Virus record (IMG/VR): IMGVR_UViG_3300042303_000041
Location: 1 to 64,000 of that record
Reading direction: 5' to 3' (one strand)
DNA length: 64,000 nucleotides
Source: a virus
The notes beneath the pieces are model-generated. The model had not been told where the DNA came from. It saw nothing but the letters and a program-made list of their open reading frames with translations, and searched no databases. This document shows positions 1 to 64,000 of this stretch, piece after piece. Numbering within the stretch: the stretch's first letter is position 1; each line of letters starts with the position of its first letter. Made by a program: the position numbers and the translations under genes.

Positions 1-2008
1 TTACATCACCAGAGGCACCAATACCAGTGTCTCCGTCAGCAAACATAATAGCATCTCCAGATGCAGCAATGTTTGTATCGCCTTCAGATGCAATTAAATT
101 ATCACCAGAAGTAACAATACTTGCATCACCTTCAGTCTGCATTGTTAGATTTGCGGCAGTTAAAATAGATGTGTTCTTTCCAACATCTAGTGTAAATTCT
201 CCACCAACTTTAATTTGCAAGTCATTTGCCACTGCAATTTTAACGTCATTAGCTGCACCAATAGTTACATCATTTTGGAATACTGCATTGGTCTTGCCTT
301 CTACTTGTATCTCTGCATCACCACGAACTAAAATCTTAGCTCCAGTTCCAGCAGTTATATTGATGTTTCCACCAAAGTAGATGTTTCCATTGCGATCACA
401 TAGATGATAATCATCACCTACTATGTGTGTTACACGAGAACCATTTGGATCAATCTCAAAGAATGTTCCCTTTCGATGATACATATGAATTCGCTCAGCT
501 GCTGGGCTATCATCAAACTCCATGATATGACCAGACTCAGTTTCCATAACTTTGTTATATGGATAAACTGCTGAGTAAGCTGATTGTGGTTGTGACCAAG
601 TTCCACCATTAGCCAATTGAACGTCTTTAATCAAAGTTTGGTCTTTAAACTCAAAACATGTACCTTCTAAAACACCACGTGATAGTCTATTGGTATCTGC
701 TTCATTGGCATAGTCTCTGAGTGGGTATTTTCCATCAGGATCAGTAAACCCTTTAATCTTATTTTGAGATCTATCTTCTTTAAGCGCAGCACGTTTTTCT
801 GGTGGTGCTGCATCAATAGCTTGTTGAGATGGCTGTTCGTCTCCAGCTGATGCTTCTTTATTTGTTGTATCTACAGACTTCAAACCATTCATGAAGTATT
901 CGTAGTATGCCTTTTTCTTAGCTGCAATGTCTGGTGAGTTGAATCCAACGGCAGACTTAGCAGCACCAAAGAAGCCTTCTTCGTACATTAATTTTTGCCA
1001 AGAGTTCACTCTACGTGTTAGATAGGTAGCTGCAATTATAGCACTGCCTTCTAAGTCGGTATCCAGTAATTCTGGATTACCAACAATATCAATACCAGTT
1101 AGTTTTTTATATTGCTCGTAATTACCACGTCCAGTTAACTGAATAAAACCTCGACCATAAAACTTACCACCGTCTTCGTCAGTTAAATTACCAAGAAATC
1201 CCTTACCTCTAAAGGTTGGTCCATAGAAAAACTTAAAGAATTCTTCTCTGGTCATACCCTTGCGTTGTGCATAACTATATTTTTGCACATCAGCATCTGA
1301 AACACTCTTAAAGATCTGTCGCATTCTATCTGGAGAATAGTTGTACATTTCCTTTTGTGGAATCCAAGTAGATTCACCACCAGCAATACCTAGTAATGCT
1401 GCCTTTGCATATCTGGTAGATAGCCCTACTTTATCACATGCTGCGATTAGTGCTTTAATACCTTGCTCTGCTTTACCTTCAGAACCTTTTGCTACTGAAT
1501 TTGCAGGTGGCTTTGTGGGAATAGAGTCGTTACTGTTTACGTTTTGTGCAGTTACTGGTTCTTGTTTTGGTTGGTTCGTTGGAGTTGGTGGTGTAGGATT
1601 AGCTTCTGTTGTGATAGGATTACCACTACCATCAGTAACTACATTACCTGAACTATCCTTAACAGCATTGCTTGGAGTTTCATCTACAACAATGTCGCCA
1701 CCACCGCCATCAATGGTAGCATTTTTGGTTAAATAAATCCCACCAAGAGAGCCTAAGATAATAGGTTGTTGTTGTTCTTCTCCATCGCTAAACATAACAA
1801 CAACCCACGTACCAGGAACAACTCCAAGTGGAGAAGAACCAATACCGTTCATGGCAGCAGAAGTGATAGGCTGCAGTGGATGCGCCCATGGTAAATCTTC
1901 CGTTGGAAGAATACTTTTATCATCTGTATGAAGACCCAATACTCTAACTTGGCAACGACCAAGTTTTAGTGGATCATTTCTATTTTCAACAACACCAGTA
2001 TATAACAT
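1..2008 (-). CDS. 5: Baseplate central spike/lysozyme gp5-like with GH19 domain (3' end outside window)
   Basis: At least 669 codons, open at the window edge. The N-terminus (about residues 1-140) has the OB-fold pattern of T4 gp5 ('NRNDPLKLGRCQVRV' and 'GTWVVVMFSDGEEQQPIILG'). A Pro/Thr/Asn-rich linker follows. About residues 190-340 form a GH19 chitinase/lysozyme-type domain ('GGEST', then 'KFYGRGFIQLTGRGNY'). The C-terminus from about residue 480 has short repeats of the gp5/VgrG triangular beta-helix ('AGTGAKILVRGDAEIQVEG'). In T4 the spike carries a T4-lysozyme domain; here GH19 takes that place. It would pierce the outer membrane and cut peptidoglycan during injection. The ATG overlaps the gp27 stop by one base (TAATG). 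Confidence 0.85.
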   Translation of the reverse strand, partial: MLYTGVVENRNDPLKLGRCQVRVLGLHTDDKSILPTEDLPWAHPLQPITSAAMNGIGSSPLGVVPGTWVVVMFSDGEEQQQPIILGSLGGIYLTKNATIDGGGGDIVVDETPSNAVKDSSGNVVTDGSGNPITTEANPTPPTPTNQPKQEPVTAQNVNSNDSIPTKPPANSVAKGSEGKAEQGIKALIAACDKVGLSTRYAKAALLGIAGGESTWIPQKEMYNYSPDRMRQIFKSVSDADVQKYSYAQRKGMTREEFFKFFYGPTFRGKGFLGNLTDEDGGKFYGRGFIQLTGRGNYEQYKKLTGIDIVGNPELLDTDLEGSAIIAATYLTRRVNSWQKLMYEEGFFGAAKSAVGFNSPDIAAKKKAYYEYFMNGLKSVDTTNKEASAGDEQPSQQAIDAAPPEKRAALKEDRSQNKIKGFTDPDGKYPLRDYANEADTNRLSRGVLEGTCFEFKDQTLIKDVQLANGGTWSQPQSAYSAVYPYNKVMETESGHIMEFDDSPAAERIHMYHRKGTFFEIDPNGSRVTHIVGDDYHLCDRNGNIYFGGNINITAGTGAKILVRGDAEIQVEGKTNAVFQNDVTIGAANDVKIAVANDLQIKVGGEFTLDVGKNTSILTAANLTMQTEGDASIVTSGDNLIASEGDTNIAASGDAIMFADGDTGIGASGDV

Positions 2009-3309
2009 TAGTTACTACCCTTAAAAACGTCTTTAATATATGAATCTTTCACAAGCTCAATAGTACATTCATGAGACTTTTGTGTGATAAAGTGATTGAT
2101 TGCCGAAACAAGATATCTACCTGAAAATATCTTATCTGATATTTCTGATAAAGTATCAGTACCCTTAATAGGCTCTACTTGAAACGATTGTATCACTACA
2201 GTTTGACCAACAGTATAATCTAAACGACCAGGCACTGTTACAGTTAACTTAAAATCATTGGCTTGATTTAGTTCAGAAATTCTTCTCTGTAAAAACTTTA
2301 TATTGGATACGTCGTCAAAACCTGTGAATTGCATAGTGCTTTTTGGAACAAGCAGCATCTTTGAGGTGTAGTATGCAGGTAGATTAGTAGAAACCGTTGG
2401 GAATGCATTCAAGTGTTTCTTTTGCTTGAAGTTGCTGAATATATCAAAATTTCTAATATCTATTTGCTTACTGGTTAAATCATAAGAATGTAATCTAGAA
2501 GCAATCATACCATTACGCAAACGTTCCATGGTATTAAAACCGTCAGTTACCGAAAACGTAGATATTTTTTTATAGTCTTGATTAAAGTCTCTGCTAGCTG
2601 AGCCTGAATTAGAGATGTTACGTGTTGAATTCGAATAGTTAAATTTCTGAATGGGTTTATTATCACTTGACATCAATACATCTAATGAACCAAAATTAAA
2701 CCCATCACGATTCTCAAAAAACACATATGACGGCGAGCCTGTTTTATTCAATGCTCTATCTGCAAGATAGTTTACATTTCTAATAGGTGACCAGTAATTA
2801 GAAACATACTTTATAGTATTTTTAGTTTCTTCAATATTTAATTTTTTAACAGTGTCGAAAGCTGCAGATTTATCGGTCAATACTTCTCGTGCAATATCAG
2901 AAACCTTTCCCTGATAACCACGACTTAGTTTAACGTTTATATCATTTAAGAATTCTTTCGATATAAAAGACATTTCATAAACAACGCTTCGGTCACCATC
3001 GTATTCACGATCTTTCATTTTGTGAATATAAAACTGACCTTCTATCTTTCCGCCACTTCTTTCCAATGATGGAGTATAAACAATAAGGCTAAGAGTTTCT
3101 TGTCCTACAAATGGTAAAGCATTAACAAAGTCTAAAGAATCTTTGAAAATTACGGTGCCGCTAATAAATGGGGAATATAGATCTTCGAAGATTTGAAGAC
3201 CTATTAGTTGTCCTTTAACAGAGAATTCTACTCCAGTAGATGATATAACAGAACACTTTTGTACTGTAACATCACCTGCAAAACTTAATGTTTGTGTATT
3301 TTCTGCCAT
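2008..3309 (-). CDS. 27: Baseplate hub protein gp27-like
   Basis: 433 aa; T4 gp27 is 391 aa. The N-terminal tube-like domain shows 'GLQIFEDLYSPFISGTVIFKD', which matches gp27 hubs of exo-T-even phages. gp27 forms the trimeric hub between the tail tube and the gp5 spike. It sits directly upstream of gp5 with a 1-nt overlap and 1 nt after gp53, so translation is probably coupled. Identity rests on motif and gene order. Confidence 0.8.
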   Translation of the reverse strand: MAENTQTLSFAGDVTVQKCSVISSTGVEFSVKGQLIGLQIFEDLYSPFISGTVIFKDSLDFVNALPFVGQETLSLIVYTPSLERSGGKIEGQFYIHKMKDREYDGDRSVVYEMSFISKEFLNDINVKLSRGYQGKVSDIAREVLTDKSAAFDTVKKLNIEETKNTIKYVSNYWSPIRNVNYLADRALNKTGSPSYVFFENRDGFNFGSLDVLMSSDNKPIQKFNYSNSTRNISNSGSASRDFNQDYKKISTFSVTDGFNTMERLRNGMIASRLHSYDLTSKQIDIRNFDIFSNFKQKKHLNAFPTVSTNLPAYYTSKMLLVPKSTMQFTGFDDVSNIKFLQRRISELNQANDFKLTVTVPGRLDYTVGQTVVIQSFQVEPIKGTDTLSEISDKIFSGRYLVSAINHFITQKSHECTIELVKDSYIKDVFKGSN

Positions 3310-3310
3310 A

Positions 3311-4093
3311 TTAAATTTGCATCATGTCTGAGTATTCGCTAATGATTTGGTCCAAGTATATCTTTGGTATAACCTTTAGTCTGCGTTTCTTTTCATTTTC
3401 TAAAATCTCATATTCGTAATTAGTTACAGACAAAACGTTCAATGGATACTGTAGATCTTGTATCAGAAACTCTCCAAGATACTGCTCTATAATAGCACCG
3501 TCGTCATCTTCAATATAATTATATGTTTGAACTGTTTCACCAGATTTAAATCCACTAGTAGATAAAAGAACATCTAACCTTAAGTTTTCTCTATCCAGTG
3601 CTTTAACAAACCCATTATAAATTCCGTTCTTTGTTTCTTTCCTAACAACAGTACCAACTTTAATCTTATCAATCAAGAACTGCCCGTCACCATCTAAATA
3701 AACATTTTCAGCAGTTATAAACTGATTTCCTTGGATTCTGTTTCTTTGCGTATCAGTAAAGTAGCTGATATCATGCTTTCTATCACCATACTTAGATTCT
3801 ATCATTATGTCTAACTTATTAACAGAAAGCGGAAAGTCTTGGATATAATCGAACTTTGAATTAGCAAGCATTATAATCCAGTGATAGTATGGAGTTCCGT
3901 ATAGCTTTTCTGATATAATTTCTGGTGTTTCTCCATCAATTATTTGGTAGTCTTCATACAACAATAGCGACTGTAAAAAGTCTTTTCTGAAACGAACATT
4001 CTTTGTTATATCTTTAACAAAGATAAACTCATTACTTCCATCTATTTTAGCTGGAAAATCGTATGGTATCTTATTAAATTCTTCGAAGTACAT
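3311..4093 (-). CDS. 53: Baseplate wedge protein gp53-like
   Basis: 260 aa, longer than T4 gp53 (196 aa). It carries the family signature 'ETPEIISEKLYGTPYYHWII' followed by 'LANSKFDYIQDFPLS' and 'KYG' (about residues 55-105). gp53 holds the wedge to the hub and triggers wedge circularisation. It lies in the tight minus-strand operon gp48-gp53-gp27-gp5, which differs from T4, where gp53 and gp5 follow gp4 on the same strand. Confidence 0.82.
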   Translation of the reverse strand: MYFEEFNKIPYDFPAKIDGSNEFIFVKDITKNVRFRKDFLQSLLLYEDYQIIDGETPEIISEKLYGTPYYHWIIMLANSKFDYIQDFPLSVNKLDIMIESKYGDRKHDISYFTDTQRNRIQGNQFITAENVYLDGDGQFLIDKIKVGTVVRKETKNGIYNGFVKALDRENLRLDVLLSTSGFKSGETVQTYNYIEDDDGAIIEQYLGEFLIQDLQYPLNVLSVTNYEYEILENEKKRRLKVIPKIYLDQIISEYSDMMQI

Positions 4094-4096
4094 ATA

Positions 4097-5260
4097 TTAA
4101 TATCCCTTAGCGATTTCAGCCTTAGTCAAGATAGCCAGTTCCTTGAAGGTCATTTGAATGTTTATCTGAGTAGGCGAACCGTCTGCAAATGTAGCAAAGT
4201 TGGCATTTGGTGTATAATTAACAGAAAGGTTAGTTAGTACGCAAGAAGTGTGTTTGAATATAGCTTTATTTTCGTTTGTCAAATGATAGTAATGAATATC
4301 AAACTCAGAAGGATAAATGTAAATAAAGCTATCCTGGTCTTTAAATTCTGGATGCATATGCAACTTAAACATCTCAACAATTCGCATAATGTTTCCAGCT
4401 TCTGATGACGAACGTGGAGCGAATTGGTAGTCGAATGTAAATGTTCTAAAATCAACACCTTTGAACAGCTGCTCTTTCTTTGGATTGTATGCCAAACCAG
4501 ACATGGCAGAAAGTGCGCCACCAACTCCAGGTGCTGATAGTGCCAAGCCTGTTACTGCACTTTTCACTACACCACCAGCAGTTTCTAACTGTTTAGGGGA
4601 CATGTCTGTAACAGCTTTAATACCAGCTTCTCCCAATTTAGCGCCAACTTGAAACAATCCAGTATCTTCAGCATCCCACTGCATACTATAGTTAGCCGTT
4701 AACTGGTTTGGTACATGAAGAGCAATCGCAGTCTTTAAACGTTTTTGTTGTCTGCTCATCTTACCACCGACTTGACCAGAGACAACCGCAGCAGCACCTG
4801 CACCTAATGCACCACCAACTAATGGATTTGATGCTACGCTTCCACCACCACCAAGTGCTCCTAAAATAGTAGAACCTAATGCACCAACTGCTGCAGAACC
4901 AGCGATAGCTGCGCCAGTTCCATATCCTTCTTGATTTATTCTAGCTCGAAAACGCTCAGAGTCCCCAATGTTTACAGTTTCTTGTTTTTCTTCGGTGATT
5001 AGTTTTGAATCCTCAGGAACGTTCACATAAAATACGACGTAGTTACCACCATATATCTGTCGAGATGAAAACAAATCTTCAGGATATGTTAGTTGATCAA
5101 TACTGTACTTTTTATCTACAGGATTTGAGAATCTGGCGTCATTTTGGTTGGGATTAGAACCTGCAGCAGTTCCTCCAATCATTGACGATGAGGAAAGGTC
5201 ACCAAGTGATCCAAATTGGTCTAGTGATATTGATTCAAATGCATTGGAGAATAAATCCAT
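4097..5260 (-). CDS. 48: Baseplate tail-tube cap gp48-like
   Basis: 387 aa. The N-terminal stretch 'YPEDLFSSRQIYGGNYVVFYV' and the C-terminal tube-like region 'GVDFRTFTFDYQFAPRSSSE' match the gp48/gp54 tube-initiation family. A Gly/Ala-rich segment of about residues 115-170 looks like a flexible insert. gp48 caps the hub and starts tube polymerisation. It is the first gene of the leftward baseplate operon, divergent from gp4. gp48 rather than gp54 is preferred from length and context. Confidence 0.68.
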   Translation of the reverse strand: MDLFSNAFESISLDQFGSLGDLSSSSMIGGTAAGSNPNQNDARFSNPVDKKYSIDQLTYPEDLFSSRQIYGGNYVVFYVNVPEDSKLITEEKQETVNIGDSERFRARINQEGYGTGAAIAGSAAVGALGSTILGALGGGGSVASNPLVGGALGAGAAAVVSGQVGGKMSRQQKRLKTAIALHVPNQLTANYSMQWDAEDTGLFQVGAKLGEAGIKAVTDMSPKQLETAGGVVKSAVTGLALSAPGVGGALSAMSGLAYNPKKEQLFKGVDFRTFTFDYQFAPRSSSEAGNIMRIVEMFKLHMHPEFKDQDSFIYIYPSEFDIHYYHLTNENKAIFKHTSCVLTNLSVNYTPNANFATFADGSPTQINIQMTFKELAILTKAEIAKGY

Positions 5261-5304
5261 TTTAACCCTAAATAGTTATTGGTAAATTGCAATCACTATT
5301 ATTT

Positions 5305-5739
5305 ATGTTCCACAAAAGAAGATACATCCCTGTAAATACACAAAAGTATAGCGGTGACCCAACGAACATAATTATGCGTTCGTCTTGGGAGACTAAGTTC
5401 GCAGCATGGTGCGACCATAATCCTAGTGTAATAAAGTGGAAATCTGAGGAAACCATAGTTCCATATAGATGCCCTTTAGATAACAGAATACATCGTTATT
5501 TCGTAGACTTTCAAGTTCAGATAAAAGATAAAAACGATGTATTAAAAACATACCTGGTAGAAATTAAACCAGACGCACAAACTCGACCTCCAGTTCCTGG
5601 TAAACAGACCAAAAGATATCTAATAGAAACTGCCACTTATATAAAGAACCAAGCTAAATGGGAAGCTGCTAAAAACTGGGCAAAAGACAGAGGATATGGG
5701 TTTATAATTCTAACAGAACACCATCTAGGTATCAAATAA
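5305..5739 (+). CDS. 4: Head completion protein gp4-like
   Basis: 144 aa from ATG 5305 (T4 gp4 is 150 aa); an in-frame TTG at 5287 would add six residues. Hallmarks are 'YSGDPTNIIMRSSWE' near the N-terminus and 'NRIHRYFVDF', with an acidic/Lys pattern like a small PD-(D/E)XK nuclease ('YLVEIKP'). gp4 acts on packaged heads before tail joining. It is the first gene of the rightward late operon. No strong Shine-Dalgarno is visible for either start. Confidence 0.8.
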   Translation: MFHKRRYIPVNTQKYSGDPTNIIMRSSWETKFAAWCDHNPSVIKWKSEETIVPYRCPLDNRIHRYFVDFQVQIKDKNDVLKTYLVEIKPDAQTRPPVPGKQTKRYLIETATYIKNQAKWEAAKNWAKDRGYGFIILTEHHLGIK

Positions 5740-5746
5740 ATAGACA

Positions 5747-6343
5747 ATGGCAAGCACTAATAAACCAATTCAAGATCTGTTCGTAAAACATCATTACGAC
5801 ATGGACAATATGCGCCGTAAGTCTTCTGCATGGTTCAACCAGCAAGTTGCGCTTATGGCTGGGAAACGTATTACCCCGAATAAAATTCTACAAAACGATT
5901 TAAGCTCACTTGCTACAAAAGTGATGCCAGGTAACTTATATTTATATTACTACGATCCTAAAACAAAAGACACGTTACCATACTATGATAGGTTTCCAAT
6001 GGTATTTCCATGGAAAGCCAATAAAGATGGGTTTATTGGATTGAATATGCATTACCTTCCATATCAGCTTAGAGTAAAGCTAATGGACAATTTATTGGTG
6101 TTTAGAAACAACGAAAAGATGGACCAAACAACCAAACTTCGTTATTCTTGGCAGCTGATTGATGGTATGGCAAAATTTGGTTTAGCAAAACCTTGTGTAA
6201 AGCAATATCTTTACTCTCATGTACAATCTCCATTTGTTCGAGTCGAAGCAAATGATTGGGGCACCGCTATGATGATGCCTGTTGAGAGATTCGTTAAAGC
6301 TGGAAAAGATCAAGTATGGTTAGACTCACGTAGGAAAATATGA
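5747..6343 (+). CDS. Conserved T4-like virion/assembly protein, function unknown
   Basis: 198 aa. It contains 'LYLYYYDPKTKDTLPYYDRF' (about residues 64-83) and 'GLNMHYLPYQLRVKLMDNL', a pattern I recognise from uncharacterised late proteins of cyanophage-type T4-like phages. It has no signal peptide or membrane segment. It sits between gp4 and a tube-like protein and overlaps the next gene by 4 nt (ATGA), so a role in tail or head completion is likely. The biochemical role cannot be inferred. Confidence 0.6.
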   Translation: MASTNKPIQDLFVKHHYDMDNMRRKSSAWFNQQVALMAGKRITPNKILQNDLSSLATKVMPGNLYLYYYDPKTKDTLPYYDRFPMVFPWKANKDGFIGLNMHYLPYQLRVKLMDNLLVFRNNEKMDQTTKLRYSWQLIDGMAKFGLAKPCVKQYLYSHVQSPFVRVEANDWGTAMMMPVERFVKAGKDQVWLDSRRKI

Positions 6344-7086
6344 CAACACTAACATCATTTATAGCAGAAGTTAAAACTGGAGCACTGGCGAGAACTAGCC
6401 ATTACTCTATAAACTTCACGCCACCTAAAATATTCTTTAGAAGTTCATTAAACTCTAGCGAAAAGGTGCGCAAATTGCTGTTATATTGCAATTCAGCGCA
6501 GCTACCAGGTATCAACATTTCTACATTTCAATCTAGAACATTCGGTGAAACTAGAGAAATGCCGTACGATAAGCTATACGATAATGTGAATCTTTCTTTC
6601 TATGTAGACAGAGATATGTACATAAAGAAGTTCTTTGATACATGGGTTGAGGGTATCCAACACCCAACCACTAGAACGTTTGAGTATTACGATCAATACA
6701 CTACAGATATTGAAATAAGAATTCAAGACGTTGCTGAAAAAGACACTTATATCGTTAAGTTGTTTGAAGCATACCCAAAAACAATCTCTCCAATAACTAT
6801 TGGATATGATCAAAAAGAAGTTATGCAACTTCAAATCTCCTTGAACTACAAATACTGGCAATCACAAATGGTATCGTCAGTAGAAGTAACAAACAGAGAT
6901 GCCAATGGTCAGATACAAGCTCTGGTAGATCCATTTGCGGAACTAACAAGTGAGCTAGATCTGCCATTTAATATGGACACATTTATGAATCCAGGTGACT
7001 TTATTTCCCAACAGTTAGTAGATTTACAAGGTCTTGGTAATTTCGTAAATCCTAATTTGGGTTCATTAAAAAACTTTTTCGGTTAA
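6340..7086 (+). CDS. 54: Tail-tube-initiator-like baseplate protein (gp54-type)
   Basis: 248 aa. It has the T4 tube fold pattern: 'LLLYCNSAQLPGINIST', 'MPYDKLYDNVNLSFYVDRDM' and 'KKFFDTWVEGI' (about residues 45-110). This arrangement is shared by gp19, gp48 and gp54. The neighbours (gp4, terminase small subunit, tape measure) favour gp54, which initiates the tail tube on the baseplate. It is shorter than T4 gp54 (320 aa), so a tube-like paralogue cannot be excluded. Confidence 0.6.
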   Translation: MTTLTSFIAEVKTGALARTSHYSINFTPPKIFFRSSLNSSEKVRKLLLYCNSAQLPGINISTFQSRTFGETREMPYDKLYDNVNLSFYVDRDMYIKKFFDTWVEGIQHPTTRTFEYYDQYTTDIEIRIQDVAEKDTYIVKLFEAYPKTISPITIGYDQKEVMQLQISLNYKYWQSQMVSSVEVTNRDANGQIQALVDPFAELTSELDLPFNMDTFMNPGDFISQQLVDLQGLGNFVNPNLGSLKNFFG

Positions 7087-7096
7087 GGTAAACAAA

Positions 7097-7540
7097 ATGG
7101 AAAACAACAAACAAGAAGAACTAAAAATTGCTCAAGAAGATTGGATGGTTAAAAAATGGCGTCCAGCTATGGGTTGGACGTATATGGTTATCTGTATTCT
7201 AGACATGGCAGTGTTTCCCGTTTTATGGAGTTTACTACAAGCACTAAGTTCTGGTCAAGTTACTAGTCAATGGAACCCACTAACTTTACAAGGTGCTGGA
7301 TTATTCCACTTGGCAATGGGTGCTGTACTTGGTATTGCGGCATGGTCTCGTGGGCAAGAAAAGATGGCTGGCGCTGCTGCTGGTTCAGGTATGCCTGTGC
7401 CGATGCAAAGTCCACAACCAATGGGGCTAAATACTCCTGCAATGGCACCTAAACCAATGCCGATGATGAGACAAACCACAACTACAACTTTTGATTTAGA
7501 TCCTGGAGATCCACAAGTTAGAAATACAAGAAACGACTGA
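7097..7540 (+). CDS. Three-helix membrane protein, holin-type (GTA-holin-like)
   Basis: 147 aa. A soluble N-terminus ending 'KKWRPAMGWTYM' is followed by hydrophobic segments at about residues 26-46 and 66-84 ('GAGLFHLAMGAVLGIAAWSR'), then a Met/Pro/Thr-rich tail. This matches the 3-TM holin family found in gene-transfer agents and in the late operons of many myophages. A lysis-timing or envelope role is inferred. It lies between the gp54-like gene and terminase. Confidence 0.6.
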   Translation: MENNKQEELKIAQEDWMVKKWRPAMGWTYMVICILDMAVFPVLWSLLQALSSGQVTSQWNPLTLQGAGLFHLAMGAVLGIAAWSRGQEKMAGAAAGSGMPVPMQSPQPMGLNTPAMAPKPMPMMRQTTTTTFDLDPGDPQVRNTRND

Positions 7541-7541
7541 T

Positions 7542-7955
7542 ATGAAAATTGATGATAGATTATCTGAGGTGTTTGATTTGGAACCTGCAACAACAGTTCC
7601 ATTAGTTATTGATGCCGTTACACCATTGCAAGTTAGCGACAAGATTGAATCTGATTATGATAAATCCAGAAATAATCTACATGATCTTTTATTGAAAGGT
7701 CAAGACGCACTAAACTATGCTCTTGATGTAGCTAAACAAAGCGAGCATCCAAGAGCATTTGAAGTTGTTGGTAATTTGATGAAACAGTTAGCTGATGTAA
7801 ACCAGCAATTGTTGGATATACATCAACAGAAACAAAAACTAGATGCTCCATCGAAAGCAGAAGCAGCAAAAAATGTGACAAACAATAACGCTATCTTTGT
7901 AGGTAGCACATCTGAATTGAGTAAAATGATCAAGAATATGGCTAAAGGAGACTAA
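7542..7955 (+). CDS. 16: Terminase small subunit gp16-like
   Basis: 137 aa (T4 gp16 is 164 aa). The core 'DYDKSRNNLHDLLLKGQDALNYAL' continues to 'SEHPRAFEVVGNLMKQLADVN', the diagnostic gp16 helical region (about residues 38-90). It recognises concatemeric DNA and regulates the large terminase gp17, which is not in this window. It ends 4 nt before gp26, with an AAAGGAG Shine-Dalgarno for gp26 inside its 3' end. Confidence 0.85.
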   Translation: MKIDDRLSEVFDLEPATTVPLVIDAVTPLQVSDKIESDYDKSRNNLHDLLLKGQDALNYALDVAKQSEHPRAFEVVGNLMKQLADVNQQLLDIHQQKQKLDAPSKAEAAKNVTNNNAIFVGSTSELSKMIKNMAKGD

Positions 7956-7959
7956 CATT

Positions 7960-8691
7960 ATGGCATTACCATTAAACACATCACCGATTTATAATTTAAC
8001 TATACCTTCAACCAAACAAAACGTAAAGTTCAGACCATTCGTGGTTAAAGAAGAAAAAGCACTGTTAATCGCTCAACAAAGCGAAGATACTAAGGTGATG
8101 GTTGACACGCTAAAGTCTGTTGTAGCATCGTGCGTTAAAGACAATATTGATATTGACAAGCTAGCAATCTTCGACTTAGAGTATATCTTTACCCAGTTAA
8201 GAGCTAGATCCGTAGGTGAAGTTATCGAAGTTATCATGTCGTGCGACGAAGATCATGGCGACAAAGATAACTTAGCAAAGGTTAAAATCCAGATCGATTT
8301 AACAAAACTAAACGTATCTGTAGACGAGAAACATACCAACAAGATTTCACTATTTGGTGATGTTGGTGTAGTTATGCGTTATCCATCAATCGACATTTTA
8401 AAGAAATTAGAGTCTATTGATGCCATTGCTTCTCAAGAAGTAGAAGCTGTATTTAACATAGTGGTTGAGTGTATAGATTACATCTATGACGCTGAAGAGG
8501 TCTACCATGCAAAAGACCAAACAAAGAAAGAACTGATAGACTTTATTGAAAACCTATCATCAGACCAGTTTAAATTGGTCCAGGCTTTCTTTGAAACTTT
8601 ACCAAAGATGTCGCACAAGGTTGAATATAATTGCCCTGTCTGTGGTAAACATCATGATGTCGCACTAGAAGGACTAGAAAGTTTTTTTTAA
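7960..8691 (+). CDS. 26: Baseplate hub assembly chaperone gp26-like
   Basis: 243 aa (T4 gp26 is 208 aa). The N-terminus 'KQNVKFRPFVVKEEKALLIA' and 'FDLEYIFTQLRARSVGEVIE' identify the T4 baseplate gp26 family. The C-terminus has a C-P-V-C-G-K-H-H zinc-like motif. The last codons are AGT TTT TTT TAA, a perfect T_TTT_TTT slippery heptamer (8682-8688) immediately before the stop, opening into a -1 ORF (next entry). Its position just before the tape measure parallels lambda gpG/gpGT. Confidence 0.82.
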   Translation: MALPLNTSPIYNLTIPSTKQNVKFRPFVVKEEKALLIAQQSEDTKVMVDTLKSVVASCVKDNIDIDKLAIFDLEYIFTQLRARSVGEVIEVIMSCDEDHGDKDNLAKVKIQIDLTKLNVSVDEKHTNKISLFGDVGVVMRYPSIDILKKLESIDAIASQEVEAVFNIVVECIDYIYDAEEVYHAKDQTKKELIDFIENLSSDQFKLVQAFFETLPKMSHKVEYNCPVCGKHHDVALEGLESFF

Positions 8692-8870
8692 TAACGCTCG
8701 GACATGAGAGTCTTCACAACTTTTATAAACTTAACTTTGCTTTGATGCAATACCATAAGTATTCACTAAGTGACATTGAAGACATGATTCCTTTCGAGCG
8801 CGAGATTTATATTGCTATGTTGATCCAGTTCCTAGAAGAAGAAAAGCAAAGACTAGAGAGTAAAAATTAA
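8688..8870 (+). CDS. 51: Predicted -1 frameshift extension of gp26 (gp51/lambda-T-like)
   Basis: After slippage on the T run the -1 frame reads LITLGHESLHNFYKLNFALM and continues through 'SLSDIEDMIPFEREIYIAML' to TAA at 8868-8870, giving about 60 extra residues. This frame has no good start of its own: the ATG near 8744 lacks a Shine-Dalgarno and would cut off the conserved part. Coding therefore most plausibly comes from frameshifting, as for lambda GT. The stop overlaps the tape-measure ATG (TAATG). Confidence 0.75.
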   Translation, partial: LITLGHESLHNFYKLNFALMQYHKYSLSDIEDMIPFEREIYIAMLIQFLEEEKQRLESKN

Positions 8871-11074
8871 TGAACAATATACTAGCAAAACAATCAGAAC
8901 ATCTAAAAGAATTAGAAAAGCTGAGCAGACAAGACAGAATCATTCAAATAGCATCGACTAGCATTCAGCGTAAAACTGATATCGATGAAGACAAACACAG
9001 TCAAGAGACGAATGACAATCTAAAAGATATCAACAAGACTCTAAAAGAAAATCTTGGTGATAAAGGTAAGCTAACAAGCAACGTCATTAAGTTAGCCGAC
9101 TATATTAAAAAGAACATAGCTCCACTAAAAGTACAAGAAAAGACAAAACCTAAACAACTAGGTTTAAATGCTGATCAAATTAAATCTATTACAGAACAAG
9201 CGATGGGCAGAAAAGTCTATCGTGGAGTAGGTGAACGAGTTGAAGGTGTTAAAGATCAAGTAAAAGATTTCTTCTCTGCTCGTGGTTTTTTAGATAAAAC
9301 AGGAATCGTAAAAAGAGGCACTGGTGGTATATTCTCTGATATGCTAGATCGTCGTGAAGAAAAACAGAAATATATTAAATCTAGAAAAGAAACTCAAGGT
9401 AGCACTTTTGGTAGTGAGGAAACTTATGCCAGACAGTTTGATGAACAGCAAAACACTCAACGAAAGATTAGAAAGAATGAGTCTGTTATTAAAGGCTACC
9501 AAGACCTCGGGTTTAAAGACACTCAGATAAAAAGATCAGATGCATTTAAGGAACAAGGAGTATTGGCAGAAAAACTTGCAGCTTCTGATACTCGTGTACG
9601 TCCAGCTAAAGAAGCTGCAGCAAAAGAAGGTTCGACTGCTAAATCCAATACCAAGAAGCTAGGTATCGAAGCTGATACATCTGAAAAAGAAATCGAAAAT
9701 GCTCGAATGATGGATGAGCAAACAGAATTGTTACGTAGTATTGAAGAAAATACTCGTGACAAAAGCCTGGCAGCCACGGAAAAAAGAGCGCAAGAAGGTT
9801 CAGGTGGCGGTGGGTTGCTTGGTGGAATAATGAGCATGCTTGGTAAGTCTCTGATGACTGCATTTAAAGCACTATTCAATCCAGCAGTACTACTAAAATT
9901 CTTAACTAAGTTCCTAGCACCAGCGATGCTGATTGGTGGTATCATCAACGGTATCATGGATGGATGGAATGCCTTTATAGAAGGTGGTTCATTCTCTGAT
10001 GTTATCATTGCAGGGCTTGGTGGCGTTCTTGAATTCTTATCGTTTGGATTATTTGATGCAAATACTATAAAGAACATCGTTGGTGCAGTGAGTGGATTCG
10101 TAGATGAGTATGTAATTCAACCAATAAAGAACTTCATTGGATTCTTGGGCGAATCATTCAACAAGTATATTAAAGAACCTATTCTTGGTGCATTTGAATA
10201 TATTGGTAACTTGTTCACTGAGTATATCATCAATCCTGTAAAAGAATTCTTTGCACCAATCGCAGATTTCTTCGCAAAGATCAAAGAACAAGTATTTGGA
10301 TTCTTAGAAGACTTTGGTATACCTGAGATTGGTTTCACTATTCCAGTGATAAACAAGAAGGTTTCTATTGGACCATTCTATCCATTCCGACCAGAACAGG
10401 GAACAAATCGTGTTGCATCAGACACACAGGTAACTTCTAAGTCTTCTTCTGCTGAAGGTGATAGCAGTAACTTAAAACAAAATATAGTTACTAGTGGTAA
10501 AGATGCTACAACAAATAAAGATGGTAGTATTAGCTATGCTGATGATAAAACAAGAGTTCTAAATTCAGAAGCTAAAGAAACTGTAGGTAAAGATGGTAAA
10601 GTTAGTGCAAAATATAGCACTACTATGGCTGAGTTTGATCCTAAAACTGGAAAGGCATCTTATACAAACGAAGATGACCCAAATAACTTAAAGTATGACG
10701 CACCATTAACTAAGGGTGCATTTAATGATATCAAGAAAGCAGCAAAAGACGGTGCTGGCTCTGATAAGATTAAAGAAATTATTAAAGAAGATGAAGCATA
10801 TCAGAAACTTGGATTCTTAGATAAGCGTAAGGTAGACTTTGGTTTAGCTAAAGCAACTGAACTTGCTGCAGTTGAACCATCAAAAGCTGGTGGTGCAGTA
10901 TACAACAAGTCTGCAGATAATGCTGGAGCTGCTCAGAAACCTGCAGGTGGTGCTGTTAATACTGTTGTTGCACCAACTACAAACGTTAACAATAACACCA
11001 CGCAAATAACTAAAATGCCAACTAGAAACACGGATCCTAGTTTAGCAAACTACATAAACTCTAGATACGCTTAA
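8870..11074 (+). CDS. 29: Tail tape measure / baseplate hub gp29-like protein
   Basis: 734 aa. A charged, helical N-terminal half (about 1-310, Lys/Glu-rich, coiled-coil-like) is followed by amphipathic and hydrophobic segments at about 318-470 ('LKFLTKFLAPAMLIGGIING', 'GLGGVLEFLSFGLF'). A soluble C-terminus ends in an Asn/Thr-rich tail. Size, hydrophobic middle and position directly after the gp26/frameshift pair fit the tail-length determinant (T4 gp29). It is the last gene of the rightward operon. Confidence 0.72.
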   Translation: MNNILAKQSEHLKELEKLSRQDRIIQIASTSIQRKTDIDEDKHSQETNDNLKDINKTLKENLGDKGKLTSNVIKLADYIKKNIAPLKVQEKTKPKQLGLNADQIKSITEQAMGRKVYRGVGERVEGVKDQVKDFFSARGFLDKTGIVKRGTGGIFSDMLDRREEKQKYIKSRKETQGSTFGSEETYARQFDEQQNTQRKIRKNESVIKGYQDLGFKDTQIKRSDAFKEQGVLAEKLAASDTRVRPAKEAAAKEGSTAKSNTKKLGIEADTSEKEIENARMMDEQTELLRSIEENTRDKSLAATEKRAQEGSGGGGLLGGIMSMLGKSLMTAFKALFNPAVLLKFLTKFLAPAMLIGGIINGIMDGWNAFIEGGSFSDVIIAGLGGVLEFLSFGLFDANTIKNIVGAVSGFVDEYVIQPIKNFIGFLGESFNKYIKEPILGAFEYIGNLFTEYIINPVKEFFAPIADFFAKIKEQVFGFLEDFGIPEIGFTIPVINKKVSIGPFYPFRPEQGTNRVASDTQVTSKSSSAEGDSSNLKQNIVTSGKDATTNKDGSISYADDKTRVLNSEAKETVGKDGKVSAKYSTTMAEFDPKTGKASYTNEDDPNNLKYDAPLTKGAFNDIKKAAKDGAGSDKIKEIIKEDEAYQKLGFLDKRKVDFGLAKATELAAVEPSKAGGAVYNKSADNAGAAQKPAGGAVNTVVAPTTNVNNNTTQITKMPTRNTDPSLANYINSRYA

Positions 11075-11077
11075 TAA

Positions 11078-11101
11078 AAAAGGGAGCCGAAGCTCCCTTT
11101 T
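11078..11101. terminator. Bidirectional intrinsic terminator between convergent operons
   Basis: Hairpin GGGAGC-CGAA-GCTCCC (11082-11097) flanked by AAAA and TTTT, so it works as a T-tailed terminator on both strands. It lies between the tape-measure stop and the gp32 stop. Confidence 0.9.
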
Positions 11102-11103
11102 CT

Positions 11104-12018
11104 TTATTGCTCAGCGGCAATTTTCTTAAAGTAAGACATAACGTCTTCATCATCGTCTGCATCAGCAGACTTAGCTTGCGGCGCAGGCTTTGATGCCTTT
11201 GGTGTAAACGCTGGCGCAGATGGACGATCTTCTTCTTCTGCCATTTCTGCAGCAGACTTTCCAGAGAACGAATCTCCAGACAAGACTTGATCCAACTTCT
11301 TCTTCAGTTCGTCGTAAGGCTTGAAGTTTTTACGATCAAGGAACTCAGACAACTTGTGCTGAGAGTTAACGATATTCAACAAAGCATCTTCATTTTCAGT
11401 AATTACTGATGGCTCCATGAATGCTGATTCGTCATAGTTAGCATAACCATCTTTCTTACGCATGCGAAGTTTGAAATTCGCACCTTCCCAAAGATCAAAC
11501 ACGTTCAGAGGCTTTTCATCCTCGAAAGTAGGACGAGCCTTATCCATGATCTTATCAAAGACCTTCTTGCCGAAACGGAACAAGAATACCTTGCCTTCAT
11601 TCTCTGGATGCTTTGGATCAGACACAACCAAGATGTTTGCAGTAAAGCCCAGCTTGCGCTTTTGCTTACGTACAATTTCTTTGTTTGCTTCAGAACCAGA
11701 GTTCCACAGTTTGGTGTTTAGATCGCTAACTGGATCATTCTCACCAAGAGTGGTCAGGGAGTTTTCCAGATACCACTTGCCAGTCGGACCTTGGAATCCG
11801 TGGCTAAAGATACGAACCCATGGGAGTTCATCGCCTTCTACTCGTGGGAGGAAACGAATCGTTGCGGTACCATTACCTGCCTTGTCGCCTTCGAGACGCC
11901 AGAAACGATTGTCTTGATAAGACTTAGAGTCTTGTTGGGGATTGGCAACCTTTTCGAATGCGCTAGTGATAGCACCGAAATCAGAATTGCGCATTTTGCG
12001 TAGTGATTGAATATCCAT
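11104..12018 (-). CDS. 32: Single-stranded DNA-binding protein gp32-like
   Basis: 304 aa (T4 gp32 is 301). N-terminal B-domain, core ('FWRLEGDKAGNGTATIRFLP', 'HGFQGPTGKWYLENSL'), and an acidic C-terminal tail ending 'ADADDDEDVMSYFKK', which in T4 contacts replication partners. No cysteine occurs anywhere, so the T4 zinc site (one His, three Cys) cannot form; only the His remains. ATG has a good AAGGAAAT upstream. First of the gp32-gp59-gp33 block. Confidence 0.92.
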   Translation of the reverse strand: MDIQSLRKMRNSDFGAITSAFEKVANPQQDSKSYQDNRFWRLEGDKAGNGTATIRFLPRVEGDELPWVRIFSHGFQGPTGKWYLENSLTTLGENDPVSDLNTKLWNSGSEANKEIVRKQKRKLGFTANILVVSDPKHPENEGKVFLFRFGKKVFDKIMDKARPTFEDEKPLNVFDLWEGANFKLRMRKKDGYANYDESAFMEPSVITENEDALLNIVNSQHKLSEFLDRKNFKPYDELKKKLDQVLSGDSFSGKSAAEMAEEEDRPSAPAFTPKASKPAPQAKSADADDDEDVMSYFKKIAAEQ

Positions 12019-12044
12019 TTTAGTATTTCCTTGTATTAAATGTA

Positions 12045-12257
12045 TTAACGTGTATTTTTAGTATGTTGAATTTGTATATCATCATGAATCTCGATCTCAT
12101 CATTGAAGCTATCGTCATCAAAATCATAATCTTCTTCAACATAACTATTTATCGTTCGCATACCACCAGTTTTTTTACCACTGACATGCTTCTTCGGTTT
12201 TCCTGAATTACCACCAGAATAGTCATCTGACGGATTCTTTTTATAGGTCTTGCCCAT
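12045..12257 (-). CDS. Small acidic-tailed hypothetical protein
   Basis: 70 aa: basic, Gly/Lys-rich N-terminal half and Asp/Glu-rich second half (about 40-62). No recognised family. It sits between gp59 and gp32 with 3-nt spacing to gp59, so it is co-expressed with the replication genes. Composition suggests a disordered DNA- or protein-binding adaptor, but this is only inference. Confidence 0.5.
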   Translation of the reverse strand: MGKTYKKNPSDDYSGGNSGKPKKHVSGKKTGGMRTINSYVEEDYDFDDDSFNDEIEIHDDIQIQHTKNTR

Positions 12258-12260
12258 ATA

Positions 12261-12875
12261 TTACAACTCTGCGAGTTCCTCTTTAAAAGATTGATAGATT
12301 GATTGCACTTTTTGCGAATCATACTTTACAAAACCGCGAGATTTATCAACTCTGCGGATCTCATTTTCCCATAACAATATCATAGAAGAATTACTCTTCC
12401 ACGTTTCAATAACAGGTTCAAAGTCATCTATGATTCTCAATGTTTCTAACGATATCTGTTTTCCGAGGTACAGTGTAAGTATACTTGGATATTGATTAAA
12501 AGTAAAGTTTTTCACAGAACTTTCTTTGAGCTTTTTCTTGTAAGCATCCATAAGGATAGTGCTGCAATCATCAGAGAATATCTTTGTGATTGATTCTTTT
12601 CTGCGTGTCCACTCAATAAGGTTTGATTCTGCATCATCTTGCGAATAGACAACAGAGTCACTACCGTAGGCAAAGTTTGCGACGAAGTATTGGATAATGT
12701 CTTTGTCAACTGGGTATTTACGAGCCAGCTTTTCGAAAATATATCTATCATTCCTAGCATTAAATGCTTCACGAGTACCTTTAACAGCCCCACGATTTTT
12801 AAAAACATCAAAGTTATCCTTGGAGAAATGCAACTTAATTGCAATGTAATATTTGTATGCTTTAAATCCGTCCAC
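12261..12875 (-). CDS. 59: DNA helicase loader gp59-like
   Basis: 204 aa (T4 gp59 is 217). The N-terminus 'FKAYKYYIAIKLHFSKDNFD' and 'NDRYIFEKLARKYP' are the gp59 signature. gp59 loads the gp41 helicase on gp32-coated DNA at forks and recombination intermediates. Gene order with gp32 and gp33 is conserved in T4-like phages. The start overlaps the stop of the upstream small membrane protein by 14 nt. Confidence 0.88.
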   Translation of the reverse strand: MDGFKAYKYYIAIKLHFSKDNFDVFKNRGAVKGTREAFNARNDRYIFEKLARKYPVDKDIIQYFVANFAYGSDSVVYSQDDAESNLIEWTRRKESITKIFSDDCSTILMDAYKKKLKESSVKNFTFNQYPSILTLYLGKQISLETLRIIDDFEPVIETWKSNSSMILLWENEIRRVDKSRGFVKYDSQKVQSIYQSFKEELAEL

Positions 12876-13050
12876 TTCTTTTCTTCCTACATTCTTCTTT
12901 TACTTGTGGTGGGAAATCAGGAGCAAATTCTGCAATTGAACAATCATATCGAACAGTTCTATTTTCTTGGCTCATAATAACGAAGAATAAAGCACCATAC
13001 ATAATGACGCCCAAAACAATTGGAGCAAATAACCAAAAGTACTTAGACAT
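12862..13050 (-). CDS. Small single-pass membrane protein
   Basis: 62 aa with one hydrophobic helix at about residues 5-26 ('FWLFAPIVLGVIMYGALFFV') and a soluble Cys-containing tail (two Cys, possibly disulphide). No family recognised. It overlaps both gp59 and the gp33-like gene. Confidence 0.5.
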   Translation of the reverse strand: MSKYFWLFAPIVLGVIMYGALFFVIMSQENRTVRYDCSIAEFAPDFPPQVKEECRKKRSGRI

Positions 13051-13258
13051 CTAGTTGTGCCTGTTTAGGTAAGTAATTCATTTCTCGAAAATTCATCTCA
13101 ATCTTATCTTTAAGAGACTTATTGATCAACTTGGAAACATCAGCAGGTTCAAGATAGTTATCTTTGCAATATTCCAACACAGCATCCATATGATTCAATC
13201 TGCGTTCTTGAACTAGCTGCTCAATGTGTAAAGAAAATTCGTTGGATGTTTTAAACAT
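13043..13258 (-). CDS. 33: Late transcription coactivator gp33-like
   Basis: 71 aa. The pattern 'FSLHIEQLVQ...MDAVLEYCKDN...ADVSKLINKSLKDKIE' ending 'LPKQAQLDV' matches the short gp33 coactivators of exo-T-even phages (T4 gp33 is 112 aa). gp33 links sigma gp55 and the sliding clamp to host RNA polymerase for late transcription. Its place beside gp59/gp32 supports the call. It overlaps its neighbours on both sides by 8 nt. Confidence 0.72.
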   Translation of the reverse strand: MFKTSNEFSLHIEQLVQERRLNHMDAVLEYCKDNYLEPADVSKLINKSLKDKIEMNFREMNYLPKQAQLDV

Positions 13259-13517
13259 GATTCTTCTTTAGGTAATACTCAGCTGCCTTAATGACTTGTT
13301 CCAAGTCAGCATACTCTTTGGTTTTCTTATTGTAAAGTTTCCAGATGTTGGTGTTAGTGACCTTTGGATCCATCTTGTCGGAAAACTTATCCAAAAACAT
13401 ACTGAAGAATTTATCAAGCCGCATTTTATCAACAACAAGTGACTGATATAAACTAACAAGTTTATTGGTGTCACCATAAGTCGATGCATTAACAAGTTCA
13501 TTATAAGATGTGTGCAT
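13251..13517 (-). CDS. Conserved T4-like hypothetical protein
   Basis: 88 aa, helical and charged ('DKMRLDKFFSMFLDKFSDKMD'). A similar small protein of unknown role neighbours gp33 in T4-like cyanophages, by memory of the pattern. It ends with the ATGA overlap to gp33. Confidence 0.5.
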   Translation of the reverse strand: MHTSYNELVNASTYGDTNKLVSLYQSLVVDKMRLDKFFSMFLDKFSDKMDPKVTNTNIWKLYNKKTKEYADLEQVIKAAEYYLKKNHV

Positions 13518-13518
13518 T

Positions 13519-13851
13519 TTATCCTCTTCGCATTGTAGCGATTTCCTTAGCTTCTTGGTTTGAAAAAATTGGTACAGAATTGGACTTGTGCATAGTCCCG
13601 ATACCCATGAGTTTATCTCCAGTGTAAACAGGAGAAGGTTTTAGAGCAGTACTACCGCCTACAGAATTAAGACTTGGAATCTTAGCTGTTTCACGGATGT
13701 AAGGTTTTGGTTGTTTATACTCAGTTGCAGGTGCTACAACTTTCTTGGGTTTATACTTATCAAGCATACGATCCCACTCAGCTTGCAACTCACGCTGCGC
13801 TGCTGTTTGTTTACGTTTCTTGGACTTACCTGGAGTAGTAAAGATCATCAT
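13519..13851 (-). CDS. Basic hypothetical phage protein, probably leaderless mRNA
   Basis: 110 aa from ATG 13851. A longer frame to 13959 would run through the promoter and is rejected. The N-terminus 'PGKSKKRKQTAAQRELQAEW' is basic and helical; the rest is Pro/Ser-rich. A perfect promoter (-35 13881-13886, -10 13858-13863) leaves exactly 6 nt between the -10 box and the ATG, so the transcript should start at or next to the A of ATG. A second ATG follows directly. Confidence 0.55.
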   Translation of the reverse strand: MMIFTTPGKSKKRKQTAAQRELQAEWDRMLDKYKPKKVVAPATEYKQPKPYIRETAKIPSLNSVGGSTALKPSPVYTGDKLMGIGTMHKSNSVPIFSNQEAKEIATMRRG

Positions 13852-13857
13852 AAACTT

Positions 13858-13920
13858 ATTATACCCTAAAAGGGAATAAAAGTCAACATCTAAATTAATG
13901 ACCCCTACATCAGTAGGGGT
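13858..13920 (-). promoter_or_regulatory. Hairpin plus early promoter cassette
   Basis: TTGACT (13881-13886), 17-bp spacer, TATAAT (13858-13863), preceded on the minus strand by hairpin ACCCCTAC-TGAT-GTAGGGGT (13901-13920). Same design as the cassettes at 31800, 34749, 35169, 39175, 40272, 52692 and 55708. Confidence 0.85.
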
Positions 13921-13931
13921 ATACGTAAGGA

Positions 13932-14153
13932 TTACTTTCTTGCAGCGTAGGCTATGCAAACAGTGTCTTGGCTGTTCGAGTATGCGCAGCGAACAGAAAG
14001 AGGATCAATTCCTTTCCCGAGAGCAACCTCAATATTAGCCCTAATTGCTTGCGTCTGATTGTAATTGTAATAGGCAGTGCAACCAATTAACGTCATCACC
14101 GTCAAACACAAACAAAGCCAAAACGCGATCATATCTTTTTCCATAATTACCAT
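13932..14153 (-). CDS. Small membrane protein / possible lipoprotein
   Basis: 73 aa; ATG 14144 (MEKDM) is an alternative start. A hydrophobic helix at about residues 8-25 ends in 'MTLIGCTAYY', which resembles a lipobox (L-I-G-C). Two further Cys lie in the soluble part. No family recognised. Its start overlaps the upstream gene's stop. Confidence 0.5.
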   Translation of the reverse strand: MVIMEKDMIAFWLCLCLTVMTLIGCTAYYNYNQTQAIRANIEVALGKGIDPLSVRCAYSNSQDTVCIAYAARK

Positions 14154-14329
14154 TCTCCATCATCAATAACAACTCTTGCCCAAAATGGACCAAGAGACAA
14201 ATAGAACCCATGTGCTTTTGGGTTCAGGTCATCGGGTTGTATCGTAGTAAAACGAACTTCCCAATGGAAAGGGTTAACAACAAACCCAATCCACATTCCA
14301 GAATGTTTAAGATAATTCTTTAACATCAT
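14147..14329 (-). CDS. Hypothetical protein
   Basis: 60 aa, Trp/aromatic-rich ('GMWIGFVVNPFHWEVRFTT', 'SLGPFWARVVIDD'). No family recognised, no membrane segment. It overlaps ClpP-like and the following gene by 23 and 7 nt, which supports operon membership. Confidence 0.45.
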   Translation of the reverse strand: MMLKNYLKHSGMWIGFVVNPFHWEVRFTTIQPDDLNPKAHGFYLSLGPFWARVVIDDGEW

Positions 14330-14867
14330 CGCATAATCCTAACTTTTTAGCTTCATTAGCGCTTAGCCAAACATCTTGTGGAGGCAAAAGAACTTCTCTG
14401 ATTTTAGCATCTGTTAATCCAGTACACTTTTTATAATGCGCAATCATTCGCTTTGTGGTTAAATCAAATTCTTTAATCTGTGCAAATAATTCATGTTCCT
14501 TACCAAAAGCACCCCATGAGTACTGATGTGAAAGAATAGAAGTATTTGGTGTAAGAATTCGTTGACCCTTATCACCAGAAATAAAGATCATTAATCCAGC
14601 AGAAGCAATTTGTCCAAGACCAATAGTTCTAATTGGAATAGCAGATCCACGCATAGTATCAACCAATGCAAACGCAGCATTAAGATCTCCACCTGGAGAA
14701 CAAATAACTAAGTTAAGCATATCAGGTCGTTGTTCCCCGAAATTACACTCAAAGATCCACTCAACCGCACCCTTACAAGATTCTAACGTAATATCTTCCA
14801 TCAACAAGAAGAAAGAATGTTTAGAATTCTGATCTTCCTTTAGTTGGAGGTTTAGTTTTTGCATCAT
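14307..14867 (-). CDS. ClpP-like serine protease
   Basis: 186 aa from ATG 14867, 8 nt after AAAGG. ClpP/S14 fold: 'CSPGGDLNAAFALVDTM' (about 56-72), nucleophile Ser89 in 'GQIASAGLMIF', His114 in 'ILSHQYSWG', and the usual Asp in 'DVWLSANEAKKLGL'. Phage ClpP-like enzymes are usually head-maturation proteases or act with host Clp ATPases. No scaffold or capsid gene is nearby, so a role in host proteolysis or processing is equally possible. It overlaps the 3' end of the SleB-like gene by 47 nt. Confidence 0.75.
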   Translation of the reverse strand: MMQKLNLQLKEDQNSKHSFFLLMEDITLESCKGAVEWIFECNFGEQRPDMLNLVICSPGGDLNAAFALVDTMRGSAIPIRTIGLGQIASAGLMIFISGDKGQRILTPNTSILSHQYSWGAFGKEHELFAQIKEFDLTTKRMIAHYKKCTGLTDAKIREVLLPPQDVWLSANEAKKLGLCDDVKELS

Positions 14868-15390
14868 TGTCATTACCTTTATAAAATATATGACGTCCAA
14901 TAACAACAGTCTTATGCAGTTTCCATCCTGGATTTACATAATCTGCATGATAATAAAGAGATCCCTTTGTTATGTCTACTATGTTTTCATAGTTTGAGTA
15001 GACATGCAGGGCAACTCTCCTAACTTCTTCATATACTGCGCTGTTTTTATGAGGCACATTCATACAAAACCAAGAAAATTGACAAGTAGAGTTTGTTTTC
15101 TGCTTGACAACACCACACACGTCTTTTGGAAATGCTGGATGGTTAACTCTATTTAAGGTCACTAGAGCAACAGCGACTTGGCCACGTTCAGGTTCATAAG
15201 CTGATTCATAATATATATTATCCGCAAGACAATCAATTTGTTTCTTGGCAGATGGTGTTAATTCTGAGTAAGCAACATTAAGTAATCTTGGTTCCTTAGA
15301 ACCAATAGTTTTAGCGGTGTAAAGCATAACGCAAATACTAAACACTGCAACTAAAATTTGAAATAATAGATATTTCTTTTCTTTTTGCAT
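14821..15390 (-). CDS. SleB-like cell-wall hydrolase with N-terminal membrane anchor
   Basis: 189 aa. Hydrophobic N-terminal segment at about residues 8-27, then the hydrolase_2/SleB core 'CLADNIYYESAYEPERGQVA' and 'LVTLNRVNHPAFP...CGVV...CQFSW'. This family hydrolyses peptidoglycan; the anchor suggests a signal-arrest or periplasmic form. The ATG has a strong AAAGGAGAG site and a structured 5' region (15391-15547). It is a second lytic enzyme beside the GH19 endolysin at 23273. Confidence 0.75.
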   Translation of the reverse strand: MQKEKKYLLFQILVAVFSICVMLYTAKTIGSKEPRLLNVAYSELTPSAKKQIDCLADNIYYESAYEPERGQVAVALVTLNRVNHPAFPKDVCGVVKQKTNSTCQFSWFCMNVPHKNSAVYEEVRRVALHVYSNYENIVDITKGSLYYHADYVNPGWKLHKTVVIGRHIFYKGNDNDAKTKPPTKGRSEF

Positions 15391-15547
15391 TTATCTCTCC
15401 TTTATGAAGTGAGTTATTCCCACTTCTGCTTCAGATAGACTTGCCAATAGTCTGGGGTGTTAAAACTTAAGATATGAGACTCAACTGAGTCTCAAAGTGT
15501 GCAGGGTGGTGACTAGTCGGATTATAGGCTCCGACCATGCCTGTATA
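15391..15547 (-). promoter_or_regulatory. Structured leader upstream of the SleB-like gene
   Basis: 157 nt without a gene. On the minus strand it can form GTCGGA...TCCGAC (near 15525), a GAGACTCA/TGAGTCTC hairpin (near 15485) and GAAGTG/CACTTC just before the AAAGGAGAG ribosome site. The hairpins could end the upstream transcript or gate access to the lysis gene. No known riboswitch class recognised. Confidence 0.4.
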
Positions 15548-15736
15548 TTATTTAGGCTCTGCCTTCTTTTTTGGCACTGGCTTATTTGCAGAAGGTTCAG
15601 CTTTCGTGCAGTCTTTTTGTTTCAGCGGATCGCACTTCTTTTCTACAGGTGCTTTTTTTGCTGGAGGTTTTGCAGGCTCTGCAGCATATGCTATTCCAGC
15701 GAAAACCAAAGCCAGTGTTGCTATTAAAAATTTCAT
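15548..15736 (-). CDS. Small secreted Lys/Pro-rich protein
   Basis: 62 aa. A clear Sec signal peptide (MKFLIATLALVFAGIAYA, cleavage after about residue 18) is followed by a Lys/Pro/Ala-rich mature part with two Cys. AGGAGA precedes the ATG. It would reach the periplasm; role unknown. Confidence 0.6.
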   Translation of the reverse strand: MKFLIATLALVFAGIAYAAEPAKPPAKKAPVEKKCDPLKQKDCTKAEPSANKPVPKKKAEPK

Positions 15737-15745
15737 GTTTATCTC

Positions 15746-16240
15746 CTATTGATATTTTATTACTTTGAACAATGTCATTGGATTGTTGGCAAAAATGTCA
15801 GTCCAAACTTTTCTCCAATTTCTTATAAACCTCATATCACTCTTGTCTTCTTTACTTATAATAATGTCTGTGGTTGATTCTGTAGTATCAGCAAAAATAG
15901 AATCACATCCCCATATATCTATCTGAGCACATCCGATAGTAAGAAGATAGTTTGCTGCATAGTGAGCAGCATTAAACCAATCTCTTGGTTTAAAAACAGC
16001 TAAGATGGTGTACTTGTCTTCAATCTTATATTCTTTCATCTTAGAATAAACTTTAGTGCTAACAATCATGGGGCATGTTATAGCCTCTGGATTGTTTTTC
16101 AATATAAAAACAATCTCTTCATCGCACACTACAGTAGCATCAACACTAAATTCACCTGGAAAGTTACAGCCAATGACAATATCACCAGAACGATTATATG
16201 CAGATTTGCTTGGACCATTACCTAAAACAATACCTAACAT
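15746..16240 (-). CDS. Rossmann-like protein with GNGPS motif (MptE/DUF115 or sugar-transferase-like)
   Basis: 164 aa. The N-terminal 'MLGIVLGNGPSKSAYNRSGD' resembles the GNGPS loop of DUF115/MptE-type and sialyltransferase-like proteins. 'IDIWGCDSIFADTTESTTD' follows later. Possible nucleotide- or sugar-phosphate-binding enzyme; the substrate is unknown. AAGGAAAC precedes the ATG, which starts right after the tmRNA coding piece. Confidence 0.45.
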   Translation of the reverse strand: MLGIVLGNGPSKSAYNRSGDIVIGCNFPGEFSVDATVVCDEEIVFILKNNPEAITCPMIVSTKVYSKMKEYKIEDKYTILAVFKPRDWFNAAHYAANYLLTIGCAQIDIWGCDSIFADTTESTTDIIISKEDKSDMRFIRNWRKVWTDIFANNPMTLFKVIKYQ

Positions 16241-16257
16241 CTAGTTTCCTTATTAGT

Positions 16258-16443
16258 GGTAGGTTATTCTGTTACGAGGAAACCTACCGAAACCCTAAGC
16301 AGCGTTTAGGCTGCTAATGCGTAGACTGTGTCGTTTGCATTTACTTCTTTTGCTTCTTCGACCGAGTTTCCCCAATCCTACGGGTTTCACATTCCCGTGT
16401 TGCCGTCTCTACTATCTACCTCTGTCGAAACCAAGGCACCCCC
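16258..16443 (-). ncRNA. ssrA: tmRNA, coding piece of a circularly permuted ssrA (tag ANDTVYALAA)
   Basis: Begins GGGGGTG (16443-16437), continues 'CCTTGGTTTCGACAG' (the D-loop analogue of tmRNA), a pseudoknot-like ACGGG/CCCGT, and the resume frame GCA AAC GAC ACA GTC TAC GCA TTA GCA GCC TAA (16338-16306), encoding ANDTVYALAA. The stop lies in a GCAGC/GCTGC hairpin. A GGTAGGTT/AACCTACC hairpin closes the 3' side. The 3' boundary (about 16258) is approximate. GGGGGTG pairs with CACCTCC of the acceptor piece at 16618-16624 and gives the G3-U70 pair that alanyl-tRNA synthetase requires. Confidence 0.9.
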
Positions 16444-16444
16444 A

Positions 16445-16603
16445 TCATAAAGATTTTATTTTTGTAACGATGTCATAGACTTTTGAATAAGTGTCAGTTA
16501 TTTTATCTAACTGCTGTTCTGATAGTGATTCATTTTCTTCCAAATGAACCAAATCTTTTGCTAGATGTTCCTGTAACTCTTTCAATTTATCCTGCTCATC
16601 CAT
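16445..16603 (-). CDS. 52-aa protein encoded inside the tmRNA intervening segment
   Basis: ATG 16603 to TGA 16445. The protein (begins MDEQDKLKELQEHLAKDL, ends VYDIVTKIKSL) is charged and strongly helical or coiled-coil-like. AAGGA lies 5 nt upstream, just after the CCA of the acceptor piece. The stop codon ends 1 nt before the first G of the coding piece, so the ORF fills the spacer of the permuted tmRNA almost exactly. No family recognised. Intervening segments of bacterial permuted tmRNAs are normally short and non-coding. Confidence 0.65.
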   Translation of the reverse strand: MDEQDKLKELQEHLAKDLVHLEENESLSEQQLDKITDTYSKVYDIVTKIKSL

Positions 16604-16613
16604 ACAATCCTTA

Positions 16614-16681
16614 TGGTGGAGGTGGCGAGAGTCGAACTCGCGTCCAGAAGTCCTTCGCTTTGAAGGGATTACAACAATTCC
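16614..16681 (-). ncRNA. ssrA: tmRNA, acceptor piece of the permuted ssrA
   Basis: Lies upstream of the coding piece on the transcribed strand. It holds hairpin CCTTC-AAAGC-GAAGG, then CTTCTG (can pair with CAGAGG of the coding piece as helix P2), a T-arm GCGAG-TTCGACT-CTCGC, acceptor strand CACCTCC, discriminator A and encoded CCA (16616-16614). The 5' limit is taken as the stop of the upstream gene. 3'-half-before-5'-half is the defining order of permuted two-piece tmRNA. Confidence 0.9.
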
Positions 16682-16891
16682 TTATAAGCCACCGTTGGGT
16701 TGAGTTGCTTTCACAAGCATTACTCTACCGCTACCGTTGACCTGTAATTTAAACATGTCTCCATCTTTCCATCCTTTAGGTAATGAACCCCAAATTCGAT
16801 CAGGTTTCTTTTCCTGCGATGCAAGATGCAATTCTTCATCAAACAAAATATATCCATCTTCAAGATCAAAATTATAATCGATGTATAACAT
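16682..16891 (-). CDS. Small conserved hypothetical protein
   Basis: 69 aa from ATG 16891 (MLYIDYNFDLEDGYILFDEE); the longer frame starts at a TTG. Beta-rich with a C-terminal 'GDMFKLQVNGSGRVML'. Similar short proteins occur in T4-like cyanophages. It ends exactly where the tmRNA acceptor piece begins. Confidence 0.5.
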   Translation of the reverse strand: MLYIDYNFDLEDGYILFDEELHLASQEKKPDRIWGSLPKGWKDGDMFKLQVNGSGRVMLVKATQPNGGL

Positions 16892-16892
16892 A

Positions 16893-16921
16893 AGTATACC
16901 CTTTAATGATTTACAAGTCAA
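16893..16921 (-). promoter_or_regulatory. Promoter upstream of the tmRNA region
   Basis: TTGACT (16916-16921), 17-bp spacer, TATACT (16893-16898). The ATG at 16891 begins 1 nt after the -10 box, so a transcript from here would start inside that ORF and mainly serve the tmRNA locus. Confidence 0.6.
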
Positions 16922-17571
16922 ATATTGTGGGCATTCTTGTATTCTAGACGTAACTTTCTAAATCCTCCGATCCAGTTGTCACGTTTCTCAATAAACAGTC
17001 GTGGATCATCGTTTTCCACACCCATAATAATCACTAGTCTACCAATTGGAATGCCTGTGCGTTCTTCAAATGCAACTGCGTATGCCGCTGTTTGCATAAA
17101 GTAATTATATATATCTTCCCTGTCTTTGGGCTTATTTGCAGTTTTAAAATCTATAACTGACAGCTTGCCTTGGAATTCAGCAATGCAGTCTACAGTTCCC
17201 GCCACTTCCAAGAAGTCAGAATATAGTGGAGTTTCTAAACAGTGGATGTTATCAATATCATTTAACCAGAGTTTCATTGAATTGAAAATCTCTGCATCAA
17301 AAATATCTGGTTCAGGATTCTTACCTAGCAGATAATGTTCACAGAGGGTGTGAACTCTTGTTCCTCTGGAAGATGCTCTTGCGGATACCCTATTCGCTTC
17401 TTCATTACCAACTCTGCGCCGCCATTCTGCAATTCCTTTTGCTGAATGTAGGGACGTAACGGTTGTGACCGATGGATAGGCTCTACCCGTCGGTGTTTTA
17501 TATACTCGTGTGCCATTGGCAGCAGTGGTGCGTTCGAGCTTGGGTAGATCATGGTGTATAAATGTCTTCAT
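16918..17571 (-). CDS. PD-(D/E)XK (RecB/Cas4-like) exonuclease
   Basis: 217 aa. Nuclease core: 'GTVD' with Asp128, 'VIDFKT' with Asp141 and Lys143, and the RecB-type 'QTAAYA' motif at 160-165. N-terminal 'YPSVTTVTS' and 'GTRVHTLCEHYL' also fit phage exonucleases of this family. It probably processes DNA ends in recombination or host DNA degradation. The promoter at 17578 leaves 6 nt before the ATG (leaderless). Confidence 0.78.
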   Translation of the reverse strand: MKTFIHHDLPKLERTTAANGTRVYKTPTGRAYPSVTTVTSLHSAKGIAEWRRRVGNEEANRVSARASSRGTRVHTLCEHYLLGKNPEPDIFDAEIFNSMKLWLNDIDNIHCLETPLYSDFLEVAGTVDCIAEFQGKLSVIDFKTANKPKDREDIYNYFMQTAAYAVAFEERTGIPIGRLVIIMGVENDDPRLFIEKRDNWIGGFRKLRLEYKNAHNI

Positions 17572-17577
17572 GTAGTA

Positions 17578-17606
17578 ATTATACTACAAATTTAATTGCA
17601 AGTCAA
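17578..17606 (-). promoter_or_regulatory. Early promoter, leaderless type
   Basis: TTGACT (17601-17606), 17-bp spacer, TATAAT (17578-17583); 6 nt then ATG of the exonuclease at 17571. Confidence 0.85.
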
Positions 17607-18089
17607 ACTTTCTTTGATTTCTTCGTATGAGTGGTCAAACCAGTTAAAGCTAAGAAACTTTCTAACACCAGATTTTGGGATACTAACTGAATGTATCTGA
17701 CTAACATCTAACAAATAGCAATCACCATCTGCCGCCACAAACGAAGAAACTTCATTGAGATCATTCACATCGTATAAATTTGACGTAGTCTTTCCATTAT
17801 ATCGTTCTCTCCTTGCGCCAGCCTGCGCTTCATAAAAATGAGTAGTGCAACTATTAGATTGAATATAAAAATTAACACAACATGTTATTGCATGATCTAT
17901 ATGCGGACGCAAAAAACCTCCACCAACAATTTCACAATACCGTATCGTTGGTTTATACTTAAACATTGATAGATCTAACTTAGCTGAAACTGTATAATAT
18001 GTTAACGAAGGAGATCTACCATACGTAATTATGTGTTGTCCACCAGAATAATTAATAATCGGAAAAGTTAAATTTAGTTTATTAAACAT
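17592..18089 (-). CDS. 2OG-Fe(II) oxygenase-like protein 1
   Basis: 165 aa. Double-stranded beta-helix pattern with H63-x-D65 ('RPHIDHAITCCVNFYI'), distal His133 ('DVSQIHSV') and Arg143 ('RKFLSFNW'), the classical Fe(II)/2-oxoglutarate triad and 2OG-binding Arg. Substrate unknown. First of three such genes in a row, overlapping the next by 8 nt; its stop overlaps the downstream promoter. Confidence 0.65.
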   Translation of the reverse strand: MFNKLNLTFPIINYSGGQHIITYGRSPSLTYYTVSAKLDLSMFKYKPTIRYCEIVGGGFLRPHIDHAITCCVNFYIQSNSCTTHFYEAQAGARRERYNGKTTSNLYDVNDLNEVSSFVAADGDCYLLDVSQIHSVSIPKSGVRKFLSFNWFDHSYEEIKESLTCN

Positions 18090-18705
18090 CTTCTTGAACC
18101 AATGGATTTTTTATACCAAGATTTCTTAATTCTTGTACAGTCAATGCAGGATGAAAACGCAATCCAACAAGTGTTCTTGATAATTTATCAGATATCCCTC
18201 TATGTAAAATGGTGGTGTTTACAAGAACAGGTCTAATACACTCAACCCTAGCTACCTCCTCAACTGTGTCCATAGTAGTGTAAGCAAAATGATGATATGT
18301 TATGGCATGACACGTTAAATTTGGTTTATCATACTTGTAAAAAGCAGTATAAGAATTTTCGCAATCAATTAATGGAATATTTAATGAAAAGTGGTTTCTT
18401 GTTATTGGATGAAACCCATCCACATGAACAACGTCACTTCTTTTAACATTTGTTGAAAATAAAACTCGTTGAAACTTATTAAGAATACCAACATCACTTA
18501 GATATTTAAAAAGTTTAGGACATGTTGTTATCATTTGATATTTGTAAACATTATAGTAATCTGGATTCGTTTGTTTACCCTTTATCCCAGAATGTAACAG
18601 TGATAATAATTCTTTTTGTATATCTTCATAATCTGGGATGTCAACATAACTATAATACCAGCCTGGATATAGTGGTTGATATAGTGTCTCTGAGAAGTGA
18701 CTCAT
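18082..18705 (-). CDS. 2OG-Fe(II) oxygenase-like protein 2
   Basis: 207 aa. H94-x-D96 in 'VVHVDGFHP', His168 in 'NTTILHRGIS', and Arg177/Arg183 as candidates for 2OG binding. The overall layout resembles PhyH/prolyl-hydroxylase-like phage proteins. Overlaps the third oxygenase gene by 4 nt. Confidence 0.6.
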   Translation of the reverse strand: MSHFSETLYQPLYPGWYYSYVDIPDYEDIQKELLSLLHSGIKGKQTNPDYYNVYKYQMITTCPKLFKYLSDVGILNKFQRVLFSTNVKRSDVVHVDGFHPITRNHFSLNIPLIDCENSYTAFYKYDKPNLTCHAITYHHFAYTTMDTVEEVARVECIRPVLVNTTILHRGISDKLSRTLVGLRFHPALTVQELRNLGIKNPLVQEDV

Positions 18706-19325
18706 GCAATATATCCTAATCGTTCAAGAATTGAGTAACATTGTTTATATGACATATCTGGACTCTTAAAGTTCCATCCGAGAGCAACTCTTTCATATTG
18801 ACTTTTATTCTTAACAGAATGCCATTCATGAACATTAGTCAAATATGCATGTTCATAAACTGAATATTCTGCCACAGGCTTTGGAAAAAAGCCAACACCT
18901 TGACTGTTATTAGTATCGATCTTAGGTAAATCATAATATTCAGAAACGCATTTTTTTGAACAGCCAGAAATAGGAAAATATATTGCTTCAGGTCTCCATT
19001 TTCTATCAACATGAGGGTACATTACTGCACCAGAATTTATTTTAGTTATTGTTGCGGATTTACCCATATATGGTAGTATGTCAGCAAATTGCTGCCATAG
19101 AGGATCATGTTGGCATTCTTTAGAAATAATTCCAACATGGTTGTGGTTAGCATCAGCACCTTTACCAGTTTCCCATGTAGCATCTTTATACCAAAGGGCA
19201 ATTATTCCCTTACCAGCATAAGTGTTTGGCATCATTGATTTAAAATGATTATTGTATATACCAACAATAGCTTGTAACTGAGAATCTGTGAATTTCAATT
19301 TTGCGTATAGATCAGAAACATTCAT
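18702..19325 (-). CDS. 2OG-Fe(II) oxygenase-like protein 3
   Basis: 207 aa. H105-x-D107 ('MYPHVDRKWRP'), His169 ('VHEWHSV') and Arg179 ('YERVALGWNF'). Dissimilar in sequence to its two neighbours apart from the catalytic spacing, so they are not recent duplicates. ATGA overlap with the acetyltransferase gene. Confidence 0.62.
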   Translation of the reverse strand: MNVSDLYAKLKFTDSQLQAIVGIYNNHFKSMMPNTYAGKGIIALWYKDATWETGKGADANHNHVGIISKECQHDPLWQQFADILPYMGKSATITKINSGAVMYPHVDRKWRPEAIYFPISGCSKKCVSEYYDLPKIDTNNSQGVGFFPKPVAEYSVYEHAYLTNVHEWHSVKNKSQYERVALGWNFKSPDMSYKQCYSILERLGYIA

Positions 19326-19777
19326 AGTATTTTACCTACAATAATATCTTCATCAATATATCCCATTCTATGTAGAATTGGTCTAAAATCAGATGAATGT
19401 TTTACATGCCATGTGATTTTATCGGCACCAAGTTCTTTTACAGTTTGCTCTGCATATTTTAGCATTCTAACACCAGTCATACCTAATCGATATTCTTTTT
19501 TTAGGTATAAAACATCATTACTAGCAACAATCAAATCTTTGTAATGAATATGTGGTTTTATAAAAAACGCAATGTAACCAATAAGTGCAGATTCTAATCT
19601 AACAGTTATTAGTATAAATTTTTTAGCAAGTTCAAGTCTATCATAGTCTTCCCAGTCTGGATTGAGTTTTACTACAGACTTGTTAAGTGTTAATTCTTCA
19701 TAATGATCAAGTAACAAAATTTCCATTTCTGGTTTGACACTTAAAACTGGTTCTATTTTAAATTGTATATTTGCCAT
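19322..19777 (-). CDS. GNAT-family N-acetyltransferase
   Basis: 151 aa. 'LIGYIAFFI' strand, 'SNDVLYLKKEYRLGMTGVRM' (motif A region with an R-x-G-x-x-G-like loop at about 100-105) and 'MLKYAEQTVKELGADKITWH' fit GNAT. It acetylates an unknown amine; phage GNATs often modify host polymerase or small molecules. Confidence 0.68.
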   Translation of the reverse strand: MANIQFKIEPVLSVKPEMEILLLDHYEELTLNKSVVKLNPDWEDYDRLELAKKFILITVRLESALIGYIAFFIKPHIHYKDLIVASNDVLYLKKEYRLGMTGVRMLKYAEQTVKELGADKITWHVKHSSDFRPILHRMGYIDEDIIVGKIL

Positions 19778-19786
19778 AATTCATTT

Positions 19787-20740
19787 TTATTTAAAAGATC
19801 TAACACCCCATCCGCGAACCCAGTCTGTATTTATATAAACAGGTTCTTTTTTTCTTTGTAAACCAGTCCTATATCTACGCCAAGAAGGAACTTTTATTTT
19901 ATTTTCTGTATAATATGTATCTTTAGTGAATTTATAAAGTTGCTGTTTTAGCGGCATTTTAAAATCTCTATAATCGTATCCAAACCACTTTTCTTCAATT
20001 GGTGTAGAAACAGAATAATCATTCCAGTCCTTACTACAACTAAAATAAAAGATGTTTTTGTCGATAACTAGATCTTCTGTTTCCAATATCATAGAAAGTT
20101 GTTCATTTTGATAATTTACAGCATATTCAAACCACCAAAATAAGTCTTTAACATTTTCTATTTTTCTAGGACACCCAGAAATAAGTTTCTTGTACAATTC
20201 TATAGAAGTATTAGATAACTTTGATAAAAACTCAGGTATAGATTGTTTCAATACATCTATTGGAATAGCAGGATATAAAATAGGTCCATAATTTGAATCC
20301 ATTAAATGTCCACTAACTAATACACTGTCTTTTAAAAGATAGGAATAGTCTCCATTATAAAGACTAAATTGTTTTACTTCTAACTTATCTTCTATATACT
20401 TTGTATAAAAATCAGGATACTCTCGAATTGAATTATTATTCATAACAACTACTAATTTATCAGGTGTTGTTATCTTCAAAAGCTCAGCAAGAACTAACGT
20501 GCTATCAATACCACCACTCCAGAAAACAGATAATTTCTTATCACCAGAGCTATCAATTATATGTTTAGCACTATCGTAACAAAGTTGATCAACAGATTTA
20601 GGTTGAACTGCTTCTCCTATTGGAGTTATACATTCTATATTAGGTATATCTATTAAACTTCTAGATCTATCAAAGGCGCCATAAATGGTAAATGGTGTAT
20701 TTATAGTACATGAGAAACTATAATGATGAAAGTATTTCAT
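19787..20740 (-). CDS. PP-loop ATP pyrophosphatase (asparagine-synthase-like)
   Basis: 317 aa. PP-loop 'SVFWSGGIDSTLVLAELLK' with SGGIDST at 75-81. No glutaminase domain. The C-terminus is aromatic and basic. Adenylation of a carboxylate, amidation or tRNA thiolation are family functions; the substrate cannot be told. A second PP-loop protein is at 42788. Confidence 0.62.
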   Translation of the reverse strand: MKYFHHYSFSCTINTPFTIYGAFDRSRSLIDIPNIECITPIGEAVQPKSVDQLCYDSAKHIIDSSGDKKLSVFWSGGIDSTLVLAELLKITTPDKLVVVMNNNSIREYPDFYTKYIEDKLEVKQFSLYNGDYSYLLKDSVLVSGHLMDSNYGPILYPAIPIDVLKQSIPEFLSKLSNTSIELYKKLISGCPRKIENVKDLFWWFEYAVNYQNEQLSMILETEDLVIDKNIFYFSCSKDWNDYSVSTPIEEKWFGYDYRDFKMPLKQQLYKFTKDTYYTENKIKVPSWRRYRTGLQRKKEPVYINTDWVRGWGVRSFK

Positions 20741-20888
20741 TTTCTAGAATTGTATAAAGTTCGTCTTTAGTATATCTATCAACGTTCGGTTGCACTATTT
20801 CAATTTCGTATGTTGTTGGTTCTGTTGCAATAACAACAACATTGAATTTTTTATCTTCACGTTCAAGATTAAGTAGTTGGTTTATCAT
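20718..20888 (-). CDS. Small hypothetical protein
   Basis: 56 aa from ATG 20888 (MINQLLNLERED). It overlaps the desaturase 3' end and the PP-loop gene 5' end by 20 and 23 nt. Acidic, no recognised family. Confidence 0.4.
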   Translation of the reverse strand: MINQLLNLEREDKKFNVVVIATEPTTYEIEIVQPNVDRYTKDELYTILENEILSSL

Positions 20889-21594
20889 ATTTAATAAGAT
20901 TAATAAAAAATCCACCTAAATCAAAATAATGTGGTTTGTGATTAAAAATGTGTCTTCTAGGATTATCATGATGTTCTTTATGAATCCACTCTCCAGCCAT
21001 AGGTATTAAAAATTCCATAAACCATAAATTTTTAGCGCCACGGTGGTCATGAGCATATATGGTATGCAATCCACTAGTTAAAAGATATAAAGTAACAGGT
21101 AGCGCATATACAAATAAGAAAATTTGTAAACCACATAACATAGTTATTATACCAAAGACTATACTTAAAGTCAAAGAATTCTTCATAAAAAACTTATGCA
21201 TCGGGTCTTTTAGTAGTCTAATTTCATTCTTAGTGGGTTTTATGTTATTTCTGTCTTTAAATCTAAAGAAATGTTTAAATGACGTATCGTATGGATCGTC
21301 TTCGGTGTCAGAGTGTTTATGATGTGCTATGTGAACAGTAGACCACTCGACTGGAGAAGAGTTGAGACTAATTGTACCAATAAAACCATATACCCAATGC
21401 CATAATTTATGACACTGATAAAAACTATGGGTGAATAAACGATGGTATCCAGAAGTAACTGTGATTGATATGGAAAGATAAATTAAAAATGCCAGCAAGA
21501 ATAAACCAATGCTGGCATTTGAAACTATCGATAACCAAAGTACTAGTGGAAAACACAAAGCACCAACAGAACGGTGCCAGGCTTTTGTTTTCAT
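20869..21594 (-). CDS. Membrane fatty-acid (acyl-CoA/acyl-lipid) desaturase
   Basis: 241 aa. All three histidine boxes are present: H51-R-L-F-T-H56, 'HIAHHKH' (88-94) and 'HKEHH' near 203, with four hydrophobic segments between. The family introduces a cis double bond in acyl chains using di-iron and O2. A phage copy would alter host membrane fluidity or lipid signalling during infection. AMG-type gene in an oxygenase cluster. Confidence 0.85.
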   Translation of the reverse strand: MKTKAWHRSVGALCFPLVLWLSIVSNASIGLFLLAFLIYLSISITVTSGYHRLFTHSFYQCHKLWHWVYGFIGTISLNSSPVEWSTVHIAHHKHSDTEDDPYDTSFKHFFRFKDRNNIKPTKNEIRLLKDPMHKFFMKNSLTLSIVFGIITMLCGLQIFLFVYALPVTLYLLTSGLHTIYAHDHRGAKNLWFMEFLIPMAGEWIHKEHHDNPRRHIFNHKPHYFDLGGFFINLIKYDKPTT

Positions 21595-21596
21595 AA

Positions 21597-22109
21597 TTAA
21601 ACCGTATATATCATTTTCAAAGCATAACAGTCACTATTACCTGCAGTTGCAACTGCATCGCCACTGCGGATACGAATTCTCGCTGGACCAGTAAATACAC
21701 GTTCATTAATAGTTAACTCACCAGTGACTAAGAATAAATTGGTATTATTGTCTAATGAAACTTGTTGACCAGAATTAACCAACAAACTTTGCACATTTGG
21801 TAAACCACTACGGTTGTACTGATGTGATATGCAAAGCCATTGTGTATCTACAGGAAATGCTAATTCTAATGTTCCTGGAGTAGAAGCAGCTTGATCTGGA
21901 TGTTCAATATTCAACCACCCAGGAGTTCTGTCTAGTAGCTGCTCATTAGTTTCTTTAACCTTAACTTTAGCAACACCTTTAGTATAATAATATATTCCAC
22001 TAGTCACTAAACCTTCTTCGCTTAATGTAATATCCTTCCAACTATCAGCTGGTTCGACATCAACAATAATCCCAACATAACCGAATACTGCATATGGTGT
22101 GCTTTTCAT
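21597..22109 (-). CDS. Cupin-like hypothetical protein
   Basis: 170 aa, beta-rich. The C-terminal half ('NSGQQVSLDNNTNLFLVTGE', then 'RIRIRSGDAVATAGNSDCYA') reads like a cupin or jelly-roll without obvious metal His. ATGA overlap with the gene upstream. It could be a small structural or sugar-binding protein. Confidence 0.4.
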   Translation of the reverse strand: MKSTPYAVFGYVGIIVDVEPADSWKDITLSEEGLVTSGIYYYTKGVAKVKVKETNEQLLDRTPGWLNIEHPDQAASTPGTLELAFPVDTQWLCISHQYNRSGLPNVQSLLVNSGQQVSLDNNTNLFLVTGELTINERVFTGPARIRIRSGDAVATAGNSDCYALKMIYTV

Positions 22110-22525
22110 ATACGTTCTCCTGATAGTCTACCTAAAACACGTTGGATTGCTGCTTCCATTTCAATATCTCTAAACTCTTGTTCCATTTCTGCAGTTATTT
22201 GCAGACCGTCTATCACTAAACCAGGTTCTTCAGGTGGAATATAGTCTTCTATATTATATGAACGTTCTTCTCCAACCAACTCTTCAAATTTATCAGAAGG
22301 AACTGCAGCTGCATCTATTTGATCTTGCCAGAATTGCTGGGGAGACATATCAGACAACCACTTATATATTTCTTCAGGCGTAGTTTCTTCCGTAAGTTGG
22401 TGAAACACAAAATTTTGTGTGATAGGTGTACATATTGAAGACATAGTCACATCAGGTGTGTACTCAACAAGAAACCCTAAGGTTTCTTTTACATATTTAA
22501 GTATTTTTACTTTAAAATTTATCAT
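22106..22525 (-). CDS. Hypothetical protein downstream of the tail-fibre-like gene
   Basis: 139 aa from ATG 22525 (MINFKVKILKYV). Acidic C-terminal half with helices. Position right after a fibre-like gene suggests a fibre accessory or chaperone-type protein (inference). No family recognised. Confidence 0.4.
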   Translation of the reverse strand: MINFKVKILKYVKETLGFLVEYTPDVTMSSICTPITQNFVFHQLTEETTPEEIYKWLSDMSPQQFWQDQIDAAAVPSDKFEELVGEERSYNIEDYIPPEEPGLVIDGLQITAEMEQEFRDIEMEAAIQRVLGRLSGERI

Positions 22526-22536
22526 AGGTTTTATCT

Positions 22537-23271
22537 TTATGCGTAAATAGTTAATGACCAAGGTTGCAGTGCCCCAGTACTGAGAGTATATGAGCCTGGT
22601 ATTGAGCTACTGCCACTAGCAGTGGAGACCAACCAAATCCATCTACTATAGTACCCTCCTCCAGTTGCATAGGTGTCATAGTTAGCGTTAGAACGTAAGT
22701 TAACTCTTGGCGATGAAATCCCAGCGCCGACATTACCGATTATAGGAAAGCTAGCTTGTTTGAAAGAAGCATCATTATTAGGTAAATATATTGTACTACT
22801 GTAAGCAGCCATTACATGCCATAGACTTCTATAACCGTCACTGCGTTCTTCATAAACTGAATATAAAGATCTAACACTGAAAGTTCCATTATGTGCAGGA
22901 TATGAACTGCCCGTGACAGAACCAAAAGCATTTTCTGATGGGCTGCTCCCACCGAGCGGTCTGTATAAACTATTTAGTGTACTATGCCAGCCCGTATAAT
23001 ATATACTACTGGTTGGTCCTTTGTAGACACTAAATGTTCCAGTTGAGCCAGTATTCCCAGACATTTGATACGAGCCAGTATTTAAAATTTTAGCACCATA
23101 AAAATTGCTCATAGCAATAGCGCCACTAGTAGGTATAGCTGAGTTTAAAGTCCCAGCATTAGGTACATTAACACCACCCCTATAGTATTCGTTCATTCCA
23201 ATTGGATTAATTCCTCCAAAACCAGTCTGGATCTGCCCTAAAGTTATCGAACCTGATGCTTGTAGTGCCAT
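22537..23271 (-). CDS. Tail-fibre/adhesin-like structural protein
   Basis: 244 aa. The N-terminal pattern 'GSITLGQIQTGFGG', 'EYYRGGVNVPNA', 'IPTSGAIAMSNFYGAK' is a recurrent module at the start of phage fibre and appendage proteins. The remainder is Ser/Gly/Tyr-rich beta sequence. Likely a receptor-binding or virion-surface protein. Confidence 0.62.
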   Translation of the reverse strand: MALQASGSITLGQIQTGFGGINPIGMNEYYRGGVNVPNAGTLNSAIPTSGAIAMSNFYGAKILNTGSYQMSGNTGSTGTFSVYKGPTSSIYYTGWHSTLNSLYRPLGGSSPSENAFGSVTGSSYPAHNGTFSVRSLYSVYEERSDGYRSLWHVMAAYSSTIYLPNNDASFKQASFPIIGNVGAGISSPRVNLRSNANYDTYATGGGYYSRWIWLVSTASGSSSIPGSYTLSTGALQPWSLTIYA

Positions 23272-23272
23272 A

Positions 23273-23893
23273 TTATGTTAGTAAGTGTATAGCTTCGTTA
23301 TAGTGTTTAATACGATCTTCAAGACCAATATATCCACCATTAATTTTTCGTGTCATTGTTTTGATATCTCCACTATCTGCTTCTTTATTTAGTCCAGTTT
23401 TGTTCCAGAACCAAATAGCAGACATAAGAGCAAAATCTTTATCCCATGTAACCCAGTCTGGATTTTCAACAACTTCTTGCCAGTTTTCAAACATCTCTTT
23501 GGCAAATGCTGTATAGTTAGACTTTCCAGTTAATTGAATCGGTCCACGACCTCTATATTTATAACCATCTCCAGAAGACTCTGGTCCATTACCCATACGG
23601 TTTGCATAAACCTTATTTGCAATCATTTCTGGTTTACGAGCATAAGACTGAGCAGATTCAAGAGTAGGAAAATACTTCTTAAAGATACCACACAAACCTT
23701 GTGCTGAGTAATTCAAGTTTTCTTCAAATACAGTAAATCCCCCAGATTCATGACCGCATTGCGCAAGAAACGCAGCTATTCTCTTGGGGGTATTAATTTC
23801 ATAAACAGGAAAGACAGAATTCATTGATTCTGCCCAACCCTCTGGATCACCATTTCTTGGAAATAGGTGGTGGAATTGTTCTGATGTTAGCAT
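23273..23893 (-). CDS. GH19 chitinase-type endolysin
   Basis: 206 aa. GH19 features: 'AAFLAQCGHESGGFTVFEEN' with the catalytic Glu, 'YKYRGRGPIQLTGKSNY' and 'AIWFWNKTGLN'. No signal peptide, so it needs a holin. It cleaves the glycan of peptidoglycan. The same fold is embedded in the gp5-like spike at 1-2008. Confidence 0.85.
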   Translation of the reverse strand: MLTSEQFHHLFPRNGDPEGWAESMNSVFPVYEINTPKRIAAFLAQCGHESGGFTVFEENLNYSAQGLCGIFKKYFPTLESAQSYARKPEMIANKVYANRMGNGPESSGDGYKYRGRGPIQLTGKSNYTAFAKEMFENWQEVVENPDWVTWDKDFALMSAIWFWNKTGLNKEADSGDIKTMTRKINGGYIGLEDRIKHYNEAIHLLT

Positions 23894-23896
23894 GTG

Positions 23897-24652
23897 TCAT
23901 CCTGCGTAATCCTCATATTTAAGTTTAGCCAAAATATAGTCTTTTACTAAAGAACTTCTCACAATGTCATCAGGTGTAAACTCTATACGAGTAAATGCTC
24001 CCATGTGGTGCGCAATATCAAAGAATTTTAAAATTCCAGTAACATCGCTTTTCTTTTTATTCAAATCTGTCTGACGATAATCGCCACACCAAATAATCTT
24101 AGATCGATAACCGACACGGGTCATAACGGTATCAATCTCTTCGAACGTTAAATTCTGCATTTCATCAACGATAATGATAGCATCATCAAAGCTCATACCA
24201 CGAATAAATGATGTAGAGATAAACTCAATGTGGTGTTGTTCTTCTAATCTATCCCATGCGTCTTTGCGACCAAATAAGGTTTCGCATATTTGACGATATG
24301 GTTGCTGATAAATTTCCATCTTTTCGTTCACATCTCCAGGTAGATGTCCAATTTCCCTAGATTGTACAGCTGAACGAACTACAATAATTTTATCAAAGGG
24401 GTTTGATTTATCAAGTACCTCTTCAATTGCTTTATACAACGCACAGAAAGTTTTGCCTGTTCCAGCAACTCCATGCAGTGCAACAAAATAGTCTCCTCTT
24501 TTATATGCCTCAAAAAATAGTCTCTGATTTTCAGTTAAAGGTTGGAATGTTTTCATATCATCCAACCTAATTCTCAACGTATTATTTATTTTTGATTTAG
24601 CGTCTACTTGCACGCTATCAGTAGGTTTTGCTTTCGCTGCTGTACGAGCCAT
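23897..24652 (-). CDS. phoH: PhoH-like ATPase
   Basis: 251 aa. Walker A 'GVAGTGKT' (about 61-68), 'VVRSAVQSREIGHLPGDVNE' (PhoH signature), Walker B 'IIIVDEMQN', and 'GDYRQTD'. Common in marine and freshwater T4-like phages, often seen as a phosphate-stress or RNA-related helicase; true function is uncertain. Confidence 0.88.
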   Translation of the reverse strand: MARTAAKAKPTDSVQVDAKSKINNTLRIRLDDMKTFQPLTENQRLFFEAYKRGDYFVALHGVAGTGKTFCALYKAIEEVLDKSNPFDKIIVVRSAVQSREIGHLPGDVNEKMEIYQQPYRQICETLFGRKDAWDRLEEQHHIEFISTSFIRGMSFDDAIIIVDEMQNLTFEEIDTVMTRVGYRSKIIWCGDYRQTDLNKKKSDVTGILKFFDIAHHMGAFTRIEFTPDDIVRSSLVKDYILAKLKYEDYAG

Positions 24653-24663
24653 TAAAATTCCTA

Positions 24664-24912
24664 TTAGATTTGACTAGATCCCCTGTTTAATGTACTGCCA
24701 GGGGCACGAGAATGAATTTTCTGCAGTACTTCTTTGAAACCAGAATCGAATTTACGTGCACCAACACGAACAGGATCGCATACCATTGGTCCGCCATTAA
24801 ACTGAGACTCAATATTAGGGTTAGTCTTTAGGTATTCTTCTCGAGCAGAAATGCTCATAAACTTTTCAAAAGTTTCACCCGACGTTTTATCTCGAAATGC
24901 ATAGGTTGGCAT
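24664..24912 (-). CDS. FmdB-like small conserved T4-type protein
   Basis: 82 aa. 'MPTYAFRDKTSGETFEKFMS' start and 'DSGFKEVLQKIHSRAPGSTL' end match a small protein common in T4-like cyanophages; the beginning resembles FmdB/zinc-ribbon proteins but the Cys pairs are missing. A TATAAATA late-type box (24931-24938) lies 20 nt upstream. Confidence 0.6.
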   Translation of the reverse strand: MPTYAFRDKTSGETFEKFMSISAREEYLKTNPNIESQFNGGPMVCDPVRVGARKFDSGFKEVLQKIHSRAPGSTLNRGSSQI

Positions 24913-24930
24913 AATATTTCCTTATGTATG

Positions 24931-24938
24931 TATTTATA
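24931..24938 (-). promoter_or_regulatory. T4-type late promoter box TATAAATA
   Basis: Exact TATAAATA overlapping the UV-endonuclease stop codon and placed just upstream of the 82-aa gene. T4 late promoters use this -10-only element with gp55/gp33. Confidence 0.55.
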
Positions 24939-25959
24939 GTTTTTTAGAGGTTTCATAAAGAGCAAAACTAGCTAAATTCTTGGCTTTAGATTCGCACATG
25001 ATATCATGTGTTGGAAGGAAACCTAATACCCAGTCGTTTGATGCAGTATTCCAGTAAAAATCTGAATGTGCACGCAGCTTGGCTTTCTTGTAGCCCATAT
25101 CTTTTAGGATTGCCATATCTGGTTGGGTAGTAACAGCATGCTCAATGAGATAATCTTCACGAGATTGTGAGTAATGCATAGTTGGACGAACACCACGCCA
25201 CGATTCAATAACACGTTGAACACGAATATCTTTAGGATCGATCCACTCGCCTTCGCGACACCAGTGATGATGGACGTCAAGAACAATAGGTAGCAAGTCG
25301 GCTAGTTCTAGAGAGTCGTCAAGACCCCATGCATTTTCTTCGTTTTCGATAGTGATGCAGTTACGTGCTTCAGTAGAAAGACGTTTGTAAGCAGCACGAA
25401 TACCTGCAGGACCAAGTTTACCTGAGATATGCACGTTGATTTTAAAGTCTTGGAATGTTTTACCATAACCCATCATACGTACCATGTCTGCATGGTATTC
25501 GAATTCGTCAATAGAGTTATTTACAATACCAGGATTCTCAGAAGCAAGTACAGTAAATTGTCCTGGATGGAAAGACAAACGAACGTTAGATGCACGTGCT
25601 ACTTCGCCGATTTTGGCAAAGCAGTATTCCATTAGCTTTAGTACATCTGCACGTTTGTAAAAATAAGACCAGTCGGCATGTGTGTAAACTGGAAGGATAT
25701 CACTAGACAAGCGAACCATGCGCAGCCGTTCAGGTAGGTTTGATACTTTAATAACAAGATTAAGAGTATTCTGCAGGTTTTGTTTTACAATACCCCATAG
25801 TTTTTCTTCAGCTACAGTACGAGATTGACGACCGAGCCAAGCAATGGTAGTTGTACCAGTACTATACTTACGTGCGTCGTCTTTTAGACCAATGCCATCT
25901 ACTTGAGTAGCATTGTCGATCCACTTGCACGCAAAACCGATTTTACCTATCGTAGTCAT
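24934..25959 (-). CDS. uvsE: UV damage endonuclease (UvdE/UvsE family)
   Basis: 341 aa. UvdE TIM-barrel motifs: 'IGFACKWI', 'VRLSFHPGQFTVLASEN', 'EYHADMVRMMGYGKTFQDFK', 'ITIENEENAW', 'VLDVHHHWC'. The metal-binding His and Glu residues are present. It nicks 5' of UV photoproducts. A light-exposed aquatic phage would benefit. ATGA overlap with the following membrane protein. Confidence 0.88.
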   Translation of the reverse strand: MTTIGKIGFACKWIDNATQVDGIGLKDDARKYSTGTTTIAWLGRQSRTVAEEKLWGIVKQNLQNTLNLVIKVSNLPERLRMVRLSSDILPVYTHADWSYFYKRADVLKLMEYCFAKIGEVARASNVRLSFHPGQFTVLASENPGIVNNSIDEFEYHADMVRMMGYGKTFQDFKINVHISGKLGPAGIRAAYKRLSTEARNCITIENEENAWGLDDSLELADLLPIVLDVHHHWCREGEWIDPKDIRVQRVIESWRGVRPTMHYSQSREDYLIEHAVTTQPDMAILKDMGYKKAKLRAHSDFYWNTASNDWVLGFLPTHDIMCESKAKNLASFALYETSKKL

Positions 25960-26240
25960 AGCATCCTAATTAAACCAACAATATCAATAGTTACCAACAG
26001 GAGATAGTTAGCCAACATGCCAAATGATTTCCTAGTACTAGCAGCCCAAGCATACATAGCACAGCCAAGGATCCAAATAGGATATAAGATAAGCAATGGA
26101 GGATTAGGGACAGTGACTGCCATAGTAATCGCACAGCCAATGCTAATACCCCAAGCAAGCAACTCAACAATAAACCGAATCCTATTAGAGTACCAATCAT
26201 CACGAATCCAATTTAATGTAGGTTTTAAATACTCAAGCAT
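25956..26240 (-). CDS. Small multi-pass membrane protein (PnuC-like appearance)
   Basis: 94 aa, three hydrophobic segments at about 22-42, 47-68 and 74-93. 'NPPLLILYPIWILGCAMYAW' and 'ASTRKSFGMLANY' recur in small phage membrane proteins that look like a PnuC fragment. Transport function is unproven. Confidence 0.5.
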   Translation of the reverse strand: MLEYLKPTLNWIRDDWYSNRIRFIVELLAWGISIGCAITMAVTVPNPPLLILYPIWILGCAMYAWAASTRKSFGMLANYLLLVTIDIVGLIRML

Positions 26241-26721
26241 GAATTGCCTTTAGCTGAAGAAGAATAGAATCAAGAATTTTATTCGTTTCAGAGGCACTAG
26301 TGTGAAGAATACCATTACCACCTTTCTCATTGAAAGGAGTGATACATCCAATAGAGTCGTCAATTAATATAGAAGTCGGGGTTGCGTATGCAGCTTTTTC
26401 TATTTTGCTATGAACAAAGTTAGCTTTGTATGGAATGTTCTTAGCTTGAAGCCAGTTTAACTTTTGGTACTTGGCTGCGCTAGCTTGGAATGGGTCATGT
26501 GTTCCCATCGAGGTAAGAATCTCAATAGTGATTCTATCCAAACGTGACACATGATTCAGCAACTCTGCGGTGTCTGGCATAAAGTCCAGCTTCTCAAAGA
26601 TTTTTTCATCCATCACAGCAGAACGAAATCGTTTACGATCTGTTTTGTTGGGATCAAGTTTAATGTATTCTTTGTTGAAGTCAGCTAGGACTCCATCCAT
26701 GTCTAAGTATAGTGTAATCAT
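26233..26721 (-). CDS. HAD-family 5'(3')-deoxyribonucleotidase
   Basis: 162 aa from ATG 26721. HAD motif I 'YLDMDGVLADF', motif II 'EILTSMGTHD', Lys region and 'SILIDDSIGCITPF' (motif IV). It dephosphorylates deoxynucleoside monophosphates. ATG follows the -10 box by exactly 6 nt with no Shine-Dalgarno: probably leaderless. Confidence 0.75.
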   Translation of the reverse strand: MITLYLDMDGVLADFNKEYIKLDPNKTDRKRFRSAVMDEKIFEKLDFMPDTAELLNHVSRLDRITIEILTSMGTHDPFQASAAKYQKLNWLQAKNIPYKANFVHSKIEKAAYATPTSILIDDSIGCITPFNEKGGNGILHTSASETNKILDSILLQLKAIHA

Positions 26722-26727
26722 AATCTT

Positions 26728-26756
26728 ATTATACCGCAAAGCTGATTAAAAGTAAA
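26728..26756 (-). promoter_or_regulatory. Early promoter, leaderless type
   Basis: TTTACT (26751-26756), 17-bp spacer, TATAAT (26728-26733), then 6 nt to ATG 26721. Confidence 0.85.
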
Positions 26757-26759
26757 GGG

Positions 26760-27140
26760 TTATTTTGCAACAAATTTGGTGAAATCTGGAGGTTGCCAGC
26801 CTTCGGGTTTAAGGATCTTTCCGTCTGCTCGACGAATAACCTTACCAGTTGTAGGGTCAATTTTAGAAAGATTACTTTGCGCACCTTCTTCCCATGCAGA
26901 TTCACAATCCCATCCACGTGCTTTCATGTAGCCGATGATAACCCACATCATATCAAAACATGCATCGAGTTGTTCAACATCATCATTTTCATCTACAGCT
27001 TCCCAAAATTCTTCTACTTCTTCTTTGATAAGATTTTGGTAGAGATTAGCAAGGTCAGATACAGCAGGATCAGGTTCACTTGGAAATGACTGTCCTGCTG
27101 CATTCAAGAAAGTAGTTACATCGGTAAAAACTTTATTCAT
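26760..27140 (-). CDS. MazG/HisE-like nucleotide pyrophosphohydrolase
   Basis: 126 aa from ATG 27140 (MNKVFTDVTTFLNAAGQ). 'LIKEEVEEFWEAVDEND' and 'DACFDMMWVIIGYM' give the E-x-x-E and D metal-binding helices of the MazG superfamily. Likely cleaves dNTPs or alarmones. A second MazG-like gene lies at 56626. Confidence 0.7.
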   Translation of the reverse strand: MNKVFTDVTTFLNAAGQSFPSEPDPAVSDLANLYQNLIKEEVEEFWEAVDENDDVEQLDACFDMMWVIIGYMKARGWDCESAWEEGAQSNLSKIDPTTGKVIRRADGKILKPEGWQPPDFTKFVAK

Positions 27141-27412
27141 CGGTTTCTTCCAGTATCCCAATAATTAGGGGCATGTTGAACTGTATCTTCGCTAGCACCA
27201 ACAGTAGCATTCATTGCATCCATAGCAGAAAAGTCATAACTGGATTTGTAGTAGGTTTCTTCTTCTACGATATCTAAAACACCTGTATGCCAGAATCCAC
27301 ACCCACGCAAGAATAAATCAATATTCTCTAGAACATCAGGCAAATATTCTTTATCAAATTCATAGGTGTTTTTCTCACCAGTTTCATGTTCAGCAATTAG
27401 TGTAAATTTCAT
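27137..27412 (-). CDS. Conserved hypothetical protein
   Basis: 91 aa: a beta-strand start and acidic body ('EYLPDVLENIDLFLRGCGFW'). No family recognised; overlaps the MazG-like start by 4 nt. Confidence 0.5.
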   Translation of the reverse strand: MKFTLIAEHETGEKNTYEFDKEYLPDVLENIDLFLRGCGFWHTGVLDIVEEETYYKSSYDFSAMDAMNATVGASEDTVQHAPNYWDTGRNR

Positions 27413-27413
27413 T

Positions 27414-27578
27414 TCATTCTTTCTTTCTTAAAGTCCAAGAGCCATCTTTGTTGTCGATCCATTCAATGTTATCTCCAACCTTCCATCCAGCTGACTCCAT
27501 CAAGGAATCAGGGAATTCTATAATAAGATCCTTTGTTTTTGGATCTTCCTGTATTTCTAGTGTGTATACTTCACTCAT
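27414..27578 (-). CDS. AbrB/MazE-like small protein
   Basis: 54 aa (MSEVYTLEIQEDPKTKD...). 'IIEFPDSLMESAGWKVGDNIEW' is the swapped-hairpin AbrB/SpoVT motif. Possibly a DNA-binding or assembly module; no toxin lies next to it. Start overlaps the upstream stop by 8 nt; shorter than 60 aa, so easily missed. Confidence 0.6.
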   Translation of the reverse strand: MSEVYTLEIQEDPKTKDLIIEFPDSLMESAGWKVGDNIEWIDNKDGSWTLRKKE

Positions 27579-27906
27579 AGTTTATCTCCAACCAATTTGT
27601 TTCTTCAGGTAGAACCTCAATAGTGATTCCATTCTTTTCTGCCTTATCAATCATGTTTTCTAGAACACCATGACCATACATATTTGCACCATACGTATCT
27701 TTATGACACTGATAGACAGAACCAGAGGAACCCTCAAAGGAATATACATATCCTTCAAGAGTTGCCTTAGTAATGCCACTGTTTAGCTTCCATGAATCAC
27801 TACCTGCCCACCCACCATACCAACAGGCAAATACCTTATGGATAGATGGGTGCGTGCCGCTGCTAATTTTAATCACCAGCCACTTGTCGGGTATATATTC
27901 ACTCAT
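27571..27906 (-). CDS. Conserved hypothetical protein
   Basis: 111 aa. 'KVFACWYGGWAGSDSWKLNS' and 'CHKDTYGANMYGHGVLENMI' look like a small globular phage protein of unknown function. Two nt after the metallophosphoesterase gene stop. Confidence 0.5.
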   Translation of the reverse strand: MSEYIPDKWLVIKISSGTHPSIHKVFACWYGGWAGSDSWKLNSGITKATLEGYVYSFEGSSGSVYQCHKDTYGANMYGHGVLENMIDKAEKNGITIEVLPEETNWLEINYE

Positions 27907-27907
27907 A

Positions 27908-28855
27908 TCAAATCTCTACAACTTTCAGTTCAAAAGTATTGGCAATTTCTTCGTACTTTATGTAACCACGTGGGTTGCAAACAATACGAGTATCACCAAT
28001 CTTGTAGTCGTAACGTTCATGAGTATGACCATGAATCCACAACTTGATACCTGGACGATCCAAAATGAATTCGTCTAAGTCTGAGTGGTATCCACCATTC
28101 ATCAGCTGGTCCTCTTTGTATCGAGGATGGCAACTTTGATGACTAGGTGTATGATGACCAATCACAACAATGCTAGTCCATGCAGGAGTGTCCTCGTATA
28201 CTTGTTTAATGTAACCAAGAGACTTTTCATGTTCTTCCACTGCATCTTCTGCACTAAACAATGCAGTGCGAGTTCGGAATGTAGGAATCTGACGACCATC
28301 TTCCGTAACTTCAAATGTCTTGTAAGAAACCTCGCGAGAGCTATTGTCAACACAGCGGAAATCGTTCATGCAAGACTTCATATGAAACAACGTAAGTGGA
28401 TCACGCTTGTTCATATCAGTCCACAGAGTACTGCCGATAAAACGAATACCATTGAACTCAAACACATCTCGATCCATAATTTGCAGATTCTTGATATAAC
28501 CTAGCTTTTCACGGAGACGTGGAATAGTCTTTGGAAAGTCTCCATGGTAGTGTTCATGGTTACCAGCTATGTATAGAACGTGCTTGAACTCGGCAGCAGC
28601 TGTTTGAAAGAAACGATGCCATTGCTGAGAACGACTATTCTCACCAACTAGGTTAAGTGAGTCAAAATCGTTTAGATCCTTGGCAACACAGATGTCACCT
28701 GCAAGAATTAGGATATCCACATTCCCTGGATTCTTAAGCTCAATACTTCCAAACTCCAAGTGAACGTCTGAACAAATAGCTACACGTGCTGCATGACCCT
28801 TGGTTAGCTTTACACTAACTTCGTCACCAACACCAAATTTACTTTGCAATCCCAT
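27908..28855 (-). CDS. Calcineurin-like metallophosphoesterase
   Basis: 315 aa. Motifs in order: D-x-H in 'ICSDVHLEFG', 'LAGDI', 'GNHEHY', 'GHHTPSH', 'WIHGHTHERYDY', all metal ligands present. May hydrolyse phosphodiesters or cyclic nucleotides; substrate unknown. A second metallophosphoesterase is at 48443. Confidence 0.8.
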   Translation of the reverse strand: MGLQSKFGVGDEVSVKLTKGHAARVAICSDVHLEFGSIELKNPGNVDILILAGDICVAKDLNDFDSLNLVGENSRSQQWHRFFQTAAAEFKHVLYIAGNHEHYHGDFPKTIPRLREKLGYIKNLQIMDRDVFEFNGIRFIGSTLWTDMNKRDPLTLFHMKSCMNDFRCVDNSSREVSYKTFEVTEDGRQIPTFRTRTALFSAEDAVEEHEKSLGYIKQVYEDTPAWTSIVVIGHHTPSHQSCHPRYKEDQLMNGGYHSDLDEFILDRPGIKLWIHGHTHERYDYKIGDTRIVCNPRGYIKYEEIANTFELKVVEI

Positions 28856-29015
28856 TATTTACTCCACATTTTACGTACGGATTATCACAATTCCGCACAG
28901 GTACTTTAACTTTTACAGGCACATAGCTATTATACGAGTCTTTTACTGAAAAGTCAAATTTATTTGTAGTACAACCAGTTAGCATAATTGCAAACGACAA
29001 TAAGACAACTTTCAT
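28839..29015 (-). CDS. Small lipoprotein
   Basis: 58 aa from ATG 29015. Signal MKVVLLSFAIMLTGC with lipobox L-T-G-C (Cys15); the mature part is a short Cys-containing tail. Overlaps the metallophosphoesterase start. Confidence 0.6.
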   Translation of the reverse strand: MKVVLLSFAIMLTGCTTNKFDFSVKDSYNSYVPVKVKVPVRNCDNPYVKCGVNNGIAK

Positions 29016-29016
29016 T

Positions 29017-29250
29017 TTAGAACTTTCGTAGTATTTCTTTAGCTTCACGATACCCACTTTGATCGACCTTTTGCTCCAGGGCACGCATCTCAAAATCTAC
29101 ATCATCCCCACTTCGAGCGAAGCGAGACATCTGTACCGTACCCCATGCACTGGGAGTAGTAAGTGTCCACTGGGTTGGAGTATAATCCTTGGCAGAGATC
29201 GTGATAGACTGATACTTATATTTACTCAAATCAACGCTATACTTTTTCAT
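29017..29250 (-). CDS. Hypothetical protein
   Basis: 77 aa from ATG 29250 (MKKYSVDLSKYKYQSITIS), in ATGA overlap with the upstream tiny membrane protein. Beta-rich start, helical end. No family recognised. Confidence 0.45.
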   Translation of the reverse strand: MKKYSVDLSKYKYQSITISAKDYTPTQWTLTTPSAWGTVQMSRFARSGDDVDFEMRALEQKVDQSGYREAKEILRKF

Positions 29251-29351
29251 AGTACTCCAATAATAAAAATAAACAAGGCTATGTACGGTGCACCACAAAT
29301 GAATGCAAACATTGCTAGGATTGTGGCAAAGAATGCCTTATCACTGCCCAT
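29247..29351 (-). CDS. Very small membrane protein
   Basis: 34 aa from ATG 29351, 6 nt after GGAG (MGSDKAFFATILAMFAFICG...). One long hydrophobic helix. A GTG at 29405 would give 52 aa but lacks a close ribosome site. Coupled by ATGA to the next gene. Confidence 0.5.
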   Translation of the reverse strand: MGSDKAFFATILAMFAFICGAPYIALFIFIIGVL

Positions 29352-29475
29352 CTTTAGCTCCACAGTTGCAGGATCTTCCCTGATTACATTCTTGATTACA
29401 TCCACTCTTGGGTAATCTCCGAACGATTGTTATCGCCATGGCTACCACGATTAGTATAATTAGTAATGTAATCAT
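29341..29475 (-). CDS. Small membrane protein with Cys-rich tail
   Basis: 44 aa: hydrophobic helix (MITLLIILIVVAMAITIV) then 'CNQECNQGRSCNCGAKDGQ'. The C-x3-C-Q-G-R-x-C-x-C tail recurs in small phage membrane proteins. ATGA overlap with the upstream paralogue gene. Confidence 0.6.
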   Translation of the reverse strand: MITLLIILIVVAMAITIVRRLPKSGCNQECNQGRSCNCGAKDGQ

Positions 29476-29705
29476 TCTTCAACTCCGAAATGTTTTTGTA
29501 TGTCTGCAATACACCTACGGACTTCCATGTCCTCACGGTTCAAATCACCCATGAATCGCTTTTGTAGGACGGAGATAGTTTCTTTGAGAATTAACTCGGC
29601 GAACTCTTTATCATAATCGTATCGGCGACCAAAAGAGGAATCCTCATTCCTCTCCATGTGGTTCATGTATGCAATATTTGAAAGTTCTTTCATTCGTTCA
29701 TTCAT
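29472..29705 (-). CDS. Tandem paralogue 3 (HFGVE family)
   Basis: 77 aa. MNERMKELSNIA start, 'FAELILKETI', C-terminal 'IADIQKHFGVEE'. Same end motif and head as the two genes upstream, so this is a tandem duplication. Function unknown. Confidence 0.6.
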   Translation of the reverse strand: MNERMKELSNIAYMNHMERNEDSSFGRRYDYDKEFAELILKETISVLQKRFMGDLNREDMEVRRCIADIQKHFGVEE

Positions 29706-29932
29706 TATTCAACTCCGAAATGTTTCCTAATCTTTTTAGAACACTCGCTGACAACATACCCGTTTGATTCTAATTCGGATACTGCCCAACATTGAGCGAT
29801 ACATTCTCGCATAATCAACTCGGCGAACTTTTCTAGTGTCTGCTCTGAAACACTAACTGGACTTCCTTGTTCAGGATAACGAACTTTGATTTCGTCACTA
29901 TCTTCCCAGAGTTGTTTAATTCGTTCGTTCAT
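29705..29932 (-). CDS. Tandem paralogue 2 (HFGVE family)
   Basis: 75 aa. MNERIKQLWEDS start, 'KFAELIMRECIAQC', C-terminal 'SKKIRKHFGVE'. Overlaps its neighbours by 1 and 4 nt. Confidence 0.6.
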   Translation of the reverse strand: MNERIKQLWEDSDEIKVRYPEQGSPVSVSEQTLEKFAELIMRECIAQCWAVSELESNGYVVSECSKKIRKHFGVE

Positions 29933-30258
29933 TCTTCAATCCCAAAATGTTCTTTCAATATGAGGTCTGGCCAAGTTTCATCACCTTCATGGTCGCTTGC
30001 CCTGTATATTTTTCCATCCAATTCATCGATACATTCCCGAACAATAATCTCAGTATACCTAGCCAGTGCTGCTTCCCACATATCACGATCTAAGCCTAGC
30101 CCATAGACATCGAGTCCAGAGGATCTAGCTGCACTACGCAGGATATCCTTGTGTGTAACACGCTTAACCTCTATAGGCTCCAGTGTTACCTTGGGAATAC
30201 ACCCATGATTTAAACAGTGAGCCACAGTCTCGCATTCGTTGCAAATGTTATATGTCAT
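29929..30258 (-). CDS. Tandem paralogue 1 (HFGVE family) with N-terminal Cys module
   Basis: 109 aa. An extra N-terminal 'CNECETVAHCLNHGC' may bind zinc; then 'YTEIIVRECIDELDG' and C-terminal 'LKEHFGIEE'. First gene after a structured leader (30265-30355). Confidence 0.58.
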   Translation of the reverse strand: MTYNICNECETVAHCLNHGCIPKVTLEPIEVKRVTHKDILRSAARSSGLDVYGLGLDRDMWEAALARYTEIIVRECIDELDGKIYRASDHEGDETWPDLILKEHFGIEE

Positions 30259-30264
30259 GATAAA

Positions 30265-30355
30265 CCTTTTCTAGAGAGGGTATCGGGTCGCAACCCTCTA
30301 CCTGTTAAAATTTTTCGGCGGCGATTTTTGGGACAAAGTGAACCCAAAGTGTGTA
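30265..30355 (-). promoter_or_regulatory. Structured leader of the HFGVE paralogue operon
   Basis: Two minus-strand hairpins: TTTGGG/CCCAAA (about 30323-30345) and AGAGGGT/ACCCTCT (about 30272-30301). Possible attenuator or processing site; no known class recognised. Confidence 0.35.
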
Positions 30356-30361
30356 ACCCTA

Positions 30362-30532
30362 TTAAAAGGACTCTATCCATGCAATGTGTATGGCTCTTGC
30401 TTCTTTTAGTGTTAGCTCTGGGAATGCAGCATGCAGGAATGGAGCAGCGCCCCACATATTAGTTACCCCTGAATCACGGAGCTCAACTAGGAAATCGAAA
30501 TACTCTTGCATGGTGTTGGATGATGTAGTCAT
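30362..30532 (-). CDS. Conserved small phage protein
   Basis: 56 aa (MTTSSNTMQEYFDFLVELRD...). The pattern 'LRDSGVTNMWGAAPFLHAAF' and C-terminal 'EARAIHIAWIESF' recurs in many tailed phages. No ribosome site is visible before the ATG. Role unknown. Confidence 0.6.
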   Translation of the reverse strand: MTTSSNTMQEYFDFLVELRDSGVTNMWGAAPFLHAAFPELTLKEARAIHIAWIESF

Positions 30533-30628
30533 AGGAGAGAATAAATGTGTGTGGGGGTTTAAGTCGTTATTAGGCTAAGGGAGGAGTCCCGTTGAATTAA
30601 AACGGCAGTGCTAAGTCTAATTAAAACA

Positions 30629-30844
30629 CTATATTTTCATAATATTAGTCAACACTTTTGTTGCATCTTGCAAGCACAGTGGCTCATCTTCTGCAACACT
30701 CAGCATCATCAGTTGTTCCAGTGTTGCAATCTCACTTGCATCCTGTGTACTCTTCCACTCATCATACTGCTCAGTAGACTCCATGGACCACATAGTGTCC
30801 AGGAGTGTAACTTGTCGCTTTGTAAGTCCAGTAATAGTAGGCAT
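30629..30844 (-). CDS. Conserved small phage protein
   Basis: 71 aa. 'MPTITGLTKRQVTLLDTMWS' is a recurring phage signature; the rest is helical and acidic. It follows the AAA+ gene by 7 nt. Function unknown. Confidence 0.55.
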   Translation of the reverse strand: MPTITGLTKRQVTLLDTMWSMESTEQYDEWKSTQDASEIATLEQLMMLSVAEDEPLCLQDATKVLTNIMKI

Positions 30845-30851
30845 GTGTTCC

Positions 30852-31784
30852 TTAAGCAGTCAACATGTAAGTAGCCAAGTCTTTCCAGTCCTTGTTAGAG
30901 GCACGGATCTTGCTAACAGCAATCAAGGTGCGCAAGGAGATTTCTTTGCAATCACTCTTGAGTTCACGAATCAAGGACAAGGCATCTGTCTTAACAGCAG
31001 CATCGTACTCAGGCAGGAACTCATCGCTCTTTGCAATGTACTCCATACGATCGATCTTTTGGTCCAAGGTCATGGACAAGTCGATCATCATGGAACGACT
31101 ACGGATAGCTTGGTCGATCTTGTCCTGATCCATGTTGGAGATAAAGATAACACGACCTTCGAAGGAGAAGGAACGTGGCAGATCTTCGTCTTTCATGTCT
31201 GCATTCCAGGAGATGATACGCTTACCATAGGAGTCAAGAGCACCTTTGAGCAGGTTCAGTGCAACAGCATCCTTCAACACAGCATCGCAGTCGTCAAACA
31301 CGATGATAGACTTTTGGTTCTCAAACAGGGTACGATACAAACCCTTGGCAGTAGAGTAACCTTTGACCATAGTAAAGCACTTGCTAGCATTGATCTTTTC
31401 GCCAACAGCAAAATCACCCAAGTCAGAGATGTCCTTAAAACCATTGGCTTCCAAGGTCTTAATCACAGTGAATGTCTTGCCGAGACCACCTTCGCCAGTG
31501 ATCACAGCAGAAGGCTGAACAGAGGATGCCACCATGGACACCAGCTTTTCTACGAAACCAAAGCGAGCATTGATGCCAAACTTTGCTTCACGATCAGCAG
31601 ACTTTTTAGCAGATGCTTTGTCAGCAGCAATAAAGTTGATTTTGGAACCAGCCATCTCTTCGAGACGACGTTCCACGTATGCACGACCCACAGAGCGGAC
31701 CACGACTTTACCATTCAGGGAGCCAACAAATTTGCCAGAGGCGGAATCAAAGGAGACAGAGACGTTCATTTCAAGTTCTTTCAT
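30852..31784 (-). CDS. AAA+ ATPase
   Basis: 310 aa from ATG 31784. Walker A 'GEGGLGKT', Walker B 'IIVFDDCD', sensor-like 'VIFISNMDQ' and Arg-finger region 'QAIRSRSMMIDL'. The N-terminal 65 residues form a separate small beta domain. Resembles phage ATPases with unknown clients. Expressed from its own cassette promoter at 31800. Confidence 0.75.
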   Translation of the reverse strand: MKELEMNVSVSFDSASGKFVGSLNGKVVVRSVGRAYVERRLEEMAGSKINFIAADKASAKKSADREAKFGINARFGFVEKLVSMVASSVQPSAVITGEGGLGKTFTVIKTLEANGFKDISDLGDFAVGEKINASKCFTMVKGYSTAKGLYRTLFENQKSIIVFDDCDAVLKDAVALNLLKGALDSYGKRIISWNADMKDEDLPRSFSFEGRVIFISNMDQDKIDQAIRSRSMMIDLSMTLDQKIDRMEYIAKSDEFLPEYDAAVKTDALSLIRELKSDCKEISLRTLIAVSKIRASNKDWKDLATYMLTA

Positions 31785-31799
31785 AATCACAATAGAGTT

Positions 31800-31848
31800 A
31801 TTATACAGTATCGACGAATTAAAGTAAACACCCTACAGTCTTAGGGGT
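31800..31848 (-). promoter_or_regulatory. Hairpin plus early promoter cassette
   Basis: TTTACT (31823-31828), 17 bp, TATAAT (31800-31805); upstream hairpin CCCCTA/TAGGG (31829-31848) that also forms the last codons of the upstream 50-aa ORF. Confidence 0.8.
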
Positions 31849-31971
31849 TATTCCTGTTTCCACAGTCTCTCTAGAGATCAGGACACCACGATAAGCAGTC
31901 GCATATGTCTCTGCCAGTGCCTTAATTCCGAATACTAAGGTTTTACCACTAGGAAACAACACTGTATACAT
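31819..31971 (-). CDS. Small conserved phage protein
   Basis: 50 aa from ATG 31971 with GAGGA 7 nt upstream (MYTVLFPSGKTLVFGIKALA...). 'LAETYATAYRGVLIS' is a pattern I know from small phage proteins. Its 3' end overlaps the downstream cassette's hairpin and -35 box. Confidence 0.5.
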   Translation of the reverse strand: MYTVLFPSGKTLVFGIKALAETYATAYRGVLISRETVETGITPKTVGCLL

Positions 31972-32002
31972 TAATCTATCCTCATCATCCAGTAACACAG
32001 TT

Positions 32003-32031
32003 ATTCTACATCAAAGTCAAATAAAAATCAA
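32003..32031 (-). promoter_or_regulatory. Early promoter
   Basis: TTGATT (32026-32031), 17 bp, TAGAAT (32003-32008), a weaker member of the promoter family that overlaps the stop of the upstream gene. Confidence 0.6.
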
Positions 32032-32192
32032 CTATTTTTGTTCATTGCAAGCACACCAGACAGCATTATTGCAAGTCCACACACTGCGATTAGGGTCAAT
32101 TGCACCAAGGATGCAGCAGGATCGACTTCCATAGTGCCTACAGCACCGTAAACCATCATGAAACCAACACCAGCACGTATCGAACCACTCAT
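32028..32192 (-). CDS. Small membrane protein
   Basis: 54 aa from ATG 32192 with AGGAG (MSGSIRAGVGFMMVYGAVGT...). Two hydrophobic segments; 'GSIRAGVGF' to 'GVLAMN' recurs in phage membrane proteins. It replaces the Cys/Trp-rich alternative frame covering the same bases. Confidence 0.6.
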   Translation of the reverse strand: MSGSIRAGVGFMMVYGAVGTMEVDPAASLVQLTLIAVCGLAIMLSGVLAMNKNS

Positions 32193-32214
32193 TTTTCACT
32201 CCTAATATACAATA

Positions 32215-32262
32215 ATTATACCGCAAAGCCGAATTAAAGTAAAGACCCTACAGTTATGAGGG
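32215..32262 (-). promoter_or_regulatory. Hairpin plus early promoter cassette
   Basis: TTTACT (32238-32243), 17 bp, TATAAT (32215-32220); hairpin AACCCTC/GAGGGT-type stem at 32244-32262, directly after the upstream stop. Confidence 0.8.
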
Positions 32263-32264
32263 TT

Positions 32265-32555
32265 TTACATGCCATCCAGTGTCCATAGGTCGCCATCCTG
32301 CACAAATTGACCACGTTTCAGTGGTGGTTCCTTGCCTGGTAGTGCCATATCTGGTTCATCACCATGATTTAAATTATATTTGACTTGCTCGGCACTATCA
32401 TTACCACTATTCATGTACTTTGATTGCTTTAATGACAGTATTTGCTTGTGTTCGTCACTGTGTATGCGGCTATTACCACATGAGCGTGAGCAGTATGGAC
32501 CTCTTTTATAGTGAATTTCACCACAGGTCGGACATTCTTTTTCTTTATATGCCAT
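32265..32555 (-). CDS. Zinc-finger-like small protein
   Basis: 96 aa. 'CPTCGEIHYKRGPYCSRSCG' gives a C-x2-C...C-x3-C ribbon. The rest is polar. Possible nucleic-acid-binding protein. Confidence 0.55.
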   Translation of the reverse strand: MAYKEKECPTCGEIHYKRGPYCSRSCGNSRIHSDEHKQILSLKQSKYMNSGNDSAEQVKYNLNHGDEPDMALPGKEPPLKRGQFVQDGDLWTLDGM

Positions 32556-32621
32556 TTTATTTGAGGGTAATCATAGATAAGCACTATTTAGCACGGTGCG
32601 ATAACCACGAAAATAACACGA

Positions 32622-32822
32622 CTAAATAGCACCATTCATTCTCTCTACACACACCCTACATGTTTGGTCATAGTATGTTTCCCTAATTGCATCATTATCT
32701 GATAAGCAATATGGACATGCAATATCCTTAGTGTTAACCTTTGCTGGTCTATGGTTTCTTTTATTATTTGCACTTATTATACGTTGTGTACGTATTCTCT
32801 CTATTAGTTCATATAGGTTCAT
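32622..32822 (-). CDS. Zinc-ribbon small protein
   Basis: 66 aa, basic N-terminus, then 'CPYCLSDND' and 'CRVCVERMNG': a C-x2-C/C-x2-C zinc site. Confidence 0.52.
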   Translation of the reverse strand: MNLYELIERIRTQRIISANNKRNHRPAKVNTKDIACPYCLSDNDAIRETYYDQTCRVCVERMNGAI

Positions 32823-32824
32823 AT

Positions 32825-33028
32825 CTACCTACCCACTGCGTTCATTCTAATTCGTAGTGCATTTAAGCCAGATTGAATAGTCAACAGTTCTGCCAATGCT
32901 TTAGTATAGTGTCCATTAGGATGTTTATCATGAGACATCTTTCTCTCTACTACCACGGCAGACTTTACTGCATCAATGGCACTATCAACTGATTCGATTC
33001 GTGCTTCAAGTTTCTCTAGATCTGTCAT
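32825..33028 (-). CDS. Helical hypothetical protein
   Basis: 67 aa, almost entirely helical ('LEKLEARIESVDSAIDAVKS'). No family recognised. Two nt from the zinc-ribbon gene. Confidence 0.45.
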   Translation of the reverse strand: MTDLEKLEARIESVDSAIDAVKSAVVVERKMSHDKHPNGHYTKALAELLTIQSGLNALRIRMNAVGR

Positions 33029-33031
33029 ATT

Positions 33032-33511
33032 CTATATCCATTCTCTATTGTAATAGATTGATCCTTCTTGTCCTGGATCATTACTATTGGTACATTTGTT
33101 AGTATGATTGGTTGCTTTGGGACATCTTTTATTACCACATTCAGGACATAATCTCATGTAGACGGATTCTGGATCTGTATAGTCTATTGGTCTGCATGTA
33201 TGACAGTTGCATTTTGGAAAGTCTACTGGATTACTAGTATTCGTTATGTGATAGTTACGGTTTCTTGCAAACTCTGCTTGTTTCTCTAGTGTAGATTCAC
33301 TATAACCTTTATCCTCATCCATCCAGCTACCGACTTCTATTAGTCTCTCTAGCAGCGTTGGTTCTGGTATTCCATCTATCTCATTTACCATACGCTGCAG
33401 TAAGTCTATTTGACCTTGCTTCCATCGTTTATCTTCCTGGGAATGTGATGATTCTTTTATGTCCTTATGGTAGTGTATCTCAAACTCCAGGTATAGTGCA
33501 GTGGTATTCAT
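33032..33511 (-). CDS. Hypothetical protein with C-terminal zinc module
   Basis: 159 aa. Helical N-terminal half; Cys-rich end 'CNCHTCRPIDY', 'LCPECGNKRCPKATNH'. Probable zinc binding; function unknown. Confidence 0.48.
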   Translation of the reverse strand: MNTTALYLEFEIHYHKDIKESSHSQEDKRWKQGQIDLLQRMVNEIDGIPEPTLLERLIEVGSWMDEDKGYSESTLEKQAEFARNRNYHITNTSNPVDFPKCNCHTCRPIDYTDPESVYMRLCPECGNKRCPKATNHTNKCTNSNDPGQEGSIYYNREWI

Positions 33512-33514
33512 ATT

Positions 33515-33889
33515 TCACCTTATAGCTTTGGCTCTACTAGTAATCATGGCATCCAATTCACCCTTGTCCATTACATTACTATACGTATCTACATAACCCG
33601 AGGCATGGTCAGTTACACGATTATCGGCTTCATGATATGTGCGAATGCGCTCATTACCTGCAAGATATCGTTCTGTATCCTTATGATAGTGAGCCATTAC
33701 CCTTGATATGCATGTGCTATATGCAGCTGCTCGATTATCTTCTCGGGATCTAGAATTAGTTCCATTTGCCTGAATACCAGTTGGCTCATGAATGCACCTG
33801 CAGCAATTCTGGTGTTTGTTACGATGTTGCCCACCCTTACCAGTTCCAGAGAACCATTCGTATCTAAATTGATCTGGAGTTATTTTCAT
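33515..33889 (-). CDS. Class I release-factor-like GGQ protein (peptidyl-tRNA hydrolase domain)
   Basis: 124 aa from ATG 33889. 'SGTGKGGQHRNKHQNCCRCI' holds the catalytic GGQ; then 'HEPTGI' and 'SRSREDNRAAA', and 'IRTYHEADNRVTDHASGYVD' close to RF1's sequence after domain 3. Codon-recognition domains are absent, as in ArfB/PrfH-type rescue factors. It could release peptides from stalled or damaged ribosomes and fits with the tmRNA and RNA-repair genes here. Confidence 0.78.
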   Translation of the reverse strand: MKITPDQFRYEWFSGTGKGGQHRNKHQNCCRCIHEPTGIQANGTNSRSREDNRAAAYSTCISRVMAHYHKDTERYLAGNERIRTYHEADNRVTDHASGYVDTYSNVMDKGELDAMITSRAKAIR

Positions 33890-34095
33890 TATTCCACCAT
33901 AAACTCGCATCCACATGCAGATGATAACATAGCATCCAATGACGAATTAGCATCGATTGGAGGTACTTTATATTCTCTAAACTCCGTACCTTTACGGCAA
34001 AGAGTGCAGATATAATTGTATAACTCAGCTTTGCATTCGTCTTCAGTGGAGAATTCTTTCTCCCATCCAGGCATGGATAACTTAATTAGTTGCAT
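33889..34095 (-). CDS. Small hypothetical protein
   Basis: 68 aa with four Cys; 'TEDECKAELYNYICTLCRKG' recurs in small phage proteins. 1-nt overlap with the GGQ gene. Confidence 0.48.
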   Translation of the reverse strand: MQLIKLSMPGWEKEFSTEDECKAELYNYICTLCRKGTEFREYKVPPIDANSSLDAMLSSACGCEFMVE

Positions 34096-34345
34096 TCTTG
34101 TTCCTGTTTATTAATCCCAGTTCTTTTTTATCGCCGTAATCTTCATTCCAATCATAACCAGCAAAGTATTCTTCAATCTCTTGCTCGGTCATATTATTAG
34201 ATTCAATGCGAGGTGCATGGCCAGTGCCATTTGGATATTTGTGTGGATCACGACCACGATCATAATAGGAATCTGCAGAGCCACGATCAAAGGGAGAACC
34301 ATGACGCACATAGTAATTACGACCATTGTATTCTACTGTATACAT
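34082..34345 (-). CDS. Conserved phage protein with RGSADSYY motif
   Basis: 87 aa from ATG 34345. 'GSPFDRGSADSYYDRG' followed by 'HKYPNGTG' and 'MTEQEIEEYFAGYDW' is widespread in large phages of unknown function. The longer frame runs into the upstream gene. Confidence 0.6.
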   Translation of the reverse strand: MYTVEYNGRNYYVRHGSPFDRGSADSYYDRGRDPHKYPNGTGHAPRIESNNMTEQEIEEYFAGYDWNEDYGDKKELGLINRNKNATN

Positions 34346-34346
34346 A

Positions 34347-34508
34347 TTATTCTCCAATAATAACCAATTCAGGAGACCAAACATGAATATCTGATGCAGT
34401 AACTGCGTTTTGATATTCTTGGTTCATTGCCATATCAACCAATGCTTCTTGGTTTGGCAAGGCTTGTAAGATGCGGATCAATTCCGCTACAGTCAATTGG
34501 GTTTCCAT
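34347..34508 (-). CDS. Small conserved phage protein
   Basis: 53 aa (METQLTVAELIRILQALPNQ...). 'VAELIRILQALPNQEALV' resembles the common phage pattern of a short helix and strand protein. Ends 1 nt before the next ATG. Confidence 0.5.
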   Translation of the reverse strand: METQLTVAELIRILQALPNQEALVDMAMNQEYQNAVTASDIHVWSPELVIIGE

Positions 34509-34519
34509 TTTATATTACC

Positions 34520-34717
34520 TTAGTTGAAGTAAGATTCTGCAGCAATTTCGGCAGCACGTTCTTGCGCATCGATGTCGCTAGCAATCTGATCGATGATGAT
34601 TCGGCAAGCCTCGCGAGGATAACCTGATTTCACCATAAACTCTGTAATCACGTCGTAGTTGACGCAATCGACAACCATCTCAACAACCTCAGCATGCAAC
34701 TCACTCATAGCAGACAT
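34520..34717 (-). CDS. Small helical hypothetical protein
   Basis: 65 aa from ATG 34717 (MSAMSELHAEVV), preceded by AAAAGGAA; an upstream ATG pair at 34741 lacks a ribosome site but sits 7 nt after the -10 box. Acidic, helical. Confidence 0.5.
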   Translation of the reverse strand: MSAMSELHAEVVEMVVDCVNYDVITEFMVKSGYPREACRIIIDQIASDIDAQERAAEIAAESYFN

Positions 34718-34748
34718 TTCAGTTCCTTTTCGTTTCATCATAGTAATG

Positions 34749-34797
34749 ATTATACCATAGATCCGAATTAAAGTAAAGCCCCTCAGATCTGTAGGGG
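34749..34797 (-). promoter_or_regulatory. Hairpin plus early promoter cassette
   Basis: TTTACT (34772-34777), 17 bp, TATAAT (34749-34754); hairpin CCCCT/AGGGG around CAGATCTG (34779-34797). Confidence 0.85.
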
Positions 34798-34802
34798 ATT
34801 AG

Positions 34803-35138
34803 TCACTCCCAGGTGTAGCCACTGTAAGTGCTATCAAAGTGTGACCTAAACTCATGGCTGTCTCTAGGAGCAGAGGCAGCTGCAACACGACGGATTTCGG
34901 CAGCGTGTTTTGCCATAGCTCTCATTTGCTCGGCATGACGGATCATTGCAAAAACACCTTCCAATCCACTACGTTCATATGTCAAGTGGTACTCAACAGC
35001 TTCTTCAATGTTGCGAGGATAGATTTCTTTGGTAAACCCTTGGAAGGTACCAATTTTAGAGAGGAAGTCCCATGCAGATTCTTTGCTAGCAAATGTCATC
35101 TCACCAGACTTGGTAATTACGGTGTATCTTTCAGTCAT
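34803..35138 (-). CDS. Hypothetical protein
   Basis: 111 aa, beta start 'ERYTVITKSGEMTFASKESA', helical middle. No family recognised. It lies between two hairpin-promoter cassettes and so forms its own transcription unit. Confidence 0.48.
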   Translation of the reverse strand: MTERYTVITKSGEMTFASKESAWDFLSKIGTFQGFTKEIYPRNIEEAVEYHLTYERSGLEGVFAMIRHAEQMRAMAKHAAEIRRVAAASAPRDSHEFRSHFDSTYSGYTWE

Positions 35139-35168
35139 TTCAATCTCTCTTTCATTTCAGTATAACTT

Positions 35169-35217
35169 ATTATACCGCTGGGACGAATTAAAGTAAAGAC
35201 CCTCAGATCTGTAGGGT
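35169..35217 (-). promoter_or_regulatory. Hairpin plus early promoter cassette
   Basis: TTTACT (35192-35197), 17 bp, TATAAT (35169-35174); hairpin with the same CAGATCTG loop as the 34749 cassette (35200-35217), so the two look copied. Confidence 0.85.
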
Positions 35218-35426
35218 TACCAGCTGGACTCGTCCACTATCGTCTTAGTGACGTCTACCACAGTACCATTTAAAGCAATTCCAGAGATTTTGGCAGTTAT
35301 AATAGATCCAATACCAGAACTATTATCAGAGATAACTTCCACTACATCACAGCCATTGGGAAATGCTTTTAGAAACTGCAGTAATGTTTCTAAATCATCT
35401 TTATGTAAGTAAACTTTATTCAGCAT
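35217..35426 (-). CDS. Hypothetical protein
   Basis: 69 aa, 'KDDLETLLQFLKAFPNGCDV' then a beta C-terminus. No family recognised. Overlaps the kinase gene by 11 nt. Confidence 0.45.
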   Translation of the reverse strand: MLNKVYLHKDDLETLLQFLKAFPNGCDVVEVISDNSSGIGSIITAKISGIALNGTVVDVTKTIVDESSW

Positions 35427-35886
35427 GCCATATCTCCATAAATCCTTCTTCTAATGAAGGTGGTTCGTTAATCAATTGTAGACACATATTATCTACTACT
35501 TCTTGTGGGATTATCTTTCCTGGACGAGAAGTTAATCTACGTTGTAATTCTGCATTTTCGGGAGTTTTAAATACAACGGCAATTGCATAATAATCTGGCA
35601 GCATTCGTAGTTTCTTTGCACGTGCTTTAATAGTAGTGCTAGTCTGATCCCAGATAATATCCTTACCCAGTGACTTTGCCCATAATACTCGCTCAACCAT
35701 TAACTCTAATGCTCGTGGCATATAATCATCGAATACCTCGGAGTATGTAAGACTACATTCCTTTGCATAATCCTCAACAAACTCATCTGTTGATACATAT
35801 ACGCATTCGTCTTTCCACTTTTGATTATTAACCCATGTGCTCTTTCCAGATGCAGGAACTCCAACTAATACGTATAAGTTACTCAT
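35416..35886 (-). CDS. P-loop kinase, polynucleotide-kinase-like
   Basis: 156 aa. Walker A 'LVGVPASGKSTW' (about 7-18), 'VSTDEFVEDYA' with the acceptor Asp, 'IIWDQTSTTIKARAKKLRML', 'VVFKTPENAELQRRL'. This is the kinase half of T4 Pnk; the phosphatase half is missing. It could phosphorylate RNA or DNA 5' ends and work with the RNA ligase at 37857. Confidence 0.7.
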   Translation of the reverse strand: MSNLYVLVGVPASGKSTWVNNQKWKDECVYVSTDEFVEDYAKECSLTYSEVFDDYMPRALELMVERVLWAKSLGKDIIWDQTSTTIKARAKKLRMLPDYYAIAVVFKTPENAELQRRLTSRPGKIIPQEVVDNMCLQLINEPPSLEEGFMEIWHAE

Positions 35887-36098
35887 ATTTTATTTCCAAA
35901 CTCGTCTGTTTCCATTGCCCAATGAATAGTAATCCAATCTACAATACAGAGTGCATCACTAATTATACTATGCATATTTGCTTCGCACATCTTATGAAAC
36001 CAATACGAATAATAGGATTTAAGAATCTGCTCTTCAGTCCATGTTTCTTGAACATACTGACCAAACTCTCCAGGGAATACAATAGTCCAGTATCTCAT
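35883..36098 (-). CDS. Conserved phage protein
   Basis: 71 aa from ATG 36098. 'MRYWTIVFPGEFGQYVQETW' and 'QILKSYYSYWFHKMCEAN...CIVDWITIHWA' is a pattern found in many phage genomes. Function unknown. Confidence 0.6.
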   Translation of the reverse strand: MRYWTIVFPGEFGQYVQETWTEEQILKSYYSYWFHKMCEANMHSIISDALCIVDWITIHWAMETDEFGNKI

Positions 36099-36394
36099 CG
36101 CTTTACCGTTCTTAATAGTCGTACTTGAGAATCTGGAGTCATAAATGCACGGATAATAACTCGCCATTCTCCATTTAGTGAATCCTGTGCTTGATTAATC
36201 TCTACCAGTTTCTCTTTGTATAATGCCTCAGCCAATTTCTGAATAAGGGTTTCTCGCACGTCTTGTTTAAATGCTTGGTCATTCAATGCTTTAAAACGAT
36301 ATTCTTCTGGTAACACTGCACGACCAATAACCATTATGCCTTGGATAACATGGTCCTCATATTCAAAAGCTACATCAAAATCACATTCATTCAT
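36095..36394 (-). CDS. Hypothetical protein
   Basis: 99 aa, acidic start, helical middle ('DVRETLIQKLAEALYKEKLV'). ATGA overlaps on both sides indicate translational coupling. Confidence 0.5.
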   Translation of the reverse strand: MNECDFDVAFEYEDHVIQGIMVIGRAVLPEEYRFKALNDQAFKQDVRETLIQKLAEALYKEKLVEINQAQDSLNGEWRVIIRAFMTPDSQVRLLRTVKR

Positions 36395-36606
36395 ATAGTT
36401 TCCTTATAATCTGTACCATTCAAGTCAGAGTAATATGCCCAAGAACGATTACAAGTATGGCAGTTAATACTACCAGAAGTCATATTACGATCTGGATTAA
36501 GATTATTACCATACTTGTCATAGATTGGAGCATAATAGACTGCAGTAGTCATACTAAGTCCAGGAGCAAACCTGCATTCTTTAGTACATGATGGATTCGG
36601 ATTCAT
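36391..36606 (-). CDS. Small Cys-containing conserved phage protein
   Basis: 71 aa. 'YYAPIYDKYGNNLNPDRNMT...INCHTCNRSWAY' is a recurrent phage pattern with a C-x2-C site and two N-terminal Cys (possible zinc). Confidence 0.55.
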   Translation of the reverse strand: MNPNPSCTKECRFAPGLSMTTAVYYAPIYDKYGNNLNPDRNMTSGSINCHTCNRSWAYYSDLNGTDYKETI

Positions 36607-36904
36607 TTATTACTCCATTACTATGTCGATCCCGTTGACTTTCGAGATCTTGTTGGTGTCTTTGTTCCTGAATTGTTAGTTCCTTGAACGTCTTTCTTGG
36701 GTTTGCGCACATTACGCACTGGGGATTTCCGCACGACACTGGGCTTTTCTTTGCTAGTCGGTGCGGTTGTTTTTCTTGGAGTCCGTGTGCTTTTGCTATC
36801 TTCAGCTTTCGTTTTACCACGACCTCTTTTTGGTGCAGTCTCTTGCTGTGCTGTTCCTTTGCTTGCTGGTCCATACTTTTCTCCAAGTGGGTCATTGGGA
36901 TCAC
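36581..36904 (-). CDS. Conserved phage protein with CGNPQCVMCANPRK motif
   Basis: 107 aa. Basic N-terminus, then 'SCGNPQCVMCANPRKTFKEL' and 'TIQEQRHQQDLE': the C-x4-C-x2-C-x-NPRK motif is widespread in phages. Most of the gene (36621-36904) overlaps, in another frame, the 3' half of the upstream ORF. Confidence 0.65.
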   Translation of the reverse strand: MIPMTHLEKSMDQQAKEQHSKRLHQKEVVVKRKLKIAKAHGLQEKQPHRLAKKSPVSCGNPQCVMCANPRKTFKELTIQEQRHQQDLESQRDRHSNGVINESESIMY

Positions 36905-37091
36905 CTAGCATTAAATGAATGTATGCTTGTTCGGTGATTTCGTCATATTCGTATTTAGCACCAAGTCTGTCCTCGAATGCTAACCACGACTTTAAATTGT
37001 ATCCACGAGCAGGAATCAAGCATTCAAAACCTGATTGCATGGTCGTGTGTATACAAAAGTACGCATCGCGACGTACAGTGTCGTTTGGCAT
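36621..37091 (-). CDS. Hypothetical protein with out-of-frame overlapping 3' half
   Basis: 156 aa. Residues 1-72 look like a genuine phage domain ('CIHTTMQSGFECLIPARGYN', 'LGDPNDPLGEKYGP'). From about residue 63 the reading frame shares DNA with the NPRK gene and becomes Lys/Arg/Thr/Pro-rich and disordered. The tail may be an overprinted extension or may arise from a lost stop. Confidence 0.55.
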   Translation of the reverse strand: MPNDTVRRDAYFCIHTTMQSGFECLIPARGYNLKSWLAFEDRLGAKYEYDEITEQAYIHLMLGDPNDPLGEKYGPASKGTAQQETAPKRGRGKTKAEDSKSTRTPRKTTAPTSKEKPSVVRKSPVRNVRKPKKDVQGTNNSGTKTPTRSRKSTGST

Positions 37092-37480
37092 TATACTAAC
37101 TTACCAACAGCTTCAATGATTCCAAAGTCAGCTTCTTTGATAGTGGCAATACGATTCAACTGCAACGTTGACTTGCGTGTATAAGGCTCAGTCTTGTAAG
37201 TAAGAGTTGGACGAACATCAGCCCATGTTGCAGAGTTGTAGTCTTTTGACCAACTAAACTCAGTGCCATCTGGTTTGACTTGAAATGTACGTGTGCTCTC
37301 TACTTCGATACGAGCACGTTGTTGACCACTACTCTGGATGTAGCCAACGTACTTGCCCTTGTTGACAGAGACACGATGACTATAACCAGTGGTAACAACC
37401 ATGACAGTGTCACCTACGTTTACTTCATTGCCCAATGCACCTTTGATTGGTGCTGCGATTACTGTTGCTACTTTACCCAT
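37091..37480 (-). CDS. Hypothetical protein
   Basis: 129 aa, beta-rich; an SH3-like start ('NVGDTVMVVTTGYSHRVSVN', 'KYVGYIQ'). No family certain. 1-nt overlap with the next gene. Confidence 0.48.
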   Translation of the reverse strand: MGKVATVIAAPIKGALGNEVNVGDTVMVVTTGYSHRVSVNKGKYVGYIQSSGQQRARIEVESTRTFQVKPDGTEFSWSKDYNSATWADVRPTLTYKTEPYTRKSTLQLNRIATIKEADFGIIEAVGKLV

Positions 37481-37500
37481 GATATCTCCTTAATAAAAAT

Positions 37501-37860
37501 TTACTCTACATTAGTCCAACGATTAATATCGACACCAGTATAATCATCTTTGTCCCATCGACGATTGATATAGTATTCTTGCACTGCCATAACGGCTTCT
37601 GTTAGATAACGAACTCGTTCATCGGCAAAGAATCCACCATCACCTTTTGGATTCGCAGTATATATTACCTCTCCACCATGGTCTGGCACATTCACTCGGA
37701 ACCCACCATGGCGCAGACGGAAATATGCTACTTGCTGACCAAGATCATCAAACACATCGTACTGCTCAGGACAAGCACCGCAAGTTTGTTGTAATCGGTA
37801 GCCATGAATCATGACACCCAACTGCCACATCTTTGGTTTCTCTACTGTATCAGTCATCAC
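37501..37860 (-). CDS. Conserved phage protein
   Basis: 119 aa. 'CPEQYDVFDDLGQQVAYFRL', 'RHGGFRVNVPDHGGEVIY' and 'GDGGFFADERVRYL' form a pattern common in phages. Function unknown. ATGA overlap with the RNA ligase. Confidence 0.55.
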   Translation of the reverse strand: MMTDTVEKPKMWQLGVMIHGYRLQQTCGACPEQYDVFDDLGQQVAYFRLRHGGFRVNVPDHGGEVIYTANPKGDGGFFADERVRYLTEAVMAVQEYYINRRWDKDDYTGVDINRWTNVE

Positions 37861-38870
37861 TTTTCTCCTAAGAGGTACTTGTTAGAGATGGCTTTGAATG
37901 ACATGCCACCATTTACTTCCTTGAACACAATTCCTTCTCGTTCTTGCCTGTCATTTAACTTTGATGCACCTTCTGCCCATTGAAGAATTTGATCGACAGA
38001 ACCAACACCAAGATCTTTATCAATCAGCAAAACTGGAACATGTTTCAGACCCAGTTGGTCAACATACCTGCGTCGTGCTGATGGTGTTACATACTCACCC
38101 ATTTTGATATTGTAAATATCAAACACACGGAACTCTGGTTGAGACAACTTGTAGATGTTACCTTGGATTCCTGGACCAATCAACTCACCTTGAATTGCAA
38201 TATTATCCATATCCAATGTGCGTAGTTTTTCTTCAATACCATCATGACGAGCAGTAGCCCAGAAAGAGTTACCTTCTGTTTCCTTCAGGTCAAGATTACG
38301 AGAGCAAACACCAAACACACCATCAATTAGGTATACAGTCATTGAAGAGCCTTCCAGCTTCTCAGTGAGTTCAAACTGAGTGCCAGCTTGTGCAGCAGCA
38401 AGGATTTCTCCAACAAGATTCTGCACACGTTCTTGGTCAGTCTTGGGAATCTGTGATGGAAAGTTACCCTTTGCCATACCAGCCAACTGAGCATTCATTG
38501 GCATTTCCCACTTGACGATATTCAGCAGTTCGGAAACATCGTCACCATCAGCGAATGAATTGGTTTGTGGGATAGCAGAGTCTAGATTCAATAGCAAACC
38601 TTGTGACAGTTGACCACGCAACTTAACAGTACGCAGACGTTCACCTTTGATGCCTTCAAACTCTCTAGGCTCTTTACCTTTAGACAAGAATGGTGCCAAC
38701 TCTGTAGGAATCCATGAGTCAATCTCGCAGTAGACTGCACGATCACCAACGTTGAACTCACCCTTCTTAACAACAACTTTCCATCCACCGATGGTTGCGC
38801 ACTCGATGGCATCTGCACCCTCGATAGGATTCAGTGCATCAATCACACGAATAGTAGCTAATTTACGCAT
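37857..38870 (-). CDS. RNA ligase (DRB0094/Rnl5-like)
   Basis: 337 aa. An N-terminal OB-like domain (about 1-110) precedes the nucleotidyltransferase core with motif I 'EKLEGSSMTVYL' (Lys171 adenylated). 'NIAIQGELIGPGIQGN' gives motif III/IIIa, and 'REGIVFKEV'/'FKAISNKYLL' give motifs IV and V. This family seals 3'-OH RNA to 5'-phosphate. It may repair cut tRNAs with the kinase at 35416. Confidence 0.8.
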   Translation of the reverse strand: MRKLATIRVIDALNPIEGADAIECATIGGWKVVVKKGEFNVGDRAVYCEIDSWIPTELAPFLSKGKEPREFEGIKGERLRTVKLRGQLSQGLLLNLDSAIPQTNSFADGDDVSELLNIVKWEMPMNAQLAGMAKGNFPSQIPKTDQERVQNLVGEILAAAQAGTQFELTEKLEGSSMTVYLIDGVFGVCSRNLDLKETEGNSFWATARHDGIEEKLRTLDMDNIAIQGELIGPGIQGNIYKLSQPEFRVFDIYNIKMGEYVTPSARRRYVDQLGLKHVPVLLIDKDLGVGSVDQILQWAEGASKLNDRQEREGIVFKEVNGGMSFKAISNKYLLGEK

Positions 38871-38879
38871 TTTAATTCC

Positions 38880-39149
38880 TTAATCACCACGAGACAAGTT
38901 ACGTACTTCATCGTACGTCATGCCACCTACATCAATAAAGCCATAGTCAGACTCAGGTTCAGCATAGTCTTGTTGCCAAGTAACCACGTAACCTTCTTTC
39001 TCTAGCTCAGCAACTTTCTCATCCATCATTGCCATGCATTCATCTTCAGTTATGGAAGGATACGCAGCACGCAGACCAGAGTTTGACATAATGCAAAAGT
39101 TCTCGCCTTTGCGAGCAGTCATTTGTGTCCAGAATTGAAATTTAGCCAT
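38880..39149 (-). CDS. Hypothetical protein
   Basis: 89 aa from ATG 39149 (MAKFQFWTQMTARKGE) with AGGAGA upstream. Acidic end. No family recognised. Confidence 0.5.
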   Translation of the reverse strand: MAKFQFWTQMTARKGENFCIMSNSGLRAAYPSITEDECMAMMDEKVAELEKEGYVVTWQQDYAEPESDYGFIDVGGMTYDEVRNLSRGD

Positions 39150-39174
39150 TTGGTTTCTCCTAATCAATACAATG

Positions 39175-39223
39175 ATTATACATCAGATCGGAATTAAAGT
39201 AAACACCCTACTGCTAGTAGGGT
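39175..39223 (-). promoter_or_regulatory. Hairpin plus early promoter cassette
   Basis: TTTACT (39198-39203), 17 bp, TATAAT (39175-39180); hairpin ACCCTACT/AGTAGGGT (39205-39223). Confidence 0.85.
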
Positions 39224-39645
39224 TATTCGTAAGTCCAGCCGAGAACTTGCATCATCTTGTGCTTGACTCTCATGTTGGGTATGCGGAGACGTTCAGTGGC
39301 AGTAAAGCCCATCATGGTAGCAATCTCAACCACAGCACCAGAGCGGCAGATACCAGCATGGCAGTGAACAACTACGTTCATGGAATTATCGAGAGCATGT
39401 TGCAACAAACGAACCAACTCGGCAGCTTGCTCATCACTAATTTTAACGCAGTCCTCGAAACCATCGTCATCTTCAGCATCGAGAAATTCGAACTCGTGTA
39501 CTTCTTTGAACATGTCAGCATGAGCAATCTTACCAAACTCAGTGGCAGGATCCTGGATGCGAATCAACATCGAATTCTTTCCAGCGTCCATGTGAAAACC
39601 AAGTTTCACATCTTGCTTGCTAACATTTTCAATCCACCTAATCAT
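39223..39645 (-). CDS. Protein tyrosine/dual-specificity phosphatase-like
   Basis: 140 aa from ATG 39645. P-loop 'VVHCHAGICRSG' is H-C-x5-R-S/G, preceded by a candidate general-acid Asp. Phage tyrosine-phosphatase-like enzymes are rare; target unknown. Confidence 0.68.
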   Translation of the reverse strand: MIRWIENVSKQDVKLGFHMDAGKNSMLIRIQDPATEFGKIAHADMFKEVHEFEFLDAEDDDGFEDCVKISDEQAAELVRLLQHALDNSMNVVVHCHAGICRSGAVVEIATMMGFTATERLRIPNMRVKHKMMQVLGWTYE

Positions 39646-39646
39646 A

Positions 39647-40021
39647 TCACCACCAGCTATTGTAATAAACGTCACGACCCTCAGCAAATGCTACACGAGC
39701 ATCTGCAATAAATTTTTGGGTTGCTTCAATATCTTCAGGCTCTATCGTTTGAGCACCAAAGAAGAAACCACCACGTGGTTGCAAGTGTCCTTCGTTGACC
39801 GTATTCTCTAAGTCATCGATGTCATCTGGCGATAACAGGACAGGAACGCAATTGAACTCACCATCAAAGCCATTGGCACGTGCAAGGTCTTCCATCCAAC
39901 CATGCAGCGCATTGAACTTACGCCAGTATGCAAGATCATGGCGATCTGCATCTTCAGAAATAACAAACTGTTCGTTGCCATCATTTTTAGCAACAGAAAA
40001 AGCAAACATGTCTAAACCCAT
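39647..40021 (-). CDS. Conserved phage protein
   Basis: 124 aa. 'LAYWRKFNALHGWMEDLARA', 'RGGFFFGAQT' and 'EGRDVYYNSWW' are hallmarks of a widespread phage and bacterial protein of unknown function. Confidence 0.6.
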   Translation of the reverse strand: MGLDMFAFSVAKNDGNEQFVISEDADRHDLAYWRKFNALHGWMEDLARANGFDGEFNCVPVLLSPDDIDDLENTVNEGHLQPRGGFFFGAQTIEPEDIEATQKFIADARVAFAEGRDVYYNSWW

Positions 40022-40032
40022 AATATATCTCC

Positions 40033-40245
40033 TTAAACTACACTCAATTGAACATCAAACTGATGGCGCTTCATTTTACCATCATACAAAGCCACTGTCG
40101 TGCCGATGCCAAGATTCTTTCCCATCATATGCAGTGCATGATACAGTGCAGTATTCTGCAATGAGAAGTCACCACTTACTTGCTTTTTGATAGCAGCCCG
40201 AGTGGTGTAGTAAGAAACACCATTCACAATCACACGAATCTTCAT
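40033..40245 (-). CDS. Small basic hypothetical protein
   Basis: 70 aa, beta start 'MKIRVIVNGVSYYTTRAAIK'. AGGAGA before the ATG. No family recognised. Confidence 0.48.
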   Translation of the reverse strand: MKIRVIVNGVSYYTTRAAIKKQVSGDFSLQNTALYHALHMMGKNLGIGTTVALYDGKMKRHQFDVQLSVV

Positions 40246-40271
40246 AACGAAATCTCCTAATCAATACAGTT

Positions 40272-40334
40272 ATTATACACCAGATCGGAATAAAAGTAAA
40301 CACTAAATGACAATGACCCTACACACGGTAGGGT
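40272..40334 (-). promoter_or_regulatory. Hairpin plus early promoter cassette
   Basis: TTTACT (40295-40300), 17 bp, TATAAT (40272-40277); hairpin GACCCTAC/GTAGGGTC (40315-40334). Confidence 0.85.
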
Positions 40335-40335
40335 C

Positions 40336-40701
40336 TTAGTACATGATAGCAAAAGCAATTATTAAGTAAACGATTTGATGTGCCATCTGATCCAGCCCGA
40401 GATGGTTCCAGAACTTGGGATCTTGTATGTCTCTGCATCCATAATTCATTTTTACATAATCAATATGATAGTGAGTAACAAAATCAAACAATGCCAATGC
40501 CATAGCAGTAATTGGATCTACAAAGAAAAGTAGAATAAAAAACGTGGCAATTGCATGTTCCGCAGAATGAAGAATACCCATCTTGTTTCCATAGATGGCT
40601 TTACCTGCCACCATATCATTTGTCTGCATGACAAAATCAACGTACCAATGTTTAATCTGAAGTAAAAATAGAACTATCATCGCTATCCCCAATTGTATCA
40701 T
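40336..40701 (-). CDS. Multi-pass membrane protein (DUF3307-like)
   Basis: 121 aa with three to four hydrophobic segments and 'HWYVDFVMQTNDMVAGK', 'YGNKMGILHSAEHAIATFF', 'HYHIDYVKMNYG', 'GLDQMAHQIVYL'. The conserved His/Asp/Gln pattern is common in phage and bacterial membrane proteins of unknown role. Confidence 0.58.
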   Translation of the reverse strand: MIQLGIAMIVLFLLQIKHWYVDFVMQTNDMVAGKAIYGNKMGILHSAEHAIATFFILLFFVDPITAMALALFDFVTHYHIDYVKMNYGCRDIQDPKFWNHLGLDQMAHQIVYLIIAFAIMY

Positions 40702-40876
40702 CTACAGTAGAATCATCGGTCTCTTTCCATTTACCTATGGGACAAGAAACAAAAGCAACCTTGCATTTAAGATGTATTGCACATCCGCATTCTGTACATA
40801 AAAAATGCGAGTAGAGTTCACATCCTTTACAGATGGAAATTCTACTCGCATATTCTTGTTTTGTAACGAAATACAT
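40652..40876 (-). CDS. Zinc-binding small protein
   Basis: 74 aa. 'ISICKGCELYSHFLCTECGC...LKCKVAFVSCPIGKW' gives several C-x2-C pairs; the end is acidic. Recurrent in phages. Overlaps the membrane protein gene by 50 nt. Confidence 0.58.
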   Translation of the reverse strand: MYFVTKQEYASRISICKGCELYSHFLCTECGCAIHLKCKVAFVSCPIGKWKETDDSTVDDTIGDSDDSSIFTSD

Positions 40877-40888
40877 AAAATTAAAAAG

Positions 40889-40962
40889 TGGAGCGGGTAG
40901 GGAGAATCGAACTCCACTCAGCGCAGCTTGGAAGGCTGGCGTCTCACCTTGAGCTTACCCGC
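40889..40962 (-). tRNA. tRNA-Gly(TCC)
   Basis: Acceptor GCGGGTA/TACCCGC, anticodon loop CTTCCAA, T-arm GGTTCGATTCT-type, discriminator T, encoded CCA. It lies apart from the main cluster. Confidence 0.9.
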
Positions 40963-40969
40963 ATAAAGG

Positions 40970-40977
40970 TATTTATA
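40970..40977 (-). promoter_or_regulatory. T4-type late box TATAAATA
   Basis: Exact TATAAATA within the palindrome GGTATAAATACC, 7 nt upstream of tRNA-Gly(TCC). May be a late start for that tRNA or part of the neighbouring RNA structure. Confidence 0.4.
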
Positions 40978-41131
40978 CCATAATTCAGTATATTCCCAAA
41001 CGATTGTCAATTTTCGTCTGTAGGTATTAGTATGTTACGTCGAGCATTACCTTGCAAGTCTAGTCTCGATCTGGCATACCTATCGTGGAACCTAAAACCC
41101 CAATAAAGACAGAAATATACTGAATTATGGT
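40977..41131 (-). ncRNA. Candidate Y-RNA-like structured RNA downstream of the Ro-like gene
   Basis: An 18-bp perfect inverted repeat (40977-40994 and 41114-41131) closes a region of about 155 nt. Internal AGGTAT/ATACCT and TCGAG/CTCGA helices are possible. No ORF. It lies directly 3' of the Ro60-like gene on the same strand, the usual place of bacterial Y RNA genes, and a long terminal helix is the Y RNA hallmark. The sequence of the helix does not match the known Ro-binding consensus, so the call is tentative. Confidence 0.5.
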
Positions 41132-41132
41132 G

Positions 41133-41156
41133 ACTGGTGATAACGCACACCAGTCA
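41133..41156 (-). terminator. Hairpin after the Ro-like gene
   Basis: GACTGGTG/CACCAGTC 8-bp stem 12 nt after the stop codon; no T-run. It may be a processing or protective hairpin. Confidence 0.45.
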
Positions 41157-41167
41157 ATGCGAACCTA

Positions 41168-42604
41168 TTAAGCTAAGTCGTACTTTGGCACCATAAGTGC
41201 TTTCAACATGATTGCTTCTGGAGTGAACTTTTCAGTATCACCACCAAGCAATGCAACCATGATAGCTGGAGAGAATCCAGATACCAGTGCTACGCCACGA
41301 GTGTCGTACTTAACTGGCACATTGTCTGCTGCGTTCAAATTCCAGAACACGATCTTTGGGATCTCGTATCCTGCTTCTTCGAACTTACGTGCAATCATTT
41401 GCATTGCGGAGTCGTCAAACTTTGCGCATTGGTCAAATTGCATATCAGACATGATCAACAACATTTCTGGCATTTCTTCTTGAGGAACACCACCCTTTAC
41501 GGCAGTATCAAGAATCTTCTTCATGGCTTTCACCAAGTCAGTGTTCATTCCCCAGTTAGAGTCAGACATCTGCTTGATCTTGTCAACGATGTTACCCTTC
41601 AAGTACAACAGTTCTGGTGCACCAGAGAAAGTCAGGAACGTATCCTTGAACTTACCCTTGTTCTTGTCAGCCATATACAATCCCAAAGAGACTGCAACGT
41701 CCAAACATGTAGTTTGGGACTTAGAGGTGCGACCACCTGCTGCGCATGTCATAGAGCCAGAAACGTCAACCAATGGCAATACGTTAGCATCACCAATGAA
41801 GTTTTCCAAGGCATCCCATTGGGCTTGCAACGCACCCAACTCGGTAGAGTTGTAGCTCTTAGTGTAACCACCGATAGCACCCTTAAGCACATCGTATGGG
41901 AATACAGCACCAGCATTGATCTTCACGTTCATAGTGCGATCCTTTGGATCCTTGATCAACTCAGCTACGTACTTTGCATACTCTGGAGTGTTACGGAAGA
42001 ATGCCTTCTTGTAACGAGCAGCAGCCACAGATGGAACATGGGAGAAGTTGATTTCATCCCACTTTTGTGCACACATTTCTTGTTCAACAACCTTAGTCAT
42101 TTCAACCAAGGACTTACGGTAGAACTTTGGAGACATGCCGAAAAACTTACGGATTTCAACAGCTACATCACCCTTACGTGGAGTCCACTTTGCAGCCAGA
42201 CCATTCTTTTCACGCAATGCGTCACCAAGCATGCTATATGCTTGAGTCTTCAAAGCCTCAGTCTTGAAAACGAACACGTCGTCCCAACGACCCAACTCTG
42301 GAACTTTTGGCAACAGCTTTGCTGCCAACTCTGGACGATAAGTTTCCAAGTGCACCATGATTTGACGGAACAACTCACGTTCACCTGCACCACCACGTGC
42401 GTCACGCAGCCATAGAGCCAGACGCATTGCTACGTCTTCGTTCTCTACTAGAGCGGCAGTAAATTCTTTGGTGATGTTCTTACCACGTGATGCGCCAGCT
42501 TTGAAGAACAAGTCAACGCAAGCTGATGCAGTGGATTTACGAGCAACCATGCCATTCGCAGTGCGGGCAGATTGATTTTGGACAGCGGATACAAATGTGT
42601 TCAT
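41168..42604 (-). CDS. Ro60-like RNA-binding protein (TROVE/DUF2828-like plus vWA)
   Basis: 478 aa. The helical N-terminal part includes 'LRDARGGAGERELFRQIM' and 'LLPKVPELGRWDDVF'; the C-terminal vWA domain has MIDAS 'DVSGSM' at 280-285 and 'GMNTDLVKAMKKIL'. This is the layout of Ro60/Rsr and of DUF2828 proteins, which phage annotations call Ro-like. Ro60 binds misfolded RNAs and Y RNAs through a helical-repeat ring. The transcript starts at 42755 and its whole 5' leader is an RNA motif that recurs in the tRNA cluster; a closed-stem RNA follows the stop. Confidence 0.72.
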   Translation of the reverse strand: MNTFVSAVQNQSARTANGMVARKSTASACVDLFFKAGASRGKNITKEFTAALVENEDVAMRLALWLRDARGGAGERELFRQIMVHLETYRPELAAKLLPKVPELGRWDDVFVFKTEALKTQAYSMLGDALREKNGLAAKWTPRKGDVAVEIRKFFGMSPKFYRKSLVEMTKVVEQEMCAQKWDEINFSHVPSVAAARYKKAFFRNTPEYAKYVAELIKDPKDRTMNVKINAGAVFPYDVLKGAIGGYTKSYNSTELGALQAQWDALENFIGDANVLPLVDVSGSMTCAAGGRTSKSQTTCLDVAVSLGLYMADKNKGKFKDTFLTFSGAPELLYLKGNIVDKIKQMSDSNWGMNTDLVKAMKKILDTAVKGGVPQEEMPEMLLIMSDMQFDQCAKFDDSAMQMIARKFEEAGYEIPKIVFWNLNAADNVPVKYDTRGVALVSGFSPAIMVALLGGDTEKFTPEAIMLKALMVPKYDLA

Positions 42605-42644
42605 ATATTTCTTTCAAGTAACAGGAGAGGATTCTCCTAAAAAT

Positions 42645-42746
42645 AACAGGCTAGTTTCCTACTTTTTGTTTAGGGTGAGAACTCGAAACTCACCATCTTA
42701 TGATGCGGGTATTAATCCGCTAAGATTTTGCTGAACCTAACCTAAC
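42645..42746 (-). ncRNA. Family-1 closed-stem RNA, copy E (5' leader of the Ro-like gene)
   Basis: TTAGGTTAG (closing strand), GTTCAGCAA, internal hairpins GCGG/CCCGC and GGTGAG/CTCACC (loop TTTCGAGTT), then CTAGCCT-GTTATT. The closing stem AGGTTAG/CTAGCCT has one U-G pair valid only on the minus strand. Shares flanks and the GTTCWGCAA box with copies at 46914, 47143, 49030 and 49807. Confidence 0.65.
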
Positions 42747-42754
42747 GAACTTTT

Positions 42755-42783
42755 ATTATACCTTAAGTAAGAATAAAAGTCAA
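42755..42783 (-). promoter_or_regulatory. Promoter of the Ro-like gene
   Basis: TTGACT (42778-42783), 17 bp, TATAAT (42755-42760). Confidence 0.85.
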
Positions 42784-42787
42784 CAAC

Positions 42788-43939
42788 TTATGCTTCACAC
42801 AGATAGTGCAACCGTGTTCTAGCTTTTCTAAATTCTTTATTCTCATGCAACCATTTTGGGTCTACCTTATCTATGTAAGATTTCCAATGATGTCTCCATA
42901 CATCCTTCATTGCAAGCATTTCTGGTCTACATTCTAACCAGTAATCCTTTTGCTTTCCATCGAATTCTGGAACAGGCATGGGCTTAAAGGCTTGGAACTT
43001 TGCAAAGTTCCAGTCTGGATAAATCACACTTCTAATGAAATCTGAAGATTCTTCAAACAGTTTCATATGAGCCAACAATTCAGTTTGTCTTTTCGCAGAA
43101 TCTCTATAGGTACTAAGTATAAGATTTTTATTAAGATTCTTATTTACCTTATACAATTGATATACTTTATATGCCTGCTCAACAACTATTTGCGGCATGT
43201 CAGGTGACCAATAAAAATACTCTGTACCTTCTGGATTCTCTGGTCTAGGTGGACATGTTGCTGTAGCCTGATCTACAAAATAGAAAAAGCATTTAGTGCC
43301 AGCAACCAATATCGTTGGTTTATCAACTCCGTAGATAGAACCAACACGCATTCCTTTATCAACCAATAACGTTTCGGTTTCGCTGCCGTAATGTCCTCTC
43401 AACAGATTTGTCATGAAGTTATCATTAACAGTTCTTTGGAACAAGTCGTCAGTAAAGTAACCTTCATTGAGATTATCTAACCAATCACCAACCTCAATCT
43501 TAATCTCTGGATGGGCTTGAGCTAACCACTCAAGATCTTTCTTCAATGTAAAATCCCATTCGCTGGCAAAGTTAAAAGCAGATCTATCATTAGCATTGGG
43601 AGTATAAAATCCCTTATCCATAGCAGCCTTTGGCCATTTGACAAAGACATGATCTAGTTTAATATTATTTTCTAAAAAGGTATGCAGTACAGTCCAGCTG
43701 TCACTACCACCACTATAATTTAATATTAAATAGTCATATTTGTCTCTAAGCTGCAAGGCACGTTGTTTATATAACTCTTTTAAGTCTGCTTTTCCAGTAG
43801 GCTTAACCTTGCTGAAAATATCATCATGAAAATTCCATGTCATTGGAATGTTTAATTCTGTGGCTCTAATTGCTGCCATAGTTTTGCTGGTAAATCTCTC
43901 GTCACCAACTACATAATATCCGCCGTAGTAATTTTGCAT
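42788..43939 (-). CDS. PP-loop ATP pyrophosphatase-family protein
   Basis: 383 aa from ATG 43939 (MQNYYGGYYVVGDERF), GAAGTGAT upstream. PP-loop 'LILNYSGGSDSWTVLHTFLE' at about 75-95. Four Cys late in the sequence. Family members adenylate substrates (sulphate transfer, amidation, tRNA thiolation); this one is not assignable. Follows the Bug-type gene. Confidence 0.6.
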   Translation of the reverse strand: MQNYYGGYYVVGDERFTSKTMAAIRATELNIPMTWNFHDDIFSKVKPTGKADLKELYKQRALQLRDKYDYLILNYSGGSDSWTVLHTFLENNIKLDHVFVKWPKAAMDKGFYTPNANDRSAFNFASEWDFTLKKDLEWLAQAHPEIKIEVGDWLDNLNEGYFTDDLFQRTVNDNFMTNLLRGHYGSETETLLVDKGMRVGSIYGVDKPTILVAGTKCFFYFVDQATATCPPRPENPEGTEYFYWSPDMPQIVVEQAYKVYQLYKVNKNLNKNLILSTYRDSAKRQTELLAHMKLFEESSDFIRSVIYPDWNFAKFQAFKPMPVPEFDGKQKDYWLECRPEMLAMKDVWRHHWKSYIDKVDPKWLHENKEFRKARTRLHYLCEA

Positions 43940-43940
43940 A

Positions 43941-44843
43941 TCACTTCTTTTGTAATCTACCAACACTGGCTTTAATTGTCTTTTCTAAACTTAGAATTCC
44001 AAAAGCAGAAGCAACAGTATTTTCTAGCAGAAAATCGTTTTGTACCTGTGGATCATTTAAATATTCCTGCATAAAACCACTCCACCATTTGACAGCTTCT
44101 ACGTTAGTACCATTAGAAACAACTAACGCAAACCCATCAAAGTGTTGCCATGTAGGATATTTTTGTTCGATGTTAAACGCATTAATACCCTTTGGCTTTT
44201 CCTTTGCAGCAATTGCAAGTGAGTTAACTTTACCAGAAGCAATATGGTTTTTAGCAACACTGTAAGGAACAACACCTACATCAATATGACCTGCTACAAG
44301 ATCATTAATAACTGGTGCACCACCTTTGTATGGCACCAATAGTGCTTCGTGTTTTGTTTTAGTGAATTCTACAAATTGTTCTAAAACTAATTTTTGTGCA
44401 GGTGCCCCATGCCCTAAAGATATCTTATCGCCATTTTTAATTGCTCGTTCTAAATCATCAACAGTAGTTAAATTACTTTTAACACTAGAAAGTATACTGG
44501 TGATGTTATCGCGAATAGCTGTTATCGGTAAAACATCTGTACCTCGAACTCTATTCTCTGCAATAACTGCAGCAGTAGTTACTGAAACAGCGTATCCATC
44601 TTTTGGCGAGTTATTCAATTCATTGATTGATACAATACCTTCACCTCCTGGTTTATAAACGCCTACCATTACAATACCTTTATTGGCAGCATACTTTTGT
44701 AAATGCCTAAAAGTTTGATCGACGCCTCCACCTGGAGAAAATGGCATTATAACTTGAATGGATTTAGATTTAGGATCAAATGCATTGGCAGACAGAGCCA
44801 AGCATAAAACAAATGAAGATAAAACAACTTTTACAATATTCAT
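43941..44843 (-). CDS. Bug/TctC-type periplasmic solute-binding protein
   Basis: 300 aa. Signal peptide (cleavage after about residue 21, 'LSANA'), then the Bug fold: 'IQVIMPFSPGGGVDQTFRHL', 'YKGGAPVINDLVAGHIDVGV', 'VVSNGTNVEAVKWW'. Bug proteins bind carboxylates and amino acids for tripartite tricarboxylate transporters and are expanded in Burkholderiales. No TctA/TctB membrane gene is present, so the phage copy would feed or redirect a host transporter. Probably acquired from the host. Confidence 0.85.
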   Translation of the reverse strand: MNIVKVVLSSFVLCLALSANAFDPKSKSIQVIMPFSPGGGVDQTFRHLQKYAANKGIVMVGVYKPGGEGIVSINELNNSPKDGYAVSVTTAAVIAENRVRGTDVLPITAIRDNITSILSSVKSNLTTVDDLERAIKNGDKISLGHGAPAQKLVLEQFVEFTKTKHEALLVPYKGGAPVINDLVAGHIDVGVVPYSVAKNHIASGKVNSLAIAAKEKPKGINAFNIEQKYPTWQHFDGFALVVSNGTNVEAVKWWSGFMQEYLNDPQVQNDFLLENTVASAFGILSLEKTIKASVGRLQKK

Positions 44844-45083
44844 TATATACCTTTATAAAATATCGGGATGATCGGGACGTTTATCGGTTTACTTGGAACC
44901 ACGCTCTTTTAAAACCCAGCGTAAATCAGATGGTCTACCATCATTGTTCTGTCTTTCCAGAGTCATTATTTTGTTTCAGCTTCATTGCCCAGCCACGTAA
45001 TTACACCTTACGGTGGTCCTCCTTTAGTGGCACTCTTTAGTAAGTTCTTTTAAACTTGCTGAAGTCATCCCATTTCTAACACT
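44844..45083 (-). promoter_or_regulatory. Leader of the Bug-type gene (structured, no clear gene)
   Basis: About 240 nt from the promoter to the ATG. It holds AAAGGAGGA followed at once by a CCAC-CGTAA/TTACG-TGG hairpin, and several 14-25-codon ORFs (for example 44966-44889, MTLERQNNDGRPSDLRWVLK...). It may be an attenuator or remnant of a small gene; nothing here is firmly coding. Confidence 0.35.
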
Positions 45084-45111
45084 ATTATAGCAGATTCTTA
45101 AAGAAAGTCAA
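45084..45111 (-). promoter_or_regulatory. Promoter of the Bug-type gene region
   Basis: TTGACT (45106-45111), 16-bp spacer, TATAAT (45084-45089). The only promoter of the family with a 16-bp spacer. Confidence 0.75.
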
Positions 45112-45309
45112 ACATTTTTTATATGTTCTTACAAAGATGTTTGGTGGACCACCAAACCAGTATCCAGCTTGAATCCAAGCACTAAGAGCAGCTTGACTAA
45201 ATTCAACTTGAATATAATCACCGTCATCTCTTAGAATACGAGGTTCAACCCCATACTGTCTCATAAGATTTTCATACGCTTGTTTATCTTTAAGTTTGAT
45301 CCACCACAT
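45085..45309 (-). CDS. Hypothetical protein
   Basis: 74 aa (MWWIKLKDKQAYENLMRQYG). 'FSQAALSAWIQAGYWFGGPP' near the centre. No family recognised. Its 3' end overlaps the promoter. Confidence 0.48.
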   Translation of the reverse strand: MWWIKLKDKQAYENLMRQYGVEPRILRDDGDYIQVEFSQAALSAWIQAGYWFGGPPNIFVRTYKKCLTFFKNLL

Positions 45310-45318
45310 ATATTATCC

Positions 45319-45801
45319 TTAAGCAGCTTTACGTTCAGACAGAATGTGTTTCATTCTATCAGCACAGTATGATGCAGCGAATGCGTTTGGCTTAACCATT
45401 GGCACTACGTTACACATACCACGAATGTAGCCAGTTGCTTCGTTGATAACACAAGAGCTACCGTGCATTTCGTTTGGGTTAATGTCCAAGTGAACTTCAA
45501 CAATCCTATCTTCTAGCACATCATGCAACTTGTTGTACAACTCTGCAATTTTGTATACTTCATTCATCAAACGCATACGTGGTCTGTTTTTCTTTTGATC
45601 CCAGTCACGTTCACGTTGCACTTCACCGAAAATCTTACAACCGTGTTTACCATCAATGTGAACAACAATTGCAAGTGTGTAATCTGCGTACCAATCATTT
45701 CCAATATTAAATCGTTCAGAGTCTCCACCAATGTAGATCTTTGTCTCTGGACTTTGGCTTTCAATGAATGCTTTAACTTCATCTATATCGATTTTACGCA
45801 T
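45319..45801 (-). CDS. RNase H-fold protein (DUF458/YkuK-like)
   Basis: 160 aa from ATG 45801; the longer frame would run into tRNA-Gly(GCC). 'KIYIGGDSERFNIGNDWYAD', 'LAIVVHI', 'VEVHLDINPNEMHGSS' and 'NAFAASYCADRM' match the DUF458 RNase H-like family. Nuclease activity is uncertain. Confidence 0.65.
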   Translation of the reverse strand: MRKIDIDEVKAFIESQSPETKIYIGGDSERFNIGNDWYADYTLAIVVHIDGKHGCKIFGEVQRERDWDQKKNRPRMRLMNEVYKIAELYNKLHDVLEDRIVEVHLDINPNEMHGSSCVINEATGYIRGMCNVVPMVKPNAFAASYCADRMKHILSERKAA

Positions 45802-45832
45802 GATTACACCTTTTACTTCTCCATTAAAAACT

Positions 45833-45908
45833 TGGAGCGGGTAAGGAGGCTCGAACTCCTGACATCTTCCTTGGCAAGGAAGTGCTCTACCAACTGAGCT
45901 ACACCCGC
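45833..45908 (-). tRNA. tRNA-Gly(GCC)
   Basis: Acceptor GCGGGTG/TACCCGC-type stem, anticodon loop TTGCCAA, T-loop TTCGAGC, encoded CCA. Confidence 0.93.
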
Positions 45909-45914
45909 ATAACT

Positions 45915-45989
45915 TGGCATCCCCCCAAGGACTCGAACCCTGACCTAACGGATTTGGAATCCGTGATGCTGCCATTACACCAGAGAGAT
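45915..45989 (-). tRNA. tRNA-Trp(CCA)
   Basis: Acceptor ATCTCTC/GGGGGAT (two G-U pairs), loop TTCCAAA with anticodon CCA, discriminator G, encoded CCA. Confidence 0.9.
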
Positions 45990-45992
45990 ATT

Positions 45993-46169
45993 TTACTTTT
46001 TACTTAACACTTCTTGAGTCTCTTGATTATTTCTAGTAACCTTTTCTTCAGACTCATCTTTTTTGAGATCGCGACTAAAGATATAATCCCAACGCTTCTC
46101 ATATTCATCCTGATTAATACTAAATGGTCTAGGAGATGAACCTTTACCACCGTCACTCATCTTACTCAT
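45993..46169 (-). CDS. Small conserved phage protein
   Basis: 58 aa (MSKMSDGGKGSSPRPFSINQ...). 'GGKGSSPRPFSINQDEYEKR' followed by 'WDYIFSRD' recurs in phages. The start overlaps the stop of the next gene upstream. Function unknown; embedded among tRNAs. Confidence 0.6.
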   Translation of the reverse strand: MSKMSDGGKGSSPRPFSINQDEYEKRWDYIFSRDLKKDESEEKVTRNNQETQEVLSKK

Positions 46170-46296
46170 ACAATCTACCTTTAATATCTTTTTGTTGAGC
46201 TTTACGTTCTGTTTTCCAAAAGAAACGTTTGAAGTCTTTCAAATGTTTCCACCATTGCGGAGACTTAGTCAAATTACCTTGCTTAACATTAGCCAT
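46162..46296 (-). CDS. Small basic conserved phage protein
   Basis: 44 aa (MANVKQGNLTKSPQWWKHLK...), Lys/Arg/Trp-rich; AGGAGAG before the ATG. Similar short proteins occur next to the previous one in other phages by memory. Confidence 0.55.
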   Translation of the reverse strand: MANVKQGNLTKSPQWWKHLKDFKRFFWKTERKAQQKDIKGRLYE

Positions 46297-46314
46297 AATA
46301 CTCTCCTAAAACTT

Positions 46315-46389
46315 TGGTGCTGATGGCGAGATTTGAACTCACGACCTCTTCCTTACCAAGGAAGTACACTACCACTGTGTTACATCAGC
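46315..46389 (-). tRNA. tRNA-Thr(GGT)
   Basis: Acceptor GCTGATG/CATCAGC, loop TTGGTAA, discriminator A, encoded CCA. Confidence 0.92.
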
Positions 46390-46400
46390 TTTCTTAAAAT

Positions 46401-46476
46401 TGGCTCCCCAGCGTGGGATCGAACCACGGACACCTTGATTAACAGTCAAGTGCAACTACCGCTGTGCTACTAGGGA
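46401..46476 (-). tRNA. tRNA-Asn(GTT)
   Basis: Acceptor TCCCTAG/CTGGGGA, loop CTGTTAA, discriminator G, encoded CCA. Confidence 0.92.
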
Positions 46477-46485
46477 ATAAAACTA

Positions 46486-46569
46486 TGGTGCCCCAAGAGA
46501 GACTCGAACTCTCACGCCTTTCGGCACTGGCTTCTAAGACCAGCGTGTCTACCATTCCACCATCGGGGC
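46486..46569 (-). tRNA. tRNA-Leu(TAG)
   Basis: Class II with long variable arm; loop CTTAGAA; acceptor GCCCCGA/TTGGGGC; encoded CCA. Confidence 0.92.
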
Positions 46570-46590
46570 AAATACATACTACTTATAACT

Positions 46591-46664
46591 TGGTCTCGAT
46601 GGCAAGAATCGAACTTGCGCTACATGCTCCCAAAGCACGGGTGATACCATTTCACTACATCGAG
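46591..46664 (-). tRNA. tRNA-Pro(TGG)
   Basis: Acceptor CTCGATG/CATCGAG (C1-G72 as usual for Pro), loop TTTGGGA, discriminator A, encoded CCA. Confidence 0.92.
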
Positions 46665-46675
46665 ATAAAAACTTT

Positions 46676-46750
46676 TGGTGGTGATGGTTGGATTTGAACC
46701 AACGACCATCTCCGTATGAAGGAGGTGCACTACCACTGTGCTACATCACC
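46676..46750 (-). tRNA. tRNA-Met(CAT), elongator type or Ile2
   Basis: Acceptor GGTGATG/CATCACC, loop TTCATAC, discriminator A, encoded CCA. G1-C72 rules out the initiator. Confidence 0.88.
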
Positions 46751-46753
46751 ATT

Positions 46754-46830
46754 TATAAACACATTTAAACTTTCCTTCAGCGTTTAGTCGCTATCTCCCT
46801 TACTAATCGGGCGTAGAGTATGTGCTTATA
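46754..46830 (-). ncRNA. Family-2 closed-stem RNA, copy a
   Basis: TATAAGCACAT pairs with ATGTGTTTATA (11 bp, one G-U valid only on the minus strand) around 55 nt containing AGCG/CGCT. Shares the 3' TGTGTTT strand with copies at 49561, 50296 and 50730. Confidence 0.5.
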
Positions 46831-46832
46831 GA

Positions 46833-46906
46833 TGGTGCCCCTTGACAGAATCGAACTGCCGTAACCTGATTACAAAACAGGTGTAATACCATTATACTAA
46901 AAGGGC
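46833..46906 (-). tRNA. tRNA-Thr(TGT)
   Basis: Acceptor GCCCTTT/AAGGGGC, loop TTTGTAA, encoded CCA; first pair of the anticodon stem next to the loop is T-T. Confidence 0.87.
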
Positions 46907-46913
46907 ATAAAAT

Positions 46914-46978
46914 AACAGGTTAACACTAGTTTAAAGTCCTAGCAGACAGCCTTTTTATATTGCTGAACTTAACCTAAA
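46914..46978 (-). ncRNA. Family-1 closed-stem RNA, copy D
   Basis: TT-AGGTTAA, GTTCAGCAA, body, TTAACCT-GTTATT. Closing helix 7 bp; inner CAGC/GCTG and CTAG/CTAG possible. Confidence 0.6.
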
Positions 46979-46980
46979 AC

Positions 46981-47051
46981 TGGTTGCGGGTGTAGGATTC
47001 GAACCTACTAGGTAGAGCTTATGAGACTTACCGATACCCTGAATACCCGCA
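46981..47051 (-). tRNA. Degenerate tRNA with CAT anticodon (Met/Ile2-like)
   Basis: Acceptor TGCGGGT/ACCCGCA, perfect T-arm TAGTAGG-type with TTCGAAT, encoded CCA and loop CTCATAA, but the D-arm and anticodon stem pair poorly. May be a decaying or unusual tRNA. Confidence 0.55.
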
Positions 47052-47057
47052 ATAACT

Positions 47058-47133
47058 TGGTACCTCGTGACAGTTTCGAACTGCCGACCTTCGCCGTGTA
47101 AAAGCACTGCTCTACCACTGAGCTAACGAGGCA
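47058..47133 (-). tRNA. tRNA-Val(TAC)
   Basis: Acceptor GCCTCGT/ACGAGGT (G1-U72), loop TTTACAC, encoded CCA; outermost anticodon-stem pair mismatched. Confidence 0.85.
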
Positions 47134-47142
47134 TAATAAACA

Positions 47143-47203
47143 ACAGGATCCTTATTTTTCAATTACAAGTTGAATTTTTTTGATTTGCTGGACGGATCCT
47201 AAA
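47143..47203 (-). ncRNA. Family-1 closed-stem RNA, copy C
   Basis: TT-AGGATCC, GTCCAGCAA, inner hairpin TTCAA/TTGAA, GGATCCT-GTTGTT. The closing helix differs from other copies at positions 4-7 but stays fully paired (compensatory changes). Confidence 0.6.
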
Positions 47204-47205
47204 AC

Positions 47206-47280
47206 TGGCGACTCGTGGGAGACTCGAACTCCCGTGATCGGATAGACAATCCGACGTAATAACCCCTATACGAACGAGCC
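47206..47280 (-). tRNA. tRNA-Asp(GTC)
   Basis: Acceptor GGCTCGT/ACGAGTC, loop TTGTCTA, discriminator G, encoded CCA. Confidence 0.92.
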
Positions 47281-47482
47281 AAAATAAGTATAAGCTACTG
47301 GTTTCCATGCCAGCCCTTAATTGAGCAGTTACTCTGTCCATCTCCATTTATTCAAAGTCTGTGTGCAGTTAAGATTCTGCCTATCAGAGCCTGAGTGGGT
47401 CGTATACACTCGCTAACGGTCTTCTGCCACCGAACCTCTATCGCTAGTCAAACGCTACTTTAACGAAAGTAGTAACGAGATT
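47281..47482 (-). other. Gene-free spacer with hairpins
   Basis: About 200 nt between tRNA-Asp and tRNA-Tyr. Minus-strand hairpins CTACTTT-CGTT-AAAGTAG (near 47455) and GAGTG/CACTC (near 47403) are visible. No tRNA, family-1 or family-2 element; a short ORF starting 47347 runs into tRNA-Asp and is not credible. Confidence 0.4.
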
Positions 47483-47568
47483 TGGTGGAGAATCTTGGAA
47501 TCGAACCAAGTGTGCCGTAAGGCGACGGATTTACAGTCCGCTGCAGTCACCAATGCTGCTCATTCTCC
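47483..47568 (-). tRNA. tRNA-Tyr(GTA)
   Basis: Class II; acceptor GGAGAAT/ATTCTCC, loop CTGTAAA, encoded CCA. Confidence 0.92.
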
Positions 47569-47575
47569 GAAATTC

Positions 47576-47650
47576 TGGTACTGCGTATGGGTAACGATCC
47601 CATCTAGTCACCTTGAAAGGGTGATGACCTCACCTGAAGTCGAACGCAGT
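47576..47650 (-). tRNA. tRNA-Glu(TTC)
   Basis: Acceptor ACTGCGT/ACGCAGT, loop CTTTCAA, T-loop ATCGTTA, encoded CCA. Confidence 0.9.
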
Positions 47651-47654
47651 ATAG

Positions 47655-47684
47655 TGGTAGGTTTTTGTATAAGGAAAAACCTAC
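47655..47684 (-). other. Long hairpin in a tRNA leader
   Basis: GGTAGGTTTTT/AAAAACCTACC (11 bp) just before tRNA-Glu. The stem base repeats the GGTAGGTT/AACCTACC hairpin that ends the tmRNA coding piece. Confidence 0.5.
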
Positions 47685-47751
47685 CAAACCTTTTCTAATG
47701 CCTCAGGCTTCCGACTTTACGTAAAGACTCAGAGAGGACTTCAGAAACTTT

Positions 47752-47780
47752 ATTATACATCAATAATGATTAAAAGTCAA
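47752..47780 (-). promoter_or_regulatory. Promoter inside the tRNA cluster
   Basis: TTGACT (47775-47780), 17 bp, TATAAT (47752-47757); a GACTTTAC/GTAAAGTC palindrome follows in the leader. Confidence 0.82.
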
Positions 47781-47789
47781 CAACTATCT

Positions 47790-47865
47790 TGGAGTACGCA
47801 ACAGGATTCGAACCTGCATGATACGGATTTGCAATCCGCTCCCTAGCCATTCGGGTCATGCGTAC
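47790..47865 (-). tRNA. tRNA-Cys(GCA)
   Basis: Acceptor GTACGCA/TGCGTAC, loop TTGCAAA, discriminator T, encoded CCA. Confidence 0.92.
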
Positions 47866-47872
47866 ATATCTC

Positions 47873-47950
47873 TGGTGGGCTCCCCGAGAGTCGAACTCGG
47901 CACCAATGGATTATGAGTCCACTGCTCTAACCAACATGAGCTAGAAGCCC
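47873..47950 (-). tRNA. tRNA-Met(CAT)
   Basis: Acceptor GGGCTTC/GGAGCCC, loop CTCATAA, encoded CCA. Elongator Met or Ile2; not initiator. Confidence 0.9.
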
Positions 47951-47956
47951 AACAAC

Positions 47957-48031
47957 TGGTGCGGCATGAGGGAATCGAACCCCCATTCTGGCTTTAGAAG
48001 AACCATGTCCTATCCGTTGAACGAATGCCGC
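47957..48031 (-). tRNA. tRNA-Arg(TCT)
   Basis: Acceptor GCGGCAT/ATGCCGC, loop CTTCTAA, encoded CCA. Confidence 0.92.
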
Positions 48032-48038
48032 AAAACTT

Positions 48039-48122
48039 TGGTACGAGAGACGGGACTCGAACCCGTAAGCCTTGCGGCGGCAGATTTTAAGTCTGCTGTG
48101 TATACCATTCCACCACCCTCGC
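48039..48122 (-). tRNA. tRNA-Leu(TAA)
   Basis: Class II, loop CTTAAAA, acceptor GCGAGGG/CTCTCGT, encoded CCA. First tRNA after the promoter at 48135, about 5 nt from the expected start. Confidence 0.92.
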
Positions 48123-48134
48123 ATTCATAAAACT

Positions 48135-48163
48135 ATTATACCTTATGCAAGAATTAAAGTCAA
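48135..48163 (-). promoter_or_regulatory. Promoter inside the tRNA cluster
   Basis: TTGACT (48158-48163), 17 bp, TATAAT (48135-48140). Confidence 0.85.
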
Positions 48164-48173
48164 CACCTATCTT

Positions 48174-48251
48174 TGGTACCCAAGATCGGATTCGAACCGA
48201 TACGATTCTCCTTTTGAGAGAGACGCCTCATACCAATTGGGCTACTTGGGC
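48174..48251 (-). tRNA. tRNA with CAA anticodon but short (class I) variable loop
   Basis: Acceptor GCCCAAG/CTTGGGT, D-arm GCC/GGC, anticodon stem TCTCT/GGAGA, loop CTCAAAA, variable ATCGT, T-arm ATCGG/CCGAT, encoded CCA. CAA reads UUG (Leu), yet Leu tRNAs have a long variable arm, so identity is uncertain. Confidence 0.75.
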
Positions 48252-48253
48252 AT

Positions 48254-48345
48254 TGGTACCAGTGTAGGGATTCGAACCCTATCAAGAACGCTAATCTGGC
48301 GCTAAAAGGTTTATAAAACCTCTCTGACTACCCAGTCTCACTGGC
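48254..48345 (-). tRNA. Class II tRNA with TAT anticodon
   Basis: Acceptor GCCAGTG/CACTGGT, D-arm GAC/GTC, anticodon stem GAGGT/ACCTT with loop TTTATAA, variable arm AGCGC/GCGTT (5 bp), T-arm TAGGG/CCCTA, encoded CCA. TAT would read AUA (Ile), but Ile tRNAs are class I; charging by Leu, Ser or Tyr enzymes is conceivable. Confidence 0.7.
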
Positions 48346-48350
48346 ATATT

Positions 48351-48437
48351 TGGCGGAGGATACAGGAATCGAACCTGTCAGCCCATTTCTGAACGAGAGT
48401 TTAGCAAACTCCTGTCGCACCTTGCAACACATCCTCC
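48351..48437 (-). tRNA. tRNA-Ser(GCT)
   Basis: Class II; acceptor GGAGGAT/ATCCTCC, loop TTGCTAA, discriminator G, encoded CCA. Confidence 0.92.
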
Positions 48438-48442
48438 ATATC

Positions 48443-49006
48443 TCACATCGTTGGTCCATTACCATTACGGAAGCCAATGTCACCACCTTCTTCCTTGATG
48501 CGCTTTAACACATCTTCGAATAAGATAGGACGAAAGTCTGTTTGTTCAACACAAACACAATGATAACGAGGATCGATCTTACCATCTATCATCACACGAT
48601 TTGCATGAGTATGACCATGAATGTTAGTACCGAACCTACCTAACGACTCAGGATGTAACGGGATATGACTTAAGATCATACCGTTCATCACATGATAAGC
48701 ACGTAACTCTCTAAAGTGTACACGATAGTCTTCATCTTTAAAGATATCGTGGTTACCACGAATTAAAACCTTATCACCGTTTAACCGATGCATGATAGAC
48801 ATTGCCTTGCGGTTGATAACTACATCGCCTAAGTGATAAACCTTATCAGTTGGCTTTACAGTTTCGTTCCACATCTTTACCATGGCTTCATCCATTTCTT
48901 CGGCAGAATCCCAAGGTCGTAACTTTGTCACACCATCATTGCGAGTAAACTTGCATACGCCCATGTGACCAAAGTGCGTATCGCTAACTAAAAATACACT
49001 TGGCAT
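48443..49006 (-). CDS. Calcineurin-like metallophosphoesterase
   Basis: 187 aa from ATG 49006 (MPSVFLVSDTHFGH). D-x-H 'SDTHFGH', 'YHLGDVV', 'LIRGNHDIF', 'ILSHIPLHP', 'NIHGHTHANR': full metal set. Resembles small phage phosphoesterases; substrate unknown. The only protein gene inside the dense tRNA block apart from the two small ones near 46000. Confidence 0.8.
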   Translation of the reverse strand: MPSVFLVSDTHFGHMGVCKFTRNDGVTKLRPWDSAEEMDEAMVKMWNETVKPTDKVYHLGDVVINRKAMSIMHRLNGDKVLIRGNHDIFKDEDYRVHFRELRAYHVMNGMILSHIPLHPESLGRFGTNIHGHTHANRVMIDGKIDPRYHCVCVEQTDFRPILFEDVLKRIKEEGGDIGFRNGNGPTM

Positions 49007-49029
49007 ATACATCTCCTAATAAAAAATAC

Positions 49030-49139
49030 AACAGGTTAGTTTGATTGCCACCGTGGCACATCACCCAAGTCTCTTTCGAGTTTTGGCGGGTAATGCTGGA
49101 ATCGAACCAGCTAGTTTTGTTTTGCAGAACCTAACCTAA
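49030..49139 (-). ncRNA. Family-1 closed-stem RNA, copy B, with permuted tRNA-like fold
   Basis: Closing helix AGGTTAG (49137-49131)/CTAACCT (49039-49033) with GTTCTGCAA. Inside, in 5'-3' order: T-arm GCTGG-TTCGATT-CCAGC (49111-49095), acceptor-like ATTACCC (49094-49088) then GCCA, a CTC-GAAA-GAG loop, acceptor partner GGGTGAT (49066-49060) and a D-like hairpin GCCA/TGGC. The 3' tRNA half thus precedes the 5' half and the 'acceptor' is capped, as in the tRNA-like module of YrlA Y RNAs. Confidence 0.6.
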
Positions 49140-49142
49140 ATT

Positions 49143-49234
49143 TGGCGGAAAGCAGAGGAGTCGAACCCCATCCCATTTCTGAGAACCCAGTTTTCAAGGC
49201 TGGTCGCAGGACCAACCCCGCTGCATTACTTTCC
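49143..49234 (-). tRNA. tRNA-Ser(TGA)
   Basis: Class II; acceptor GGAAAGT/GCTTTCC, loop CTTGAAA (closing C-A), discriminator G, encoded CCA. Confidence 0.9.
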
Positions 49235-49242
49235 ATAATTCT

Positions 49243-49341
49243 TTTACCGACAGGACTTTCACCTGTAATATACTCCTGCATCTCGGAGCCTTGCTTCTGC
49301 CTAAGCTGATCAAAGGAATTGCTCCAGCTATTGACGATAAA
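49243..49341 (-). ncRNA. tRNA-like structured RNA
   Basis: TTTATCG pairs with CGGTAAA (7 bp) and is directly preceded by an ACAGG-TGAAAGT-CCTGT arm in T-arm position, but there is no TTCGA loop, CCA or anticodon arm. Gene remnant or functional tRNA mimic. Confidence 0.4.
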
Positions 49342-49345
49342 TCTT

Positions 49346-49420
49346 TGGTGCGCCCTGAGAGAATCGAACTCCCACTCCAACGTTCGTAGCGTTGTGTAAT
49401 ATCCATTTTACTAAAGGCAC
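49346..49420 (-). tRNA. tRNA-Arg(ACG)
   Basis: Acceptor GTGCCTT/AGGGCGC (two U-G pairs), loop CTACGAA, encoded CCA. A34 would need editing by host TadA. Confidence 0.9.
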
Positions 49421-49425
49421 ATAAT

Positions 49426-49555
49426 TGGTGGGGATGACGGGATTCGAACCACGTACAAGAACTTTTACAGAGTTATAGTGTTAGTGTTGCGGAAACAATT
49501 CTACATACAGAATTGACTTTTTACTTTGCTATGCTAACCATTACATCACATCCCC
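49426..49555 (-). tRNA. 130-nt tRNA-like gene with large insertion
   Basis: Acceptor GGGGATG/CATCCCC, D-arm ATG/CAT, T-loop TTCGAAT, discriminator A and encoded CCA, but the T-stem has a bulged T and about 60 extra nt replace a normal anticodon arm (hairpin CAATTCT/AGAATTG). No clear anticodon. Either an intron-bearing or inserted tRNA, or a derived structured RNA. Confidence 0.5.
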
Positions 49556-49560
49556 AAAAT

Positions 49561-49679
49561 CTTAATGAAACACACTCTCGACGTCAGGGGTCTTTTCATC
49601 GTGCTGACTAAGCTACTTCGTTGAGTGAACCGTGGAGTCAATACGCTTCAACAACCAATGATGAATATGCTTCATTAAG
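49561..49679 (-). ncRNA. Family-2 closed-stem RNA, copy b
   Basis: CTTAATGAAGCATA pairs with TGTGTTTCATTAAG (14 bp with two G-U pairs valid on the minus strand) around about 90 nt. No ORF. Confidence 0.5.
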
Positions 49680-49680
49680 A

Positions 49681-49716
49681 TGACTGACAATTTATCACAT
49701 TGTACGCCATCAGTCA
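49681..49716 (-). other. Hairpin GACTGA/TCAGTC with inner ACAAT/ATTGT stem
   Basis: Two stacked stems with an asymmetric TGGCGT bulge and a 7-nt loop; lies between tRNA-Ala and family-2 copy b. Confidence 0.4.
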
Positions 49717-49726
49717 AGGCGAATTT

Positions 49727-49801
49727 TGGTGGACCGTGGGAGGATCGAACTCCCGACTTCTGCGTGCAAGGCAGATATGTTCCCAATTATACCAACAGCC
49801 C
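49727..49801 (-). tRNA. tRNA-Ala(TGC)
   Basis: Acceptor GGGCTGT/ACGGTCC with the G3-U70 identity pair, loop CTTGCAC, encoded CCA. Confidence 0.92.
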
Positions 49802-49806
49802 ATAAA

Positions 49807-49875
49807 CAACAGGATAGTTTTGTCGCTAAGACAACCAAAAAGTTTAGCATTATGTATTGCAGAACCTATCCTAAA
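49807..49875 (-). ncRNA. Family-1 closed-stem RNA, copy A
   Basis: TT-AGGATAG, GTTCTGCAA, inner TTGTC/GACAA hairpin, CTATCCT-GTTGTT. Cleanest small copy (about 65 nt). Confidence 0.6.
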
Positions 49876-49878
49876 ACT

Positions 49879-49952
49879 TGGTTCCCTGTAGAGGTTACGA
49901 TCCTCTGTCGCTCGATTATCAGTCGAGTGCTCTACCATTGAGCTAACGGGGA
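49879..49952 (-). tRNA. tRNA-Ile(GAT)
   Basis: Acceptor TCCCCGT/ACAGGGA (one C-A), loop CTGATAA, T-loop ATCGTAA, encoded CCA. Confidence 0.88.
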
Positions 49953-49962
49953 ATATCTTTCT

Positions 49963-50038
49963 TGGTACCGAGAGACGGGATCGAACCGCCCACGCACAGA
50001 TTTTCAGTCTGTCGCTCTACCAACTGAGCTATCTCGGC
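49963..50038 (-). tRNA. tRNA-Phe(GAA)
   Basis: Acceptor GCCGAGA/TCTCGGT, loop CTGAAAA, encoded CCA. Confidence 0.92.
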
Positions 50039-50047
50039 ATAATTGAA

Positions 50048-50215
50048 TTTGTAAGTAGTTCCGCCTCGCTCATTCGGAACCATTTCGCCCAGTATACGTT
50101 AGGGTTAGAGGTACATAGTAATAGTTGATACTTGCTAGTGACCATTTTGTCGGACTCGAACCGTTAGCTCATAGAGTTTTCGAGGCTCTACTTTCTCAAC
50201 ATCTACACTTACAAA
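50048..50215 (-). ncRNA. Closed-stem RNA with a tRNA-Ser-like module
   Basis: TTTGTAAGT/ACTTACAAA (9 bp) closes about 168 nt. The 5' part can alternatively fold as a tRNA-like unit: GTTTTGT/ACAAAAT, loop CTCGAAA (CGA, Ser-like) and a TTCGAGT T-loop with weak stem, no CCA. A GTTCCG/CGGAAC hairpin sits near the 3' end. Confidence 0.42.
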
Positions 50216-50218
50216 ACT

Positions 50219-50293
50219 TGGGGTGTCGTATGAGAATTGAACTCATGATGACGGAATCACAATCCGTAGTTTTACCACTAAACTAACAACACC
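50219..50293 (-). tRNA. tRNA-His(GTG)
   Basis: G-1 paired with C73, acceptor GTGTTGT/ACGACAC, loop TTGTGAT, encoded CCA. Confidence 0.92.
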
Positions 50294-50295
50294 AT

Positions 50296-50392
50296 ATAGA
50301 AACACACTACTGAAATTGAGTATGAAGGAATCGAACCTTCTTCCACGTTCCACGTACTCGATGCCCGTTTCAGTCAGGCTAATGTGTTTTTA
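50296..50392 (-). ncRNA. Family-2 closed-stem RNA, copy c, with T-arm module
   Basis: AAACACATTA/TAGTGTGTTT closing helix, then CTGAAA/TTTCAG, GAGTA/TACTC and an internal T-arm GAAGG-TTCGATT-CCTTC: a rod ending in a tRNA T-loop, with no anticodon or CCA. Confidence 0.5.
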
Positions 50393-50394
50393 TA

Positions 50395-50472
50395 TGGTAG
50401 GGGCACAGGGATTCGAACCCTGCCCTGGCAGATTAAAAGTCTGCTGTGCTAAACCGCTGACACTATACCCCC
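50395..50472 (-). tRNA. tRNA-Lys(TTT)
   Basis: Acceptor GGGGGTA/TGCCCCT, loop CTTTTAA, discriminator A, encoded CCA. Confidence 0.92.
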
Positions 50473-50475
50473 ATA

Positions 50476-50552
50476 TGGTCCACTCGCTGAGATTCGAACT
50501 CAGACCTCGATGATTAAGAGTCATGTACGCTACCATTAAACGCCACGAGTGG
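50476..50552 (-). tRNA. tRNA-Lys(CTT)
   Basis: Acceptor CCACTCG/CGAGTGG, loop CTCTTAA, encoded CCA. Confidence 0.9.
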
Positions 50553-50660
50553 TTGTACGTATTGAATTGATTTTACGTGCCAACTAAGACCATACGGGGG
50601 ATCTTAGAGACACTAACGTTTACCTGAACGTTTCATGCTACTCTCCTTTTGTTAAACTCA
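50553..50660 (-). other. Spacer with micro-ORF and hairpin
   Basis: AAAAGGAGAG precedes a seven-codon ORF MKRSGKR near 50631-50608; a CTAAGA/TCTTAG hairpin follows. The ribosome site is excellent but the peptide is too short to judge. Confidence 0.3.
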
Positions 50661-50731
50661 CGAAATAGTGAACAGGATTTGCACCTGTGCCCGCAGCCAA
50701 CGACTGCACTCTCCTACTAAGCTATCACCAT
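50661..50731 (-). tRNA. Degenerate tRNA-like sequence
   Basis: ATGGTGA/TCACTAT stem, arm ACAGG-TGCAAAT-CCTGT in T position, GCAG/CTGC anticodon-like stem with loop TCGTTGG (position 33 not T), no CCA. Possible pseudo-tRNA (Asn-like GTT). Confidence 0.35.
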
Positions 50732-50830
50732 ATTGAAACACACTGAGCACGGCTTTGCCACCCACATGTTTTCAGCGCCACATGATCAGGTATCCGTGTA
50801 CCGAGTTGCGTTATGAATGTGTTTCAATAT
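50730..50830 (-). ncRNA. Family-2 closed-stem RNA, copy d
   Basis: ATATTGAAACACA/TGTGTTTCAATAT (13 perfect pairs) closes about 75 nt with inner GGTA/TACC, CATGT/ACATG and GGC/GCC stems. Confidence 0.55.
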
Positions 50831-50903
50831 GGCACCCGAGGTAGGAATCGAACCTACAATAACAGAGTCAAAGTCTGGTGTGTTACCACTACACTACTCG
50901 GGA
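50830..50903 (-). tRNA. tRNA-Gln(TTG)
   Basis: Acceptor TCCCGAG/CTCGGGT (U1-U72), loop CTTTGAC, discriminator G, encoded CCA. Confidence 0.9.
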
Positions 50904-50908
50904 ACATA

Positions 50909-50935
50909 AGACTGACCACCGAAGTAGTCAGTCTT
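50909..50935 (-). other. UUCG-capped 10-bp hairpin at the head of the tRNA transcript
   Basis: GACTGACTAC-TTCG-GTGGTCAGTC, just upstream of tRNA-Gln; a stable 5' cap or processing signal for the cluster transcript. Confidence 0.55.
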
Positions 50936-51002
50936 TTAAATTGGTACGCAGATTTTTAAAGATCTAAAGTTAAGTAGACGATGCCACTCAACCAGAACAC
51001 TT

Positions 51003-51064
51003 ATTATACAGTAAAGAACAATAAGAGTCAACAACTTTCTGAAAGACCCTACTTTTCAGTAGGG
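51003..51064 (-). promoter_or_regulatory. Hairpin plus promoter cassette, proximal of a tandem pair
   Basis: TTGACT (51026-51031), 17 bp, TATAAT (51003-51008); hairpin CCCTACT/AGTAGGG (51047-51064). Drives the tRNA cluster from tRNA-Gln onwards. Confidence 0.85.
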
Positions 51065-51101
51065 ATTGCTAAGAAGTAACCTTCTCAACATCAGAACACT
51101 T

Positions 51102-51163
51102 ATTATACAGTAAAGAACAATAAGAGTCAACACTTTTCAGAAAGACCCTACAAAATAGTAGGG
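51102..51163 (-). promoter_or_regulatory. Hairpin plus promoter cassette, distal of a tandem pair
   Basis: TTGACT (51125-51130), 17 bp, TATAAT (51102-51107), hairpin CCCTAC/GTAGGG (51146-51163). About 40 bp around the promoter are identical to the 51003 copy, 99 bp away: a tandem duplication. Confidence 0.85.
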
Positions 51164-51169
51164 ATAAAA

Positions 51170-51206
51170 ACAAAAAACCCTCGGAGCTTTCACTTCGAGG
51201 GTTTTG
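51170..51206 (-). terminator. Intrinsic terminator upstream of the tRNA promoters
   Basis: AAAACCCTCG/CGAGGGTTTT stem followed by a T-rich run on the minus strand. Confidence 0.85.
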
Positions 51207-51225
51207 GTAAAGAGACTAAGTTCTC

Positions 51226-51351
51226 TTATTTCTTCTTACCAAAACCCTTCGTATCCTCAATCGCATAGCCAAATGATGGGCGTGTGCTATTCCATACGGC
51301 TACTATCGGTAGCTGTTTTCTTAAACTGGAATGGCAAGATTGCGATGTCAT
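51226..51351 (-). CDS. Possible small protein
   Basis: 41 aa (MTSQSCHSSLRKQLPIVAVW...), AAGGAAAC about 13 nt upstream. The leader from the 51405 promoter has a GGTAAGA/TCTTACC hairpin. Coding is uncertain. Confidence 0.3.
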   Translation of the reverse strand: MTSQSCHSSLRKQLPIVAVWNSTRPSFGYAIEDTKGFGKKK

Positions 51352-51404
51352 TGAAAGTAGTTTCCTTGTTTCGGTAAGATAATTCTTACCTTCTATTTAG
51401 TATA

Positions 51405-51433
51405 ATTTTAGCGTAGTTTTGAATTAAAGTCAA
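51405..51433 (-). promoter_or_regulatory. Promoter
   Basis: TTGACT (51428-51433), 17 bp, TAAAAT (51405-51410), overlapping the end of the SGNH hydrolase gene. Confidence 0.6.
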
Positions 51434-51849
51434 TCTTTTTTTGATTTTTCTGCAAGTTCTTTGTAGCCACGCCCAGTAGGATGAATGCCATCAGCACTCA
51501 TGTGTTCTTTTGGTCTAGGCAAAACTGTGTCACCGTACTCTTTTGCAATGCGCATTATAGCATCATGAGGAATAGGTTTACGATCTTGTCCAGGATCAAT
51601 CCAGAACACACGATCTGCCTTTACAGCTTCTCGCATCTTTCGAAGTTCATGTTCTGTCTTTACACCTTTGTGATCATTGGCACCAAGACTGATGATTAAA
51701 GTTCTAGCAGGTTGACTAGATGCTTTGGACAAATAATCTTTGTTCCATTGCCAGCTGTTCCAACCACCACGAGAATAACTTACGCATTCTTTACGAGCCA
51801 TTGAAGTTCCAACAGCAATGCTATCACCAATAATCAAACATTCAAGCAT
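51430..51849 (-). CDS. SGNH/GDSL-type hydrolase
   Basis: 139 aa. Block I 'LIIGDSIAVGTS' (nucleophile Ser), block III 'SLGANDHKG' (Asn), block V 'SADGIHPTGRGY' (Asp/His). Small esterase/deacylase; no signal peptide, so cytoplasmic or virion-associated. Substrate unknown. Confidence 0.78.
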   Translation of the reverse strand: MLECLIIGDSIAVGTSMARKECVSYSRGGWNSWQWNKDYLSKASSQPARTLIISLGANDHKGVKTEHELRKMREAVKADRVFWIDPGQDRKPIPHDAIMRIAKEYGDTVLPRPKEHMSADGIHPTGRGYKELAEKSKKD

Positions 51850-51850
51850 A

Positions 51851-52255
51851 TTAAACTTTCTCTATCTCTACTGAACATTTATCTAGAAAGTCAATACCTA
51901 GCGTATCGCGATACGACTCTCTGTAGTAAACTTTCTTTATCCCCGCACCATAAATGAGTTTAGCGCAATTGATGCAAGGAGCATGAGTGCAGAATAAATC
52001 GGCACCATTGCCTCGCTCACCATCACGAGCCAGTTTGAGTATAGCGTTTGCTTCAGCATGAATAACCTCATCTTTAGTTTTTCCATCATCATTCTCACAT
52101 TCATTGGTCCACCCAGAAGGCATACCGTTATAACCAATAGAAATGATACGATTGTCTTGAACAATAACCGTACCAACCTGCAGTCGCTTTGCACTTGACA
52201 ACTTTGCGAATCGCTCAGCTGTGTCCATGAAAGCATCAATCCATTTTTGTTTCAC
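51851..52255 (-). CDS. cd: dCMP deaminase
   Basis: 134 aa from GTG 52255, about 30 nt after the -10 box. 'RLQVGTVIVQDNRIISIGYN', zinc site 'HAEANAIL' and 'CTHAPCINCAKLI', and the late 'RDTLGIDFL' typical of dCMP deaminase. Provides dUMP for dTMP synthesis. Confidence 0.85.
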   Translation of the reverse strand: MKQKWIDAFMDTAERFAKLSSAKRLQVGTVIVQDNRIISIGYNGMPSGWTNECENDDGKTKDEVIHAEANAILKLARDGERGNGADLFCTHAPCINCAKLIYGAGIKKVYYRESYRDTLGIDFLDKCSVEIEKV

Positions 52256-52279
52256 AAGATCATCCAAATAACAAAACCT

Positions 52280-52308
52280 ATTATACCACACCACTCCATT
52301 AAAGTAAA
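52280..52308 (-). promoter_or_regulatory. Promoter of the dCMP deaminase gene
   Basis: TTTACT (52303-52308), 17 bp, TATAAT (52280-52285). Confidence 0.82.
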
Positions 52309-52364
52309 GTCTTTTTGAACCCAAACAAGAAAGTTATGCAACTTATATTTGAGTGGCATAGAAT

Positions 52365-52661
52365 TTACCGATTAACGTAGTAGCAAGTAGTGAATTCTCG
52401 CAGTTGACCAAACTGATCATGCATGAACTTTACCTCACAGGTTTGCTGTGGCACTGGTTGTGGCATATAAATCACTTGAGGTTGCTGTACAATGACAGGA
52501 CGATTCTGGTTCATAATTTGACCAATCACGTAACTACCAATGACTGCACCAAGAATCACGTTTCCAGTATTGGAACCATGGTGGTGATGGTGATGTCCAT
52601 GTTGAGCCATAGCAGTACTAAAACCAACAGCAGCAATCAAACCGACTAAAATCTTTTTCAT
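52365..52661 (-). CDS. Secreted His-rich protein
   Basis: 98 aa from ATG 52661 with AAAAGGAAA. Signal peptide ending 'STAMA', then 'QHGHHHHHHGSNTG' (natural poly-His, possible metal binding), a Gly-rich hydrophobic stretch, Pro/Gln-rich part and two Cys. Periplasmic or outer-envelope role unknown. Confidence 0.62.
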   Translation of the reverse strand: MKKILVGLIAAVGFSTAMAQHGHHHHHHGSNTGNVILGAVIGSYVIGQIMNQNRPVIVQQPQVIYMPQPVPQQTCEVKFMHDQFGQLREFTTCYYVNR

Positions 52662-52691
52662 TTCGTTTTCCTTTTCAACCTTCTTACATAT

Positions 52692-52752
52692 ATTATACCC
52701 CAAGAACGAATTAAAGTAAACACCTTATTAATGACCCCACTAGGTGTAGGGT
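52692..52752 (-). promoter_or_regulatory. Hairpin plus early promoter cassette
   Basis: TTTACT (52715-52720), 17 bp, TATAAT (52692-52697); hairpin ACCCTACA/TGTGGGGT-type (52734-52752). Confidence 0.85.
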
Positions 52753-52764
52753 TATTCTTTAGCC

Positions 52765-53235
52765 TTAGGAGGTCTCGGCTCCACTGGGAGCCTGGTCGTT
52801 TTTTACTTTAGTTTCCTTTTTTGCAGGAGAGGGTGGAGAGACGGAAATAAACCCTGCTCCATGCACCAGCTTGTGCGTAATCTTAGGATACAGCTTTGTA
52901 AGGTTTTGTTCCTTTACTGCAAGCAACAGCTTGGCTTCGGAAGGATGAACGTTCTCTAGCAGCTGGATAAACAAAGTTTCACGCCTAACTGGTGTCAAGT
53001 CTTTCCTACAGAATACATAGAACTTTTTAAGTTCTTGGTAGATGTTTGCAGGACTCATTCCAATTGGTGCAGCATCTAGTTTGTATGGAGGTTCTCCATC
53101 TGGAAGAATAAACTTCTTTTCAGGATCAAATGCATATTCAAACAAGATACGCAGTGCAGCACTAGTTTTATACATTTCGACCTTCTTGGGGTCATCATTG
53201 ATCTCAGTCAAAATCTCAGTGATATATTTCGTCAT
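52765..53235 (-). CDS. Conserved T4-like protein (DUF6433-like)
   Basis: 156 aa. 'AALRILFEYAFDPEKKFILP', 'ELKKFYVFCRKDLTPVRRET', 'LENVHPSEAKLLLAVKEQNL' match an uncharacterised T4-like family. It adjoins RNase H, as in other exo-T-even phages, suggesting a replication-linked role. Confidence 0.62.
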   Translation of the reverse strand: MTKYITEILTEINDDPKKVEMYKTSAALRILFEYAFDPEKKFILPDGEPPYKLDAAPIGMSPANIYQELKKFYVFCRKDLTPVRRETLFIQLLENVHPSEAKLLLAVKEQNLTKLYPKITHKLVHGAGFISVSPPSPAKKETKVKNDQAPSGAETS

Positions 53236-54129
53236 TCAAAAATCCTCTAATTCATCAAGTAACAATCGACATTTTTTGGCAATCAAATAGTTCATGATGC
53301 TCATCTTGTCGCCCTTTGGTTTGTTATTTATGTATGAGTCAACAATCTCTTTCTCTACATCTTCAGGGATATGTTTGAAGTCAACCAGCACAGAGTTGCG
53401 ATGCCAGTTGCGCCGTTCTGTATCATTGCGGCAAGCATCAAAACCTTTTTCGTAGAATTCATCAAGACGTTTCTGTGACATAGGTTTCTGGCGAACACCT
53501 TGCACGAATACATCATCTGGACTAAGAATGTTAGGAATACCATCACCAGCATCACCTTTAACAATGTGCTGAATTTTGTAGTTCTGGATTTCTTTGGCAG
53601 TGGCAGTGATATACTTCTTTACCATAGGTGACCACTGCTTGACTTCTCCAAGAAGTTGCAGCTGTTTAAAGTCACCATCAGAAGAAAGAATCAATACTTT
53701 CTGTGGCTCTTCCATCAACCCTTGTTGCACAAGTTCGTTGTACTGTGCCCACTTGGTCATGGTTGCAATAACATCATCAGCTTCGGCACGTTCAACGTGG
53801 ATAACACGGTATGGAAAGTGTTCTGCAATTTCTTGACGCATCTCTGATAGGGTATCAAAGATTAGTTTCCAATCTAGATCAGATGCATCACGAGTCTTTT
53901 TACGACTAGCTTTATAGTGCTCAAAGAATTCTTTACGCCAGTACTTGCGACCATCGCAACAGATAACAACGTTACCAAATTCACGACCATACTTTTTCTT
54001 GTATGATTTAATAGTGGAAAGTGTTACATGCCGAATAAGGTTCTTAACTTCATCTGGATTACCCTTCAACTCTCGTTGGAAAGTAAGGATGGAAGCCAAA
54101 GACACTTGGCTGTAGTCAATCAAAATCAT
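53236..54129 (-). CDS. rnh: T4-type RNase H (5'-3' exonuclease)
   Basis: 297 aa (T4 Rnh 305). FEN-1 fold: N-terminal 'MILIDYSQV' Asp, 'VICCDGRKYWRKEFF', 'AEADDVIA', 'LSSDGDFKQL' and 'GDAGDGIPNIL'. Removes RNA primers and adjacent DNA. Confidence 0.88.
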   Translation of the reverse strand: MILIDYSQVSLASILTFQRELKGNPDEVKNLIRHVTLSTIKSYKKKYGREFGNVVICCDGRKYWRKEFFEHYKASRKKTRDASDLDWKLIFDTLSEMRQEIAEHFPYRVIHVERAEADDVIATMTKWAQYNELVQQGLMEEPQKVLILSSDGDFKQLQLLGEVKQWSPMVKKYITATAKEIQNYKIQHIVKGDAGDGIPNILSPDDVFVQGVRQKPMSQKRLDEFYEKGFDACRNDTERRNWHRNSVLVDFKHIPEDVEKEIVDSYINNKPKGDKMSIMNYLIAKKCRLLLDELEDF

Positions 54130-54362
54130 AGAATCTTTCCAATACCGAAATAAATTAAATCATCAAGTTCACGTTGATAATCTGCCTTTGTTCTGCGCTT
54201 GATCCAAATTTGTGTAAGAAGTTCACGCATCTGGTCGCCATCTACGAATCTATTATTCATATCAAGCCCACGTCGTTCGAGTTCGTCTAACAAGTCGCTG
54301 TCATCGAATTCTTCTAGATCAACATCTACATCAACCTCAGCTGTAACTGTACGATATACCAT
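54126..54362 (-). CDS. Conserved acidic hypothetical protein
   Basis: 78 aa from ATG 54362. 'AEVDVDVDLEEFDDSDLLDE' then helices. Seen beside RNase H in similar phages; ATGA overlap with it. Confidence 0.5.
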   Translation of the reverse strand: MVYRTVTAEVDVDVDLEEFDDSDLLDELERRGLDMNNRFVDGDQMRELLTQIWIKRRTKADYQRELDDLIYFGIGKIL

Positions 54363-54363
54363 A

Positions 54364-54573
54364 TTACTCTCCGACGTTTCCACCAAAATACTTAATCAGT
54401 ATTTCAAGAGCAGGAATATACTGTGTCATATTAGCGTGATAGTCTTCAGGATGCATCCATCGCCCTTCTTCGGTATGTTCTCGTATTTCTTCCTTAAGAA
54501 GATCAAGATGCTCTTGCATAACTGCCAATGCAATACCATCGGCAATTTCAAAAGGTATAGTTAGTCCGCTCAT
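54364..54573 (-). CDS. Conserved hypothetical protein
   Basis: 69 aa, helical, 'IALAVMQEHLDLLKEEIREH'. Overlaps the upstream stop by 1 nt. Confidence 0.5.
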   Translation of the reverse strand: MSGLTIPFEIADGIALAVMQEHLDLLKEEIREHTEEGRWMHPEDYHANMTQYIPALEILIKYFGGNVGE

Positions 54574-55682
54574 TAAAATGCTCCAAGGATAATAGTTTCT
54601 TCGTTGATGCGACCATTAGGTGCAGCAGGTTTAGTTGTCAACTTCTTAAGTGCACCATTCAGTGCACGCTTACCAATCGCAAGACCTTTGAAGAATTCTT
54701 CAGGCTTACGCAAGGTCATCATCTTAGATTCTTTAACATCGAATCCAAGAATTGTAGTACCCTTTACAGAAAGAGTACCACCAACTGCCTTGTACACACC
54801 AACACGACGATACTTGGTATTGTAGAACCAAACTTCGTCAGAGCCAATGATAGTTTCAGGCTTGACAGACTTGAGAGAAAACTCAGCAAAGTCTTTCAAA
54901 TACTTCATACGTGCAGTCAACTTGGTAGGAGACAATGGCTTACGTTTGCGTGGAGCACGACCTGCCTTGGCATGTTGCACTTGCTGCAAACAGTCATCAC
55001 GCATAGTTTCTACAAAGGTAACAAACTTCTTGATTTCACGCTTGGTAAAGTTAGAGTAACCTTCTACCAATTGTTTATCATCACCAGCAACAACTTCATT
55101 CAATTCATCAATCAACTTACCGTAAGATTCACCAATACGTTTGGCAACTGGTGCAGATATAGCATTGGCTTGTAGATAGTTCTTGGCAGAAAAGTCACTT
55201 TGCTTATTGATAACAAAGTCATCAATGGCACCATCAAACTCAGCTGCATGTTTTCTAGCAACTTCTTCAATTCGATCTTGCACAGATACTACAGGCTTGG
55301 TATCAGCTACAACAGCCACTACCTTCTTGCGTTTTTTGTATTTGGTGGAAAGTTCAGAGATGATTGCAACCATCTTTTCCTGCTCACGTTCAGCAAGATG
55401 CTGCTCACGAGAAGTTAGACGGCACATGAATGCCAGAGAGCGCAACTCAAAGTCAGTTGCTTCGTTGAGTGCAATTACAGCATCTTTCTGACCAGTCTTA
55501 GCCAGATAGCTAATGACCCATTTACGTCGATCTTTGTCGCTGGCATTTTCGTTATACCAGTTAAGCGCATGCATGAGATCGCGAGTGTAGCTCTCGTCTT
55601 CATTGATCATGGGTTCATCGGGTGCGAAGACTTTCGCAGCGATGCGGTGTGCTTGTTCACGTCGTTTTGCAGTATTTGTCAT
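54573..55682 (-). CDS. Conserved large phage protein of unknown function
   Basis: 369 aa from ATG 55682 with GAGGT upstream. Helical N-terminal region, Lys/Arg-rich middle ('AGRAPRKRKPLSPTKLTARM') and beta C-terminus ('VWFYNTKYRRVGVYKAVGGT'). Resembles a large uncharacterised protein of T4-like phages; nucleic-acid binding is suggested by the basic segment. Confidence 0.55.
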   Translation of the reverse strand: MTNTAKRREQAHRIAAKVFAPDEPMINEDESYTRDLMHALNWYNENASDKDRRKWVISYLAKTGQKDAVIALNEATDFELRSLAFMCRLTSREQHLAEREQEKMVAIISELSTKYKKRKKVVAVVADTKPVVSVQDRIEEVARKHAAEFDGAIDDFVINKQSDFSAKNYLQANAISAPVAKRIGESYGKLIDELNEVVAGDDKQLVEGYSNFTKREIKKFVTFVETMRDDCLQQVQHAKAGRAPRKRKPLSPTKLTARMKYLKDFAEFSLKSVKPETIIGSDEVWFYNTKYRRVGVYKAVGGTLSVKGTTILGFDVKESKMMTLRKPEEFFKGLAIGKRALNGALKKLTTKPAAPNGRINEETIILGAF

Positions 55683-55707
55683 AGGTTTGTACCTCAATTT
55701 ATAATAT

Positions 55708-55770
55708 ATTATACCGCATGTGCGAATAAAAGTCAACACCACGTGAGAATGCCCCTACTGGGTGTAGGGG
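55708..55770 (-). promoter_or_regulatory. Hairpin plus early promoter cassette
   Basis: TTGACT (55731-55736), 17 bp, TATAAT (55708-55713); hairpin CCCCTAC/GTAGGGG (55751-55770). Confidence 0.85.
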
Positions 55771-55781
55771 ATTACTTTGGT

Positions 55782-55970
55782 TTACTTTTTCAGAGAGACG
55801 TTGGCACGTAAGAAGCCACCAAGCAGAATAATAGCTGCCCATGTTTCAATGGTATATCCAATCGCTAGAACAGGGAACAACGTATTCAGTGCCCAAATTG
55901 ATAGCAGTGGTCCGATGATAATAATTACAGCGAGAAAAACTACAAGTCCTAAAAATTTAATCAAGTCCAT
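55782..55970 (-). CDS. Small membrane protein
   Basis: 62 aa from ATG 55970, two hydrophobic helices ('FLGLVVFLAVIIIIGPLLSI'). No family recognised. Confidence 0.5.
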   Translation of the reverse strand: MDLIKFLGLVVFLAVIIIIGPLLSIWALNTLFPVLAIGYTIETWAAIILLGGFLRANVSLKK

Positions 55971-55971
55971 A

Positions 55972-56271
55972 TTAAACTCCAATAGTGAATTGTTTTACAG
56001 AGTCCCAGCGGAATGAACGCCATTCTTGTTTCTCAAGATCGAAAACTCGGAGTGCGGATCCAGCAGAATTGGAATCTTCTTCTGATTCGGTCTTTGGTTG
56101 TTTGTCAACTGGGATGCTTCCTGAGAAAAGGGTACATTGCATTTCCCTTTGCGTCCCGTCTTTCTTTGTGAAGACGACAGTGCATCCTTCTGGAGAAGTG
56201 CGCAGATTTTCGAGTGCCCATGGTTTGAGTTCATTGAATCTCTCATCGTTAGTTTGAAGTTTTTCCGTCAT
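55972..56271 (-). CDS. DUF2693-like SH3-fold protein
   Basis: 99 aa. 'CTVVFTKKDGTQREMQCTLF' and 'LRVFDLEKQEWRSFRWDSVK' match DUF2693/WYL-like small proteins common in phages. An out-of-frame ORF over the same DNA is a shadow. Confidence 0.65.
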   Translation of the reverse strand: MTEKLQTNDERFNELKPWALENLRTSPEGCTVVFTKKDGTQREMQCTLFSGSIPVDKQPKTESEEDSNSAGSALRVFDLEKQEWRSFRWDSVKQFTIGV

Positions 56272-56491
56272 AATTATCTTTCAAGTGATTAACAAGTGGT
56301 AACATCATTTCTTTAAAATTAGCAACAGAAGGATACATTCTCATGTCTGATTGCTCGACAACAAACCCTTCTTCGTCTAAGACTCTTCGAGAAATAGTAA
56401 ATTCAACCATGCCATACTGCAACTCTCTGATTGAGAATGTAGTAGAAACATCGTTGATAGAATAAATTGAATGAAAGTCAAGGTTACTCAT
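56249..56491 (-). CDS. Hypothetical protein
   Basis: 80 aa from ATG 56491 with AAAGGATC. Beta-rich 'TTFSIRELQYGMVEFTISRR'. Function unknown. Confidence 0.5.
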   Translation of the reverse strand: MSNLDFHSIYSINDVSTTFSIRELQYGMVEFTISRRVLDEEGFVVEQSDMRMYPSVANFKEMMLPLVNHLKDNYDGKTSN

Positions 56492-56618
56492 ATAGATCCT
56501 TTTTGTGTTTAGGCTTACGTGTGAATGCAATCTTGCTGTCAACTACACGCATACGGTACTTTGGAGTACGCAAGTCCTTAGCAACAAGGTTCTTAGGTTT
56601 ATTATACTGTGTTTTCAT
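56484..56618 (-). CDS. Small basic conserved phage protein
   Basis: 44 aa (MKTQYNKPKNLVAKDLRTPK...). 'LRTPKYRMRVVDSKIAFTRK' is a recurrent phage pattern. The promoter -10 box TATAAT lies within codons 5-6, so this ORF must be read from an upstream transcript. Confidence 0.55.
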   Translation of the reverse strand: MKTQYNKPKNLVAKDLRTPKYRMRVVDSKIAFTRKPKHKKDLYE

Positions 56619-56629
56619 TTTATTGTCAA
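56601..56629 (-). promoter_or_regulatory. Strong promoter inside the small basic gene
   Basis: TTGACA (56624-56629), 17 bp, TATAAT (56601-56606): full host sigma-70 consensus. Confidence 0.8.
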
Positions 56630-56898
56630 CTAAAAATTCCAGACCATTGCTGGAGTTTGTGATACTTTTCTTGTTTTGCAGTCATCACTGCAGCTTCGCT
56701 AACTACTCCATGATCGATAAGCAGATCAATCATACACATGAGATCTCCGATTTCTTCTTCTAAGTGTTCTCGATTTGCAATCTTTGTAACTGGATGGCAG
56801 TCATCCATACCAAAGCGAAAAACCTTACTAATTGCCTGAGAAACCTCAGCGCATTCCTCTTGTGTAATCAACAAGATTTCTTTATCAATATCACCCAT
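56626..56898 (-). CDS. MazG-like nucleotide pyrophosphohydrolase
   Basis: 90 aa from ATG 56898 with AGGAAAT. 'ITQEECAEVSQAISKVFRFG' and 'HLEEEIGDLMCMIDLLIDHG' form the MazG E-x2-E/E-x2-D metal site. Confidence 0.75.
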   Translation of the reverse strand: MGDIDKEILLITQEECAEVSQAISKVFRFGMDDCHPVTKIANREHLEEEIGDLMCMIDLLIDHGVVSEAAVMTAKQEKYHKLQQWSGIFS

Positions 56899-56953
56899 TA
56901 CATTTCCTAAACTTAGTCTATATTTATTAACATCATCAACCATCCACATAGCT

Positions 56954-57010
56954 ATTTTACAACAAAGTCAAATAAAAGTCAAGTAAATGTGAAAATGCCC
57001 CTATTGTTAG
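56954..57010 (-). promoter_or_regulatory. Terminator hairpin plus promoter
   Basis: Hairpin ATGCCCCTA/TAGGGGCAT with T-rich tail (56985-57010) ends the curli/cyclase operon; then TTGACT (56977-56982), 17 bp, TAAAAT (56954-56959). Confidence 0.8.
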
Positions 57011-57035
57011 TAGGGGCATCTTGCAAGCCTTGTGT

Positions 57036-59099
57036 TTACTTGCTTGTAGCTCTATAAACTCCATCCCAATCTTTAGGTAAGTCCTTTGCCTTCATTTCTT
57101 CGCAACGTTCAATCCATAGTTCGTAGTAGTGGTCCATTTCTCCAAGGAATTTACCATTCAATTGTTTGCAAAGTTTAATAGCGGCATCAAACTTTTGCAA
57201 TCTATACAGTTGCAACATCTTTTCATGCTGTTGTGTTTCTATAACATATGATGAATTTTCCATCCACCAATCATGTCTACCCAGTACTGTATAAACGTGG
57301 ATGCCTTCTTTCTTCCCTTTAACTGCAATGCAATCAAGTTCTAGAGTTGCATATTCATCTTCAACTTGTTTATTGGTATTTGCACCAATAACAATCTTAA
57401 CACCGTAAGGTTTACTCTGACCTTCTAGTCGTGCTGCGAGATTGACACCATCACCAAGGCAAGTATAATCAAAACGTTGACTAGACCCCATATTTCCAAC
57501 CACAACAGTATCAGTGTTAATACCAAGACCCATACCAAATGCAGGAACACCTTCAGCGGTAACTTCTTTATTAAACGCATCTAAACTACCCATCATTTCT
57601 AGTCCAGTCTTTACTGCCATTTTTGCATGGTTCGGTTCGTCCAACGGTGCATTCCAAAACGCCATTTGTGCATCTCCAATGTATTTGTCAAGTGTGCCAT
57701 TATTTTCTATAATCTTGGCAGTCATTGCTGTCATATATCTATTCATTATTTTTGTGAGTCCTTGCACATCTTTTCCATAGTGCTCAGAGATTGACGTAAA
57801 CCCTCTAACATCGGTGAACATGATTGAAAGCTCTCGTGATTCACCACCAAGCTGTAGTAATTCAGGATTTCGCTGCAACTTTTCGACCAATGCGGGAGAG
57901 AGGTAGGTTGCAAACTGTTTTTTGATTTGGAGTTTTGCTGCGAGTTCAACAAGGAATTTGACAACGTAGCCGTGGAAAGAGACAAGGGTAATGGTAAGTA
58001 TCGGGAACACAGCATCAACCAGATAGCTTGATCCAATGAAGAGGTAATAGCTGCCGAAAAAGGATCCTGCGGCAAAGATGATTGAGAAGATGTAGCCATG
58101 CTTGAACCTTGTTAGTAGTAATGTGATGATACAAATTAGTATCGTATATAAAAGTTCAACGCCATCTGCCCAATCTGGACGACTGATGTTACTTCCGCTT
58201 GCAACTGTGTCTAGTACAGAGGCTTGCAAGTAGTGCGGGTAGACTTCACCTCTTGCTGTAGATACTGGGTTGTTGAGCCCTCGCCCTGTAATTCCGACGA
58301 TGACGATTTTACCTCCGAGATCCTTTGGCAAATTTGCCAAGGAGTATTCGGTTGGTCTGGATGACCAATCCACCCAGACTCTACTGTCACCGTCTGTTGT
58401 GATTTTTCCAAAGGCTGGAACTCTAACTGCTTCGATGGAGCCTTCGTTAATTTTAACTTGGAAGGAAGGATCTCCTGCGGCGACACGCAAGGTTTCAAGA
58501 GAGATACTTGGGTATAACTTTCCGTCGATGTTGATAAGCATGGGAACTCTGCGGATGACGCCATCGAGTTCAGGGAAAGTATTGACAATACCAATGCCAG
58601 CAGCGTTTTCATTAACAGACCTCACATTCGAAAGAATTGATTGAAATTTGATTCCAGGATCACCTTCGCCTATAATCGATACACCAGGTCGAAATGGTAT
58701 CTGTGTTACGGAGTCAGTTATCTGATCATTTACTGCAGTATGCGGAAATACTACAGGGTGTTGTTTTAAAATAGCGCCAAGTTTAGAATCTTGACCAAAG
58801 CGATCACTGTCAGGAAGGAAAACGTTAAAAACAACCAACCCAGCACCATTCCTATAAAGAGTATCAATAATGGTGGCATATTCTCCACGTGGGAAAGGAA
58901 ATTGTCCTTTTTGTCGAATAGTTTCGTCATCTATGTTTACCACAGCGACTTGTTGGGACACCGTGCTTTCTTTTGAAGTTATCAGTTGATCGAAATAACG
59001 TAGTCTTATCGATTCAACGAATGATGGATCTGCAATGCGAATAGAAATTAGTAACACCAGAGTAAGTAATGCCATCCATGGTGATAGTAATCTTTTCAT
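57036..59099 (-). CDS. CHASE2-sensor adenylyl cyclase (class III)
   Basis: 687 aa. N-terminal TM, periplasmic CHASE2 domain (about 25-310: 'VAVVNIDDETI...FPRGEYATII', 'VVFNVFLPDSDRFG'), three more TMs (about 315-385), then the cyclase: 'ELSIMFTDVRGFTSISEHYG' (metal Asp), 'TLDKYIGDAQMAFWNAP' and 'DYTCLGDGVNLAARLEG' (Asn/Arg of the transition state, Asp for adenine). A helical tail follows. It would make cAMP in response to an envelope signal. In bacteria this architecture is often beside FecR genes, as here (ATGA overlap). Confidence 0.88.
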   Translation of the reverse strand: MKRLLSPWMALLTLVLLISIRIADPSFVESIRLRYFDQLITSKESTVSQQVAVVNIDDETIRQKGQFPFPRGEYATIIDTLYRNGAGLVVFNVFLPDSDRFGQDSKLGAILKQHPVVFPHTAVNDQITDSVTQIPFRPGVSIIGEGDPGIKFQSILSNVRSVNENAAGIGIVNTFPELDGVIRRVPMLINIDGKLYPSISLETLRVAAGDPSFQVKINEGSIEAVRVPAFGKITTDGDSRVWVDWSSRPTEYSLANLPKDLGGKIVIVGITGRGLNNPVSTARGEVYPHYLQASVLDTVASGSNISRPDWADGVELLYTILICIITLLLTRFKHGYIFSIIFAAGSFFGSYYLFIGSSYLVDAVFPILTITLVSFHGYVVKFLVELAAKLQIKKQFATYLSPALVEKLQRNPELLQLGGESRELSIMFTDVRGFTSISEHYGKDVQGLTKIMNRYMTAMTAKIIENNGTLDKYIGDAQMAFWNAPLDEPNHAKMAVKTGLEMMGSLDAFNKEVTAEGVPAFGMGLGINTDTVVVGNMGSSQRFDYTCLGDGVNLAARLEGQSKPYGVKIVIGANTNKQVEDEYATLELDCIAVKGKKEGIHVYTVLGRHDWWMENSSYVIETQQHEKMLQLYRLQKFDAAIKLCKQLNGKFLGEMDHYYELWIERCEEMKAKDLPKDWDGVYRATSK

Positions 59100-60136
59100 T
59101 TTGATCCTTGTTTTATTGTAGTCTTATTAGATGTACTATCCATATTTTTGATAGTCAATAATGTTCCATTCTGTAGCAGAATAATTTCATATCCTCGATC
59201 TTTATTTATTAGCATAGTGAAACTGTCTTTGACATGACGATCTAACTGCCACGATTCACCTTTATCTATAACATACAATTGAGTGACAGAATCGTAGCCA
59301 ACACGAAATGCATTCATAAACATAGTATCCAGAGCATTCTCTAGGTAGTTGTTACTTAGTGTATTTATATTTAAGTCATTGAATGGTAAATCATCTTTCC
59401 ATACTGGAACATCTAATAAGTTTTTATCAAGTTCTGTATAAGCAAGCGCATCGTTCTTTGTTAACGCTTCTTCTTGTAGCCTTCTTATGATTTCTTTTGG
59501 CGGTTTTACAATCAACATGTTATCTATCATAGACTCAGATAAATTGAGTATAACTGCAGCTGCTGGTTTTTGCTCGGAGCCTGTTACAAATGTTGCCTGA
59601 AACGCTTGATTTAATGTAGTTATGCCTGCGCTTGTTATAACATCAATGGCGCCAACAGATCCATCTACGTTTGGAAGAAGAATAACCATTGACTGTCCTA
59701 TTTCGTCAACAGTCATTGTAAATGCAGTACCACGAACTGCAACAGTGGCAGTTGGTGTTTTTATGTCTACGTTCTTGGAGTTTTCTCTGGCAACAGCACC
59801 AGATGCATATCTGACTGTTCCAAGGGCGACTTTCATGGCAAGTTTGCCTGTGCCCTTTGATTTTGGATCATAGACGAAATCATCTATAACTAGCTTTGAA
59901 TGCTCAGTTACACGAACTTTCGTATCATCTTGAAATGTGATTCCAACGACACCGTTGGCTGTATTGATTGTGTCAAAAGACTCGACGCCAGAATTTATCT
60001 TAGCGTCGACCTTATTCTTACTTCTAACTATCTCACCGCTACCTTTTTGCTCTGTAACTTTACCAATATTTGCGTTAGCATTAATGCTGAACGATAGTAG
60101 TAGAAGTACTATTACCAGCAATATTAAGCGTGACAT
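59096..60136 (-). CDS. FecR-domain periplasmic protein
   Basis: 346 aa. Signal peptide (cleavage after about residue 23), FecR domain about 25-150 ('SFDTINTANGVVGITFQDDT', 'VRYASGAVARENSKNVDIKT', 'TATVAVRGTAFTM'). C-terminal part uncharacterised. Probable partner or ligand of the CHASE2 sensor. Its signal-peptide codons overlap the 3' end of the curlin-like gene by 56 nt. Confidence 0.8.
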   Translation of the reverse strand: MSRLILLVIVLLLLSFSINANANIGKVTEQKGSGEIVRSKNKVDAKINSGVESFDTINTANGVVGITFQDDTKVRVTEHSKLVIDDFVYDPKSKGTGKLAMKVALGTVRYASGAVARENSKNVDIKTPTATVAVRGTAFTMTVDEIGQSMVILLPNVDGSVGAIDVITSAGITTLNQAFQATFVTGSEQKPAAAVILNLSESMIDNMLIVKPPKEIIRRLQEEALTKNDALAYTELDKNLLDVPVWKDDLPFNDLNINTLSNNYLENALDTMFMNAFRVGYDSVTQLYVIDKGESWQLDRHVKDSFTMLINKDRGYEIILLQNGTLLTIKNMDSTSNKTTIKQGSK

Positions 60137-60779
60137 AGTTTGGTGTAACAGTTCCGTTTTGTGTTATTGAGACAGCATTGTTATTACCAATTACGGTGCT
60201 TTCGATTCTATGTCCAGGATTCATAGCAGTTCCGTTGGCACCATTCTGAACAGTAGTAAAGGTATTAGTATCACCAGTAATTGTTATCGTGTTCACAATG
60301 TATTTGCTATTCATCGTAGAATTAATGGTGTTATTGTTACCAGTAACGGTTAATGTATAGTTGTAATTTCCAGTATTGGCAGTTGATGCCATGGTGTATT
60401 CAGTATTGTTGTTATCACCAGTAAGCGTCATTACGATAAGACCACCGTTTGTACCAAAGTTACCCATATCAAATTTAGATGTGTTTCCACTACCTATTTG
60501 ATAGATACTCTTGGTAGAATCTCCACCAATAAAGTTACCAATAATCGTGTTATTCATACCATCTTGTTCGATGGTCAGATTCATCGCATTCCCATCAATA
60601 ACAAATGATGGGGTCAACATGTTTGTGCGATCACCGACTTGGTTACCAGAACCAGTCTGTGTTATAAGAGTTATCGAATTATCAGCGTTTGTTTGATCGA
60701 TGTAAACGCTATTATTCCCACTTGCAACGGCATTGCCGAGTAACAAAGACATAATACTAGCTAGTATCGTCTTTTTCAT
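60081..60779 (-). CDS. Curlin-like repeat protein
   Basis: 232 aa. Signal peptide (MKKTILASIMSLLLGNAVAS), then curlin-type repeats rich in N-x-I/V-x-Q-x-G ('NSVYIDQTNADN', 'LTIEQDGMNNTIIG', 'SITQNGTVTP'). This is the amyloid strand-loop pattern of CsgA/CsgB. A secreted amyloid or adhesin exported by the CsgG channel encoded next to it. ATGA overlap with csgG. Confidence 0.75.
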   Translation of the reverse strand: MKKTILASIMSLLLGNAVASGNNSVYIDQTNADNSITLITQTGSGNQVGDRTNMLTPSFVIDGNAMNLTIEQDGMNNTIIGNFIGGDSTKSIYQIGSGNTSKFDMGNFGTNGGLIVMTLTGDNNNTEYTMASTANTGNYNYTLTVTGNNNTINSTMNSKYIVNTITITGDTNTFTTVQNGANGTAMNPGHRIESTVIGNNNAVSITQNGTVTPNYVTLNIAGNSTSTTIVQH

Positions 60780-61561
60780 TTATCTTCTCCAAGTTGTTTA
60801 AACTTCCAAAGCCCCTTACGCTCGCCTTGGTATACCATTTGTTCTACAGCTAAATCAACAGCTGCTTTAATTGCATATATTCCAGGTTCTGTAGATGTGC
60901 TACCAATCTCATTCTCAAAAATGTTTCTTCCTTGATCTATAAATTTAAAAGTAGAAACAGAGGTTGCTATACTCAAAATAGTTTTCTGAGTATTAACTGT
61001 CATTATAACTTCGCCAGTCTGTACGTTAACTGCTCGTATGGAGACCGTAACAATGTCTTCTTGATATTGAGCACTTGGTCCTATACCAAGATATCTCCAA
61101 GCAAAACCACCAGTGCGTTGATTTGTATCGTAAGAAACAATAGCACCTTCAATTATCATACCAGCATATAAGATAGGGCGAAGAATGTTCGGCTCTTTGG
61201 CTTCTTCTCTTGCGCTTCTTATAAGCTGTCTTTCTTTTAATAAATTGTCAAGTCCTACACGCTCAACGATTCTAAACCATTTACCATCTCCAACGTCAGC
61301 CAGTGCCTTCAACAATAAAGACTCAGCACCTTGAGTTACTGCGCTAGAGAATTTTGCTATTGAACCACCATCTTTTCTTTGACCAGTTTTATCAGTAAAT
61401 GCATAAACAGCTACTACAATAGGTTGTCCACTTTCAGGTTCTGGAAATGGAATTTTAAATTTAGTCTTTTCTACTTGCTCTGCTTCTTTTGGATTAAACT
61501 GCATCGCTGGAGCAGCGCATCCAACCAGAACTAAAGATAAAAGTAGTGATAAGAGTTTCAT
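60776..61561 (-). CDS. csgG: Curli secretion channel CsgG-like lipoprotein
   Basis: 261 aa. Lipobox 'LVLVGC' (Cys15), 'IVVAVYAFTDKTGQRKDGGS', 'FRIVERVGLDNLLKERQLIR', 'YAGMIIEGAIVSYDTNQRTG' are classic CsgG. It forms a nonameric outer-membrane pore. Overlaps csgF by 1 nt. Confidence 0.9.
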   Translation of the reverse strand: MKLLSLLLSLVLVGCAAPAMQFNPKEAEQVEKTKFKIPFPEPESGQPIVVAVYAFTDKTGQRKDGGSIAKFSSAVTQGAESLLLKALADVGDGKWFRIVERVGLDNLLKERQLIRSAREEAKEPNILRPILYAGMIIEGAIVSYDTNQRTGGFAWRYLGIGPSAQYQEDIVTVSIRAVNVQTGEVIMTVNTQKTILSIATSVSTFKFIDQGRNIFENEIGSTSTEPGIYAIKAAVDLAVEQMVYQGERKGLWKFKQLGEDK

Positions 61562-61998
61562 TAGAACTTAAATTGCCCGACTGGTATTATTATTTGAGTG
61601 AGACTTCCATCTTTTCCTGTAACGGTTAAGTTTATTTCATCACCAGTTTTATTATAACGAATCGTGTTACCTTCAATGGTAACAACACCAGTATTTTGTG
61701 GGTTCTCACCAAACAACGTGCTAACTAATTGAGAAGACAACTGAGCATAAACACGAGACTCAAAGTTGTTTAAGAACTTTTGTAAGTTTGTATTCTTTGC
61801 TTCTGCTGCTACATCTTTAGCTTCTTGAAGTATTTTAGCTTCTCTTGCATCGTTACGAGTTCGTTCAGTGTTTTCAATTGTCTGAACATGTGACGAGTAT
61901 CCAACACCATTAAATGCTGGTGACTTGAACTGAAATGCTAATTGCGCTGCTGCAGGATTAGTTATCAGTAGTGTTATTATTAGTATTGTGCTTCGCAT
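61561..61998 (-). CDS. csgF: Curli assembly factor CsgF-like
   Basis: 145 aa. Signal peptide then mature 'AQLAFQFKSPAFNGVGYSSH', the CsgF N-terminus that inserts into the CsgG pore; the rest is helical and ends in beta strands. CsgE, CsgC and CsgD were not found. Confidence 0.85.
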   Translation of the reverse strand: MRSTILIITLLITNPAAAQLAFQFKSPAFNGVGYSSHVQTIENTERTRNDAREAKILQEAKDVAAEAKNTNLQKFLNNFESRVYAQLSSQLVSTLFGENPQNTGVVTIEGNTIRYNKTGDEINLTVTGKDGSLTQIIIPVGQFKF

Positions 61999-62221
61999 CT
62001 CTTAGGGAAAGAATAACGTTAACCTTCTGATTCAAACGAATCAGGTCGTTGTCCAGCATACGAATTCTATCGATCAAAGCGATAAGTGTTTCGCTGGCAC
62101 TAGACATAACAGGCTTAATTTCTGTTGTAACCCATGTCCATACATAAAATACAAAATATCCCATGCCGCCTGCTGCGACAATTGGAAATCCATATTTATT
62201 GATCAGTCCTGCTATATCCAT
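61958..62221 (-). CDS. Small holin-like membrane protein 2
   Basis: 87 aa from ATG 62221 (MDIAGLINKYGFPIVAAGGM). One TM at about 12-32 then a helical soluble tail ending in Asn/Thr repeats. 'GFPI-AA---GYFVF' is shared with the protein at 62320, so they are paralogues, BhlA/holin-like in layout. Overlaps csgF by 41 nt. Confidence 0.6.
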   Translation of the reverse strand: MDIAGLINKYGFPIVAAGGMGYFVFYVWTWVTTEIKPVMSSASETLIALIDRIRMLDNDLIRLNQKVNVILSLRDAKHNTNNNTTDN

Positions 62222-62336
62222 TAGAATCACTCCAATCTACATCTTGTTCGTTTTTATGTTCTTCGTATTCACAGTCATGACATGGATATTCTTTAGTCAT
62301 TGCACCGCAATATTTGCATTCAATCTCGTCTCGCAT
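62196..62336 (-). CDS. Small zinc-ribbon protein
   Basis: 46 aa (MRDEIECKYCGAMTKEYPCH...). C-x2-C and C-x2-C pairs, acidic end. Overlaps both holin-like genes, which supports expression in the operon. Confidence 0.55.
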   Translation of the reverse strand: MRDEIECKYCGAMTKEYPCHDCEYEEHKNEQDVDWSDSNGYSRTDQ

Positions 62337-62595
62337 CGCTTTGTTCCGCTCTTGCTATTCTATCTAAATCTGGTGGGATTCCCAAAGCATGACTTACTTT
62401 AGTATCAATACGAACTACGTCATGATTCATAGTTGCTACACGTTTATCTAATGCACTGATGATACCGCTCATGCTCTTTACGCCAGATGTAACTCCAGCC
62501 AGGATGAACTTTAGTGTTAGGAAAACGAAATATCCAGCTGCAATGGCTGCAGCGATCGGGAAGCCAACTTCGGCTACTAATTTGAAGTATTCCAT
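62320..62595 (-). CDS. Small holin-like membrane protein 1
   Basis: 91 aa. 'VAEVGFPIAAAIAAGYFVFL' TM at about 8-30, then an amphipathic helix and charged tail; paralogous to the 62221 gene. First gene of the curli/cyclase operon. Confidence 0.6.
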   Translation of the reverse strand: MEYFKLVAEVGFPIAAAIAAGYFVFLTLKFILAGVTSGVKSMSGIISALDKRVATMNHDVVRIDTKVSHALGIPPDLDRIARAEQSDARRD

Positions 62596-62654
62596 ATTTT
62601 GATATCCAGTTAATATTGTTCTGTGTTACAGAATATATTTAGGATTATTGCAAT

Positions 62655-63560
62655 TTATGGTGTGATTCTTCTCCCTGCAGAATCGTATTCGACGATCTTT
62701 TCTGACGTCGGATTCTGTTTATCTACAGTAGGAGGTTCTACAGGAGTTTCTGTTATAACTGGTTCTAGAATCGTTTCTTCTATCGGAACGATAACTGGTG
62801 GAATTATAGGTTCTCCACGATCTCGTTTGAGCTGCCAATTAGCTGCTATTAGAAGTAATACAGCTAGAGGGTCAAACACCGAAACGATCATAACGATAAG
62901 GATTCGAACTGCAGATTCTAACGTTCCTTCTCCAATATCATCGTATATCATTGCTGCGATATACTTTATAGGACCAACCTCTGCTTCCACTTTACGTATT
63001 TCTGCAGCGATTGGTGCACGTTCTTCATTTAGGCTACTTATTGTTTTCTGGTCAGCTGTTATTTCAGCCAATAATCGCTTCCGCTCGACTTGCTGGCTAC
63101 GACGGATAGATACAGCTTTATCAGCACCCTTTTCATCAGCTGACCTAGCCATGACTTGGTCCACTGCCTCATCCATCTGTTTAAGTGCTTTGCGATTAAC
63201 ATCTATATTATCCTTTGCGGTCTTAATCTTTTCATCGTATACGGAAATCTTTGCCTGAACATCGCCACTAACTAAACTCTGATCCGAGTGTGCTTTGGAT
63301 AGATAGCCAAAGATGCCCATTGAGGTTAGCATCATAAGAATCGTAAGAGCTACTACAAAGTAACTTTTCAATAGTAGTGGAATCTCTTTCCAGTTCTTAT
63401 AAATCCATGAAGCTATAACTAGCTTAGCTACACCTAAGAGTGCACCCATCACTGCAATAGAAATTGGTGATGCTGCGAATATAGCCATAAGCCCTACAAT
63501 TGCGTACCATTCAGCAACTGCAGATAGAGTTAGTGCTATCCCAAATAATAGATAGGTCAT
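62655..63560 (-). CDS. Membrane protein with periplasmic coiled coil
   Basis: 301 aa. Three N-terminal TMs (about 2-22, 27-52, 65-87), a coiled coil (about 100-200), a further TM near 217-243 and a Pro/Ile/Val-rich tail. Similar proteins occur in T4-like cyanophages without known function. Overlaps the nuclease gene by 4 nt. Confidence 0.6.
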   Translation of the reverse strand: MTYLLFGIALTLSAVAEWYAIVGLMAIFAASPISIAVMGALLGVAKLVIASWIYKNWKEIPLLLKSYFVVALTILMMLTSMGIFGYLSKAHSDQSLVSGDVQAKISVYDEKIKTAKDNIDVNRKALKQMDEAVDQVMARSADEKGADKAVSIRRSQQVERKRLLAEITADQKTISSLNEERAPIAAEIRKVEAEVGPIKYIAAMIYDDIGEGTLESAVRILIVMIVSVFDPLAVLLLIAANWQLKRDRGEPIIPPVIVPIEETILEPVITETPVEPPTVDKQNPTSEKIVEYDSAGRRITP

Positions 63561-63982
63561 ATTTTACCTTTAATGTGTGATCCGTGGATTCTGCATGATA
63601 TTTGCCCGTTGTAGTATTCATCACTTTCAAGGACTTTTCTAGAGAATTGCTCTCTTGCCTCGACATACGAACACTCAGCTTTGGACTTACAATAAAAGAG
63701 AATTTCTCTGGTGAATGAATCAACACCAAGGGTCTCTACGTCCTTATTCAGTTCAATGTTAGAACCATAATATTCTAACCAGTCAGAATCTATTTTAGAT
63801 TTTATTTTCTTCTTCTTTTTAGTACCGTTTTTCAGTGTGACAGTCTTAGTGGAAGTTTTAGAAAACTTCGCCAATTTCTTCCCGATATACATACGACTGT
63901 TGGCTTTGTTCACAATTAAGTAAACAAAGCCAACGCAGTCTTCGGGTAACTTTTCAACAATAGAGTTTTTAAATGTCCACAT
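63557..63982 (-). CDS. GIY-YIG-type endonuclease-like protein
   Basis: 141 aa. 'VGFVYLIVNKANSRMYIGKK' is the GIY-YIG strand pair (here F-V-Y ... Y-I-G), with a Lys-rich insert and 'TREILFYCKSKAECSYVEAR' ending in the region of the catalytic Glu. Resembles T4 Seg-type or stand-alone phage nucleases; may act in DNA repair or be a homing enzyme. Confidence 0.7.
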   Translation of the reverse strand: MWTFKNSIVEKLPEDCVGFVYLIVNKANSRMYIGKKLAKFSKTSTKTVTLKNGTKKKKKIKSKIDSDWLEYYGSNIELNKDVETLGVDSFTREILFYCKSKAECSYVEAREQFSRKVLESDEYYNGQISCRIHGSHIKGKI

Positions 63983-64000
63983 AGTGGACTATTTATTCTT

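What the first reader, a model, noticed from the sequence alone, without database searches (positions are those of the whole stretch)
16258..16681. Phage-encoded circularly permuted (two-piece) tmRNA
The 3' tRNA-like half with T-arm and CCA (16681-16614) is upstream of the 5' half (16443 down) on the transcribed strand. The halves make a 7-bp acceptor stem with the G3-U70 alanine pair, and the tag frame reads ANDTVYALAA-stop. Permuted tmRNA is established for alphaproteobacteria, some cyanobacteria and some betaproteobacteria; a lytic T4-like phage carrying one is, to my knowledge, very unusual. It implies phage control of ribosome rescue and tagging during infection.
Basis: partly seen in the sequence, partly recalled or inferred. 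Interest (0 to 1): 0.93.

Follow-up and report, generated by a model that had tools for sequence, protein, structure and literature searches.

The report
Protein gene nested in phage tmRNA
This freshwater T4-like phage carries a two-piece ribosome-rescue RNA, a kind already known in water phages, but the stretch cut out between its two pieces is itself a small protein gene, and in many related phages the same slot holds quite different protein genes.

Summary
Window 16676-16306 (-) is a permuted tmRNA (RF04321 123 bits; beta_tmRNA 102 bits) with a 7-bp acceptor stem, G3-U70 and tag ANDTVYALAA. The claim that this is very unusual in phages is not right: Melnitz and dozens of aquatic phages have one (PMC9004378), and 69 of 80 syntenic relatives here do too. 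The 170-nt intervening sequence (IVS) between CCA (16614) and G1 (16443) is filled by a 52-codon gene: Shine-Dalgarno directly after CCA, stop codon ending 1 nt before G1. Its homologues are under purifying selection (dN/dS 0.07-0.42) and also occur outside the IVS. In other phages the same slot holds about 25 unrelated ORF families, including a thioredoxin and a staphylococcal-nuclease homologue, framed the same way. The IVS ends form a strongly covarying helix that extends the acceptor stem and buries the Shine-Dalgarno. Bacterial IVSs parsed are 4-47 nt. Likely mechanism, inferred: the nascent IVS is translated; completing the helix shuts translation off and commits the transcript to tmRNA processing. 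I found no published report of coding genes in tmRNA IVSs; even the IVS ORF of the cultured phage Melnitz is unannotated.

The parts
16614..16676 (-). 3' tRNA-like (acceptor) piece of the permuted tmRNA: T-arm, acceptor 3' strand CACCTCC, A-CCA
   Evidence: RF04321 123.4 bits; ARAGORN
16444..16613 (-). intervening sequence (IVS), 170 nt, removed from the mature two-piece RNA
   Evidence: between CCA and G1
16445..16603 (-). 52-aa protein gene nested in the IVS (MDEQDKLKELQEHLAKDLVHLEENESLSEQQLDKITDTYSKVYDIVTKIKSL); stop UGA ends 1 nt before G1 of the 5' piece
   Evidence: dN/dS 0.07-0.42 among homologues; Fisher p 1e-9 for L001-L006
16606..16613 (-). IVS helix 5' arm UAAGGAUU, contains the Shine-Dalgarno of the nested gene
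   Evidence: MFE fold; covariation in 40 phages
16448..16455 (-). IVS helix 3' arm AAUCUUUA, encodes the last codons of the nested gene
16258..16443 (-). 5' (coding) piece of the tmRNA: acceptor 5' strand GGGGGTG, tag frame, 3' terminal helix
   Evidence: RF01850 102.1 bits to 16253
16306..16338 (-). tag reading frame ANDTVYALAA-stop
16918..17571 (-). upstream exonuclease (PD-(D/E)XK/Cas4-like) gene, syntenic anchor of the locus
   Evidence: tblastn to phage exonucleases; synteny in L127-L205; Melnitz_83 PDDEXK upstream of its tmRNA
16682..16921 (-). small gene between the exonuclease and the tmRNA; ends just before the acceptor piece
15746..16240 (-). 164-aa gene directly downstream of the tmRNA, no family match

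Best explanation
The locus is a permuted, betaproteobacterial-type tmRNA gene of a T4-like phage whose IVS has become a coding slot. One transcript is both the precursor of the two tmRNA pieces and the mRNA of a small protein. Shown by sequence: (1) the tmRNA is intact and its acceptor stem is kept by compensatory change; (2) the IVS ORF is a real protein gene under purifying selection; (3) the IVS ends form a conserved helix continuing the acceptor stem, with the Shine-Dalgarno in its 5' arm and the last codons in its 3' arm, so the folded precursor hides the ribosome-binding site; (4) different phages carry unrelated genes in the same frame of start and stop. Inferred: while the 3' end of the IVS is not yet transcribed the Shine-Dalgarno is free and ribosomes can load; once the 3' arm and the 5' acceptor strand are made, the helix closes, initiation stops, and host RNase P and 3'-end enzymes release the two tmRNA pieces. 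The tmRNA then works with host SmpB to rescue ribosomes and tag chains for host proteases. The slot probably arose by insertion of small genes into the loop of the ancestral IVS hairpin, whose UGAU end supplied the stop codon.
For: tmRNA. Acceptor stem paired in 280 of 280 cells over 40 sequences (100%), with both-side changes at 3 pairs and the U-G pair kept in all. IVS helix: covariation score of the whole structure 0.492 against 0.133 shuffled and at most 0.162 for slid controls, with both-side changes at all 10 IVS pairs; own ends pair 7.35 of 8 against 4.86 when swapped between phages. Coding: 52-aa family dN/dS 0.07-0.42, 41-aa family 0.07-0.26, L250/L264 0.07, Fisher p 0.01 to 1e-9. Known domains in the slot: thioredoxin PF00085 4e-21 (L244), SNase PF00565 2e-11 (L057). 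60 ORF-filled IVSs in 25 families; the stop ends exactly 1 nt before G1 in 49 of 60. The 52-aa gene also occurs next to a tmRNA (L006) and between decayed tmRNA halves followed by an intact tmRNA (L003, L004). SD accessibility falls from a median of 0.49 in nascent to 0.13 in complete RNA over 25 families; for the window's full precursor it is about 0.
Against: No RNA or protein data: processing, translation and the switch are unproven. The IVS helix is also present in non-coding phage IVSs and in bacterial IVS hairpins, so it was not made for regulating the ORF. The UGAU before G1 is likewise found in non-coding IVSs, so part of the exact stop position is inherited from the RNA. L057 pairs poorly (4 of 8). 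Some IVS ORFs, including that of Melnitz, run into the 5' piece instead of stopping before it. Fold energies use simple truncations, not kinetics.
Confidence: 0.75

Rival explanations
1. Ordinary phage permuted tmRNA; the IVS ORF is a chance open frame or a neutral remnant without function.
For: Most IVSs at this locus have no ORF (34 of 46 distinct); the UGAU end gives a ready stop codon in any case; for short ORFs openness alone is not very improbable (p_open 0.01-0.08).
Against: dN/dS well below 1 in several families; recognisable thioredoxin and nuclease genes in the slot; Shine-Dalgarno and ATG at a fixed distance; the 52-aa gene persists where its tmRNA halves have decayed.
Confidence: 0.07
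2. The ORF is a real gene, but the IVS helix is only a processing aid of the tmRNA precursor; ORF translation and tmRNA maturation do not regulate each other (simple co-transcription and gene packing).
For: The helix is present in ORF-free phage and bacterial IVSs; phage genomes are tightly packed; the slot content varies widely.
Against: In folding predictions the helix hides the Shine-Dalgarno in nearly all 25 families, so some coupling is hard to avoid physically.
Confidence: 0.35
3. The phage RNA is a decoy or interfering tmRNA that titrates SmpB or alters tagging rather than adding rescue capacity.
For: No SmpB in the phage record; a tmRNA-like RNA resembling the tag-less one of phage DS6A was reported to inhibit tmRNA (PMC4131195).
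Against: Tag frame, LAA end, G-U pair and acceptor pairing are all kept across the group, which points to a working tmRNA.
Confidence: 0.12
4. Pseudogene captured from a host, no longer functional.
For: A few relatives do carry decayed copies (L003, L004).
Against: Full-length model match, compensatory changes and wide conservation (69 of 80 syntenic relatives).
Confidence: 0.02

Closest known systems
Two-piece tmRNA of Methylophilales phage Melnitz (MZ577097; PMC9004378)
   Same: Permuted tmRNA in a related T4-like phage, same place after a PD-(D/E)XK nuclease gene; its IVS (141 nt) also has paired ends and an ORF behind a Shine-Dalgarno.
   Different: The PMC9004378 passages read do not mention an IVS ORF and the record annotates none. 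Melnitz tmRNA is described as alphaproteobacterial in type, the window's scores as beta type. Melnitz's ORF runs into the 5' piece; the window's stops 1 nt before it. The paper proposes a glutamine riboswitch there; Rfam found none at the window's locus.
Permuted bacterial tmRNA (RF04321, RF01849-RF01851)
   Same: Order of pieces, acceptor stem, tag frame, IVS hairpin continuing the acceptor stem.
   Different: Bacterial IVSs parsed here are 4-47 nt (median 29, n=22), too short for such genes; the same IVS-ORF search pattern gave 10 hits in genome contigs, none of them recognised as a permuted tmRNA.
tmRNA genes with a group I intron, some with homing endonuclease genes (PMC11915505)
   Same: A protein gene inside a tmRNA gene, in RNA removed from the mature form.
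   Different: No intron here: the insert is the IVS of a permuted gene, contents are mostly unknown small proteins, thioredoxin or SNase, and removal would be by tRNA-processing enzymes.
T4 td intron ORF I-TevI (own knowledge)
   Same: Coding gene inside processed phage RNA with its ribosome-binding site hidden in RNA structure.
   Different: Group I intron and homing endonuclease; there a late promoter gives an accessible RBS, and no TATAAATA was found in the tmRNA here.

Membership tests
permuted (two-piece) tmRNA | covariance-model match over the curated threshold | tested here: met
   RF04321 123.4 bits (cut-off 47), RF01850 102.1 (cut-off 84)
permuted (two-piece) tmRNA | acceptor piece upstream of the coding piece, 7-bp acceptor stem with G3-U70 | tested here: met
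   pairing and compensatory changes
permuted (two-piece) tmRNA | tag reading frame with stop codon | tested here: met
   ANDTVYALAA-stop
permuted (two-piece) tmRNA | processing into two stable pieces, alanine charging, tagging | not testable with these tools
   needs RNA and protein from infected cells
permuted (two-piece) tmRNA | SmpB partner | tested here: inconclusive
   no SmpB in the 168-kb phage record; host SmpB presumed
IVS-nested protein gene | purifying selection on the protein | tested here: met
IVS-nested protein gene | translation during infection | not testable with these tools
   needs ribosome profiling or mass spectrometry
group I intron tmRNA | group I intron in the T-loop | tested here: not met
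   T-loop uninterrupted; Rfam found only tmRNA models at this locus
homing endonuclease gene in RNA gene | endonuclease domain in the nested ORF | tested here: not met
   no Pfam match over cut-off and no clear PHROG match for the 52-aa protein

The most novel reading that the evidence does not exclude
Phages use the IVS of permuted tmRNA genes as an exchangeable expression slot: one RNA is either an mRNA for a small phage protein or the precursor of a ribosome-rescue RNA, and the helix that extends the acceptor stem decides between the two, tying synthesis of the small protein to tmRNA maturation.
Probability: 0.45. Interest if true: 0.88.

Novelty: new variant of a known kind. Interest (0 to 1): 0.75.

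Why it matters
It would be, as far as I could find, the first family of tmRNA genes that double as mRNAs, with about 25 unrelated protein families set between the same RNA borders. It offers a natural test of how ribosomes and RNA-processing enzymes compete for one transcript, and a source of unannotated small phage proteins, since the slot lies inside what annotators call one RNA gene. Melnitz, a cultured phage, has it, so it can be tested now.

Tried and rejected
Phage rarity of permuted tmRNA: rejected by PMC9004378. SmpB in the phage record: none. Known family for the 52-aa protein: none over cut-off in Pfam and no clear PHROG match; no relative in the INPHARED phages. T4 late promoter in the tmRNA: none. 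Sigma-70-like sites upstream (16921-16893, 17606-17578) are not more than expected by chance. A structure prediction of the 52-aa protein was started but not finished. The 'openness' test (Fisher p 4e-23) is not corrected for selecting filled IVSs and is not relied on. First regular expressions for the two halves failed and were corrected. The DNA search of phage isolates with the tmRNA found no close relative. Phage C48C1, closest by exonuclease, has no permuted tmRNA.

Full report
What was claimed and what is there. ARAGORN reports a permuted tmRNA at 16215-16706 with tag ANDTVYALAA, and Rfam gives RF04321 at 123.4 bits over its full length (16676-16306) and RF01850 beta_tmRNA at 102.1 bits. 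The acceptor piece ends in CCA at 16614; the coding piece starts GGGGGTG at 16443; the seven acceptor pairs include G3-U70.

Is it unusual in phages? No. PMC9004378 describes a two-piece tmRNA in Methylophilales phage Melnitz and reports 53 predicted two-piece forms among 133 unique phage tmRNA structures, 50 of them aquatic. The window's phage is related to that group: its cyclase-like protein (57036-59099) matches Melnitz and Pelagibacter phage HTVC008M best. Among 80 IMG/VR loci with a relative of the neighbouring exonuclease, 69 carry the permuted tmRNA nearby (62 by pairing of both halves, 7 more by ARAGORN).

The nested gene. The IVS, 170 nt, contains a 52-codon ORF. TAAGGA follows CCA directly, ATG begins 10 nt after CCA, and UGA ends one nucleotide before G1. 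Homologues in L003, L005, L006 and L007 differ mostly at synonymous sites (dN/dS 0.07-0.42; Fisher p 1e-9 for the window against L006). In L006 the gene stands alone just upstream of a tmRNA; in L003 and L004 it lies between decayed tmRNA halves, followed by a second, intact permuted tmRNA. The gene is therefore selected as a protein and can live apart from the tmRNA.

A slot with changing content. Over all phage loci fetched, 169 distinct IVSs were parsed; 60 are filled by an ORF, falling in 25 sequence families of 22 to 146 aa; in 49 of 60 the stop ends exactly one nucleotide before G1. Two families have known domains: thioredoxin (L244, PF00085, 4e-21) and staphylococcal nuclease (L057, PF00565, 2e-11). 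Most others have no family, and many are 22-41 aa with a likely membrane helix. Because selected for SD+ATG, 60 of 169 is not a prevalence; in the unselected syntenic set 7 of 46 distinct IVSs are exactly filled and 5 more have an ORF running into the coding piece, two of them in IVSs of about 60 nt that may be chance. The same pattern in 84,980 bacterial and archaeal species gave 10 hits, which on inspection were standard tmRNAs, tRNAs or unresolved, none recognised as permuted. Permuted tmRNAs were found in 140 of 399 Pseudomonadota genomes; in the 22 that parsed, IVSs are 4-47 nt, median 29. The longest in that set, L366, was not parsed; it appears to have an IVS of roughly 130 nt and was not examined for an ORF.

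The helix. In the window the IVS begins UAAGGAUU and ends AAUCUUUA-UGAU; these arms pair, stacking on A73-U, a C.A mismatch, C75-G and A76-U above the acceptor stem. The minimum-energy fold shows it (z -4.2). Across 40 non-redundant phage IVSs the structure has 89.5% paired cells, covariation score 0.492 against 0.133 for shuffles and at most 0.162 for slid partners; all 10 IVS pairs have changes on both sides. The acceptor stem shows compensatory changes while the U-G pair is invariant. Bacterial IVS hairpins show the same design in several cases (for example AAAACCGGC...GCCGGCTTTTGAT), so the helix is probably ancestral and genes seem to have entered its loop.

Mechanism. In folding predictions the Shine-Dalgarno region is open in the nascent transcript and hidden once the acceptor 5' strand is made: median unpaired probability 0.49 to 0.13 over 25 families, about 0 for the window's full precursor. 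This suggests that early ribosomes translate the IVS and that later closing of the helix ends initiation and presents the precursor to RNase P. This step is inferred and I give it about even odds; the simpler alternative is co-transcription without regulation.

Tractability. Melnitz, in culture, has the arrangement: IVS 141 nt with ends TAAACACTT/AAGTGTTTA and an unannotated ORF of 54 codons that runs into the coding piece. Unannotated permuted tmRNAs also occur in Alcaligenes phage QDWS595 and Pseudomonas phage UF_RH6.

Prior art. PMC11915505 (97,179 tmRNA sequences) mentions an IVS holding a tRNA gene and one holding a repetitive element, and homing endonuclease genes in group I introns; its passages on intervening sequences do not mention protein genes in the IVS. 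Literature searches found no other report. Most subscription papers are not in the library, so novelty is stated with that limit.

Noticed in passing
L374 (MZ577097.1, tmRNA 45984-46436): The cultured phage Melnitz has an unannotated 54-codon ORF in its tmRNA IVS, reading into the coding piece, with paired IVS ends.
   Followed up: partly
L369 (OK149171.2 55063-55316) and L370 (OQ383211.1 53010-53309): Unannotated permuted tmRNAs in Alcaligenes phage QDWS595 and Pseudomonas phage UF_RH6; the latter infects P. aeruginosa, whose own tmRNA is one-piece (own knowledge).
   Followed up: partly
L003:1780-2140, L007:177-550, L374: T-loop GGCAGTR in place of TTCGAYT in some phage permuted tmRNAs; the 52-aa gene occurs in IVSs of both T-loop types, hinting at exchange between tmRNA types.
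   Followed up: no
L003 1592-2140 and L004: Tandem arrangement: decayed tmRNA halves around the 52-aa gene followed by an intact permuted tmRNA.
   Followed up: partly
window 49429-49555 (-): tRNA-like gene (RF00005, 36.7 bits) with intact acceptor, D and T arms and encoded CCA, but about 64 nt in place of the usual 17-nt anticodon-arm segment; not called by ARAGORN.
   Followed up: partly
window 45833-50903 (-): Array of 27 tRNA genes covering most amino acids.
   Followed up: no
window 57036-59099 (-): Adenylate/guanylate cyclase-like protein shared with Melnitz and HTVC008M.
   Followed up: no
L366 (bacterial genome G416): Bacterial permuted tmRNA with an unusually long IVS, roughly 130 nt (span 332 nt); not parsed in detail.
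   Followed up: no
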